42,803 bases of DNA, from assembly GCA_025360805.1 (NCBI GenBank), contig JANYBK010000092.1, positions 1 to 42,803 on the forward strand. The letters are read 5' to 3'. The translations under genes and the position numbers were made by a program. Source of the stretch: Methanomicrobiales archaeon (GTDB lineage: Archaea; Halobacteriota; Methanomicrobia; Methanomicrobiales; Methanospirillaceae). Under the pieces are notes generated by a model, which had not been told where the DNA came from, ran no database searches, and saw only the letters and a list, made by a program, of their open reading frames with translations. Positions 1 through 42,803 of the stretch are shown piece after piece (the first letter of the stretch is position 1; every line of letters begins with the position of its first letter).

Positions 1-104
1 TGTTTTGAGGTCTGTTCTCCATATGCCAGATTGGACATATGGGGGCACCGGGAAAGTATATAGATCTACCGGTGAATGAACGGGAGATCTGAAAAAGACA
101 GATA

Positions 105-139
105 GGTTTTTACTCAGAACTCTCTAATTGGAGAGTCTC
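105..139 (+). repeat. 35-bp repeat, left copy (inverted partner at 41369-41403)
   Basis: GGTTTTTACTCAGAACTCTCTAATTGGAGAGTCTC; its reverse complement matches 41369-41403 at 33/35 positions; contains the hairpin ACTCTC-TAATTG-GAGAGT. Confidence 0.85.
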
Positions 140-141
140 AA

Positions 142-468
142 CCACTTATCTCACAAAAAGTATCAACAGGTTCTATCGTTTGTTCCGATACCTGGAAAGC
201 TTACACCGGCATAGCAGCCCGTGGATATGTTCATCGTCTCGTTAATCATACTGAAGGGCAGTACTCCGATAAAAAGGGTAATCATATCAATGGGCTTGAG
301 GGATTCTGGGGTTACCTGAAACGCAAACTTGCATCGAAGGGGGGTGTTCGAAGAAAAAGATTGCATCTTTTCTTAGGAGAATACGTGTGGAGATACAATC
401 ATCGGGCTGATCCAGAAAGGATAAAGGCGCGGAAAATCATTCAACTGTTAGAGAAAATTAGGTGTTAA
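142..468 (+). pseudogene. C-terminal fragment of an IS1595-type transposase (DDE domain), no N-terminal part in frame
   Basis: Frame ending TAA 466-468 reads ...KVSTGSIVCSDTWKAYTGIAARGYVHRLVNHTEGQYSDKKGNHINGLEGFWGYLKRKLASKGGVRRKRLHLFLGEYVWRYNHRADPERIKARKIIQLLEKIRC*, typical of the IS1595 transposase C-terminus; only about 109 codons remain. Confidence 0.8.
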
Positions 469-563
469 ACTGGTAGATTACCCAATTTTTTTTAAGCAAT
501 AATAAAAAAGTTCTTTGTTCTTGTCATAGGAAAGGAATAGTACCTGACCAAAAAAGTGGCTTT

Positions 564-1172
564 TTAATCAACGCGGGTCAGTTTCCCGGTCATAAGATCG
601 AAATACAGGCAGTGAAAGTAAACGGACCGTTCCTTGATCGTATTTTTCACGAGAGGATGTGCTTTGAGATGCTCCATCTGAAGCCGGATATTTTCCATTT
701 CTATCAGACGGGATCTGTCCCTGATCTCTTCGGGGGTTTCCGGTTTTTTGATTTTTGCATCAACCCGGTCTTTTGCTTCCTTTGCATTGTTTAACCAGAC
801 AGGGATGTAATATTCACTATTATCATCGTGATCCAGTGCCTTTATCGCTCCACAATCAGAATGCCCGCAGATAATGATGTGTTCCACCTTGAGATTCATT
901 AACGCATATTCGAGGACCGTAGTAAAATTCCAATCCTGTGACGGGACAATATTACCGATATTCCTCTGGACAAACAATTCACCAGGAATAGATCCGGTAA
1001 TACGTTCCGGGTTAACCCGTGAATCAGAACACCCGATCCATAATATTTTAGGTTTTTGCCCGAGGAGAATTTTCCTCCAGTATGGCAAATTCGGCAAAAA
1101 ATCAGTTTCACGAAATACCCCGTTTCCCAGAAACATTCTTTCGACGGGGTCAGATACTGTATTCTCTGTCAT
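564..1172 (-). CDS. beta-class carbonic anhydrase
   Basis: CSDSRVNPE and GHSDCGAIKAL zinc/active-site motifs. Confidence 0.93.
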   Translation of the reverse strand: MTENTVSDPVERMFLGNGVFRETDFLPNLPYWRKILLGQKPKILWIGCSDSRVNPERITGSIPGELFVQRNIGNIVPSQDWNFTTVLEYALMNLKVEHIIICGHSDCGAIKALDHDDNSEYYIPVWLNNAKEAKDRVDAKIKKPETPEEIRDRSRLIEMENIRLQMEHLKAHPLVKNTIKERSVYFHCLYFDLMTGKLTRVD

Positions 1173-1370
1173 TTTGCACCCTCTTGGTAGAACAACCAGA
1201 ATGATATTTGTGTATTAAGCAGGATCTTCATAATAAAAGAGTTTACTTGTATATTCCTCAAATGACTGAATAATTATTTGCCCACTGCAAAAAACGTGTC
1301 TTTTCTTAACGATAAAAATCCTGTTGAATGAAAGGAGACGGGGATTGTTCCTTAAGTACCGTCCCTGAAC

Positions 1371-2021
1371 TTAGTGAATCTCCACCCGCTCGCCCGTCTC
1401 CATATACTGGACATTCTCTGCGATCTTGCATGCATGGTCAGCACACCGTTCGAGATAGCGGGCTACCATGATGTAATGCGTGCAACGCGAGATGTTCTTT
1501 GGGTCTTCCATCATGTAGGTGATCCCTTCGCGGAAGATCGAGTGCCTTAACGCATCGATCGTATCATCTCTTGACGATAGATCTTCAATAAGACGGAGAT
1601 TATCAGACTCGTACGCAGCAACTGCATCATCGATCATGTCAATGACAAGATCGGCCATGTGTGGAATGCTCATCAGATTGGCGATATGGGGTTTTGTGGA
1701 GAGGTCAGCAACCGTATTTGCAATTGACTTGCCGTACCTGCCGATACGCAGAGACGCTGTTATCACTTTGAGCGTACAGGCAATGATTCGCATATCCTTT
1801 GCCATTGGCTGGTTGAGTGCAATCAGCTGGTAACAGTGCTCTTCGATCCGCACTTCCATTTCGTGAATCTCATCTTTTCGTGCAACTACGGATGCCGCCA
1901 GTTCCTTATCCTGCCGGATAAGCGCATCCACTCCTGTTCGTAACATGAACCGCCCGAGTTTTGCCATCTTCAGCGTATCGGCTTTAAGTTTTTTGAGTTC
2001 TGTGTGGAATTTTTCTGCCAT
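1371..2021 (-). CDS. phoU: phosphate transport system regulator PhoU (start trimmed to Met at 2021)
   Basis: MAEKFHTELKKLKADTLKMAKL...; tandem PhoU helical repeats; directly downstream of pstB. Confidence 0.9.
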   Translation of the reverse strand: MAEKFHTELKKLKADTLKMAKLGRFMLRTGVDALIRQDKELAASVVARKDEIHEMEVRIEEHCYQLIALNQPMAKDMRIIACTLKVITASLRIGRYGKSIANTVADLSTKPHIANLMSIPHMADLVIDMIDDAVAAYESDNLRLIEDLSSRDDTIDALRHSIFREGITYMMEDPKNISRCTHYIMVARYLERCADHACKIAENVQYMETGERVEIH

Positions 2022-2026
2022 GATGC

Positions 2027-2788
2027 CTACCCGAACCGACCAGTGATATAATTCTCGGTGAGTTCTTCTTTCGGGTGTTCGAATATCTGACGGGTCTTTC
2101 CGCATTCGATCAGTTTGCCGAGATACATGAAACCGGTGTAATCGCTCACCCGTGCTGCCTGCTGCATGTTGTGGGTCACAATGATAACCGTGTAATCTTC
2201 CTTGAGCCGCTCGATTAAGTTCTCGATCTTTGCTGTTGCAATCGGATCGAGCGCTGAACAGGGCTCGTCCATGAGGATTACTTCCGGTTCCACCGCGAGA
2301 GTACGGGCAATACAGAGACGCTGCTGCTGACCGCCGGAAAGCCCGAGTGCCGAATCGTTCAGCCGCTCTTTTACTTCATCCCAGATCGCTGCGTGGCGGA
2401 GACTCTGCTCAACGATTTTATCCAGTTCGGCTTTGTTGCAGATACCATGCACCCGTGGGCCGTATGCTACATTTTCGTAGATGGATTTTGGGAATGGGTT
2501 AGGTTTCTGGAAGACCATGCCAACTTTCTTCCTGAGCGTCACTACATCGGTAGCGGGTGCATGGAGGTTCTCATCATCGAGCGTGATTTCTCCGGTGATC
2601 TTTACGTGATCGATGAGATCGTTCAACCGGTTGAAGCAGCGCAGCAGGGTCGATTTGCCGCAGCCCGAAGGACCGATAAGTGCAGTCACCCGGTTCTTCG
2701 GGATTTTTATCGAGACTGACTGGAGTGCATGCTTCTCATGATACCAGAGGTTCAGATTATTAGTCGTTATAATTGCAGATTCAGACAT
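2027..2788 (-). CDS. pstB: phosphate ABC transporter ATP-binding protein
   Basis: Walker [10 protein letters not shown], signature [16 protein letters not shown], Walker [14 protein letters not shown]. Confidence 0.97.
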
Positions 2789-2790
2789 TT

Positions 2791-4746
2791 TTATCCCCTT
2801 GCCTTGTTCTGGAAATGTGTTCTGACGAGGATTGCCACCGAATAGAACCCGATGACGAGCAGAAGCAGGACGAGCGCAGTCCCGTATTTGTTGGTGGATG
2901 AGCCGGGCACGTTAGTTGCCAGTATGAAGAGATGATAGGGCAGCGCCATGACCGGCTGAAGTTCAGATGTCGGCAGGAAACGGGAAGAAAAGACTACCGC
3001 GGTGAACATGATAGGAGCAGTCTCTCCGGCTGCTCTCCCGATAGAGAGGATCGCACCAGTCACAATTCCCGGCACTGCCGGGGGGATAATTACACGGTTG
3101 ATCGTCTGCCATTGGGTGGCCCCGAGCGCGAGACTGCCTTCCCGCAAAGACTGCGGGATATTTTTTAACGATTCTTCAGTCGTGCGAATCACGGTTGGAA
3201 GTACCATCAGGGCAAGCGTGACCTGCCCGGCGAGCAGCGAGACGCCGACATTGAGATACATCACGATGAAGGCAAAGCCGAAGAGGCCAAAGACAATCGA
3301 AGGCGTGCCGTTGAGGAGGTCAACACCAGTCCGGATAAGCCGGGTAATGCGTCCTTCACGGGTGTATTCCACGAGATAGATGGCCGCCCCTACACCGAGA
3401 GGCAACGCAATTGCAATCGCTCCCATGACAAGGTAGAGCGTGCCGATAATCGCCGGGAAGATCCCACCTGCCCGGCCGAGATCCTTTGGCGACTGGGTAA
3501 TGAATTCCCACGATATTGCAGGAAGGCCATTGATGATAATGTCCTGCAGGATGATGACAAGAATGGCAATTACGATGACGGTCGCAAGGCCGACAAGGCC
3601 AAAGGCGATCGTCTGGATATGTTTACGGGAGAGGCGGTCCCTGCCGAAATACCATGCCCAAAGCGTGAGCAGGACAAGGGCTGCAAGCCACCACGGTGTA
3701 GCAGCGAGCAGGAAGATCAATAAGAGTGAAATGCCGATGATCTCAGCAAACCGTGAGAGGGATTCTTTTGTTGCAGAAGTGATGAGTGGTTTTCGTACAG
3801 GTCCCTTTGCTCTTCCCTCTTTGAGATAACGCAGGATGGCAACGGCAGAAAGGTTGATGATGAGTGTGATGACCAACAGGACAACGGAAATACCAAACAA
3901 GGCATTGTAGTGCTCGCTGCCAACTGAAACCTCGCCCATCTCGATCCCGAGAGTCGCGGTCAGGGTTCTGATGGAAGAGAGAATATTCCAGATCGGGTCA
4001 GGGATGATTGCTGCGTTACCGGCCACCATCAGGACTGCCATGGTCTCTCCGATGGCCCGTCCGATTCCAAGGATAATTGCTGCTGCGATACCGGAAAGGG
4101 CTGCCGGCACCATTACCCGGCTGATTGTCTGCCACTGCGTTGCTCCTATTGCGAGCGACCCTTCTTTGTACTCATGAGGTACTGAACTGATGGCATCCTC
4201 AGAGACACTGATGATCGTGGGAAGGGCCATGATCCCGAGCAGCACCGAGGCAGCAAGCCAGGTCTCCCCAGTGGGAATATCGAAGGTTACCCGGATAAAA
4301 TTTGTCAGGACTATGAGCCCAAAGAACCCGTACACAACGGAGGGGATGCCTGCCAGCAGTTCGATTGCCGGTTTGAGGATCTTTTTTGTCCGTGGTGACG
4401 CAAGTTCCGAAATATAGATTGCACAACCGATTGAAAGCGGGACGGCAAAGAGCATGGCCCCTATCGTCACAAGGAGTGTGCCGACTATGAGCGGGAAGAT
4501 ACCATACAATGGTTCAAAGGCGGTCGGAGCCCAGTCAGGGCCTAAGAGGAAGTTGGGGATGCCAACCTCGACAAAGATCGGGTAACCGTCCTCTAACAAG
4601 AAGAGCAGGATGAATGAGACGACAATGACGGCAAAGAGGGCTGTTAAGAAAAAGATGATCTTGATCGACTGTTCTTTGAGAACGGAAAACCGGGCGGTAC
4701 CTTCGGAAGCATGAAAGACCCGGTCCATTTTTTTCATAAATTTCAT
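2791..4746 (-). CDS. fused phosphate ABC transporter permease PstC-PstA (651 aa)
   Basis: Two complete permease halves with duplicated motifs: [16 protein letters not shown] / [22 protein letters not shown] and [16 protein letters not shown] / [22 protein letters not shown]. Confidence 0.93.
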
Positions 4747-4804
4747 GGTGTTTGCCTCCGTTTTAAAGAAAAATTAATTTGGTTCCGGTAGCCTGCATCA
4801 CGAA

Positions 4805-5785
4805 TTAGATGATGGTCACGTAGCCTTCATCGGCTACAATCTTCTGGCCGTCTGCGCTGAGGATATACTTGATGAAGTCTTTAACAAGCCCGGTGGGCTG
4901 ACCGTTCGTGATGACGTATAGGTCACGGGAGACCGGGTAGGTTCTGGTTTTTACATTGTCAAGGGTTGGGGCGACAATCTTCTGGGCGTTGTACCATACG
5001 GGGAGTGCCTTGACATCCCTGCTGACGAACCCGATCGAGACATACCCGATCGATCCGGGCGTCTGGGCAACAGTCTGGAGGACAGCCCCGTTGGAGTTCT
5101 TGTCGAGCATCTTTGCCGTTGGCGTTGCTTTCAGGAGAAGCGTCTCATCGAAATACGTGCGGGTGCCTGAAGCGCTGTCACGGCCGATGACTACGATCTG
5201 GTTGTTGGTGTTGGGAACGTTTGCACCGTTAATCTCGGACCACTTGGTGATCTTGCCAAGGTAGATATCCTTGATCTGGTCCAGAGTGAGGTACTGGACC
5301 GTGTTAACCGGATTTACAACAATCGCGATCCCGTCCTGCGCAACCGTGGTGACCACAAATAAGGGGTACTTTGCCATTTCTGCCGTGGTCACTTCGCGGG
5401 AGGACATGCCAATGTCAACATTCTTTGCACCGATTGCCTGGATACCAACCCCGGACCCGCCACCCGAGATCTGAATGTCAGCGTCAGGGTGGGTCGTCAT
5501 ATATTGGTCAGCTGCCTTCTGGACGATAGTAAGAACTGTGGTTGAACCGCTGATCTTTATGGTCTGTTTCTGGCCGGTTGATACGGGGGAAGATGTTACT
5601 GCGGGTGTTGATGCCGGGGCTGATACCTGTGCAGTCACAACTGCTGCCGGAGTTTTTACCGGTGTAACAGGGGCCGGGGTGTTCTTGTTTGCGGTGTCAG
5701 TACAACCAGCACCTGCCATCGCTGCGATGAGCATGACGACAAGGCCAATAGTGATGAGTAATGATGAATTCCAGTTTGCTTTCAT
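4805..5785 (-). CDS. pstS: phosphate ABC transporter substrate-binding lipoprotein
   Basis: Lipobox AMAGAGCTD; KISGSTTVLTIVQKAA, SGGGSGVGIQAIG, GRDSASGTRTYF typical of PstS. Confidence 0.95.
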   Translation of the reverse strand: MKANWNSSLLITIGLVVMLIAAMAGAGCTDTANKNTPAPVTPVKTPAAVVTAQVSAPASTPAVTSSPVSTGQKQTIKISGSTTVLTIVQKAADQYMTTHPDADIQISGGGSGVGIQAIGAKNVDIGMSSREVTTAEMAKYPLFVVTTVAQDGIAIVVNPVNTVQYLTLDQIKDIYLGKITKWSEINGANVPNTNNQIVVIGRDSASGTRTYFDETLLLKATPTAKMLDKNSNGAVLQTVAQTPGSIGYVSIGFVSRDVKALPVWYNAQKIVAPTLDNVKTRTYPVSRDLYVITNGQPTGLVKDFIKYILSADGQKIVADEGYVTII

Positions 5786-5892
5786 GATGTTCTATCCACC
5801 ATTTACCCGGGGATAATATACTATTTTTCGACATAGACTATACATGAATATATATTAGAAAGAGGAGAATAGAGTAACATAGTGAAATCAGT

Positions 5893-5904
5893 TTACTATA
5901 GTAA
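5893..5904. promoter_or_regulatory. perfect 12-bp palindrome between divergent pstS and the AbrB-PhoU regulator
   Basis: TTACTATAGTAA, just upstream of the regulator's ribosome-binding region and GTG start. Confidence 0.5.
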
Positions 5905-5917
5905 TACGAGGTGAGTC

Positions 5918-6952
5918 GTGGAAATAAGGCGGGTGCAGGTAACCGGGGGTGCATCGTTTGTAGTGACGCTCCCAAAAGACTGGGCAGGAGAACTGGGAAT
6001 TAAGAAAAATGATCCTCTCGGGCTTATTGCCCAACCGGACGGGACGCTGCTGGTCACTACAAAGATTACCGAAGATTCCCTTCAGCGGATTAAGGAGATC
6101 GATTGCAGCACCATTGCCGATCCTGCGTTTCTCTTCCGGCTGTTAATCGGGACCTACATCACCGGGTTTACCATGATCCGGCTCACCACAAAACAACGCT
6201 TTTCCCCGTTCGTCCGCACAGTTGTCCGGGACTTTTCCCAGATGACGATCGGCCAGGAAGTAGTTGAGGAGACCGAATCGGTAATTGCGATAAAAGATCT
6301 TCTCAATCCTTCAGAGATGCCGTTTGAAAATACCATCAAACGCATGTTTGTGATCGTCAAGACCATGCACGAGGATGCCATCACGGCATTAGAGACCCGC
6401 AACAAGGTGCTTGCTGATGATGTGATCAACCGCGACATGGATGTGGACCGGCTCAACTGGCTGATCGCACGGCAGACAAATATGATCATGCTTAACACAT
6501 CCCTATCCCGGAAGATGGGGATCTCAACAAGCATGGCAATGCACTATTACATGCTCAGCCGGATCGTCGAACGGATCGGTGACCATGCCGTAAGGATTGC
6601 CGAGAACATCCCGCCGATTATCGGTGGGGAACTTGATAAAAATATCCTTGCTTCAGTAAAAAAGGCAAGTTCCCTTTCAATGGAGAACTTTGACCGGAGC
6701 ATCATATCATTTTTTAATGCTGATATGAAAGATGCGAACCGGAATATCGAATCGATCCATGCGCTCGAAACAATCTGTGGTGATATCAACAATCTTGTAC
6801 TCAAGCAAGATACCCTTGTGGCGATCCATGTCGGGTACATAGCAGAGAGTATCCGTAGGGCCGGTGAGTATGCAGGAGATATCTCTGAGACGGTGATAAA
6901 CCTGCTGATGGAAAATAATTTGACCCGGCAAAAAACCAAAAGTACAAAGTAA
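5918..6952 (+). CDS. SpoVT/AbrB-type DNA-binding domain + PhoU domain regulator (GTG start)
   Basis: MEIRRVQVTGGASFVVTLPKDWAGELGIKKNDPLGL (AbrB-like swapped hairpin) followed by PhoU repeats; divergent from pstS. Confidence 0.88.
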   Translation: MEIRRVQVTGGASFVVTLPKDWAGELGIKKNDPLGLIAQPDGTLLVTTKITEDSLQRIKEIDCSTIADPAFLFRLLIGTYITGFTMIRLTTKQRFSPFVRTVVRDFSQMTIGQEVVEETESVIAIKDLLNPSEMPFENTIKRMFVIVKTMHEDAITALETRNKVLADDVINRDMDVDRLNWLIARQTNMIMLNTSLSRKMGISTSMAMHYYMLSRIVERIGDHAVRIAENIPPIIGGELDKNILASVKKASSLSMENFDRSIISFFNADMKDANRNIESIHALETICGDINNLVLKQDTLVAIHVGYIAESIRRAGEYAGDISETVINLLMENNLTRQKTKSTK

Positions 6953-7400
6953 AAGAGGTCAACACTTTTTTTTCCAAATCTTTTTTCACCACTGCGAAAA
7001 AGCTTGAAAAAGTGCGGGGCACATTTGCAAGACAAAATGCAAATAAATTGCCGGAAGGTGTTTCCCTGATCATGACATGTGGTTTATGTGCCTTACCCTT
7101 GACAACCCGGTTTCAAGTTCCGTTTCTGCTGGAGACATGCTCATTGGTCCAATAGATTTCGATTCCGGGCCTACCTGTGACCGCTGAATGAACAAACCCC
7201 ACAATAGATACACCGCGATTTCCTGTCCGCGCACAAGGAGCCGGATAGTGGAAAAAACCCGTGCATCACAATCGCATATAAACCATTACCGGGACAATCG
7301 GGGCTTTATATGCCGCCTGCTCCAGTGGAAGAAAAGGGGTATATGAATACTATTGTTTGGCCGGAATATCCAAAAACACAGAAAAATTCACCAGAATACT

Positions 7401-7428
7401 AAAATCGTTCAGAAGTGAGCGATTTTTT
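7401..7428 (+). terminator. hairpin plus T-tract in the 860-bp intergenic gap
   Basis: AAAATCGTTC-agaagt-GAGCGATTTT (10 bp with one G.U) running into T6. Confidence 0.5.
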
Positions 7429-7811
7429 CTCCCCGATACGTGCTCTTTTTGTCCGCATTCGCTACGAGGGGATACATATACAATCTGGTCGTCAATTGGT
7501 TCAAATCATTTGGCTCTCAGGAAGTCCCATAAGGAAGATAAACTATCCTAACCAAAAAAGGATTTAAAAAAATCGCACACGCAAAGGGTAACGGGAAAAC
7601 TATGCCTTTGATGCTCGTTGATGTGCACCGGGTTGCATAAAACAGCAGTGAAATTCCTAAAAACGGTGTAATAAACTACCGGGAAGTTTATGACATTGGG
7701 GTTTTGGGGTTTGAAAATCATACACGGTGGAAACCGCTCTGTATCGGAAGATAAAGCAATCGCAGGGGCTCTGACAGGCTAGGTAACCGTCGAAAAAAAA
7801 GAAATTTTCTA

Positions 7812-8438
7812 TTAATGTCTCTCTGCTGTCATCAGGAAAATGGTAAAATCCCGGGGTTTGCCCGTAAGGGACGAAGTCTTGTTGATTGTTGCGGCCTGAC
7901 TGAATCTGACAGAATCAAACCCGGCGTCTTTAAAAACCTGCTGCAGGTTTTTCCGGTCAATGCCGTTATGCTCCGCAATGCCTTTGGCTTCATGGAACTC
8001 CCCGTTATCGGAATCCAGATCGGCAATCGCAATTCTCCCCCCGGGCAGCAGGAGTTTATGAAAGGTCCGGGCAACAGCATCCGTATCCCTGACATGATGC
8101 AGGGTCATTGAACTTTCGATCAGGTCAAATCTCGGAAGGTCTGCGGTATCCTGCTCTATGCTCCATTCCAGTGGCTCGATATTGGTTATGCCATCGGTCA
8201 GGATTTTCTCCTTAAGCACCTCCAGCATACCTTTTGCTGAATCAACTGCAATAATCCGCCTGACATGGGGGGCAATCCGCAGCGCTATGTTACCGGTGCC
8301 GGTACCATAATCCATCACCAGCTCCGTCCCTTCCAAGTGCAGTGCGTTGATCATCGCATCGGCAATCGTCTTTGCCATCTGCATCCGCCCGGGATCCTTG
8401 TCCCAGTGTACTGCTGCCTTATTGAAAAAATCAGTCAT
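7812..8438 (-). CDS. class I SAM-dependent methyltransferase
   Basis: ELVMDYGTGTGNIALRIAPHVRRIIAVDSAKGMLEVLKEK. Confidence 0.9.
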   Translation of the reverse strand: MTDFFNKAAVHWDKDPGRMQMAKTIADAMINALHLEGTELVMDYGTGTGNIALRIAPHVRRIIAVDSAKGMLEVLKEKILTDGITNIEPLEWSIEQDTADLPRFDLIESSMTLHHVRDTDAVARTFHKLLLPGGRIAIADLDSDNGEFHEAKGIAEHNGIDRKNLQQVFKDAGFDSVRFSQAATINKTSSLTGKPRDFTIFLMTAERH

Positions 8439-8478
8439 GAACAGTCCTTTTCCAGATAAGGTATAGCACTCAATATCC

Positions 8479-9447
8479 TTATACAGGAATCTCTTCTATC
8501 GTCTCAACCGCTGCAATGAGATCTCCTTTATTATTCATCACGGGAGTTACCGTGAACAGGAGTCTCCTGCTCTTTCCACCGGGTGCAGTCAGCATCTCTT
8601 CAGAAGTGAAAGTACCGTCATGGGATGCCGGTTGTAAACCTGTACCTAGATATAATTCCGGTATCCGGTCCGTTAAACCATCCATGACAAGGTCCGCAAG
8701 GCACGGGCGTTCTGCAGGATAAAACGCCTGCCACTGTCTGCGGGTTCCTATCATGCCTGCAGATTTTAACCCTGAGAACTTTTCCATAGCCCGGTTCCAT
8801 GCGAGGATATGATGATCTTTTCCAAGCACGTACATCGGAACCGTAGAGGCATACAGGACTGCCTCTAAGATCCTATGGTTCTCTTCTTGTGAGAGTTCGG
8901 CCTGCTTCTGGCCAGAGATGTTTTCAAATCTCATGGCAACACCGGCATCCCCGTCTTCAAAAAGGGTGGGGATGCAGAGCGCATTGAAGTACATCACTTT
9001 ATCATCTTTTTTTATGTGGATCTCATGGCGTGGGTCCGTTCCTGCTTTCTCCTGCTGTAGCCATCCCATCATCTGCTCAACCGGCAGGAGGGCCGAAGCC
9101 AGGTCAAACAACCTCATACCAATGATTTTTTCCTTGGGCGTCCCGATAAAATCAACAAATGGGGTGTTCACCTGCGCAATCCGCATATCCTTGTCAACAA
9201 CCGCAATCATATCAGGGCTCATGCTCATCATCGATTCAATGGGCACGCGTTTTGCAAGATAGAATAGTTTGGCATTACCGACATACCGAACTTCGAGCTG
9301 CCCGGCAGCGGTCAGGACATCGAGATATTTCGCAATGGAATTCCGGCTCATAGCAACTGCGGCTGATATCTCCTTGATGTTCATTCCCCGTGGATTATCG
9401 CGGAGCACCTCCTTGATACGGATTATTTCTTTATCTGCCGCTTCCAT
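8479..9447 (-). CDS. HTH + tandem PAS domain regulator/sensor
   Basis: N-terminal winged HTH (MNIKEISAAVAMSRNSIAKYLDVLTAAGQLEVR) followed by PAS domains (PDMIAVVDKDMRIAQVNTPFVDFIG; PMYVLGKDHHILAWNRAMEKFSGL). Confidence 0.85.
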   Translation of the reverse strand: MEAADKEIIRIKEVLRDNPRGMNIKEISAAVAMSRNSIAKYLDVLTAAGQLEVRYVGNAKLFYLAKRVPIESMMSMSPDMIAVVDKDMRIAQVNTPFVDFIGTPKEKIIGMRLFDLASALLPVEQMMGWLQQEKAGTDPRHEIHIKKDDKVMYFNALCIPTLFEDGDAGVAMRFENISGQKQAELSQEENHRILEAVLYASTVPMYVLGKDHHILAWNRAMEKFSGLKSAGMIGTRRQWQAFYPAERPCLADLVMDGLTDRIPELYLGTGLQPASHDGTFTSEEMLTAPGGKSRRLLFTVTPVMNNKGDLIAAVETIEEIPV

Positions 9448-9569
9448 AGACTTATGTCACCGTAAAAAATTTCACACCGTAAAAAGAACTTTTTATCCCA
9501 TTCATTTCGATGCACAGAACTGTTTCGATCTTTGATCGATTATTTATTAAAGGCTATGATATCGATAGA

Positions 9570-9846
9570 TATTGTGCTTAGTGTTTGTGCACTAATGCAC
9601 AGCGTTGAGATTGTGCATATACATTGCATGCCAATCAGCAATGCTGAACAAAAGGGACGTGTGCTCAAACGGTTGTGTGCATGCGTTTCTGATCCAAAAC
9701 TGCGAAATCGTGGTAATATAATATTCATCAACAGCACTTGTCATTACCTCATGACAGCAAAAGGACACAGGCACGTCTAAAAGTACCAGCACCAAAAAAC
9801 AGGACTAATGGGGATACACACACACCTTCCCATTAGTTCTTTTTTA
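9570..9846 (+). ncRNA. candidate structured RNA transcription unit between the PAS regulator and a membrane protein
   Basis: TATA-like TATTTATTAA at 9541; hairpins 9586-9601, 9636-9646, 9739-9756; terminator-like hairpin 9801-9840 with T-tract. An 82-codon ORF (9532-9780) overlaps but has no recognisable family. Confidence 0.4.
9801..9846 (+). terminator. 14-bp stem hairpin followed by T-tract
   Basis: AGGACTAATGGGGA-tacacacacacc-TTCCCATTAGTTCT then TTTTT; two G.U pairs. Confidence 0.65.
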
Positions 9847-9956
9847 TAATTTTTCTCATACGGGTTTTTCCAGGCAGAAGAACGATTGCAAAATCCTATG
9901 TTTTCTGGGATCAGACCCGTTTCTTTCAATGTTAAGCCCATAAAAATATCGTACGT

Positions 9957-10367
9957 ATGACTGCCACTATCCGCTCGATATGGTTGCGCCGTTTCATCGC
10001 CGGAATACTCAGTTGGTTGGTGCCATTCCTTGCAGCAATCCCATTCTTTGGACGGGACGGGACACTTGCAATCGCTCCGGCACTTTTCAAATCGAGTATG
10101 ATTGTGGTTGCATCGGTCACCGCAGCAATTCTCATCGTCTGGTTTTTTAAGAGCGTAAGCACGTCCTACACCAGTGAAGCGGTGATCACCGGGTTTGTCT
10201 GGCTTGCGATGAACTGGGCGCTCGATGCTGTCGTGCTTGTGGGGATTCTTGGTATGCCCGCTGGAGATTACATCACGCAGATTGGTATCAGGTACCTTAT
10301 GATTCCGGCAATCGTGATCGCGGCAGGTATTGTCGCAGATGAAGCAACGTTACATAAGAAATTGTAA
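9957..10367 (+). CDS. four-TM small membrane protein
   Basis: Four hydrophobic segments (GILSWLVPFLAAIPFFG, MIVVASVTAAILIVWFF, ITGFVWLAMNWALDAVVLVGIL, YLMIPAIVIAAGIVA). Confidence 0.75.
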   Translation: MTATIRSIWLRRFIAGILSWLVPFLAAIPFFGRDGTLAIAPALFKSSMIVVASVTAAILIVWFFKSVSTSYTSEAVITGFVWLAMNWALDAVVLVGILGMPAGDYITQIGIRYLMIPAIVIAAGIVADEATLHKKL

Positions 10368-10461
10368 CCCACGACACGACAAAGAACAAAAAGAGAGTAA
10401 GGCTGTGGATATGACACAGCATTTTTCAATGATCTTCTTCGTTACGAGCTCATAAAAAAAA

Positions 10462-10947
10462 CTATTTCTCGTCCTCGCCTAACGATTCCCGGCTCCGCAT
10501 CTGGTAGAGCACCATAGGGTCCATCTCGCGGTGTTCCTTATCGCTGGTCCGCATGATCACATTGGTGATGCCGGAGTTCACGATCATCTTAGAGCAGAGG
10601 AAGCACGGCCAGATTTGGGTGAGCGCTTCAGTCTCAACATCAAACCCGGCAAGGTAGAGCGTGCATCCCCGCGCCAGTTTTCCTGCCTGGAGCAGGGCAT
10701 TCATCTCGGCATGCACGCTACGGCACCGCTCGTAGTTGGAGCCGGAGGGGATGTTGTGGTCTTTTCTCCAGCAGCGGTTGAGCTCCGTGCAGTCCATCTG
10801 CTTGCGGGGAGCTCCTGTATAGCCAGTTGAGACGATCGTATTGTATTCATCCACAATGATCGCGCCAAAGTTCCGGCGGAGGCAGGTCCCCTGGTGAGCG
10901 CACCGCTGGGCAAGGTCGAGGAAATACTCGTGACGGTTGGTTCGCAT
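10462..10947 (-). CDS. dCMP deaminase family protein
   Basis: VHAEMNALL (HAE) and PCFLC zinc motifs of cytidine/deoxycytidylate deaminases. Confidence 0.9.
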   Translation of the reverse strand: MRTNRHEYFLDLAQRCAHQGTCLRRNFGAIIVDEYNTIVSTGYTGAPRKQMDCTELNRCWRKDHNIPSGSNYERCRSVHAEMNALLQAGKLARGCTLYLAGFDVETEALTQIWPCFLCSKMIVNSGITNVIMRTSDKEHREMDPMVLYQMRSRESLGEDEK

Positions 10948-11094
10948 CTACAAGAGTTTTGGGAGGCAGGGTAATAAAATACAGGGTTTTAACCGGATCC
11001 CAATTGGATGGGGTATGGATTGTATAGCACTTTTTATAAACCAGTACAACCTATATTATAGCACAGTTATTCAAATGACTGTTTGAGAACTAAC

Positions 11095-11283
11095 ATGTTT
11101 GGAGAAAATAAATTTGGCGGCCAGAGAAATTTTGGCGGCGCAAGAGATCAAGGCCCACGAGAAATGACAAAAGTGTCCTGTTCAGACTGTGGCAAGGAAT
11201 GCGAAGTACCTTTTAAGCCAACCGAGGGCAGGCCTGTATACTGCAGAGACTGCCTCCCGAAACACCGGAAACCCCGGTTCTAA
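11095..11283 (+). CDS. CxxC-x17-CxxC zinc-ribbon small protein (Met at 11095)
   Basis: MFGENKFGGQRNFGGARDQ...CSDCGKECEVPFKPTEGRPVYCRDC: exactly 17 residues between CxxC pairs. Confidence 0.85.
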   Translation: MFGENKFGGQRNFGGARDQGPREMTKVSCSDCGKECEVPFKPTEGRPVYCRDCLPKHRKPRF

Positions 11284-11330
11284 TCTCATAATTTTTTTCA
11301 TTTTCTGCGATCCTTTTATTGCGCTTTTTA

Positions 11331-11366
11331 ACCTGAGAGACGGTTACGTGTCGGTTTATCTCAGGT
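11331..11366 (+). other. hairpin downstream of the CxxC-x17-CxxC gene
   Basis: ACCTGAGA ... TCTCAGGT perfect 8-bp arms, inner GAC/GTC. Confidence 0.45.
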
Positions 11367-11413
11367 GCTGACACTGCAGGTATCACAGACGGATCCCGCG
11401 CAGCGCAGGAAAA

Positions 11414-11782
11414 TTACCGAAACAGGTAAACGATTACCACAATGTGGATGATTAAAAATACCGGCACCAGGTAAAACTTCAGTTTCCGAGTCTTGTGCCG
11501 GAAGATGAGCATCGAGCCATATGCACCAAAGGGACCAATTGCAGCAACCAGCAGCAGGAGGTTCTCAGGAGTTCGCCATGCATTATTCTTTGCTTTTCTC
11601 TTGTCATTTGCAAAGAGGAGAAACGCAGTGATATTGAGAACTGCGTACAGGGGCAGAAAAAAACCCGTACCAAAAAGAGCACTCACCCTTTTTCTTTCGT
11701 GTAACAGGGTTATTGTTTTTTCGTTCTGGTTCACAAACTTCTGCAACCGGACAAAGAGTATTTGTTCCAGAAGATAACGCAA
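11414..11782 (-). CDS. DUF1294-like small membrane protein
   Basis: LNITAFLLFANDKRKAKNNAWRTPENLLLLVAAIGPFGAYGSMLIFRHKTRKLKFYLVPVFLI, the DUF1294 pattern. Confidence 0.8.
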   Translation of the reverse strand: MRYLLEQILFVRLQKFVNQNEKTITLLHERKRVSALFGTGFFLPLYAVLNITAFLLFANDKRKAKNNAWRTPENLLLLVAAIGPFGAYGSMLIFRHKTRKLKFYLVPVFLIIHIVVIVYLFR

Positions 11783-11807
11783 AAATGGAATTTGTTAATT
11801 GTCGCAA

Positions 11808-12290
11808 TTATTGCCTTACCAAATAACCTGCCTGCGTGAGAATGCGGACTACCTCTTTATCCCATACGGTGACATCGGTCTCTGTTATGGGGTCGATGCA
11901 TTCCTCCCAGACCCGGGTTAAGAAAGCATCATCAGTGACAAGCGAGCGTCGGAACATGACACGCCCTATCCGCCGCCCGGTATGATTGAGGATCAGCAAC
12001 CGCCAGCAGGAGAAATCCTGGCAGATTTCCGGCCGAGTTAAGTGGACGGTGCAGTACGCCATCTCGCTGCTGGGCACATGCCGGAAGAACGGGCATGCCT
12101 CAGGAAGTTTTGTAAAGATGCTCTGGTCTAAGAAGAGGTCGTGTTTATCGGGATCTACGGTTACTTCGGTTTCATCTGAAGTATACTGGTTGTACACAAT
12201 AAAGTGAAAGTTCCCAAGATCTTTACGTATGATATGGACAAGCCCCAGATGGGAACAGCACTCCCCGCACTGCTGGCATTCAAATCCCAT
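11808..12290 (-). CDS. YkgJ-like Zn/Fe-chelating cysteine-cluster protein
   Basis: CQQCGECCSHLG N-terminal motif; CPFF...YCTVHLTRPEICQDFSCW. Confidence 0.85.
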   Translation of the reverse strand: MGFECQQCGECCSHLGLVHIIRKDLGNFHFIVYNQYTSDETEVTVDPDKHDLFLDQSIFTKLPEACPFFRHVPSSEMAYCTVHLTRPEICQDFSCWRLLILNHTGRRIGRVMFRRSLVTDDAFLTRVWEECIDPITETDVTVWDKEVVRILTQAGYLVRQ

Positions 12291-12387
12291 ACACCCGGCT
12301 CCTTATACCGTACTTAGGTGTCCTGACTTTTAAAAAGCCCCGGGTCGCAGGTCATATATCCGTGCCACACCATACTCTCCCTGATAC

Positions 12388-12915
12388 ATGGCAGACTCCC
12401 TTTCCCCCGGCAGTGGGCAGGATTGCAACCGTGATGCACCTGCATGCAGGTATGCACGGGAATCAGATGCAATCCAGCGGTTTTTCCTTCGCCCCTTCTT
12501 CCTGAGCATTACGATCGGCGTTCCGTTCTGCATCTATAAGATGATTTTCGGAATCAGTATCCTGAGGGAAGGAGCGGCGGGGGGTTCATTGTTTGCAGTG
12601 ACTGGATGGTTAATCATCCTCTGGGCAATTGCAGACCTCCTGATGAACAGTGTATACTCATTGCAGGATTTACTCCACCTCCCGGCCCGGTTTGAGTGCT
12701 GCACATTAGCCCAGTTAGGGCGTTCCTTTTCACGTCCTATGGTATTTCTTGCACTCGACACCCTGCTTTCATTTTCGATCATCTGCGTGATGCTCTGGTC
12801 AGGCTGGATCGCGACACTCTCACCTATTGAAGTCCCCCTCTGGTATATCGCGACAACGCTCAATCTCGTGAGCTTATCAGTAGTCTCGCTCTACAATGAG
12901 ATCCGGAAAGTTTGA
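12388..12915 (+). CDS. multi-TM membrane protein of unknown function; start uncertain
   Basis: Hydrophobic segments after residue ~33; the first ~30 codons overlap a large inverted repeat. Confidence 0.65.
   Translation: MADSLSPGSGQDCNRDAPACRYARESDAIQRFFLRPFFLSITIGVPFCIYKMIFGISILREGAAGGSLFAVTGWLIILWAIADLLMNSVYSLQDLLHLPARFECCTLAQLGRSFSRPMVFLALDTLLSFSIICVMLWSGWIATLSPIEVPLWYIATTLNLVSLSVVSLYNEIRKV
12420..12475. repeat. nested 56-bp inverted repeat / cruciform
   Basis: GGATTGCA..CCGTG..ACCTGCATGCAGGT..CACGG..TGCAATCC; the core 14 bp is a perfect palindrome. Confidence 0.75.
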
Positions 12916-12944
12916 CCGGGTAATAAAAAAGAATTAATGAGATT

Positions 12945-13367
12945 TCACGAAAAGATCGAGAAATCGTTCTTGATCGCAATTGCTTCGATGATGGGAGTCA
13001 TCTTTGCTTCAGGGATACCGAACTTGTCCATGTACATCTGAAGCATTGCCTTTTCTTCACCGGCAAGGACACCATCGGACATGGCAAGGTCGCAGAGAAT
13101 GGCGAGTGTTGCAATCTTCTGCTTCTCGTCGAGTACATTTGCGATCAGGTCAATAACGCCGGGGAACTTGTTGGCCTTTAAAACCTCCATCGCAGTATCA
13201 ATGGATTTGCGGTCGCCACGGCAGATCTTTGCGAGATCGTTCATTTCAGCCTGATCGATGACCCCGTCTGCCGCAATAACAGTAATGGCAGAGAGCACGA
13301 GGGCCGATTTCGGGTTGAGCGTTGCAGTCTTTCCGGTTAACTTGTCAAAAATTCCTATAATGATCAC
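12945..13367 (-). CDS. TerB-like protein
   Basis: ALVLSAITVIAADGVIDQAEMNDLAKI and LCDLAMSDGVLAGEEKAMLQMYMDKFGI: TerB acidic helical repeats. Confidence 0.75.
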   Translation of the reverse strand: MIIIGIFDKLTGKTATLNPKSALVLSAITVIAADGVIDQAEMNDLAKICRGDRKSIDTAMEVLKANKFPGVIDLIANVLDEKQKIATLAILCDLAMSDGVLAGEEKAMLQMYMDKFGIPEAKMTPIIEAIAIKNDFSIFS

Positions 13368-13387
13368 CTTTTTTCTCTCACTATTGG

Positions 13388-13894
13388 ATGCAGGGTATCA
13401 TCTCTCTTTCGCTCATTAAAGTCAGGAAATTATTGGAGAAATTACCCGGATATATATGGCACCGCACCCATACCCTTCAGAAGAAAAAACCGGTGAACTG
13501 CATGGACGATCTCACGGTAGAACAGGTTATAGCCCTCCACACACGGGTGATAAGGACCGATGGCGGCGATGACCGGTTGCTCTCGGAAGCCAGTCTCCAC
13601 CAGATGGTCTTTTTAGCCAACCGTATTGAGGATGTTCTTACACGAGCTGCACTTGTCTTTTTCACACTTGTTGCATACCCGGCGTTTCGCGAGGGCAACA
13701 GTCACACGGCGCGGCTTGTGGCAGAGATGATCCTCTCAGACAACGGCTACACGATTGAAGAGTGCGATGATGGGGTGAACGGTCTCGTGCAGGGTATTGA
13801 ATTGTTCACATTTGAACAGCCAGATGTTGAAAATTGGCTGCGCTTGCATGTTAAGATGACATCTAAACCGCGATCTCTTTTAAAAGTTAAATAA
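13388..13894 (+). CDS. Doc/Fic-like protein with degenerate Fic motif (likely start Met at 13501)
   Basis: LTVEQVIALHTRVI...AYPAFREGNSHTARLVAEMIL resembles Doc/Fic HxFx(D/A)GNKRTA but has Tyr at the catalytic His position. Confidence 0.72.
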   Translation: MQGIISLSLIKVRKLLEKLPGYIWHRTHTLQKKKPVNCMDDLTVEQVIALHTRVIRTDGGDDRLLSEASLHQMVFLANRIEDVLTRAALVFFTLVAYPAFREGNSHTARLVAEMILSDNGYTIEECDDGVNGLVQGIELFTFEQPDVENWLRLHVKMTSKPRSLLKVK

Positions 13895-13951
13895 ACCGGG
13901 AATAACAATCCGGATTGAGAAAAATGTATAAAATTTGTGTTTTTTCATCAC

Positions 13952-14845
13952 TTATGGATAGAGAAGATATTCCCCCTCAATCCGTACCACCGCATTGCCC
14001 CCGAAAAAAACGCTGCGCTGCACCTTTGATTCGTCACTCACCAGCCGGATAATATTCGGGTGCTCCCTGCTCTTCCCCTGCTCGATAGCAATCATACGTC
14101 CATCCCATGTGCTCTCTTTGAGCAGGTAATATCCAAGCGCTGCATTGCCCGAACCCGTTGCAGGGTCTTCAAGATATCCAAAGATATGGGCAAACACCCG
14201 TGTGCGGTAACTGTTCCCAGCGTTTGAAATCTCAGCCGAAAAGACCAAAATGATCTCTATCCCGTTTGCAAGGCAGAATTCTTTTAAGTGCTGCTGGTCC
14301 GGATGAATGGAAACCAGCGTGTCGAGAGTCTCTATCGGGACTATCAGGGTCGCAAGCCCGGCGTTGATACAGGCAATACGGTGTTTTTCTGAGATGTCAC
14401 CGGGTGCGATTCGCAATGCAGCGGCAATCCCGTCATGGGATACCGGTAGTTTCAGCTCCACAGGTTGAGGTGCACTGATGAATACCGCATCTGCTTTTGC
14501 AATCTCGTTTCTGACGAGCAACTCCTGCCCGCCTGCGTGGATACGGGTAATCGGATCAATTGATAGTAACGGGTCATTTTTTATGAGATCGTACATGGCT
14601 GCAATAGTCCCGTGCCCACAGAACGCAACTTCACGTTCCGAAGAAAAATACCGGAGGCTTTTATGCCCATCATCCGGGTAAAGGTAGACTACCTCGTTTA
14701 CTATTCCGGCAAGTTCCCTTGCGATCTGCTGCATACCTTCAGATGAAAGGGCGTCTTCACCGGGCAGGTACACACATCCTGCAGGGTTGCCTGTCGATTG
14801 TCCCATTACAAACGCATCAATTTTTTTAAACCGGTATCGCTTCAT
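13952..14845 (-). CDS. PhzF family isomerase/epimerase
   Basis: AFVMGQSTGNPAGCVYLP, EVAFCGHGTIAA, EDPATGSGNAALGYYLL. Confidence 0.92.
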   Translation of the reverse strand: MKRYRFKKIDAFVMGQSTGNPAGCVYLPGEDALSSEGMQQIARELAGIVNEVVYLYPDDGHKSLRYFSSEREVAFCGHGTIAAMYDLIKNDPLLSIDPITRIHAGGQELLVRNEIAKADAVFISAPQPVELKLPVSHDGIAAALRIAPGDISEKHRIACINAGLATLIVPIETLDTLVSIHPDQQHLKEFCLANGIEIILVFSAEISNAGNSYRTRVFAHIFGYLEDPATGSGNAALGYYLLKESTWDGRMIAIEQGKSREHPNIIRLVSDESKVQRSVFFGGNAVVRIEGEYLLYP

Positions 14846-14853
14846 GCATAACC

Positions 14854-15273
14854 TCAAGGAATTTTTGGAACTAACCCACTCACAATGAACCGGTCATCGC
14901 CGATATGAGAAGCAGGGCAGATAAAACATGCGATCATGGACTCTGAACTGGTATTTTCCAGCTGGTGAATCAGGCCTTCATTTACCGTAAAACAATCGCC
15001 GCTCTTTAGTTCAACGGATCTGCTCCAGTTGACCGTATCGTTACCGGATAAAAGACCGGTATGAATGCTTCCCTCGCCGCGAATAATCTGGTAGATCTCG
15101 ATGCCATTCTTGTGATAATGAGCAGTCACAGCACAATGGGGGGAGAGTTCTGCCACATAGAGTCCAGAGTGATTGTCACCAGTCACCTTTACGATGCGTA
15201 TTCCCACAGCAGGATCTGTGTGGGCCGTTTTTAATTGTTCAATAAAATTAGTGATAACCGGCGGGGCATTCAT
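14854..15273 (-). CDS. cupin domain protein
   Basis: HYHKNGIEIYQIIRGEGSIHTG, GDCFTVNEGLIHQLENTS. Confidence 0.87.
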   Translation of the reverse strand: MNAPPVITNFIEQLKTAHTDPAVGIRIVKVTGDNHSGLYVAELSPHCAVTAHYHKNGIEIYQIIRGEGSIHTGLLSGNDTVNWSRSVELKSGDCFTVNEGLIHQLENTSSESMIACFICPASHIGDDRFIVSGLVPKIP

Positions 15274-15389
15274 AGATTCTTCATTTCAGAATGGGTATCC
15301 TTTATTAATTTGTCTTCCGGTACATCCGGGTGCAGATAACCCATGGACAATTGATCCAACCCGAACCAGATTATAAGATCGACTTTACC

Positions 15390-15439
15390 TGAAGAACGAT
15401 TGGTGTTTCTATTGTGGTATCATACAGAAACACCCTTCA
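15390..15439 (+). promoter_or_regulatory. leader hairpin upstream of the Cys-rich small ORF
   Basis: TGAAG(7 nt)GGTGTTTCT-15 nt-AGAAACACC-CTTCA: perfect 9-bp inner stem, 5-bp outer stem. Confidence 0.5.
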
Positions 15440-15479
15440 GACAATATCGCAATATCATATGTAAAGAGATGATGAATTA

Positions 15480-15725
15480 ATGAATACACTAACCTATTGT
15501 CAATGTTCATTTTGTAAGGCTTTGGGATGCAGGAAGACAAAAGATTTTGTCATGGGTGTATTCTGTAAATTGTGCAACGGTCCGATGCACAGCATCACAA
15601 CAAACGAATACGACAGAAAACTGCACTACACGGCCACACCGCACGAAGAAGGATTGCTACCGGAACGGTGTCCAGCACCAAACCATCCGGTAGCTTGCAA
15701 TGAAAGTTCATCCAGCAAAAAGTAA
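15480..15725 (+). CDS. Cys-rich small protein (81 aa)
   Basis: MNTLTYCQCSFCKALGCRK...CKLCNG...CPAPNHPVAC: paired Cys suggesting metal binding. Confidence 0.6.
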   Translation: MNTLTYCQCSFCKALGCRKTKDFVMGVFCKLCNGPMHSITTNEYDRKLHYTATPHEEGLLPERCPAPNHPVACNESSSSKK

Positions 15726-16379
15726 ACGGTTTTTTTTAAAAGAGCAAAAAAAGCCGCGATGAATACGATTGATTCAGATAGCTCATAGTTGCTGGTAATT
15801 AAGGGGTAGCAATTTTTTCGTGTTTTTCTGCCGCTGATATAACGGAATTTTTTATTTTACTCATCGTTGCATGCAGTGAAGATTACGTTTGGAGAGTTAG
15901 GGGTTTATTTTACCCCAAAAAGATCTTTTAAAAATAAATAATATTTTACATAACTTTGATTGAGAAATCATTGGGAACATGCAGAAATTTTGTATGCGAA
16001 TTCTGTACATTTAGAAATTCTCTGTTATTCCTCAAACATAACATATAAGTAATATAGATGATAATTAAGAATTATACCTATAATCGGAGGTGGTTTGATT
16101 TATTCCGGGTTTTGTCCCTTTGCACTGCATTCTAAAAAAAAACACACCCTTAACCTGCCATCAGGTTTTAGCAGGTTGTCCCTCCAGACCCATAATCCAG
16201 CCCCATAATAATATAAGATAAAAATACTTTTTTCTTTTTTTGTGCTTCATCTTTCACTGACAGAGACTTTGAACAGGTACTACAGAACCATGAACCTGAT
16301 AACAGGCAGTATCCCGTACCATTTCTTACATACCGTATTGCGGGCACAACCCACCTGTCAAACCCGACGAGCCTGGCAG

Positions 16380-17465
16380 TTACAACTTAAGGATCATCTG
16401 CCGTGCATCACGCTTCTCAAAAGTGGACAACCGTATACCTAGCAAACGGACCGGACAGCCATCAAAAATATCCCGCATCAGCGAGTGTGAACAGGAGCGG
16501 ACAGTTTTTTCATCATCAGTATAATGCAGGAGAGTTTTGGCTTTTGTCTTTGTCACAAATCCGTGATACCGCACCTTGATAGTAACGGTCCTGCATCGCA
16601 GGGATTCATCTGAAAGATTCCGGCATACATCCCGTACCAGTGCATCAATAGTTGCAGCTATCACTTGTTCGTCAGTGGTATCTTTTAAAAATGTCGTCTC
16701 GCGGGATACCGACTTCACGGTATCCCGCTCCTCCACAATGTCATCATCGATACCGGAAATAATAGTCTGAAGGGAAATCGCTGAACGTCCGAACCGGGCA
16801 ATCAGAACCTGAATGTCATATTCAGCAAGATCCTTAATTGTCCTTATACCCATCTCAAAGAGCTCTGCTTCTGCCTTCCGGCCCACACCGGGAATCTTTC
16901 GTACCGGCATTGGCGCAAGAAATGAGTGCAGGTTCTCTGGCGAAACAACGGTAAGTCCATCAGGTTTATTGACATCTGAAGCGATCTTTGCCACAACTTT
17001 TGTCGGTGCAATGCCAATTGAGCCGGTCAGTCCAAGCTGCGTGCGGATATCATTTTTTATCCGGACTGCAAGATCGGTTGCTTCTGAATAACTCTTAAGT
17101 GTGCTCACATCAAGAAAAGCCTCATCGATACTCACCTGCTGGAACGGAAGATTATGGGATTTTAGGATCGCCATAACTTCAGCAGAGGCTTTGGCATACC
17201 GGGGAAATTGAGGAGGGAGAAAGACCGCATGTGGGCAGAGAACGAATGCCTGCGAGATGGGCATTGCAGATCGAATGCCAAATGCCCGCGCCTCATACGA
17301 GCAGGTTGAAACCACACCACGACCGGTGCCATTTTTCGGGTCAGCACCGATAACTACGGGTTTTCCTTTGATCTCAGGGTTCTCCCGCATCTCGACGGAA
17401 GCATAGAAACTGTCCATATCCAGGTGCAGGATGATCCGCTGTTGATCCATGCTCCTCTTTTCCAT
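16380..17465 (-). CDS. dinB: Y-family DNA polymerase IV
   Basis: ILHLDMDSFYASVEMRENPEIKGKPVVIG, SYEARAFGIRSAMPISQA, VSIDEAFLDVS, KIPGVGRKAEAEL. Confidence 0.95.
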   Translation of the reverse strand: MEKRSMDQQRIILHLDMDSFYASVEMRENPEIKGKPVVIGADPKNGTGRGVVSTCSYEARAFGIRSAMPISQAFVLCPHAVFLPPQFPRYAKASAEVMAILKSHNLPFQQVSIDEAFLDVSTLKSYSEATDLAVRIKNDIRTQLGLTGSIGIAPTKVVAKIASDVNKPDGLTVVSPENLHSFLAPMPVRKIPGVGRKAEAELFEMGIRTIKDLAEYDIQVLIARFGRSAISLQTIISGIDDDIVEERDTVKSVSRETTFLKDTTDEQVIAATIDALVRDVCRNLSDESLRCRTVTIKVRYHGFVTKTKAKTLLHYTDDEKTVRSCSHSLMRDIFDGCPVRLLGIRLSTFEKRDARQMILKL

Positions 17466-17511
17466 AGTGAAGTTCCTGCTCATGCATTCCTGTACTGATA
17501 TGTCCGTCACG

Positions 17512-18687
17512 TCAGTTCGCTGCCGATGAGAAATCACTGAGCCTGCACTGGCGCTGCCGGATCGTTTCTCTCAATAATGCCCCTTCTTTAATAAACCTGG
17601 TCATGGGAAGTGAGAATGATTCCGCGATATGTGTGAGTGCGGACCGGATATCTTCAAACTCCTGTGCAGGCTGCCGCATTGCAGCACGGACATTCTCACG
17701 GACATTGAACACACCCATCGGCACATAGCCCCGGTGCGCTTCGCGTAAAATGATCGCACCTGCCTGCTCCTGTTGTCTGGCAAGCGATTCGAGCACGGCC
17801 ATCTTGCAGGTGTAATAGCACCCACCCAGATGAGAGTATTCAGTCTTCTTTTTGTTCCCTTCATGATCGGAAAAGACGAGCTCTTCATTGCCCAGCACTT
17901 TCAAAAACGCCTCCGACCATTCGTACTGCCATCCGGTAGGCATCAGGATGACTGCATAATTATTGTGGAGGCTTGAGAACTGGTAAACCCGCCAGGTATC
18001 GATCACCGGGTTTTTCTTCACATTATTAAGAAGCCTGTCGCCGATCATGGTGTCGCAAGCAGTGATCGACCAGCGGGTGGGAACCAGGTGCCGGTTCCTG
18101 TCCATCCCAAAAGTTCCGACAGAGAAAGCCTTCTGGATGCTGGAAAAGGGTACTCCCTGCCGGTGCAGACCGACGATGGCCTCAGCCGATCTCAGGTCTG
18201 TATCATAGAACACCTTTTCGAGATTGGGGTCCCACCTTCCGCCCTCGATCTCAAACCGCTCAATTCCTGCACTCGGCCCAAAAGGGGTATGCTCTTCAGA
18301 GAAAGTTGTACCTGTCGGGACAGATGAGAAAGCCACTTCGCTTTCAATCGATGATGAAGACAAAGAGATCTCCTGGAGTTTTTCAACATATCGCGAGCTG
18401 AGATCATGGACATTCACCATAGATTTACCACGTACCAGATTGAGCCGGTATCCGATGATCTCTTCCTGGGTGCAGCGTTTTGCAATCCAGGACTCGGGCA
18501 GGTCCATGATTGCAGTATCGCCGTGCCGTGGTGCAATCATAGGGCCGGCAAATACATCAGGATAATTCCAGCTCCCGATAAACACCGAAGGAGGAGAACT
18601 ACCCTCCATCTCTTTTCCCACCTCCACTGATTTCATCTGCAGGGTTGATGCAGTCAGTTGTTTGAGATATGCACCTTTGCCAATCAT
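17512..18687 (-). CDS. Nre family archaeal DNA repair protein
   Basis: [67 protein letters not shown]-terminal PIP-like QCRLSDFS. Confidence 0.85.
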
Positions 18688-18847
18688 TGCATACTAAAAT
18701 GAGTAACTGCGTGAGAATATAAGGGACAGAGCGTGCGGGGAGAAAGTGAAATTTATGGAAAGTTTTATGAGATTTCTTGCCACTATTTATACAATACATA
18801 CCTTCATTGGCCTAGAACGTCATACATATAGCAAAGGAGTTGTCTGA

Positions 18848-19177
18848 ATTAGACCCAACAATAACGATGATGTAGATCCAAACGCAGTAAACGCGGACGG
18901 TTCACCGGTTGTCCGTGTCCGTCTTCCCAAGAAATGGGCTGGTGAGCAGTTCGCATTCGCAGACCTCATGATGGGGGCAAACCACATCCGTGTCCGATGT
19001 TACGATGGCGTCACCCGCATGGGCAGAATCAAGGGAAAGATCAAGAAGCGCGCTTGGATACGGGAAGGCGACATTGTGATTGTCACCCCGTGGAGTTTCC
19101 AGGACGAGAAGTGCGATATCATCTACCGCTACCTGCCGCCCCAGGCGGACTGGTTGCGCAAGAACCGGTATCTTTAA
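18848..19177 (+). CDS. translation initiation factor aIF1A, apparent ATT start
   Basis: IRPNNNDDVDPNAVNADGSPVVRVRLPKKWAGEQFAFADLMMGANHIRVRCYDGVTRMGRIKGKIKKRAWIREGDIVIVTPW; stop TGA 18845-18847 immediately upstream; AAAGGAG at 18833-18839. Confidence 0.82.
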   Translation: MRPNNNDDVDPNAVNADGSPVVRVRLPKKWAGEQFAFADLMMGANHIRVRCYDGVTRMGRIKGKIKKRAWIREGDIVIVTPWSFQDEKCDIIYRYLPPQADWLRKNRYL

Positions 19178-19192
19178 TACTTTTTTTCTATC

Positions 19193-19211
19193 AAAATGGC
19201 TTTGCCATTTT
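19193..19211 (+). terminator. perfect 8-bp hairpin after aIF1A
   Basis: AAAATGGC-TTT-GCCATTTT, preceded by a T7 tract. Confidence 0.5.
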
Positions 19212-19305
19212 CAAGTGGCCGAATGCACTTGGCAATAAATTCTGGAGAATTTTACATTTTAACAGGTGTGCATGTCCAGGCACATAAATAAACAAAAAAG
19301 TTCGT

Positions 19306-20367
19306 TCACGTTATACTCTGCAGGATAGCAAGCCCGAACTCAAGAGCGATAAGGATAATGATCACCCATTCAAGGAAATTGGAATGCTGGATGCGCACCT
19401 CATCAGAAAGCATCGAGTAGTTCTCCTGGATAACATCGATCTTCCGGGTCACGCTCTCGCTCCACAGGCCACTACGCAGCACTTTTAATGCAGTTGCATA
19501 CACACGGGCATAATAGATATCTTCGGTCACTTTGATTAAGTTGTTAACTTTTTCTATGATCTCGGAGATCTCTGCATACATCTCCATCTGGGCTGCCATG
19601 ATCGCGTGATACTTGCGGCTCCGTCGGAACTGCGACAACCGGTCTGCCTGCTCGATATCATCATACATCTTCTCCATACCACGGGATAACTCACGATCAT
19701 AATACCGTAGTTCGAGTACCTGCACGTTGGCAAACTCAATAAGATCGATAATATCTGTGGGACTCTCCGGATCACAGATGAGCGCCGAGTCCCATGAGAG
19801 CATGATGAGATCATCAACAGTATAACTCAGAGAGTTCTTTACAACCTCCTGGCGCATCTGCGGCGAGATCTTTGCTTTTATACCTGTCAGGAGCGGGACA
19901 GGGTCAATCGAATCATCGCGGCGATCGGTCACGTAGACTGTGTAATCTTCATAGAACTCGGGATCAATGGCGAAATTCTTGATATGCGGTTTTATGATCT
20001 CGCCTAATGTCTTGAGATACTGGACATAATACTCAGCAAGCCCTTCCTGCCCTGCAAACAAGAATGCGAGATTTTCCAGTTCTTCGTAATCAGCATCCCG
20101 GTCATCATGAACAAAACAGAAACTGATCGCGCCAATGTCAAATACACGGGCGACCACCGAGAACTCAAACGACCTGCCCTCACGCTCCACCCGGATCGGG
20201 TGCATCTGGATCATGAGGGGGGGGTCCTCCATCATGATGGACTTTGGTTTGACCCTGACAAAACTGGTCCTTGCAGTAAAGTAGTTCTGGGCGAGCGCCC
20301 GCTCGAGCCAGTCGATGTCGATCTCCCTGCCGATATCATAGATCCGGTAGAGGCGCAGTGAGATCAT
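19306..20367 (-). CDS. RMD1/DUF155-like protein with C-terminal TM anchor
   Basis: GAISFCFVHDD..., LELRYYDRELSRGMEKMYDDIEQA, C-terminal LEWVIIILIALEFGLAIL; overall RMD1-type architecture. Confidence 0.72.
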   Translation of the reverse strand: MISLRLYRIYDIGREIDIDWLERALAQNYFTARTSFVRVKPKSIMMEDPPLMIQMHPIRVEREGRSFEFSVVARVFDIGAISFCFVHDDRDADYEELENLAFLFAGQEGLAEYYVQYLKTLGEIIKPHIKNFAIDPEFYEDYTVYVTDRRDDSIDPVPLLTGIKAKISPQMRQEVVKNSLSYTVDDLIMLSWDSALICDPESPTDIIDLIEFANVQVLELRYYDRELSRGMEKMYDDIEQADRLSQFRRSRKYHAIMAAQMEMYAEISEIIEKVNNLIKVTEDIYYARVYATALKVLRSGLWSESVTRKIDVIQENYSMLSDEVRIQHSNFLEWVIIILIALEFGLAILQSIT

Positions 20368-20595
20368 ACTATTGTGCCCCCATTAATGCTCGGGGAGCCA
20401 CTGGAATAGGACTGATGCAGCATACTGGACAACTCTCTTTGATTAAGTATCTTTTAAACAATAAAGGGATATGCCAATAAAAAAAAGGGAGATGAAAATG
20501 GTGCTTTGAACTCACAGGGTGTTTCTTTGTTGAGCGCAACTGCCAAAAAAATACGCCTGGACCATTGTGCCTTAGAACAATATAAAATGAAAATG

Positions 20596-21300
20596 TTAGT
20601 GGGTTTTTCGCATGAAAATAGCAGCACAGCACCCGCTAATCACAAGCGCACCTGCAGTAATCTCAACAGGCAGGGGTGATTTTGCAGTCGTAGATGCCGC
20701 ATGTGTGGCGACCGGGGCGGTTAACTGGAACGTGAGCTTGGTGTATACGTCGTCTTGTCCGGGCAAATTGAGCGCATCGGAGAGGGCTTTTGATGCAGCG
20801 GCATCCTGCACGCTTCCGGTCCCGGTAAAGTTAAAGATCGTAGCTTTTGTCCTTGTGTTGACAACCTGTCCGGAATATTTAGCGGCATCATACAGATCAA
20901 TGTCAAATTTCCCGTCAGTACTTGGGCTCTGGACATAGACATAGTAAGTTGCCGGGGGCAATCCAGTTGTCGGGTAAGTTTTTGAAAAAGTGCCGTCTGC
21001 GTTGACCGGCTCAGTAGTGACGTTCACATAGTTTCCTGCAAATACCCAGATCTGGACACCGGAAGCAAGATTACCCCCGGTTGCAATACCACTGATAGTC
21101 ACAGGGTCTCCCACCGTAGGAGTTGACGATGAGACAGTTGCACTGACGAAGGGTTTTACACCAGTGACACCGCTTGATACGGGATAGACTGTTGAAGCGG
21201 CATTTGTGGGAGTATCGACACCCGATACCGGAAGTACTACAAGTGCTGCCAGCAGCACCAGAGCAATGACTGCAATTCCAAGAGATACAGATTTCTTCAT
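20596..21300 (-). CDS. secreted/surface protein with signal peptide and C-terminal TM
   Basis: MKKSVSLGIAVIALVLLAALVVLPVSG; beta-rich Thr/Ser-rich middle; C-terminal ITAGALVISGCCAAIFMRK. Confidence 0.75.
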   Translation of the reverse strand: MKKSVSLGIAVIALVLLAALVVLPVSGVDTPTNAASTVYPVSSGVTGVKPFVSATVSSSTPTVGDPVTISGIATGGNLASGVQIWVFAGNYVNVTTEPVNADGTFSKTYPTTGLPPATYYVYVQSPSTDGKFDIDLYDAAKYSGQVVNTRTKATIFNFTGTGSVQDAAASKALSDALNLPGQDDVYTKLTFQLTAPVATHAASTTAKSPLPVEITAGALVISGCCAAIFMRKTH

Positions 21301-21385
21301 ACGAAAATTTTAGGGAGTGGTTACTATTAGCATTATGGATTTTATTCTGCGTTGTTGTCAGAATGATTATTCCTGATTATCATCA

Positions 21386-22621
21386 ATGTCAAGGACAAAA
21401 GCAATGTCTCAACCAACCAATCGTTGCGGAAAACAATTCTTACCGGAACGCAGGATGATGTACTACCTCTTCCTGCTCGGATTCTTTGCAATTTTTTCTA
21501 CAACGATTTCAAAAAACCCGGTACTGCCTCTCTTCTCACACGCGCTAGGAGCTAACGATGCGGTGATCGGGCTCGTTGCGGCAGTCTCTCCCTTTGCAGG
21601 GATCCTCTTTTCATTTCCTGTTGGCGTGCTCTCGGATCATATCGGGAGAAGGAGACTGCTTATCCTCGCAGGTTTTGTCTTTTTATCAGCCCCGCTTCTC
21701 TACCTGCTCATCTTCGATCCGCTCTGGCTCATTCCGGTCCGCTTCTTCCACGGGACTGCCACTGCCATCCTGGGCCCGGTCATCTCCGCAGTCATCGCAG
21801 AGCGGTTTTTCGAAAATAAAGGTGCCATGCTGGGTCAGTATTCATCTGCAACACTCATAGGGCGGACAATTGCACCTCTGGTCGGGGGAATAATCATCTC
21901 CGCTTTTATGATATACCCGGGAATGGTGCCTTACCATATGGTGTATGTGGCTGCTGCACTTGCAGCAGTACCAGTCCTTATACTGACATTTATGTTCCGG
22001 GAACAGGGGTTATCACCATTGACCCGACTCCCTGTCTCAAAATTTAAAGAGAGTTTCATTGCGTTCTTTGCAAATGCCCGGCTCCGGGCCACCGCACTGG
22101 TTGATATGGCAACGTATTTTGCGTTCGGTGCCTTTGAGACTTTTCTTCCCCTCTTCCTGTTCACCAGCCGTATCGATGCTTACCAGATAGGTATCATCTT
22201 TGCTGTCCAGGTGTTGATAATCGCCGGGACCAAACCATTCTTCGGAAAACTTGCCGATCAGTTAGATAAGCGCCACCAGATCACTTTCGGGCTCATCATC
22301 CTTGGCAGTTCTGTTGCTTTTATCCCGTTTACAACGGGCTTTTATCAGATCCTTTTCCTGAGCGCGATATGCGGTCTTGGCATGTCACTTTCCACGGTTG
22401 CTACCAGCGCGTATGTCGCTGATGTGGCAAAAAAAGAGCAGATCGGAGCATCGATGGGGGCATTATCATCGACAATGGATATCGGACACGCAGCAGGTCC
22501 GCTCGTTACGGGTATTATTGTAATGGCGGGAGGCTACGCCTACGGTTTTTTTGTCAGTTTCCTGCTCACTGTCGTTGTTGCAATTGTGTTTGTGGTATCC
22601 GCCCGGAACAAGCCGGTATAA
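21386..22621 (+). CDS. MFS transporter
   Basis: Twelve-TM pattern; FPVGVLSDHIGRRRLLI motif A. Confidence 0.9.
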   Translation: MSRTKAMSQPTNRCGKQFLPERRMMYYLFLLGFFAIFSTTISKNPVLPLFSHALGANDAVIGLVAAVSPFAGILFSFPVGVLSDHIGRRRLLILAGFVFLSAPLLYLLIFDPLWLIPVRFFHGTATAILGPVISAVIAERFFENKGAMLGQYSSATLIGRTIAPLVGGIIISAFMIYPGMVPYHMVYVAAALAAVPVLILTFMFREQGLSPLTRLPVSKFKESFIAFFANARLRATALVDMATYFAFGAFETFLPLFLFTSRIDAYQIGIIFAVQVLIIAGTKPFFGKLADQLDKRHQITFGLIILGSSVAFIPFTTGFYQILFLSAICGLGMSLSTVATSAYVADVAKKEQIGASMGALSSTMDIGHAAGPLVTGIIVMAGGYAYGFFVSFLLTVVVAIVFVVSARNKPV

Positions 22622-22630
22622 AAAAAGAGA

Positions 22631-23242
22631 TTAACGTTTGAGTGTTGTAAAAAAATCGGTCTTTGCCAGGGTATGCCCTTGTAATGCCCAGTCGATCGAG
22701 TCCCGGTTTGCAGTCGGCTGGGTGATATCCATATCGACAGCATACAACCGGAAGATGTACCTGTGCGCTGTCCCTACGGGGGGACAGGGAGGATAGTATC
22801 CCCTGGACCCGGCACTGGTGTCACCCTGTTGTGCCCCATTGGAGAGCACCTTCTGTGCGGTTTGGCCGGGAGGGATGCTGTGGGTATCGATGGGAATGTT
22901 ATAGACGAGCCAGTGGGTGAATGTCCCGGAGGGTGCATCGGGATCTTCAAGAATCAGGACGAGACTTTTTGTTCCTGCAGGGATGCCGTTCCATGAAACA
23001 GCGGGTGATTCGCCTGCGCCTTTGCAGCTATAGACCTCGGGAAGAGCCGAGCCGGAGACAAGTGAGTCGACTTTGAGCGTAAAAGTTCCCAGTGGCACAG
23101 GAGATGAAGTCGTTTGGGATAAGGATATATCCGGAACAGGTGTTGCAGGGGCAGGAGACGATGGGGCTACAGAGGTACAACCACTGGAGACAAGAAAAGA
23201 GATGAGGATTACTCCCAGGAGTATGGACGCTTGATTATCCAT
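22631..23242 (-). CDS. YbhB/YbcL-type PEBP (Raf kinase inhibitor-like) lipoprotein
   Basis: Lipobox VSSGCTS; LVLILEDPDAPSGTFTHWLVYNIP, GSRGYYPPCPPVGTAHRYIFRLYAVD. Confidence 0.93.
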   Translation of the reverse strand: MDNQASILLGVILISFLVSSGCTSVAPSSPAPATPVPDISLSQTTSSPVPLGTFTLKVDSLVSGSALPEVYSCKGAGESPAVSWNGIPAGTKSLVLILEDPDAPSGTFTHWLVYNIPIDTHSIPPGQTAQKVLSNGAQQGDTSAGSRGYYPPCPPVGTAHRYIFRLYAVDMDITQPTANRDSIDWALQGHTLAKTDFFTTLKR

Positions 23243-23405
23243 AACCGAACTGGTATATACAGAATAATAAGCATTCCGGCAAACAACATCAGGACGTTAA
23301 CAACAATCATCTCCCAATAGCATCCACCTTTATACATTACCGGTATCAATAATTCGTACGATATACGGTACAAAACCCCAGCCGGTTTTTTAATGAGGCG
23401 CCACC

Positions 23406-24482
23406 ATGAAAATGCAGAGTACCCCCCAGATACACAAGATTAACGGACCTATCCCTTTGAGTTTCTGCATCATCCTCTACAAGGATGGCAGGATCGACCG
23501 GCTGGTGGATCGCCCTATAAGCGAATACCTAACTGAGATCAGCAACGCAAGCATCGCTTGGATTGACTGCAGCACCAGTGACGACGACAAAGAGATCGAG
23601 CAGATCGCCCAGGTTGCCGGATTCAACAAAATCCCCATCCCTAAACTTACAACCGGTTTTTACTCTGCATACGAAGATTACGACACCGAACTGGGCATCA
23701 TGCTCCCTTCAGCAACAGTCAAGGCAGAGAAGATGATGGTTCACCCGCTCTTTGTCCTTATCCGCGATAATTTCATCTTGACCGTCCACAGTGGAGAGAT
23801 CAACCGGCTCCTGAGATTTTCCCGGTATGCGCCCCAGTTTTTCAAAAAGATTGCAGAGGAGACGAGTGTTGACAAGATAACTCTCGTCCTTGAGCGGATC
23901 ATCGATGAGAACAATGACCGCAACTTCGAGTACCTCCGCGAGATCGAGATGCATGGCGACCAGATCAGCAAATCCCTGATTGAAGAGAATTTAGCCAAGA
24001 GAAAGATCGCCCATGACATCTACCGGATGAAGCACGTGCTGATCGATTACTTAAACGTACTCTGGGCGACAAAGGATGTTGTCGATTCCCTTCGCTACGG
24101 GGATGCGGATTTGATAACAAATAATGAAAAACTTTTAGGCAGGATAGGTATCCTCTCAGATAATATCGACCGCCACATCGAGCTCTCGGAACAGATGTCA
24201 AATGTGCTATCTTCCGGACTTGAAGTGATGCAGAGCATCTACAACAACCAGCTCCAGAGCATGAATAACCGGTTTGCCTTAGTGACTGCGTACCTCACTG
24301 TGCTCGGCACGGCATTTTTAGTTCCCAATACGATCGCCACCATTGCAGGAAGCGGGCTTATGGAGGGAAAGATGGCGGCACAATGGTGGTATTTACCGCT
24401 CCTCATCCTCTCCACGTTAGTCGCGACTGCGGCTTCTTTACTCTGGGTGCTCCACGTCTGGAGGATGAAATCGGACGATTGA
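23406..24482 (+). CDS. CorA-family transporter with atypical pore motif
   Basis: CorA-like helical domain and two C-terminal TMs (LVTAYLTVLGTAFLVPNTIATIAGSG..., YLPLLILSTLVATAASLLWVLHVW); GMN replaced by GSG. Confidence 0.85.
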   Translation: MKMQSTPQIHKINGPIPLSFCIILYKDGRIDRLVDRPISEYLTEISNASIAWIDCSTSDDDKEIEQIAQVAGFNKIPIPKLTTGFYSAYEDYDTELGIMLPSATVKAEKMMVHPLFVLIRDNFILTVHSGEINRLLRFSRYAPQFFKKIAEETSVDKITLVLERIIDENNDRNFEYLREIEMHGDQISKSLIEENLAKRKIAHDIYRMKHVLIDYLNVLWATKDVVDSLRYGDADLITNNEKLLGRIGILSDNIDRHIELSEQMSNVLSSGLEVMQSIYNNQLQSMNNRFALVTAYLTVLGTAFLVPNTIATIAGSGLMEGKMAAQWWYLPLLILSTLVATAASLLWVLHVWRMKSDD

Positions 24483-24993
24483 TAAGCGGAGTTTCAACCT
24501 TGAGGGGGGCAGCTCCCTTTTTAATCTTCTTTAGTTCAGGTTCGAACCAGAGCCCGATGCATTGTTTTACCACGCCAAAACCGGCATCGCTGTCTAAAAA
24601 TATCGCACCTATCAGGGCTTCTACCGTATCGGCAAGGATCGTCTCCTCGCCAAGCCTCAGGAGCTCTTTCTCCCCGCGCCCCAGCCGGATGAACCGTTTG
24701 ATCTTTAACCGTTTGCCAACCTTTGCTAGGGTCTCGTTCTTCTCTATCGGTTCCTTGTTCACGGTGATCTCTCCTTTGGTTTCGAGACCCTTTTCCATGA
24801 GATAGAGGATCAACCCGGTCTTTAGAACTGCATCTCCAAGCGTGCTGTAGGCTTCCTGGTCCATGCACCGCTTGTTCTGCTGGAGCATTTCATGAGCACA
24901 GGCAGGATGGGTGAGTGCCCGTATCAGGTGCTGCGGTTCAAAGAAATGATAGCCGAGGATCTGTTCGATCTCTTCGCGGTCATCTTCATCCAT
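24403..24993 (-). CDS. ribonuclease III domain protein without dsRBD
   Basis: YSTLGDAVLKTGLILYL and ETILADTVEALIGAIFLDSDAG. Confidence 0.82.
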   Translation of the reverse strand: MDEDDREEIEQILGYHFFEPQHLIRALTHPACAHEMLQQNKRCMDQEAYSTLGDAVLKTGLILYLMEKGLETKGEITVNKEPIEKNETLAKVGKRLKIKRFIRLGRGEKELLRLGEETILADTVEALIGAIFLDSDAGFGVVKQCIGLWFEPELKKIKKGAAPLKVETPLINRPISSSRRGAPRVKKPQSRLTWRG

Positions 24994-25346
24994 ATCTATG
25001 TAGTGTTTACGAGGAGATCTGATAAAACAAACGGCATGAAAGACAAATCAGGATTTACTTTTACTCCGGAAATGCCAACACATTTTCATGTTCATGCAGG
25101 TTTGCAGTCATCGTAATCGTATGGTATTTTCATCTCGTACTTTTATTTCTTTGATAGGGAAGATGACCGACCGGTGAACTGGTGTGCATCTGAGGACATT
25201 TGACGAAAAACGAGACTACGCTTACAGAAGTACACAAATTTATCTTAAAATCGACCAGATTTAGGTGTAAATCCATCCTGCGTGTAGCTAAACCAATGTT
25301 GTTAAATAGAGTAATTGGTAATATTCTAAAAAAGAGGTGTTAAACA

Positions 25347-25802
25347 ATGAAGGCAGATGATGCAAAGAAGATCATTTCTACAGCAATTGACAGAGAAGTT
25401 GAAGCATACACATTTTACCGCGGTGTTGCAGACAAGGTAAAGGACCCGGCATTGAAATCACTGTTCGCAGAGCTTGCTGGTGAAGAGAAGAAGCACCGCG
25501 AGTTCCTGCAGGGCATGCTGACAAAGGATGTCGCAAAGATGCACTTTGATGCCAGCCATGACTACAAAGTGGCAGACACACTCCCGACTCCGGCCCTGAC
25601 CGTTGACATGAAACCCCTTGAGGGTATTGTCATCTCGATCAAGAAAGAGTTAGAAGCAATGCAGATGTACACCCAGCTTGCCAACCTGTCAAAGGATGTA
25701 GAGACACAGCTGCTCTTTTCGCAGCTGGCAAACATGGAACGCGGCCACAAGGCCCGGCTCGAGGACATCTACACCAACATGGCGTTCCCCGAAAAGTGGT
25801 AA
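25347..25802 (+). CDS. rubrerythrin-like ferritin-family protein
   Basis: AIDREVEAYTFYRGVADKV...ELAGEEKKHREFL...SIKKELEAMQMYTQLA...LANMERGHKARLE: duplicated ExxY/ExxH di-iron motifs. Confidence 0.9.
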   Translation: MKADDAKKIISTAIDREVEAYTFYRGVADKVKDPALKSLFAELAGEEKKHREFLQGMLTKDVAKMHFDASHDYKVADTLPTPALTVDMKPLEGIVISIKKELEAMQMYTQLANLSKDVETQLLFSQLANMERGHKARLEDIYTNMAFPEKW

Positions 25803-25933
25803 GTGAAAAAACTGTGTGAGCATGGATGCAAAAAAAGCATCCCATCTTTTTTCTTAAAATTTTCACTACCCCGATTCAACACACATTCCTGCAACATTGC
25901 ATTCCTGTACAATGGTACAGGGAAACGAATTGT

Positions 25934-26503
25934 TTACCAGAACAGGTGTCCTGCAAGGATGTTTATACCGATCAGGATGAGGATAAGGCCACCGATTATC
26001 TCCATTTTGTTGCCAAGAATATCTTCAAGCCGTTCGCCGAGCATCACACCGGCAAACGATATTGCAAAACAGACAATCCCGATGATGATGGCAGGTATGA
26101 GCACCGCGGTCTGAAGCACACCGAAACTCACACCAACAGCAAGGGCATCGATGCTGGTTGCAAGGGAGAGAATGATCACAGGCACAAATTGGATCGCCTC
26201 GATATGGGCCTCCTCTTCTTCTCCACTTACACCCTCCCAAATCATCTTCCCGCCAACAATGGCAAGCAGGATAAACGCAATCCAGTGATCATACGAAGAT
26301 ATGAACCCGATTATGGAGGAACCTGCCAGCCAGCCGACCATGGTCATGCCTGCCTGGAACGCACCAAAAAAGATCGCAATGATCACGGCAGCGTAGATCA
26401 ACCGGGTTTTTGTGGTCGTGCCAACCGCAAGCGATACAGCAAAACAGTCCATAGAGAGGCCAATACCAATCACGGCAGGAGTTAAGAGATCCATATATTG
26501 CAT
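25934..26503 (-). CDS. mntP: MntP-type Mn efflux protein
   Basis: IGIGLSMDCFAVSLAVG and LSLATSIDALAVGVSFG duplicated motifs. Confidence 0.92.
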   Translation of the reverse strand: MQYMDLLTPAVIGIGLSMDCFAVSLAVGTTTKTRLIYAAVIIAIFFGAFQAGMTMVGWLAGSSIIGFISSYDHWIAFILLAIVGGKMIWEGVSGEEEEAHIEAIQFVPVIILSLATSIDALAVGVSFGVLQTAVLIPAIIIGIVCFAISFAGVMLGERLEDILGNKMEIIGGLILILIGINILAGHLFW

Positions 26504-26530
26504 TAACCTTGTTGGGGAAATCTGATAAGA

Positions 26531-27442
26531 TCACGCATCGGCATTTTTTCTTATGACCAGACGGGGATCATCACGGGCGATATCTAGGGCAAGACGGGCA
26601 CTTTTCTCTTTATCCTTGATCTCGAGCATGATATCAAAATCTGCCATCCGGGTCTGATAGAGAAACTGCCGGAAATCTTCCGGTACTATATGCTCTGCAT
26701 GTGCACCTGTCCGTTTACCCGGTTCCTGCGAACTGTAATCGACCATCGGAATCCCGTCATGGACTTTCCATGTCGCCCTGATAGATTTTAGCAGGTCTAC
26801 AAACGGCTCTCCACAATTATTGAGGGCATGATGAAACGAATCCCCGATGACAGGAATTCCAGTTCGCTCATGAATCGCAAGGCAGTCAGTGATCGTGTAC
26901 AAACGCTCATCGTTCTCGATGACAAGCCGGTTCTTAATCGCATGGTCGAGCGATTCATACCTGTCAGAAAACCGGTCCATGCTTGCCGGCTTGTCGCCAT
27001 ATACACCCCCGACATGGATCTGGACTTTTGCGGACCTGTCAAGTCCCATGAGATCGAGCACCTTTGTCTGGTACACCAGATCAGCAATACTCCGCTGGAA
27101 CACGTTTGTGTCAGGGGCGTTCATGAGGACAAACTGGTCAGGGTGCATGGATATTCTGAATCCATGCTGACGTATGAATTTCCCGATTCGCTGGAACTCC
27201 TCGGCAAAGTGCTCCTGCCACGGGTATGTGCAGACCGGGTGCGAAGCAAAAGGTACGAGATCAGATGTGATCCGAAAGAAGAGCATGCCGTGCTCACGGT
27301 TATACTCAAGGATTTTTTCAAGGCAGGCAAGGTTCTCTTTCACCGTATCTATCAATCGCTCTTCGGTATAGGACGCAAGCCGGAATGTATGGGAAGCGGT
27401 GCAGCCTATTGAACGATTGATACAGGGATACCCGATTCTCAA
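26531..27442 (-). CDS. uvsE: UV damage endonuclease UvsE
   Basis: MRIGYPCINRS, FRITSDLVPFASH, RISMHPDQFVLMNAPD, LVIENDER, KVHDGIPMVDYSSQ. Confidence 0.93.
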   Translation of the reverse strand: MRIGYPCINRSIGCTASHTFRLASYTEERLIDTVKENLACLEKILEYNREHGMLFFRITSDLVPFASHPVCTYPWQEHFAEEFQRIGKFIRQHGFRISMHPDQFVLMNAPDTNVFQRSIADLVYQTKVLDLMGLDRSAKVQIHVGGVYGDKPASMDRFSDRYESLDHAIKNRLVIENDERLYTITDCLAIHERTGIPVIGDSFHHALNNCGEPFVDLLKSIRATWKVHDGIPMVDYSSQEPGKRTGAHAEHIVPEDFRQFLYQTRMADFDIMLEIKDKEKSARLALDIARDDPRLVIRKNADA

Positions 27443-27457
27443 TTATGTGCTCCTGAT

Positions 27458-28570
27458 TTAGTGACCGAATAACGAGACTACTTCTTTGAGTCGCTCCCGT
27501 ATAAGGATGTGCTGGGGACAGAGGCTTTCGCACACCCCGCAGTCCTGGCATTGGGAAGCATCCCTGCCGCAACCGGTAAAGACATCATAGGAAAACTTAG
27601 CTCCTGCGGTGTCGTTGTAGATGAACGCGTCATTGTATGCAGCAAAACACTCCGGGATCCCAACTCCGACCATGCACGGCTGGCAGTACCTGCAGTTCGT
27701 GCAGGGTATCTTACTCCTGCTGCGATAGAAGGTTTTTATCTTTTCATACACGGCGAGATCATCTGCTGTGACCGAGAAGGGTTTGCCATCGTTTGCGTAA
27801 CTCAGGTTATCTTTCACCTGCTGCTTTGTGCTCATACCTGAGAGCACAACGGTGATTTCAGGCCGGTTCCATAGCCAGCGGAGGCCCCATTCAGCTGCTG
27901 TGCGTGATTGTTCACTTAAAGCCCAGATTTTTTTTGTCTCTGGAGTCTCCCGAACAAGTACCCCGCCCCTGAGGGGTTCCATGATCACGATGCCCAGCCC
28001 TTTCTCCGCCGCATAGTTCAGTCCCATGGTACCGGCCTGGTACTCCTCGTCCATGTAGTTGTACTGGATCTGGGCAAAAGTCCAGGGATACGCATCCACG
28101 ATCTCTTTGAAGACCTGCACATTGTCGTGGAACGAGAATCCCGCATACCGAATCCTGCCGTCGGCAATTGCATCGTCAAGGAATTCACCCATATTAAGGT
28201 TCAACATCTCATCCCATGACGAGCGTGAAAGCCCGTGAAGCAGGTAAAAATCAATATGGTCTGTGGTAAGCCGCTTCAACTGCTCATCCAGGATACGATC
28301 CATATCCATCCGTGACCTGATATCCCAGACAGGCATTTTTGTGGCAAGATTAACTTTCTTACGGTACCCGTCTGCCAATGCTCTCCCAAGGAACGATTCA
28401 CTCTCGCCATTGTGGTACACATACGCGGTGTCGATATAGTTGACGCCCCGTTCGATCGCATACCGCACCATTGCCGTTGCCTTCTGCTCATCGATAGAAA
28501 AGTCAGCAGTCTGTGGCAACCGCATGCAGCCAAAACCCAGAATAGAGAGTTTACGGTCAGTCTTATTCAT
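27458..28570 (-). CDS. aldo/keto reductase with C-terminal Fe-S motifs
   Basis: LSILGFGCMRLP, NYIDTAYVYHNGESESFLG; CTNCRYCQPC, CGRDASQCQDCGVCESLCPQH. Confidence 0.93.
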   Translation of the reverse strand: MNKTDRKLSILGFGCMRLPQTADFSIDEQKATAMVRYAIERGVNYIDTAYVYHNGESESFLGRALADGYRKKVNLATKMPVWDIRSRMDMDRILDEQLKRLTTDHIDFYLLHGLSRSSWDEMLNLNMGEFLDDAIADGRIRYAGFSFHDNVQVFKEIVDAYPWTFAQIQYNYMDEEYQAGTMGLNYAAEKGLGIVIMEPLRGGVLVRETPETKKIWALSEQSRTAAEWGLRWLWNRPEITVVLSGMSTKQQVKDNLSYANDGKPFSVTADDLAVYEKIKTFYRSRSKIPCTNCRYCQPCMVGVGIPECFAAYNDAFIYNDTAGAKFSYDVFTGCGRDASQCQDCGVCESLCPQHILIRERLKEVVSLFGH

Positions 28571-29172
28571 CTTACGAAAGAGCATCGGGGTTGACACCTG
28601 CAGGTTATTTTCTTACGAGTTTTTTTCCGCAACTCCACGCGTCCACCAGCATATTCACCTACCGTCCAGTAGCGGTTGTCCGGCATGGTGAGCAGGAGCG
28701 GGTTTACCTTCTTTATATCCGGTTTGCCGCATGTAAGATACTTCTCTTCAGTATAGGATGCGATAATTTCGCCGATGTAAAAATTATTGGTGGGGTTTTC
28801 CACAGTAGTTACCAGACGGCATTCCAGAGAGAGCGGACATTCGGTTATCATAGGGGCTGTTTTTAATTCCCCGTAATACACATCAAAGAGCGCTGCCTTG
28901 TCAGTATCCTTTCCCGAGACCAGACCGCAATAATCTGTTTTTTCCATCATTTCCGCTGACGGGAAGTTGATACTGAACGTTTTATTCTCATCGATGCCGC
29001 GTATTGAGTGGTGGTGCCGTCCTACACCGCAGCCAACGGTCGGGGGGTTTGCATTGACACGGGTGATCCAACCAAGCGCCATGAAATCCGGTTTTTTGTC
29101 AACAAGGGTGCCGAGCAAGGTAACCGGCATGGGGTACATGAAGACATTCCTGCCTGCTGAAATTTTTCCCAT
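28567..29172 (-). CDS. flavin reductase-like flavoprotein (start trimmed to Met at 29172)
   Basis: MYPMPVTLLGTLVDKKPDFMALGWITRVNANPPTVG...FSINFPSAEMMEKTDYCGLVSGKDTDK. Confidence 0.87.
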   Translation of the reverse strand: MGKISAGRNVFMYPMPVTLLGTLVDKKPDFMALGWITRVNANPPTVGCGVGRHHHSIRGIDENKTFSINFPSAEMMEKTDYCGLVSGKDTDKAALFDVYYGELKTAPMITECPLSLECRLVTTVENPTNNFYIGEIIASYTEEKYLTCGKPDIKKVNPLLLTMPDNRYWTVGEYAGGRVELRKKTRKKITCRCQPRCSFVR

Positions 29173-29246
29173 AGATCCATTCACCTGATCTGCTATGGTC
29201 AGGGCATCTTTAAAAAATGGTTGTGAAGGGGCATGCACCCGGGATT

Positions 29247-29714
29247 TCAGGACGTCTTGTGAAGGTCCAGCGCTGCCGAGTTCATGCAATAACGTTTACC
29301 CGTAGGTGCAGGACCGTCATCAAAGACATGGCCGAGATGTGCTCCGCAACGGGCGCAGAGCACTTCGGTGCGTACCATCCCGCCTGAGATATCCTTATGG
29401 AGACGGATATTGAGGCCGGATACCGGGGCATTGAAGCTGGGCCAGCCGGTGCCTGAGTCAAATTTTGTGACTGAATCAAAAAGGTCGGTACCGCAGCAGG
29501 CGCAGGTGTAGATGCCCTGCTCTTTTGATGCATGATATTTCCCGATAAACGCGTATTCAGTGCCCTGTTTTCTGGCCACATCATACTGTTCGGGATTAAG
29601 AAGAGCGAGCCAATCTGCATCTGTTCTTACGACCGGCTCTACTTCCTCAACTTTCCCGGTGCGGGCATGGTAAATAGAAATCGTCTCTTTGCCTTTCATC
29701 GCCATTCCATCCAT
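29247..29714 (-). CDS. msrB: peptide-methionine (R)-S-oxide reductase
   Basis: CACCGTDLF, FDSGTGWPSF, CARCGAHLGHVFDDGP, RYCMNSAAL. Confidence 0.97.
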   Translation of the reverse strand: MDGMAMKGKETISIYHARTGKVEEVEPVVRTDADWLALLNPEQYDVARKQGTEYAFIGKYHASKEQGIYTCACCGTDLFDSVTKFDSGTGWPSFNAPVSGLNIRLHKDISGGMVRTEVLCARCGAHLGHVFDDGPAPTGKRYCMNSAALDLHKTS

Positions 29715-29796
29715 TCCAATTTACTTAAACGACATACGTAGACTAGCCAGAGCATAGAGCTTTGGTTTGAGGAAAACGTCAAAACGATATGTGGTT

Positions 29797-30366
29797 TTAG
29801 AGCCCGAAGAAACCGAGAATCCGGCTCTTTGGATCCTTATAGAAGATTTTTGCACCTTCCTTAATATTGCGCACATCTTCTACCGTATACAGAATTTCAG
29901 GATATTCCCGTGAGAGTATGCCCATCAGCTGCCTCAGTTCTGAACGGGGCACAATCATAAAGACAATTGTCACGGTTGAAGAAAAACTGCCTGTTCCCTC
30001 GATCCGGGTCATGCCATACCCGAGAGTGGCAAGTTCGGTGATGAGCGGATGGGGATCTGCCGGGATGAACAGCCGAACGATCACATACCCTAGGGAAATC
30101 ATCTTTTCGATCTCCATACCAATCAGGGTCCCGAGACCATAGCCGGCAAGGTAGGCAAAGAGGTTCCAATAATCCGAAAGATTGGTGAGCACAAGACCGG
30201 TAGAGAGCAGCCAGATACCGGTCTTTACTATACCAATATAAGCAGCGAGGTTTGCATGCCCCCGGTTGATGTAGATCGTCCTGACAGTTTCAAGGCTGGT
30301 CTCAATGATCCGGGCAATCAGGATAATGAAGGGTAGGGTAAATACCCCCATGCCAACCGGTTCCAT
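29797..30366 (-). CDS. DUF2179/DUF5698-type membrane protein
   Basis: ARIIETSLETVRTIYINRGHANLAAYIGIVKTGIWL; C-terminal domain ending FYKDPKSR. Confidence 0.78.
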   Translation of the reverse strand: MEPVGMGVFTLPFIILIARIIETSLETVRTIYINRGHANLAAYIGIVKTGIWLLSTGLVLTNLSDYWNLFAYLAGYGLGTLIGMEIEKMISLGYVIVRLFIPADPHPLITELATLGYGMTRIEGTGSFSSTVTIVFMIVPRSELRQLMGILSREYPEILYTVEDVRNIKEGAKIFYKDPKSRILGFFGL

Positions 30367-30520
30367 CCCTCACAACACTCCTTATCCTAATAATCTTACG
30401 GGGAGTCTTGAATAGATTGCGGAATGATACAAGGGATTCCCTGACCGGGAACGATATTTACAACACGTAAAGGAGATCGATTTTAAAAAGAGGATTTTCC
30501 GTTGATGGTTTTAGTGCTCA

Positions 30521-31147
30521 CTACGATTTAGCGGGCGTTCCGCTTTTAATCATCTCTTCGAGTTTTAACGCAATCTGCTGGAGCGTGTTTACCTCCAAAA
30601 AGATGAGGATGTTTCCTGCAATTTTATGCTCATCCGAAGTCAGCTTGACCTCAAAGAGAATCACATCATCCACTTCTACGGTCATCTGGGCAACAAGGGA
30701 GGTGATGGCCGCGTGAGCCATGTCGACTACGAGGACCGGGGGTGAGGGGAGCATAGACATGCCAATGAGATCGGATGCAGCGCTCAAAAAAGATGAGACC
30801 ATGATGTTTCCAACCTCAAGAATCGCACTCTGGTCCATCTCGCTAAACGGGTGATCGGGTGCAGTTGATCCCTGCAGGATATTTGCAGTTCGCATGGCAG
30901 AGTCGCGGGGGAAGTGCAGGATTAAAAATCCACCGTGCGGGATCTCCCCCTGAAGTTCAAAGATAACCATGGTGGTCAATTCATCGGTAAGGAAATCACC
31001 CACTTTGGAGATATCTATGATATCGATCTTTGGCACGCTCATGCCGATGTTCGTGTTGAGCATCTGCGAGAGTGTGGTTGCCGAATGTGCAGAACCAATA
31101 TTGGCAAGTTCCTGCAATGCATCCATCTGAAATTCAGTAAATTCCAT
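30521..31147 (-). CDS. cheC: CheC-like chemotaxis phosphatase
   Basis: MDALQELANIGSAHSATTLSQML and SAILEVGNIMVSSFLSAASDLI: paired E..N phosphatase motifs. Confidence 0.9.
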   Translation of the reverse strand: MEFTEFQMDALQELANIGSAHSATTLSQMLNTNIGMSVPKIDIIDISKVGDFLTDELTTMVIFELQGEIPHGGFLILHFPRDSAMRTANILQGSTAPDHPFSEMDQSAILEVGNIMVSSFLSAASDLIGMSMLPSPPVLVVDMAHAAITSLVAQMTVEVDDVILFEVKLTSDEHKIAGNILIFLEVNTLQQIALKLEEMIKSGTPAKS

Positions 31148-31459
31148 AATACTCCAGATAATTTTTAAGAACTCATACCAGCAACCATTTCCTGGCCGGG
31201 TCCCCCTTTCTTATCCCCTACCTCCCGTGTAACGCTTCAACCGGATTTTTTCAGGTATTGTGTGCGTGTTGTTTTTGATCACTTATACTTTTGTGAGAGG
31301 TGCCTGCCACAACCACATGCCTTGTTGCATCTGATTTTCGTATCCACTCCCGTAATAGTTGCTTATAAAAAAAGTTAAAATCACTACCAGTGGCAGGATT
31401 TCTGTGTTTTTTTGCATAGCGGTTTTGTATCGATTGATACACGAGTGTCTAAAAAATTA

Positions 31460-31846
31460 TCACCGCGTGCGCCGTTTTGCAAACATAATCTTTTCTTCGA
31501 GTGCGTTTTCTTTTCCTTTGATGATCAGGGCGGGGGCGCGATCGACTTTTAATGCAGCAATTTCTGCAAAGTCCTTGATCATATCCAACTCTTCTTCAGG
31601 AGTGAAGTCTTCGTTCGATAACCGCTCTAAAAACATATCTTCTCCCTCAATTGCACTTTTGGGGACAGGATATTCCACCCGGTATTTTGCCTTACAATAC
31701 CTGCAATGGGTGTGATAGTTGCCAATAGTCCGCTCACTTTTTAAGATAAGTTTGAAGTTTAGTCCTTCGCACTTGGGGCATTTCAATTCGAGGGTGAGCC
31801 CTTTTAAGACACCGCTTGCATCATGTTCAAAGAATCGATCGAACAT
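31460..31846 (-). CDS. zinc-ribbon protein of unknown function
   Basis: LKCPKCEGLNFK...HTHCRYCKAKYRVEYP. Confidence 0.65.
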   Translation of the reverse strand: MFDRFFEHDASGVLKGLTLELKCPKCEGLNFKLILKSERTIGNYHTHCRYCKAKYRVEYPVPKSAIEGEDMFLERLSNEDFTPEEELDMIKDFAEIAALKVDRAPALIIKGKENALEEKIMFAKRRTR

Positions 31847-32091
31847 TTTCCTACCCGTTTATCTGTTAAAATACTGGTTGATTGTTGAACCTGATTAAAA
31901 CTATGCACAGGGCAGTTCCACTTCATCTCAGGGAATTGACAGGAAAGTGGACATGCCTACACTCCCTGTCCAAAAAAGCCTGACAATAATTTACCGGAAA
32001 TAAAGTCCGGTGACCGCATTTTTCTGCAATGCATGCAGGGTTCGGGCGCTTGATTCTTGTATTTCCAAAACCGATCTGGTAAAGACGAGTT

Positions 32092-32739
32092 ATGGGCAAC
32101 ACGGAAGAACAGAAGAATAATGAGAAGAGCGAACCTCCGCTTCTCACCGATCCTCCCTTTTATCTTCCGGAGTTTGAGAAATCGTACCGTTATATCATCG
32201 ATGAGTACGAAGTTGCACCGAAAGATATTGCAATCTTCATGCCCTGTGCTGTGCGAAAACCATATAGCGCGAGCCCGAGCCACCAGCTGATCCGTATGAT
32301 TATCTCTCAGGTGCTGGAAACATCGCAATACCATATCGTTATCTTCGGAACGTGCGGAATTGTGCCTGCCGAACTTGAAACCATGTACCCGTATGCCCAT
32401 TACAAGTACATGCTCGGGAAATGCAACGACGACAAGGTTAAGGACGATTTTCTTCGCATCGAGACAGAGCGTGTTGCCGGCTATCTCGATAAGACCCGGA
32501 AGGTATACAAATACCGCATCGCGTACTCCATCGGGCTTTTCCGAGAAGCCCTCATCAGGGGTTCGGAACAGGCAGGAGTTCCCTTTGACTTAATCCTCCC
32601 CACCCGGGACATCATCAACAAGGTGATCGAGGAAGGCGACTGCACGTTTCAGGAAGGAAGCCTCTCGATGGAGGAATACTTAGGTGAGTTTTGCGACGCG
32701 TTGATCCGGTTCCGGAATGAGCGGCTGGGGAAGATATAG
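32092..32739 (+). CDS. DUF5591 / ArcS-catalytic-domain-like stand-alone protein
   Basis: MPCAVRKPYSASPSHQLIRMIISQ resembles the archaeosine synthase PCxxxKPYxxSxxH motif; FGTCGIVPAELETMYPYAHYKY. Confidence 0.7.
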   Translation: MGNTEEQKNNEKSEPPLLTDPPFYLPEFEKSYRYIIDEYEVAPKDIAIFMPCAVRKPYSASPSHQLIRMIISQVLETSQYHIVIFGTCGIVPAELETMYPYAHYKYMLGKCNDDKVKDDFLRIETERVAGYLDKTRKVYKYRIAYSIGLFREALIRGSEQAGVPFDLILPTRDIINKVIEEGDCTFQEGSLSMEEYLGEFCDALIRFRNERLGKI

Positions 32740-32780
32740 TGCAACTGAAATATACAAGGCAACATGTTTTTTTGCAAACA

Positions 32781-33758
32781 TCAGGCACGCCTGGCAGTCT
32801 GTTCGAGCACGCGAAGTACCGCTTCCCCAAACTCCCGCGTTCCTGCCGAACCGCCAAGGTCCCGGGTCTTAATCCCCTGTGCAAGTACAGCCCGTATCGC
32901 TGATTCAATCTGATCCTCACCCTCTGCGTCCCCGACATGAGTCAAGAGCATCCCTGCACTCCGCAGAGCTGCGATGGGATTTGCGAGGTTCTTTCCTGCA
33001 ATATCCGGAGCACTGCCATGAACCGGTTCAAAAAGAGCATACCGCTCACCGATATTTGCGCTCGGCACCAGTCCCAATCCCCCGACAAGGTACGAGGCAA
33101 CATCCGAGAGAATATCGCCAAAGATGTTGGTTGTGACAACCACATCATACGATGCAGGATGCTGGAGCACATCGAGCGAGAGGGCATCGATGAATTTGTC
33201 ATTATACGATACCCCGGAAGCCTTTGCCTCGGCAATGCAGATATCACGGAAGAGCACATCGGACTTGAGCACGTTGGCCTTGTGGCCGATGGTCAGCAGT
33301 TTACGCCGCTGCCGGGCAAGTTTGATTGCCATGCGGACAATCCGTTCTGCACCCGTCCGGGTCACCACCCGCAATGTTGTAGCACGGTCCGGGCTGCTCT
33401 CTTCGATACCGGAATAGAGCCCCTCGGTGTTCTCCCGCACGATCATGATGTCAAACCCGCCGTCTTTTACCGGACGGAGGTTGGCATACAAATCGAGCGC
33501 CTTTCTAATCCTTAACACCACACTCTGGTAGTCCTTCATGGGCGGGGTGGTGATCGCCCCAAACAGGATGGCATCCGCATCTTTCATCTCGCGGATCTCC
33601 TTGTCGGCACACGGGCAGCCAGTCCGCTCCCACATGCCATACCCCACATCTACGGTAAAGAGATCATACTCGGGATGGAGCAGTTCGAGCGCACTGCGGG
33701 CAACCGGGATCACTTCGTGACCGATTCCATCCCCTTCCACAATAGCAATCCGCGTCAT
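32781..33758 (-). CDS. aksF: isocitrate/isopropylmalate dehydrogenase family; probable homoisocitrate dehydrogenase
   Basis: MTRIAIVEGDGIGHEVIP, NTEGLYSGIEE, DVVVTTNIFGDILSDVASYLVGGLGLVPSANIG; last gene of the aks operon. Confidence 0.88.
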   Translation of the reverse strand: MTRIAIVEGDGIGHEVIPVARSALELLHPEYDLFTVDVGYGMWERTGCPCADKEIREMKDADAILFGAITTPPMKDYQSVVLRIRKALDLYANLRPVKDGGFDIMIVRENTEGLYSGIEESSPDRATTLRVVTRTGAERIVRMAIKLARQRRKLLTIGHKANVLKSDVLFRDICIAEAKASGVSYNDKFIDALSLDVLQHPASYDVVVTTNIFGDILSDVASYLVGGLGLVPSANIGERYALFEPVHGSAPDIAGKNLANPIAALRSAGMLLTHVGDAEGEDQIESAIRAVLAQGIKTRDLGGSAGTREFGEAVLRVLEQTARRA

Positions 33759-34555
33759 CTCCTCCTCCACTGCGCCACCATCTCTTCCACCGCATGGGCG
33801 ATGCGGGACGGACTTGCACCCCAGTGCACTATTGCCCCGAACTTACCCTTATACATGCCAATCCCCTCGCGTTCTGAACGGCAGCAGCGGGCTATAAACG
33901 GCTCTTGCTGCACGGACTCTAAGGGGCAGATATTCTCAAGCGAAAAATCCTTGCCATAACATTCAGTGTAAAACTGCGAACCCGTCATGCAACCGGCCAC
34001 TGTTTCGCCGCCGTGCATCAAATCAGCATCGAGCGTTTTTGCATACCCCGCAGCCCGGCAGGGATAGACATCTGCCTTTACCTGTGTGATGTCCCGGGTA
34101 TGATGGCAGAACATGACTGCAAGTTCCCCAAAAAGTCCTGCTGCCGAAAGATCCCGCAGACAGGCAGACAGGCTCGGGCGGGGTGGCGTCACATCGTAGA
34201 CATGAATCTTAAGAAATCCCGATAGATCGGGATCGAGCACAAAGGTCATGTGCTCGTCAAGCCCGGAGAAGATGGTGCACCGGTATCCCGTATCCAGCGC
34301 CAGCTCGACAAGCCATGCACGGTCATTGATCTGCACCTTATCCGGGTAGCGGTAGGTTTCTTTTGCGGTGGCGATTACTTTCGATGCCACGATTTTTCGC
34401 ATCATACCGCTTCCGGCAGGATCAGGAGTAATCGCTAACAATTCATACCCCGTACCGGTATCCCTTACAAGGTAGCGACTCAGGAACCAGACCTTATCCC
34501 CGCAGGGTTTTGTTGTGGCATACCCCACCTGCTTGCACTGTTCAGGAAAGATCAC
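33755..34555 (-). CDS. unknown Cys-rich protein embedded in the aks operon (266 aa)
   Basis: C-terminal half with FCHH, YPCR, GCMTGSQFYTECYGKDFSLENICPLE, ARCCRSE, GAIVHWGASP; 4-nt overlaps with both neighbours. Confidence 0.8.
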   Translation of the reverse strand: MIFPEQCKQVGYATTKPCGDKVWFLSRYLVRDTGTGYELLAITPDPAGSGMMRKIVASKVIATAKETYRYPDKVQINDRAWLVELALDTGYRCTIFSGLDEHMTFVLDPDLSGFLKIHVYDVTPPRPSLSACLRDLSAAGLFGELAVMFCHHTRDITQVKADVYPCRAAGYAKTLDADLMHGGETVAGCMTGSQFYTECYGKDFSLENICPLESVQQEPFIARCCRSEREGIGMYKGKFGAIVHWGASPSRIAHAVEEMVAQWRRR

Positions 34556-35022
34556 CGCTGGTTCCTCCAGTACTCCACCAGTCCCCCGGCAGAGAGGATT
34601 GCCTGCATTCGCGGGGAGAGCGGGTGGATAGAATGTCTCTTTCCCTCCGCTTCAACCCAACCCTCGGAGAGATCAAATGTAACAAGGCATCCTTCCGTGC
34701 AGGTGAGGTCACATTCGATGAGCGGGAGACCCACATTGATCGCATTCCGGAAAAAGATCCGGGCAAACGAGGGTGCAACTACTGCGACAACTCCTGCCTC
34801 ACGGATCGCAACTGCTGCCTGTTCCCGCGATGACCCGCAGCCAAAATTCTTTCCCGCCACGATCACCGACCCTTCAAGAAGTGGGGCGAGCGACGGATCA
34901 AGATCCTCAAACACATGCTCAACCCAGATGCTGTGGTCCTTTGTCCGCAGGTATCGTCCTGCGATTACAAGGTCTGTATCGATATCCGGCCCCACGCAGA
35001 CAGCCGGGCCTTTTGATGTCAT
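34552..35022 (-). CDS. aksE: homoaconitase / 3-isopropylmalate dehydratase small subunit
   Basis: IDTDLVIAGRYLRTKD, GKNFGCGSSREQA, ARIFFRNAINVGLPLIE. Confidence 0.9.
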   Translation of the reverse strand: MTSKGPAVCVGPDIDTDLVIAGRYLRTKDHSIWVEHVFEDLDPSLAPLLEGSVIVAGKNFGCGSSREQAAVAIREAGVVAVVAPSFARIFFRNAINVGLPLIECDLTCTEGCLVTFDLSEGWVEAEGKRHSIHPLSPRMQAILSAGGLVEYWRNQR

Positions 35023-36233
35023 CAGTTCACCTCCGGTTCGGTGATCTCGCCTTCAAGGGCACTCGCTGCTGCCGTAGCAACCGAGCCAAGGTAGATCGCA
35101 GCACCGACACCCATCCGGTTCTTAAAATTCCGGTTCGCGGTCGAGAGGCATACCTCCCCTTCACCCAGCACCCCCATATGCGCACCGAGGCAGGGACCGC
35201 AGCCGGGGGTTCCGATTGTGCAACCAGCATCCACCAGATCGCTGAGTACACCGGTCCGGATCGCTTCTGCCATCACTGCTTTTGAGGCAGGGACGACGAT
35301 TGTCCGCACCGCCACACTCTTTCCTTTGACAATCCGGGCGAACCGTGCAAGATCGGAATACCGCCCGTTCGTACAGGTACCGACAAAGACCTGGTCAAGA
35401 GGAAGACCGGCAATTTCCCGCACGGGTTTGACGGTGTCAACCCGGTGAGGCACGGCAACCAGTGGCACAATCTCCGACAGGTCAATTGTTAGTTCCTGTG
35501 CATAGCTGCATGGCTCCGGTACCTGCGGTTGTACCATCTGCCCGGCCCGGGCGAGATACTGCACAGTCACGTCATCGGCATAGAACAATCCCGCCTTTGC
35601 TCCTGTTTCTACCGAAAGGTTGCAAAGCACGAGCCGGTCATCCATAGAGAGTCCTAAAACCCCATCGCCGATAAACTCCAGTGCCTTATACGTAGCGCCG
35701 TCCATGCCAAGCCTGCTGACATACGTGAGTGCAAGGTCTTTAGCTTCTGCTGCACCGAAGAACTTTCCTGACAGGTGTATTCCAATGGTCTCAGGAACGC
35801 GGAACCAGGTCTCTCCGGTCAGCCAGATTCCCGCCATATCCGTTGCCCCTACACCGGTTGAAAATGCACCAAAAGCCCCAAGCGTGCAGCTGTGCGAGTC
35901 GGCGCCTACCACAACTTCACCGGGAAGCACCACACCCTCGCTCATGATCTGGTGGCAGATCCCACATCCCACATCGGAGAAGTGCATGAATGAACCACGG
36001 GCAAATTCACGCAGTTCATGCTGGAGCGTTGCTGTCGTGCTGTTGTTTGCCGGCACGATATGGTCAAAGAGCATCGAGAGCCGGGTCGTATCCGTGAGCC
36101 GCTCACTGCCTATCCGTTTCCAAGCCTCGAGCGTGAGGACACCAGTACCATCGTGGACATAGGCCCGGTCCACCTTCCGGTCTACATACTCACCGGCATT
36201 CCCTCCAAGAATCCGTTCTGATAATGTCGCCAT
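35022..36233 (-). CDS. aksD: homoaconitase / 3-isopropylmalate dehydratase large subunit
   Basis: GADSHSCTLGAFGAFSTGVGATDMA, FVGTCTNGRYSDL, GTPGCGPCLGAHMG cluster ligands; start overlaps the aksA stop as ATGA. Confidence 0.9.
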   Translation of the reverse strand: MATLSERILGGNAGEYVDRKVDRAYVHDGTGVLTLEAWKRIGSERLTDTTRLSMLFDHIVPANNSTTATLQHELREFARGSFMHFSDVGCGICHQIMSEGVVLPGEVVVGADSHSCTLGAFGAFSTGVGATDMAGIWLTGETWFRVPETIGIHLSGKFFGAAEAKDLALTYVSRLGMDGATYKALEFIGDGVLGLSMDDRLVLCNLSVETGAKAGLFYADDVTVQYLARAGQMVQPQVPEPCSYAQELTIDLSEIVPLVAVPHRVDTVKPVREIAGLPLDQVFVGTCTNGRYSDLARFARIVKGKSVAVRTIVVPASKAVMAEAIRTGVLSDLVDAGCTIGTPGCGPCLGAHMGVLGEGEVCLSTANRNFKNRMGVGAAIYLGSVATAAASALEGEITEPEVN

Positions 36234-37360
36234 CAGGCATTCTCCCGTTGTGCTTTTGTGATCAGTTTTCTTAAGATTTCCGGAGTGATGTTGCATTTGT
36301 GTTCCGAGTGATCCTTAACGAGGTCAAGGACACGGCAGACCTGCTTGTCCGTACATTCGCAACCGAGCCCGGCCATGACGTGCTCAAGTGCTTTTTTACC
36401 CGTATGTTTCCCAAGAATGAAATGCCGTTCTCCGCCTACCATACCAGGAGGGAAATATTCATAGCTTGAGGGGTCTTCAAGGATTGCAGCGATGTGTATG
36501 CCGCTCTCGTGGGAGAATGCAAGTTCTCCGGTTACCGGTTTATTCCTGGGAAGCGTTATTCCGGAGAATTTTTCTACCATATGCGAGAGTTCAGTGAGGT
36601 GGGATAGGTCATACCTGTCAATGTTTCCTTTCATCCGCAGTGCGACAAGCAACTCTTCTAATGAGGCATTACCCGCCCGTTCCCCAATCCCATTGACTGT
36701 AGTGTGGAGCTGGAAGGCACCTGCCTGGGCAGCGGTGATCGTGTTTGCCACAGCACAGCCCATGTCATTGTGACAGTGAGCGCAGAATGGCACATCCACC
36801 GATGAGACGAGTTCGGTCATGATGCTTTGCATCTCTGTAGGGATCAGGCATCCAACCGTATCGGCAAAACTGAGCAGTACGGCTCCATGCTCAGCTGCTC
36901 CGCGATAGACTTCTTTTAAGAAGGGAAGATCGGTCCGGGACGCATCCTCAGCAGCAAACCGCACTGCCACGCCATGATCCCGGGCGTAATCGATCATTTT
37001 TAAGGAATCTGCAAGAACCTCATGCCGTGATTTTTTGAACTTGAGCCGAACATGCAGCTCGGAAGTTGGGATGAAGATGCTCACCATCTCCACATCGCAG
37101 TCAATCGCCGTCTGGATATCGCCTTCCCGGGCCCGGGAAAAACCGCAGATACGGGCGTCAAGACCGAGGTTTGCAATCGTCTTTACACAGTGTGCCTCAT
37201 TCTGTGAGACGGCAGGAAATCCTGCTTCGATAACTTCAATCCCAATCTCGTCTAACTTGGTTGCAATCTTTACCTTTTCCTCGCAGGAGAACGATACCCC
37301 GGGCGTCTGCTCCCCGTCCCGCAACGTCACATCACAGATCTCAATATTTAACGATTTCAT
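36233..37360 (-). CDS. aksA: homocitrate synthase family protein
   Basis: IEICDVTLRDGEQTPGVSFSCEEKVKIATKLDEIGIEVIEAGFP, HCHNDMGCAVANTITAAQAGAFQLHTTVNGIGERAGNASLEE, SHESGIHIAA. Confidence 0.9.
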   Translation of the reverse strand: MKSLNIEICDVTLRDGEQTPGVSFSCEEKVKIATKLDEIGIEVIEAGFPAVSQNEAHCVKTIANLGLDARICGFSRAREGDIQTAIDCDVEMVSIFIPTSELHVRLKFKKSRHEVLADSLKMIDYARDHGVAVRFAAEDASRTDLPFLKEVYRGAAEHGAVLLSFADTVGCLIPTEMQSIMTELVSSVDVPFCAHCHNDMGCAVANTITAAQAGAFQLHTTVNGIGERAGNASLEELLVALRMKGNIDRYDLSHLTELSHMVEKFSGITLPRNKPVTGELAFSHESGIHIAAILEDPSSYEYFPPGMVGGERHFILGKHTGKKALEHVMAGLGCECTDKQVCRVLDLVKDHSEHKCNITPEILRKLITKAQRENA

Positions 37361-38612
37361 GGCTGCTTCCCTCCGGACAGGTACCATTTACAACAAGCGT
37401 GCGGGGCGTGTCCGTCACCACGAGCTCGTTTTTCAGCGTCTCTTCATCATCGGCACGGCATATCACCGGGTCTGCCCACATGAGGTAGGGAACCGGATCA
37501 TAGGAAAACTGTTTGCCGGTCATCGCTGTACAGTCGTTGTTCATCACGATGCAAAGCAGCGGAAGCCGTTTCTCGTACACATCAATCAGGGCATTCAGGC
37601 CGGAATGGAGCATTGCATAGTCACCGATAAGGGCAACTTTTGTGCTCCGGGCGGCAACCGCAATACTCGAACCCATGCCGTAACTTGCCACTCCCAGCTC
37701 GTACGGGGGGGTCATTCCCAGTATTGAACAGCCTGCATCGCAGATCATGTTCATCCGTCGTGCTTTGAGAATATTCATCATCGGTTTGAACGGGCAGTTT
37801 TTACAGAACGTCCGGTAATACCCACGGCTCTGCACCACCTCAGGGGATTGCTGGGGAGCCGGAGGTTGCAGACCACGGTGATCGCGGACAAAGGTCCGGC
37901 CAACCTCGTGCACTTCCTTTAGCCGTGCGGCCTGTGCCGGCAGGGGGTGTACAGTAACAATACGGGTGTTTCCTGGTGCCGCACCAACACCGGCTGGCTC
38001 TCCCTTCCACTGGTTTAATGCAGAAGCGTTCGACCAGTCAAACATGGTCCGGTACAATTCCTCGGCAGCCGTTATCCGCCCGTTCATGGTCCACGAACGG
38101 TCAGAGAGCCGCCCTTTCCCGTTTTTCCGGGGAACTGGAGAACAGCTCACCTCCGCATCGAATATGTTAGGGGTCAGCCTGAGCATCGCAACCCTTGAGA
38201 ACTGCTCGGATGCTTCGAGACCTGCCTCGACACCGGCGTAACAGGAAGAGGCATCGGGTTCTATCACGGGAAGTTCTGCGAGCTCTCCGTAATACCGGGA
38301 GTCCTGTGCGGTCTGCGAACCCAGTGCTTCGGGATCATCCCCGGCCACGAGAAGCACACCCCCGATGAGACCCTGGGCAGCTGCCTGCAGCAGAGGATCG
38401 GCGCACGCGTTCACACCGACATTCTTGATAATTACTGCCGCTCGTCGCCCTTCAAGCGAGTCACCCAACGCATATTCAAGAGCAGTTTTTTCATTGATCA
38501 CCATCTCTGCACGGGTTTTTGCGCCCAGTTCAGTTACGGGAAATCCCGGTACTGTATACTGGCGGTCGGTGCATGCGAGTAGTGCTTCTGTAATTACATC
38601 AATGCCTTTCAT
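37341..38612 (-). CDS. TPP-dependent enzyme, IorA-like, without C-terminal ferredoxin domain
   Basis: FCKNCPFKPMMNIL, CDAGCSILGMTPPYELG, TPP motif GDYAMLHSGLNALIDVYEKRLPLLCIVMNND, TAMTGKQ. Confidence 0.87.
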   Translation of the reverse strand: MKGIDVITEALLACTDRQYTVPGFPVTELGAKTRAEMVINEKTALEYALGDSLEGRRAAVIIKNVGVNACADPLLQAAAQGLIGGVLLVAGDDPEALGSQTAQDSRYYGELAELPVIEPDASSCYAGVEAGLEASEQFSRVAMLRLTPNIFDAEVSCSPVPRKNGKGRLSDRSWTMNGRITAAEELYRTMFDWSNASALNQWKGEPAGVGAAPGNTRIVTVHPLPAQAARLKEVHEVGRTFVRDHRGLQPPAPQQSPEVVQSRGYYRTFCKNCPFKPMMNILKARRMNMICDAGCSILGMTPPYELGVASYGMGSSIAVAARSTKVALIGDYAMLHSGLNALIDVYEKRLPLLCIVMNNDCTAMTGKQFSYDPVPYLMWADPVICRADDEETLKNELVVTDTPRTLVVNGTCPEGSSHEIVKY

Positions 38613-39578
38613 CTAGTCCCTCCCCGGCACCAGATCGCAGCCGGCACAATTCGTACACATGGTGAGCGCCAATTTTGGATCAAGCCCCGCCCGGGCAAGT
38701 TCGCGTGTATGGATATCAAAGATCTTTTTTAACCGTTCCGCAGACGGGCGGGGAGTTCCGATGAGTTCGGCAACCGGGTTGAGCGGGCGCAGCACCGGAA
38801 TGATCCCGTGAGAAGTCAACCGTTTGATGCAGGTATCCATCTCCCCGTCAGTCTCACCAAGACCGATGATCACGTTTGAAAAAACCCTTCCTTTCCCAAA
38901 GAGTTCCACCGATCGGTCGAGCACCCGTAAGAGCTGCTCGTAATTCAGCCCCGGACACTGTTTTGCAAAAATTGTCGGGGTTGCCGCTTCGATGTTGAAC
39001 TTCACTTCTGCCACACCAAGGTTCTTGAGCCGGTCTGGTGTCTGGTCGGTCGGATATATGGATACTCCGATGGGGAGATTGTAAACCCGCAGGTGCTTAA
39101 CCACCTCAAGCACATAGGACTCCTCCTCTTCGATTGTTTCGAGCACTCCGCTCGTAATGGAGATTGTGGTAATCCGGTGCCTGACGGATTCGATCATCCC
39201 TTTGATCTCCTCAATCGACTTTCGTTTGCCACCGAGTGCCGGCACCGGGCAGTACCGGCAATGGAAGATGCAGCTGCCAGTTACCGTGATGAACGCCTGG
39301 TCCGGACAGTGGAATCCCGGTTCAAGGAGTCTTCCTGATATGAGTGACCCCTCAAAATAGAGGTCAGCAACCCCGTTGCCCCGGTGGGCGATCTCAACTG
39401 CGCTAAGAGGGTTTAGGGCAAGTTTAACACGGTGACTGCCCATCGAAAAGAAGACAGCCCCGCTCCCGCCGGCTCCCGGGCCTGCGGTTGAACGGGCAAT
39501 GTAACGTTCAGCTGGTTCTCCGGTGATCCGGGCTGAACCTGCGGAAAGGAGTTTTGCTTTTAAATCGGTCCACTGCAT
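38613..39578 (-). CDS. radical SAM protein with extra C-terminal CxxCxxC
   Basis: GSCIFHCRYCPVP (CX3CX2C) and C-terminal MCTNCAGCDLVPGRD. Confidence 0.9.
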   Translation of the reverse strand: MQWTDLKAKLLSAGSARITGEPAERYIARSTAGPGAGGSGAVFFSMGSHRVKLALNPLSAVEIAHRGNGVADLYFEGSLISGRLLEPGFHCPDQAFITVTGSCIFHCRYCPVPALGGKRKSIEEIKGMIESVRHRITTISITSGVLETIEEEESYVLEVVKHLRVYNLPIGVSIYPTDQTPDRLKNLGVAEVKFNIEAATPTIFAKQCPGLNYEQLLRVLDRSVELFGKGRVFSNVIIGLGETDGEMDTCIKRLTSHGIIPVLRPLNPVAELIGTPRPSAERLKKIFDIHTRELARAGLDPKLALTMCTNCAGCDLVPGRD

Positions 39579-40456
39579 AGTTCGAGCGCCTCCTCGTAAC
39601 TGATGAAGAACGGGATTGCCGCCACTGCCCCGGTGATGCCACGGCCGTTCATGATGATCTTCAAATTCTTGTCCTTGAGTCGTTCATGGAGCCCGGGTTC
39701 AACTTCCCCGCGTTTTACCTGTCGCCCGTATGCGAGCAGTTCTTCTGATGGGGAAAAACCAGTGTAAACAGCCATGCCGGTCTTTTTAGAAAGAGTGTAT
39801 TTTTTTAAGAGCGTGTGGAACCGTTCGGTAAGCCCGGCAGGATCCGTTGTGGCAAACTCTGCAACCAGACCAACGCAGTTCTTGGTCCGGTACGCCACCG
39901 GAAAGAGCTGGACTATCGTGTGCGAAAGATATACCGAATGTTCATCTTCAACGGCTTTTGCAATATTATGAACAAGCGTCCATGTTGCCCCTTCTTCCGG
40001 CGTATCAGTATCATCCACCCCGATGAGCACCCGCTGCATCCGGGGCATCCAGATCGTGGCACCTGCAACTTTTCCTCCACCCGCAGGATCGCTACGGCTC
40101 CGCAAAACCCCGCGTGCATCCGAGCGGCAGGCTGCAGCACCCACACCACCCCCGCCCATGCCGATATAAGTAACAGAAATCTCGGAATCATCAACAGTAC
40201 ATGCAGAAATACCGGCCGGAAACCGTGAGCCTTCGAGAGCAAGATCCACCGATTGCGGTTTTAGGAGATACCTCATGGTTGAGCCAACACAGCGGACATC
40301 CTCCACTACCGGGCTCTGTATATAGTGGTGTTTCGACCACATCGCACCACCAACACAATCAAAAAACTCGATCAGTTCCACCCGGTTGCCGGTCTCATCT
40401 GCTACTGCCACGATCTGTGGGTAGTGGATTACATACGGTTCAGACAAACTTGCCAT
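39560..40456 (-). CDS. methanogenesis marker protein 11-like (TiaS-like kinase-type domain)
   Basis: VLIGVDDTDTPEEGATWTLVHNIAKAVEDE (DDTDT motif), SYEEALELC C-terminus; gene context. Confidence 0.78.
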   Translation of the reverse strand: MASLSEPYVIHYPQIVAVADETGNRVELIEFFDCVGGAMWSKHHYIQSPVVEDVRCVGSTMRYLLKPQSVDLALEGSRFPAGISACTVDDSEISVTYIGMGGGGVGAAACRSDARGVLRSRSDPAGGGKVAGATIWMPRMQRVLIGVDDTDTPEEGATWTLVHNIAKAVEDEHSVYLSHTIVQLFPVAYRTKNCVGLVAEFATTDPAGLTERFHTLLKKYTLSKKTGMAVYTGFSPSEELLAYGRQVKRGEVEPGLHERLKDKNLKIIMNGRGITGAVAAIPFFISYEEALELCSGPI

Positions 40457-40685
40457 CGGTACTACCTCAACGCCCCGGATGTACAGCAGCTTCGCGCAGT
40501 ACATGGATCGCAATTCTTCTGTGGGGTTTGCCCGGCCTTGCAGGAAATTTCTGAATAGAGCGAAACAAAACGCACTAACAGCACGTTGCGATTCAAGGGG
40601 ATCATTTTGTTGCCGAAATTCTCGTTAACAAGAGATTCGGCAATAACAGTATTTATAGCGATCGATTCAGTGCCGGAAAGTGTGG

Positions 40686-40699
40686 ACTGAATGTTCAGT
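40686..40699. promoter_or_regulatory. inverted repeat next to a TATA-like box, between divergent mmp11 and the two-TM protein
   Basis: ACTGAA-TG-TTCAGT, extra half-site TTCAGT at 40666-40671, followed by CTAATATATAGA. Confidence 0.4.
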
Positions 40700-40801
40700 G
40701 ATTGACTAATATATAGAGGGCGGACCTGCCAGAAGTGCAGGAAGTGATAGAACTGCTTGAACCAATAGTTCCTCTAGCAATTCGAAACCATTAAGATTGA
40801 G

Positions 40802-41041
40802 GTGAATAATAATCCTATTATGGTATTCAAAGAATATACAGGATATGATTGTTTACGGATGGGGATCGCCATAGGCTGTTTCGCGAGTGCGGTGTTTTTT
40901 TTCTATGCGTTATGGGCACCTACGGATTTGATGATGAAAATGAATCTGGCGGGGCTTGCATTGGCCACATTGGGGATCGGGTTAAGCCTTTTTTCCGCTG
41001 TCGATACGGACCGACAGTTACGTAAACTCCTGAAAAAATAG
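40802..41041 (+). CDS. two-TM small membrane protein (79 aa; Met at 40820 also possible)
   Basis: CLRMGIAIGCFASAVFFFYALWA and MNLAGLALATLGIGLSLFSAV. Confidence 0.6.
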   Translation: MNNNPIMVFKEYTGYDCLRMGIAIGCFASAVFFFYALWAPTDLMMKMNLAGLALATLGIGLSLFSAVDTDRQLRKLLKK

Positions 41042-41052
41042 ATGAGATTTAT

Positions 41053-41151
41053 TTAGCGGAACTGCTTGATGATCGCGCCCGCAAAGATTGCAACAATGAG
41101 GGCGATAATCCCCCATATTACAACTGGATAGATTGCTTCTGCTGGATCCAT
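41053..41151 (-). CDS. 32-aa single-TM microprotein (not in the supplied ORF track)
   Basis: MDPAEAIYPVVIWGIIALIVAIFAGAIIKQFR*; GGAGGTGA ribosome-binding site just upstream of the ATG. Confidence 0.68.
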   Translation of the reverse strand: MDPAEAIYPVVIWGIIALIVAIFAGAIIKQFR

Positions 41152-41368
41152 CGTGGCCTATCACCTCCGGTACGTGTGTCGATCGTCGGAATGTTTATCT
41201 AATTGGCAGGAGAAAAGTAGATTGGTTAAGATCTATTCTCCTTCTTTTTAGCGAACCGTTCTGACAGTAATCGCACAATAATTATTAGTTGTTTGATGAC
41301 CTAAAGGATAAACGTAAAAACCGAATTTTGATATATAAAGGCTTTTTTTTAATGGTGTTAGGAAGAGG

Positions 41369-41403
41369 GAGACTTTCCAATTAGAGAGTTATGAGTAAAA
41401 ACC
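41369..41403 (-). repeat. 35-bp repeat, right copy (inverted relative to 105-139)
   Basis: GAGACTTTCCAATTAGAGAGTTATGAGTAAAAACC, 33/35 to the reverse complement of 105-139. Confidence 0.85.
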
Positions 41404-41475
41404 ACATGAACCCTATACCTGCAAACATACCAGAGCATAAAAAACGGCAACCGCCGTCTTCATCTTAAAAAAGGA

Positions 41476-42360
41476 TTAGAGAATTTTGTGGAGCTCGATC
41501 TTAAAGGGACCGAGCGTACCGCCAAAGTTTCCGGCCGTGATGAACTTCACGCCCGGCACCAGTGATGCGGCTTTGACACCTGCTGCCATTGCTGCTGCAA
41601 CGGACTTCTCATCAATACCGTCAATGACAATCTCATAAACCCCTTTGATCCCGGCAGGGACCTTTGAGTCGGGGACTTTTTCCCGGAGTGTCGGGCAGTA
41701 CTTCTCATTGGTTGAAGCGGGCATGAACTTGTATTTCAGGCTGCCAACTTTTGAGCCGCTCGCAACGATACCGCCGGGGAAACTGGTGATAGTGCCCGGA
41801 ACTTTGGCGATTGCATCCACTGCTGCCTGTGCACCCATGAGGGCGGCCATCTGGTTCTCTGCCATCACAAAGAAGTTGCCACCTGCAACACCCTTGACAA
41901 TGCCGAACTCTTCCTCGCCGATATATTCTCCTTCCATGATCGGGATGACCCAGCATTTCCTGCCGCCAACTTCTTTCTGGTACTCGTAACCGTCTCCAAA
42001 GAAGTGGAGTTTTACCTGGATCTTTTCTTCCGAGTTGGTAATACCGTTAAAGACCGCAGTCGTTGGTGCAGTGAGTACGCACTCAGCGAGGCGCTCGACA
42101 ACCTGCTCCTTGATCTTCTTCTTACCTGCACAGATCAGGATTGAGACACCCGGGCGGCCGTCCGGGGTCTGGGAACCGTCAAGTTCCTGCTCGATCCCTG
42201 CTTCGCACGGGCAGCCGATGGCAGATGTCGCAAAGCCGGTTGCTTCGGTTGCTGCTTTCCTTGCCCATTCTGTGGTGACTGCTGTGATGATCACCCGGCA
42301 GACCCATGTCGGGAATGCCTCAGCAAATTCGTTGTCAATAGTAACTCCGTTGATTTCCAT
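41476..42360 (-). CDS. ftr: formylmethanofuran:tetrahydromethanopterin N-formyltransferase
   Basis: MEINGVTIDNEFAEAFPTWVCRVIITAVTTEWARKAATEATGFATSAIGCPCEAGIE...FPGGIVASGSKVGSLKYKF; GGAGGT upstream. Confidence 0.97.
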   Translation of the reverse strand: MEINGVTIDNEFAEAFPTWVCRVIITAVTTEWARKAATEATGFATSAIGCPCEAGIEQELDGSQTPDGRPGVSILICAGKKKIKEQVVERLAECVLTAPTTAVFNGITNSEEKIQVKLHFFGDGYEYQKEVGGRKCWVIPIMEGEYIGEEEFGIVKGVAGGNFFVMAENQMAALMGAQAAVDAIAKVPGTITSFPGGIVASGSKVGSLKYKFMPASTNEKYCPTLREKVPDSKVPAGIKGVYEIVIDGIDEKSVAAAMAAGVKAASLVPGVKFITAGNFGGTLGPFKIELHKIL

Positions 42361-42709
42361 ACGATAACCTCCGATACCACAATGGTACTATGATTGATGT
42401 TGAATAAATTTTCTAAATTAATCCGAGTAAAAGAGCGCACAACAACACAGCAATTAAGTACATGATATCCAGTTAATCTTAATAAAGAGTACAGAGATTA
42501 GAATTGGAAATATTGAATCAAATGCACTTTTTTTCGAGTAGATTTCAGAACATTTATCTACATTCTTCTACCACTTTTGGATAGTCGATTTTAGAATCGA
42601 TCATAGCTGGTGCGTAAAAAAAAAGGCATTTGCAGTGCGATTTACGGGTTAAACATCCCAAAAAAGCACAGGCAAACGTACTATAATGGTATTGCATGAG
42701 GGTTAATTC

Positions 42710-42803
42710 ATGAACAATCTGTTTCCCAAATTTTCCAAGAAGAGGGATGGGGTCAACGTTGTAATGGAGCAAAAACTCCTTCAGAACGTGAACAACCTTA
42801 TTC
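42710..42803 (+). CDS. N-terminal fragment of a CDS running off the window
   Basis: MNNLFPKFSKKRDGVNVVMEQKLLQNVNNLI open to the window edge. Confidence 0.4.
   Translation, partial: MNNLFPKFSKKRDGVNVVMEQKLLQNVNNLI

Follow-up and report, generated by a model that had tools for sequence, protein, structure and literature searches.

The eight-gene operon described here is, with a probability that we put at about 0.6, an almost complete locus for the biosynthesis of coenzyme B (CoB). CoB donates electrons to methyl-coenzyme M reductase (MCR) and is essential to biological methane formation. The pathway that makes it was still called unknown in a 2025 paper, which named the COG1900 proteins Mmp16 and/or L-ASST as candidates (PMC12068725). 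The operon comes from a Methanoregula-like genome and consists of eight overlapping minus-strand ORFs at 32781-40456 of the window, the whole 42,803-nucleotide stretch that was analysed. In it, the genes for the Aks elongation enzymes are joined by four others, which encode Mmp11, a radical SAM protein, a TPP enzyme and a DUF7714 protein.

Architecture and conservation of the operon

A sequence-only reading had described eight packed minus-strand genes, and all eight ORFs were found where it had placed them; its family assignments (Mmp11, radical SAM, IorA-like TPP, AksA/D/E/F) likewise hold in profile searches. The Mmp11 and radical SAM genes overlap by 19 nt, the radical SAM and TPP genes meet with a 0-nt gap (TAGATG), and the TPP and AksA genes overlap by ~20 nt when the better AksA start is used; the ORFs listed for AksA and AksD are both 5′-extended. 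DUF7714 has a GTG start and a 4-nt overlap with AksE. The several ATGA junctions first reported are only loosely right: DUF7714/AksF is ATGA when the ATG at 33758 is taken as the start, and AksA/AksD and AksD/AksE are TGATG.

All eight genes are colinear in 25/25 Methanoregulaceae/Methanomicrobiales loci that no contig end truncates, with protein identity down to 62-65%, and their order is also found in most other Methanomicrobiales families sampled; the arrangement is thus more than chance. Colinearity extends to Methanocellales. In Methanosarcinales/Methanotrichales-type genomes, DUF7714 adjoins aksE/aksF, and the TPP gene is the immediate same-strand neighbour of Mmp11 (22/22 genomes).

The operon probably comprises two modules, one for elongation and decarboxylation (aksADEF and the TPP gene) and one for later steps (Mmp11, radical SAM and DUF7714). 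The first is contiguous and stands alone, as AksA-D-E-F-TPP, in the Mcr-negative genome G116; in G151 it forms a separate cluster, one of two in that genome; and in G118 it has been lost as a unit. The aksA-like gene that remains in G118 adjoins nif genes, and this nif locus explains its retention.

The elongation enzymes

AksA (36233..37387, minus strand; likely start 37360) matches TIGR02090 at 443 bits and contains PF00682 (HMGL) and PF22617 (HCS_D2) only. At 384 aa, compared with 504-510 aa for its three genomic paralogues, it is a homocitrate-synthase family protein of the AksA type, lacking the LeuA regulatory domain. The large homoaconitase subunit AksD (35022..36296, minus; likely start 36233) scores 485 bits against TIGR02086 and 468 bits against TIGR01343. 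For the small subunit AksE (34552..35022, minus), the scores are 157 bits with TIGR02087 and, as its best match, 158 bits with NF040625 (HacB2). Its loop motif reads YLRT, which we take from work on MJ1271 to be the homoaconitase-type form, whereas the genomic LeuD paralogue has FLTI; YLRT is present in 115/127 AksE-like matches above 120 bits, and YLRS in 4 more. AksF (32781..33770, minus; ATG start at 33758), of the homoisocitrate dehydrogenase family, scores 382 bits with TIGR02088 and 317 bits with NF040626 (AksF2).

These four proteins belong to the same families as AksA, AksD/E and AksF of Methanocaldococcus jannaschii, although in this lineage their genes are in an operon with four more, and their scores do not reach several of the equivalog cut-offs that NCBIfam sets for homoaconitase and homoisocitrate dehydrogenase. 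Homology to the established enzymes suggests that they carry out the chain elongation of CoB biosynthesis, from 2-oxoglutarate to 2-oxosuberate.

A candidate 2-oxosuberate decarboxylase

The TPP protein (37341..38612, minus; 423 aa) contains PF02775 and matches TIGR03336, the IorA family, at 148 bits against a cut-off of 651, in two separate stretches only. It has the TPP-binding motif, activating Glu and Cys pattern of IorA, but its middle domain is shortened and it has neither the C-terminal ferredoxin domain nor an IorB partner; a canonical IorA is encoded elsewhere in the genome. On this domain content we rejected a true IOR. The motif of TPP-dependent decarboxylases is present (E41 in NEK, G330 D331 and N359, as GDx(27)N) and invariant in 17 sequences. 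Besides IorA, its closest known counterparts are sulfopyruvate/oxalyl-CoA decarboxylases; decarboxylases are its nearest sequences of solved structure, and the oxalyl-CoA decarboxylases are its only solved relatives. We consider it quite likely that this enzyme is a non-oxidative 2-oxosuberate decarboxylase.

Candidates for thiol installation

The protein encoded between AksE and AksF (33755..34555, minus), first read as an anonymous Cys-rich protein, can now be assigned: it matches DUF7714 (PF24830) at 292.8 bits against a gathering score of 25, and it has a relative in XcbA, a protein from the bacterial coenzyme M (CoM) pathway. With the XcbA family model NF052538 it scores 49.1 bits, and its relatives at most 91 (a Methanosarcinales-type orthologue), below the cut-off of 150. 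By tblastn it is 25% identical at 90% coverage to the protein in the XcbA position of a Nocardioides CoM operon. This nearly full-length alignment keeps the PPxP, PC-R and WG motifs and all five invariant Cys (C166, C189, C210, C224 and C225), but R79 and H244 are not conserved in the Nocardioides protein, and DUF7714 is archaeal and linked to aks. The idea that the XcbA family is a second archaeal paralogue was rejected; NF052538 finds only these same DUF7714 genes. The AF2 model of DUF7714 (pLDDT 90.7) matched no PDB fold at E <= 0.001, and a sequence search for solved relatives was likewise empty. DUF7714 is a candidate aldehyde-to-thiol enzyme.

The radical SAM protein (38613..39578, minus) matches PF04055 at 56.6 bits and has an invariant CxxxCxxC motif (C103, C107 and C110). 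The best solved relatives of its profile are lipoyl synthase, biotin synthase and RimO. It shares the radical SAM domain with LipA/LipS2 and BioB, its nearest relatives of solved structure, but lies far below their curated cut-offs (LipS2, 63.5 bits vs 270; BioB, 27.5 vs 225) and has a conserved N-terminal domain of its own. Its additional conserved Cys, in a C-terminal CxxCxGCD motif, could bind an auxiliary cluster. It is a candidate in sulfur installation.

That the radical SAM and/or Cys-rich protein installs sulfur had been proposed from the start, and the LipA/BioB relatives and the kinship to XcbA argue for it, whereas the retention of DUF7714 in genomes without aks (below) argues against it; on balance, DUF7714 and/or the radical SAM protein probably install the thiol. 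If DUF7714 carries out this step, the radical SAM protein is left with no obvious separate task, which counts against the proposal.

The resemblance to biotin and lipoyl synthases also raises the idea that the operon serves to make some other C7-C8 compound, such as the pimelate needed for biotin or the octanoate needed for lipoate, and the presence of the aksADEF-TPP module in an Mcr-negative genome fits with it. However, the radical SAM protein falls well short of the BioB and LipA models, no bio or lip genes are seen within the operon, and the full gene set tracks methanogens and is missing from a lineage that has lost Mcr (Met12, below); we regard this idea as highly improbable.

Mmp11 and a possible ATP-dependent step

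Mmp11 (39560..40456, minus) scores 326.1 bits with TIGR03280 (cut-off 255.8) and consists of an N-terminal domain and a TiaS-type TCKD kinase domain (PF22641) in which D148 D149 T150 D151 T152 are invariant. Its AF2 model (pLDDT 88.9) matches TiaS structures with a Foldseek E of 4.7e-6. Although it has the TCKD fold and DDTD motif in common with TiaS, the tRNA-Ile2 agmatidine synthetase, it lacks the other TiaS domains, has a different N-terminal domain, and matches TiaS only at the level of Pfam domains: the window protein has no equivalog match, and an Mmp11 paralogue reaches 37 bits vs 600. We tentatively propose, as an assignment that could easily prove wrong, that Mmp11 catalyses an ATP-dependent step, either amide ligation to threonine or phosphorylation of threonine. 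The activating or phosphotransfer role first suggested for its kinase-like domain is thus borne out as to the domain, by sequence and by fold; the presence of Mmp11 in Archaeoglobi lacking MCR counts against the role.

Co-occurrence, loss and exceptions

The sequence-only reading had named in advance a failure of these families to co-occur with aks genes elsewhere as the result that would sink it, and the idea survived. Among 119 genomes, 50 encode DUF7714; of these, 49 have the TPP enzyme, 50 the radical SAM protein and 50 Mmp11, and the TPP enzyme is found in only 1/69 of the others. The decarboxylase assignment is well supported by genomics, although the activity itself is inferred.

Losses are also informative. 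In five Mcr-positive genomes (G136, G138, G154, G155 and G156), which fall in two methanogen groups, Methanomicrobium mobile-like and Methanocorpusculum-like, AksD/F, the TPP enzyme, the full radical SAM protein and true Mmp11 are jointly absent, and McrA is retained at full length and score. G136 and G138 are probably M. mobile, a CoB auxotroph; CoB is given as a growth requirement of this species (PMC10658910). Met12 (G006) has lost Mcr and Aks, and all four non-Aks families are absent too. Met12 has lost methanogenesis, and with it both the CoM and CoB pathways.

McrA is modified by other marker proteins of the radical SAM type, Mmp10 among them, and the radical SAM protein and Mmp11 are methanogen-specific in most lineages, so these two might instead install a post-translational modification in MCR. 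This is very unlikely, as the M. mobile-like and Methanocorpusculum-like genomes keep an intact McrA without either protein and without aks.

A simple account in which auxotrophs lose all four genes was rejected: methanogens without aks still have DUF7714, and purifying selection acts on it there. In these copies, the otherwise invariant R79 and H244 or G246 are altered. Retention in Mcr-bearing genomes of probable CoB auxotrophs, absence from Met12 and the five Cys shared with XcbA would all fit a DUF7714 that is mainly a CoM enzyme, or a thiol-former common to CoM and CoB, and whose place next to aks would reflect the aldehyde-to-thiol conversion required for either cofactor. We consider this rather unlikely: DUF7714 has aks genes as its neighbours in nearly every genome, Methanosarcina acetivorans has Mmp16 as its primary CoM synthase (PMC12068725) and also carries DUF7714, and the M. 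mobile-like copies have changed both R79 and H244, which are invariant in aks-linked copies and also missing from the XcbA relative. The genetically tractable M. acetivorans carries at least DUF7714 and Mmp11.

True Mmp11 also occurs in Archaeoglobi-like genomes that lack McrA, where its neighbour is a radical SAM protein of another family. Together with the retained DUF7714, the two clusters of G151 and the suggestion of MMP16/L-ASST for CoB (PMC12068725), this could mean that the TPP enzyme is the only one of the four with a place in the CoB pathway itself, that COG1900 proteins install the thiol, and that Mmp11, the radical SAM protein and DUF7714 serve another process in methanogens. Such a division is unlikely, given that the radical SAM protein and true Mmp11 disappear along with aks from the two Mcr-keeping groups and that four orders, deeply divergent from one another, all have DUF7714 next to aksE and aksF or between the two.

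The CoB proposal has a definite range. DUF7714 was not found in M. jannaschii, a CoB-making lineage, nor were DUF7714 and the TPP enzyme found in ANME-1-like genomes or in those of MCR-bearing Archaeoglobi, groups that require CoB as well; the proposal therefore cannot be a universal CoB route. In Methanobacteriota, too, these steps must fall to other genes. Overall, the CoB reading is partly supported: co-occurrence, the relatives of the candidate sulfur-step proteins and the Mmp11 domain speak for it, and DUF7714 without aks, Mmp11 without MCR and the limited range of the route speak against it.

Proposed pathway and implications

We predict that AksA, AksD/E and AksF lengthen 2-oxoglutarate to 2-oxosuberate, which the IorA-like TPP enzyme would decarboxylate without oxidation to 7-oxoheptanoate. 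DUF7714 and the lipoyl/biotin-synthase-like radical SAM protein would together replace the aldehyde with a thiol, giving 7-mercaptoheptanoate. Mmp11 would then join this product to threonine, or phosphorylate threonine, its TiaS-type kinase domain using ATP to activate a carbonyl, which an amine then attacks.

A broader reading is possible, although we hold it to be doubtful: DUF7714 and bacterial XcbA may form one Cys-rich family, possibly with a new fold, that converts aldehydes to thiols for CoB as well as for CoM. The partners of DUF7714 in class II methanogens would be a radical SAM protein dedicated to sulfur handling and Mmp11 as a ligase/kinase, so that the missing steps between 2-oxosuberate and CoB would be encoded, mostly or entirely, by this single operon.

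With four concrete genes in hand, each missing CoB step becomes testable in M. acetivorans. A shared thiol-forming family, if true, would link the bacterial CoM and archaeal CoB pathways, so far regarded as separate, and would provide points of attack for inhibitors of methane formation.

Conservation of the operon and its Aks core

Examination of the window confirms eight minus-strand genes at 32781-40456, tightly packed: neighbouring genes either abut with a 0-nt gap or overlap by 1 to about 20 nt. The family assignments of the sequence-only reading were upheld (Mmp11, radical SAM, IorA-like TPP enzyme, AksA, AksD, AksE, a Cys-rich unknown, AksF), and the Cys-rich protein, gene 7, is now recognized as DUF7714 (PF24830). 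When gene 7 is compared, the closest named relatives of the assembly are Methanoregula MAGs (87-91% identity), and the source is a Methanoregula-like genome. An identical eight-gene order is found in 25 of 25 related loci that no contig end truncates, and the complete set is present in most other Methanomicrobiales families sampled; this packing is not due to chance. Upstream, at a distance of about 1 kb and with a small plus-strand ORF in between, lies formylmethanofuran:tetrahydromethanopterin formyltransferase (Ftr; 41476-42360, minus strand), and a gene for a DUF5591 protein (32092-32739, plus strand) converges with the operon's 3′ end.

In three Methanocellales-type loci (L076-L078; order names other than Methanomicrobiales are inferred, partly from gene content and relatives), Mmp11, TPP, aksA, aksD, aksE, aksF and DUF7714 occupy one region with aksA on the opposite strand, and radical SAM adjoins Mmp11 in L077 and L078. 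A protein of about 210-220 aa is encoded between TPP and aksA (L076:4930-5598, L078:14216-14848); for the copy in L076, neither Pfam nor NCBIfam gave a match.

Of the four homologues in the genome, three (504-510 aa) carry the LeuA regulatory domain and only AksA (384 aa) lacks it. AksE has a YLRT loop, whereas its LeuD paralogue in this genome reads FLTI; because of these features, the Aks core can be assigned by homology to 2-oxosuberate formation. The YLRT loop is the homoaconitase signature, as in the M. jannaschii enzyme, and occurs in 115 of 127 AksE-like matches above 120 bits, with YLRS in 4 more.

Co-occurrence and loss

The sequence-only reading tied the non-Aks genes to late coenzyme B (CoB) synthesis, and their families do co-occur. 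Among 119 genomes of the phylum, 50 encode DUF7714, and these contain TPP (49), radical SAM (50), Mmp11 (50) and McrA (49, the exception being an incomplete genome, G000); the other 69 contain TPP in 1, full radical SAM in 4, Mmp11 in 9 and McrA in about 23. Because much of this pattern is the signature of one clade, losses within the clade weigh more. Two genomes of 1.6-1.7 Mb with McrA (G136, G138) lack AksD, AksF, TPP, radical SAM and true Mmp11; they fit, and probably are, Methanomicrobium mobile, whose listed growth requirements include CoB (PMC10658910). The same co-absence recurs in three Methanocorpusculum-like genomes (G154, G155, G156; same genus as G148). All four non-Aks genes are absent from G006, which is Met12, a Methanocellales archaeon that has lost Mcr, Aks and Com genes (PMC11176372).

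Candidate functions of the non-Aks proteins

The TPP enzyme belongs to the IorA family without the ferredoxin domain. No IorB was found beside its gene, and the genome encodes a canonical IorA-like protein (591 aa) at another site. Across 17 sequences neither the activating Glu (E41) nor a GD...N motif varies, and oxalyl-CoA decarboxylases were the only, weak, matches of its profile to solved sequences. In 22 of 22 Methanosarcinales- and Methanotrichales-type genomes, TPP and Mmp11 are direct neighbours on the same strand (by coordinates; loci L094-L097). The order aksA-aksD-aksE-aksF-TPP occurs in G116, which has no McrA; in G151 these five genes are separate from a second cluster of Mmp11-radical SAM-DUF7714; G118 lacks all five genes of this module together, and its leftover aksA-like gene adjoins nifH and a nitrogenase component gene. 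The simplest reading is that the TPP enzyme would decarboxylate the Aks product, as the proposed 2-oxosuberate decarboxylase. The G116 operon (L104, contig C71) lies in a 98% complete genome that also lacks DUF7714 and true Mmp11.

Sulfur installation had been proposed for the radical SAM protein, DUF7714 or both. Among solved proteins, the radical SAM profile best matches lipoyl synthase, two biotin synthases and RimO, each of which inserts sulfur, and a C-terminal CxxCxGCD is conserved besides CxxxCxxC. In Methanocorpusculum-like genomes its N-terminal domain is encoded alone (about 80-106 aa) immediately ahead of DUF7714 (L193:9780-10046, L195:8390-8707, L200:8914-9147, L201:9949-10215, L202:10182-10430), an arrangement suggesting cooperation between the radical SAM protein and DUF7714.

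Outside the Methanocorpusculum-like and M. mobile-like groups, DUF7714 itself adjoins aksE and/or aksF in loci of Methanomicrobiales and of the Methanocellales, Methanosarcinales and Methanotrichales types. It matches NCBIfam XcbA over nearly its full length at up to 91 bits, under the family cut-off of 150; one report places XcbA late in the bacterial coenzyme M (CoM) pathway (PMC11507031). This homology and the radical SAM relatives are consistent with a role in sulfur installation. A tblastn search found one plasmid protein, from Nocardioides sp. JS614, whose operon also encodes phosphosulfolactate synthase, two lyase-family proteins and a PLP enzyme and is the bacterial CoM operon. The two proteins have in common PPxP, WG and all five of the invariant cysteines, whereas R79 and H244 are not conserved. 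The predicted DUF7714 model is confident (pLDDT 90.7, pTM 0.84), and no structural counterpart was found in the PDB.

Methanogens without aks retain DUF7714 with the five cysteines intact and pairwise dN/dS well below 1, although R79 and H244 are replaced by S and G in three M. mobile-like copies and G246 by A in Methanocorpusculum-like ones. That DUF7714 is kept here hints at a further function, which may lie in CoM synthesis or in the handling of scavenged precursor.

For Mmp11, proposed as an activating or phosphotransfer enzyme, the DDTDT motif is present and the fold of the C-terminal half is that of the TiaS kinase domain (Foldseek match to 3AMT, E 4.7e-6). In TiaS, ATP activates a carbonyl that an amine then attacks; CoB requires an amide bond to threonine plus a phosphate. 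True Mmp11 also occurs in Archaeoglobi-like genomes that lack McrA, where its neighbour is a radical SAM protein of another family (MSMEG_0568-type); the two genes overlap in L090-L093, which come from Archaeoglobi-like genomes both with and without McrA and represent a second setting for Mmp11. Many Methanomicrobiales (L010, L013, L015, L082, L086-L089 and others) have a tandem paralogue upstream of Mmp11, about 30% identical and scoring 195-210 bits to TIGR03280 in several; it is absent from the window, and M. mobile-like genomes keep solely this paralogue, adjoining DUF7714.

Implications for coenzyme B synthesis

Several points do not fit: DUF7714 kept without aks, Mmp11 without McrA, and DUF7714 or TPP missing in some lineages. 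Because DUF7714 is absent from M. jannaschii, our control, and both DUF7714 and TPP from ANME-1-like genomes, such lineages must employ other enzymes; COG1900 proteins have been proposed as candidates for CoB synthesis (PMC12068725). We infer all functions outside the Aks core, with support strongest for the decarboxylase, then sulfur installation, and weakest for Mmp11. The gene association is real and ancient, and the operon is a good candidate for the missing steps of CoB synthesis.
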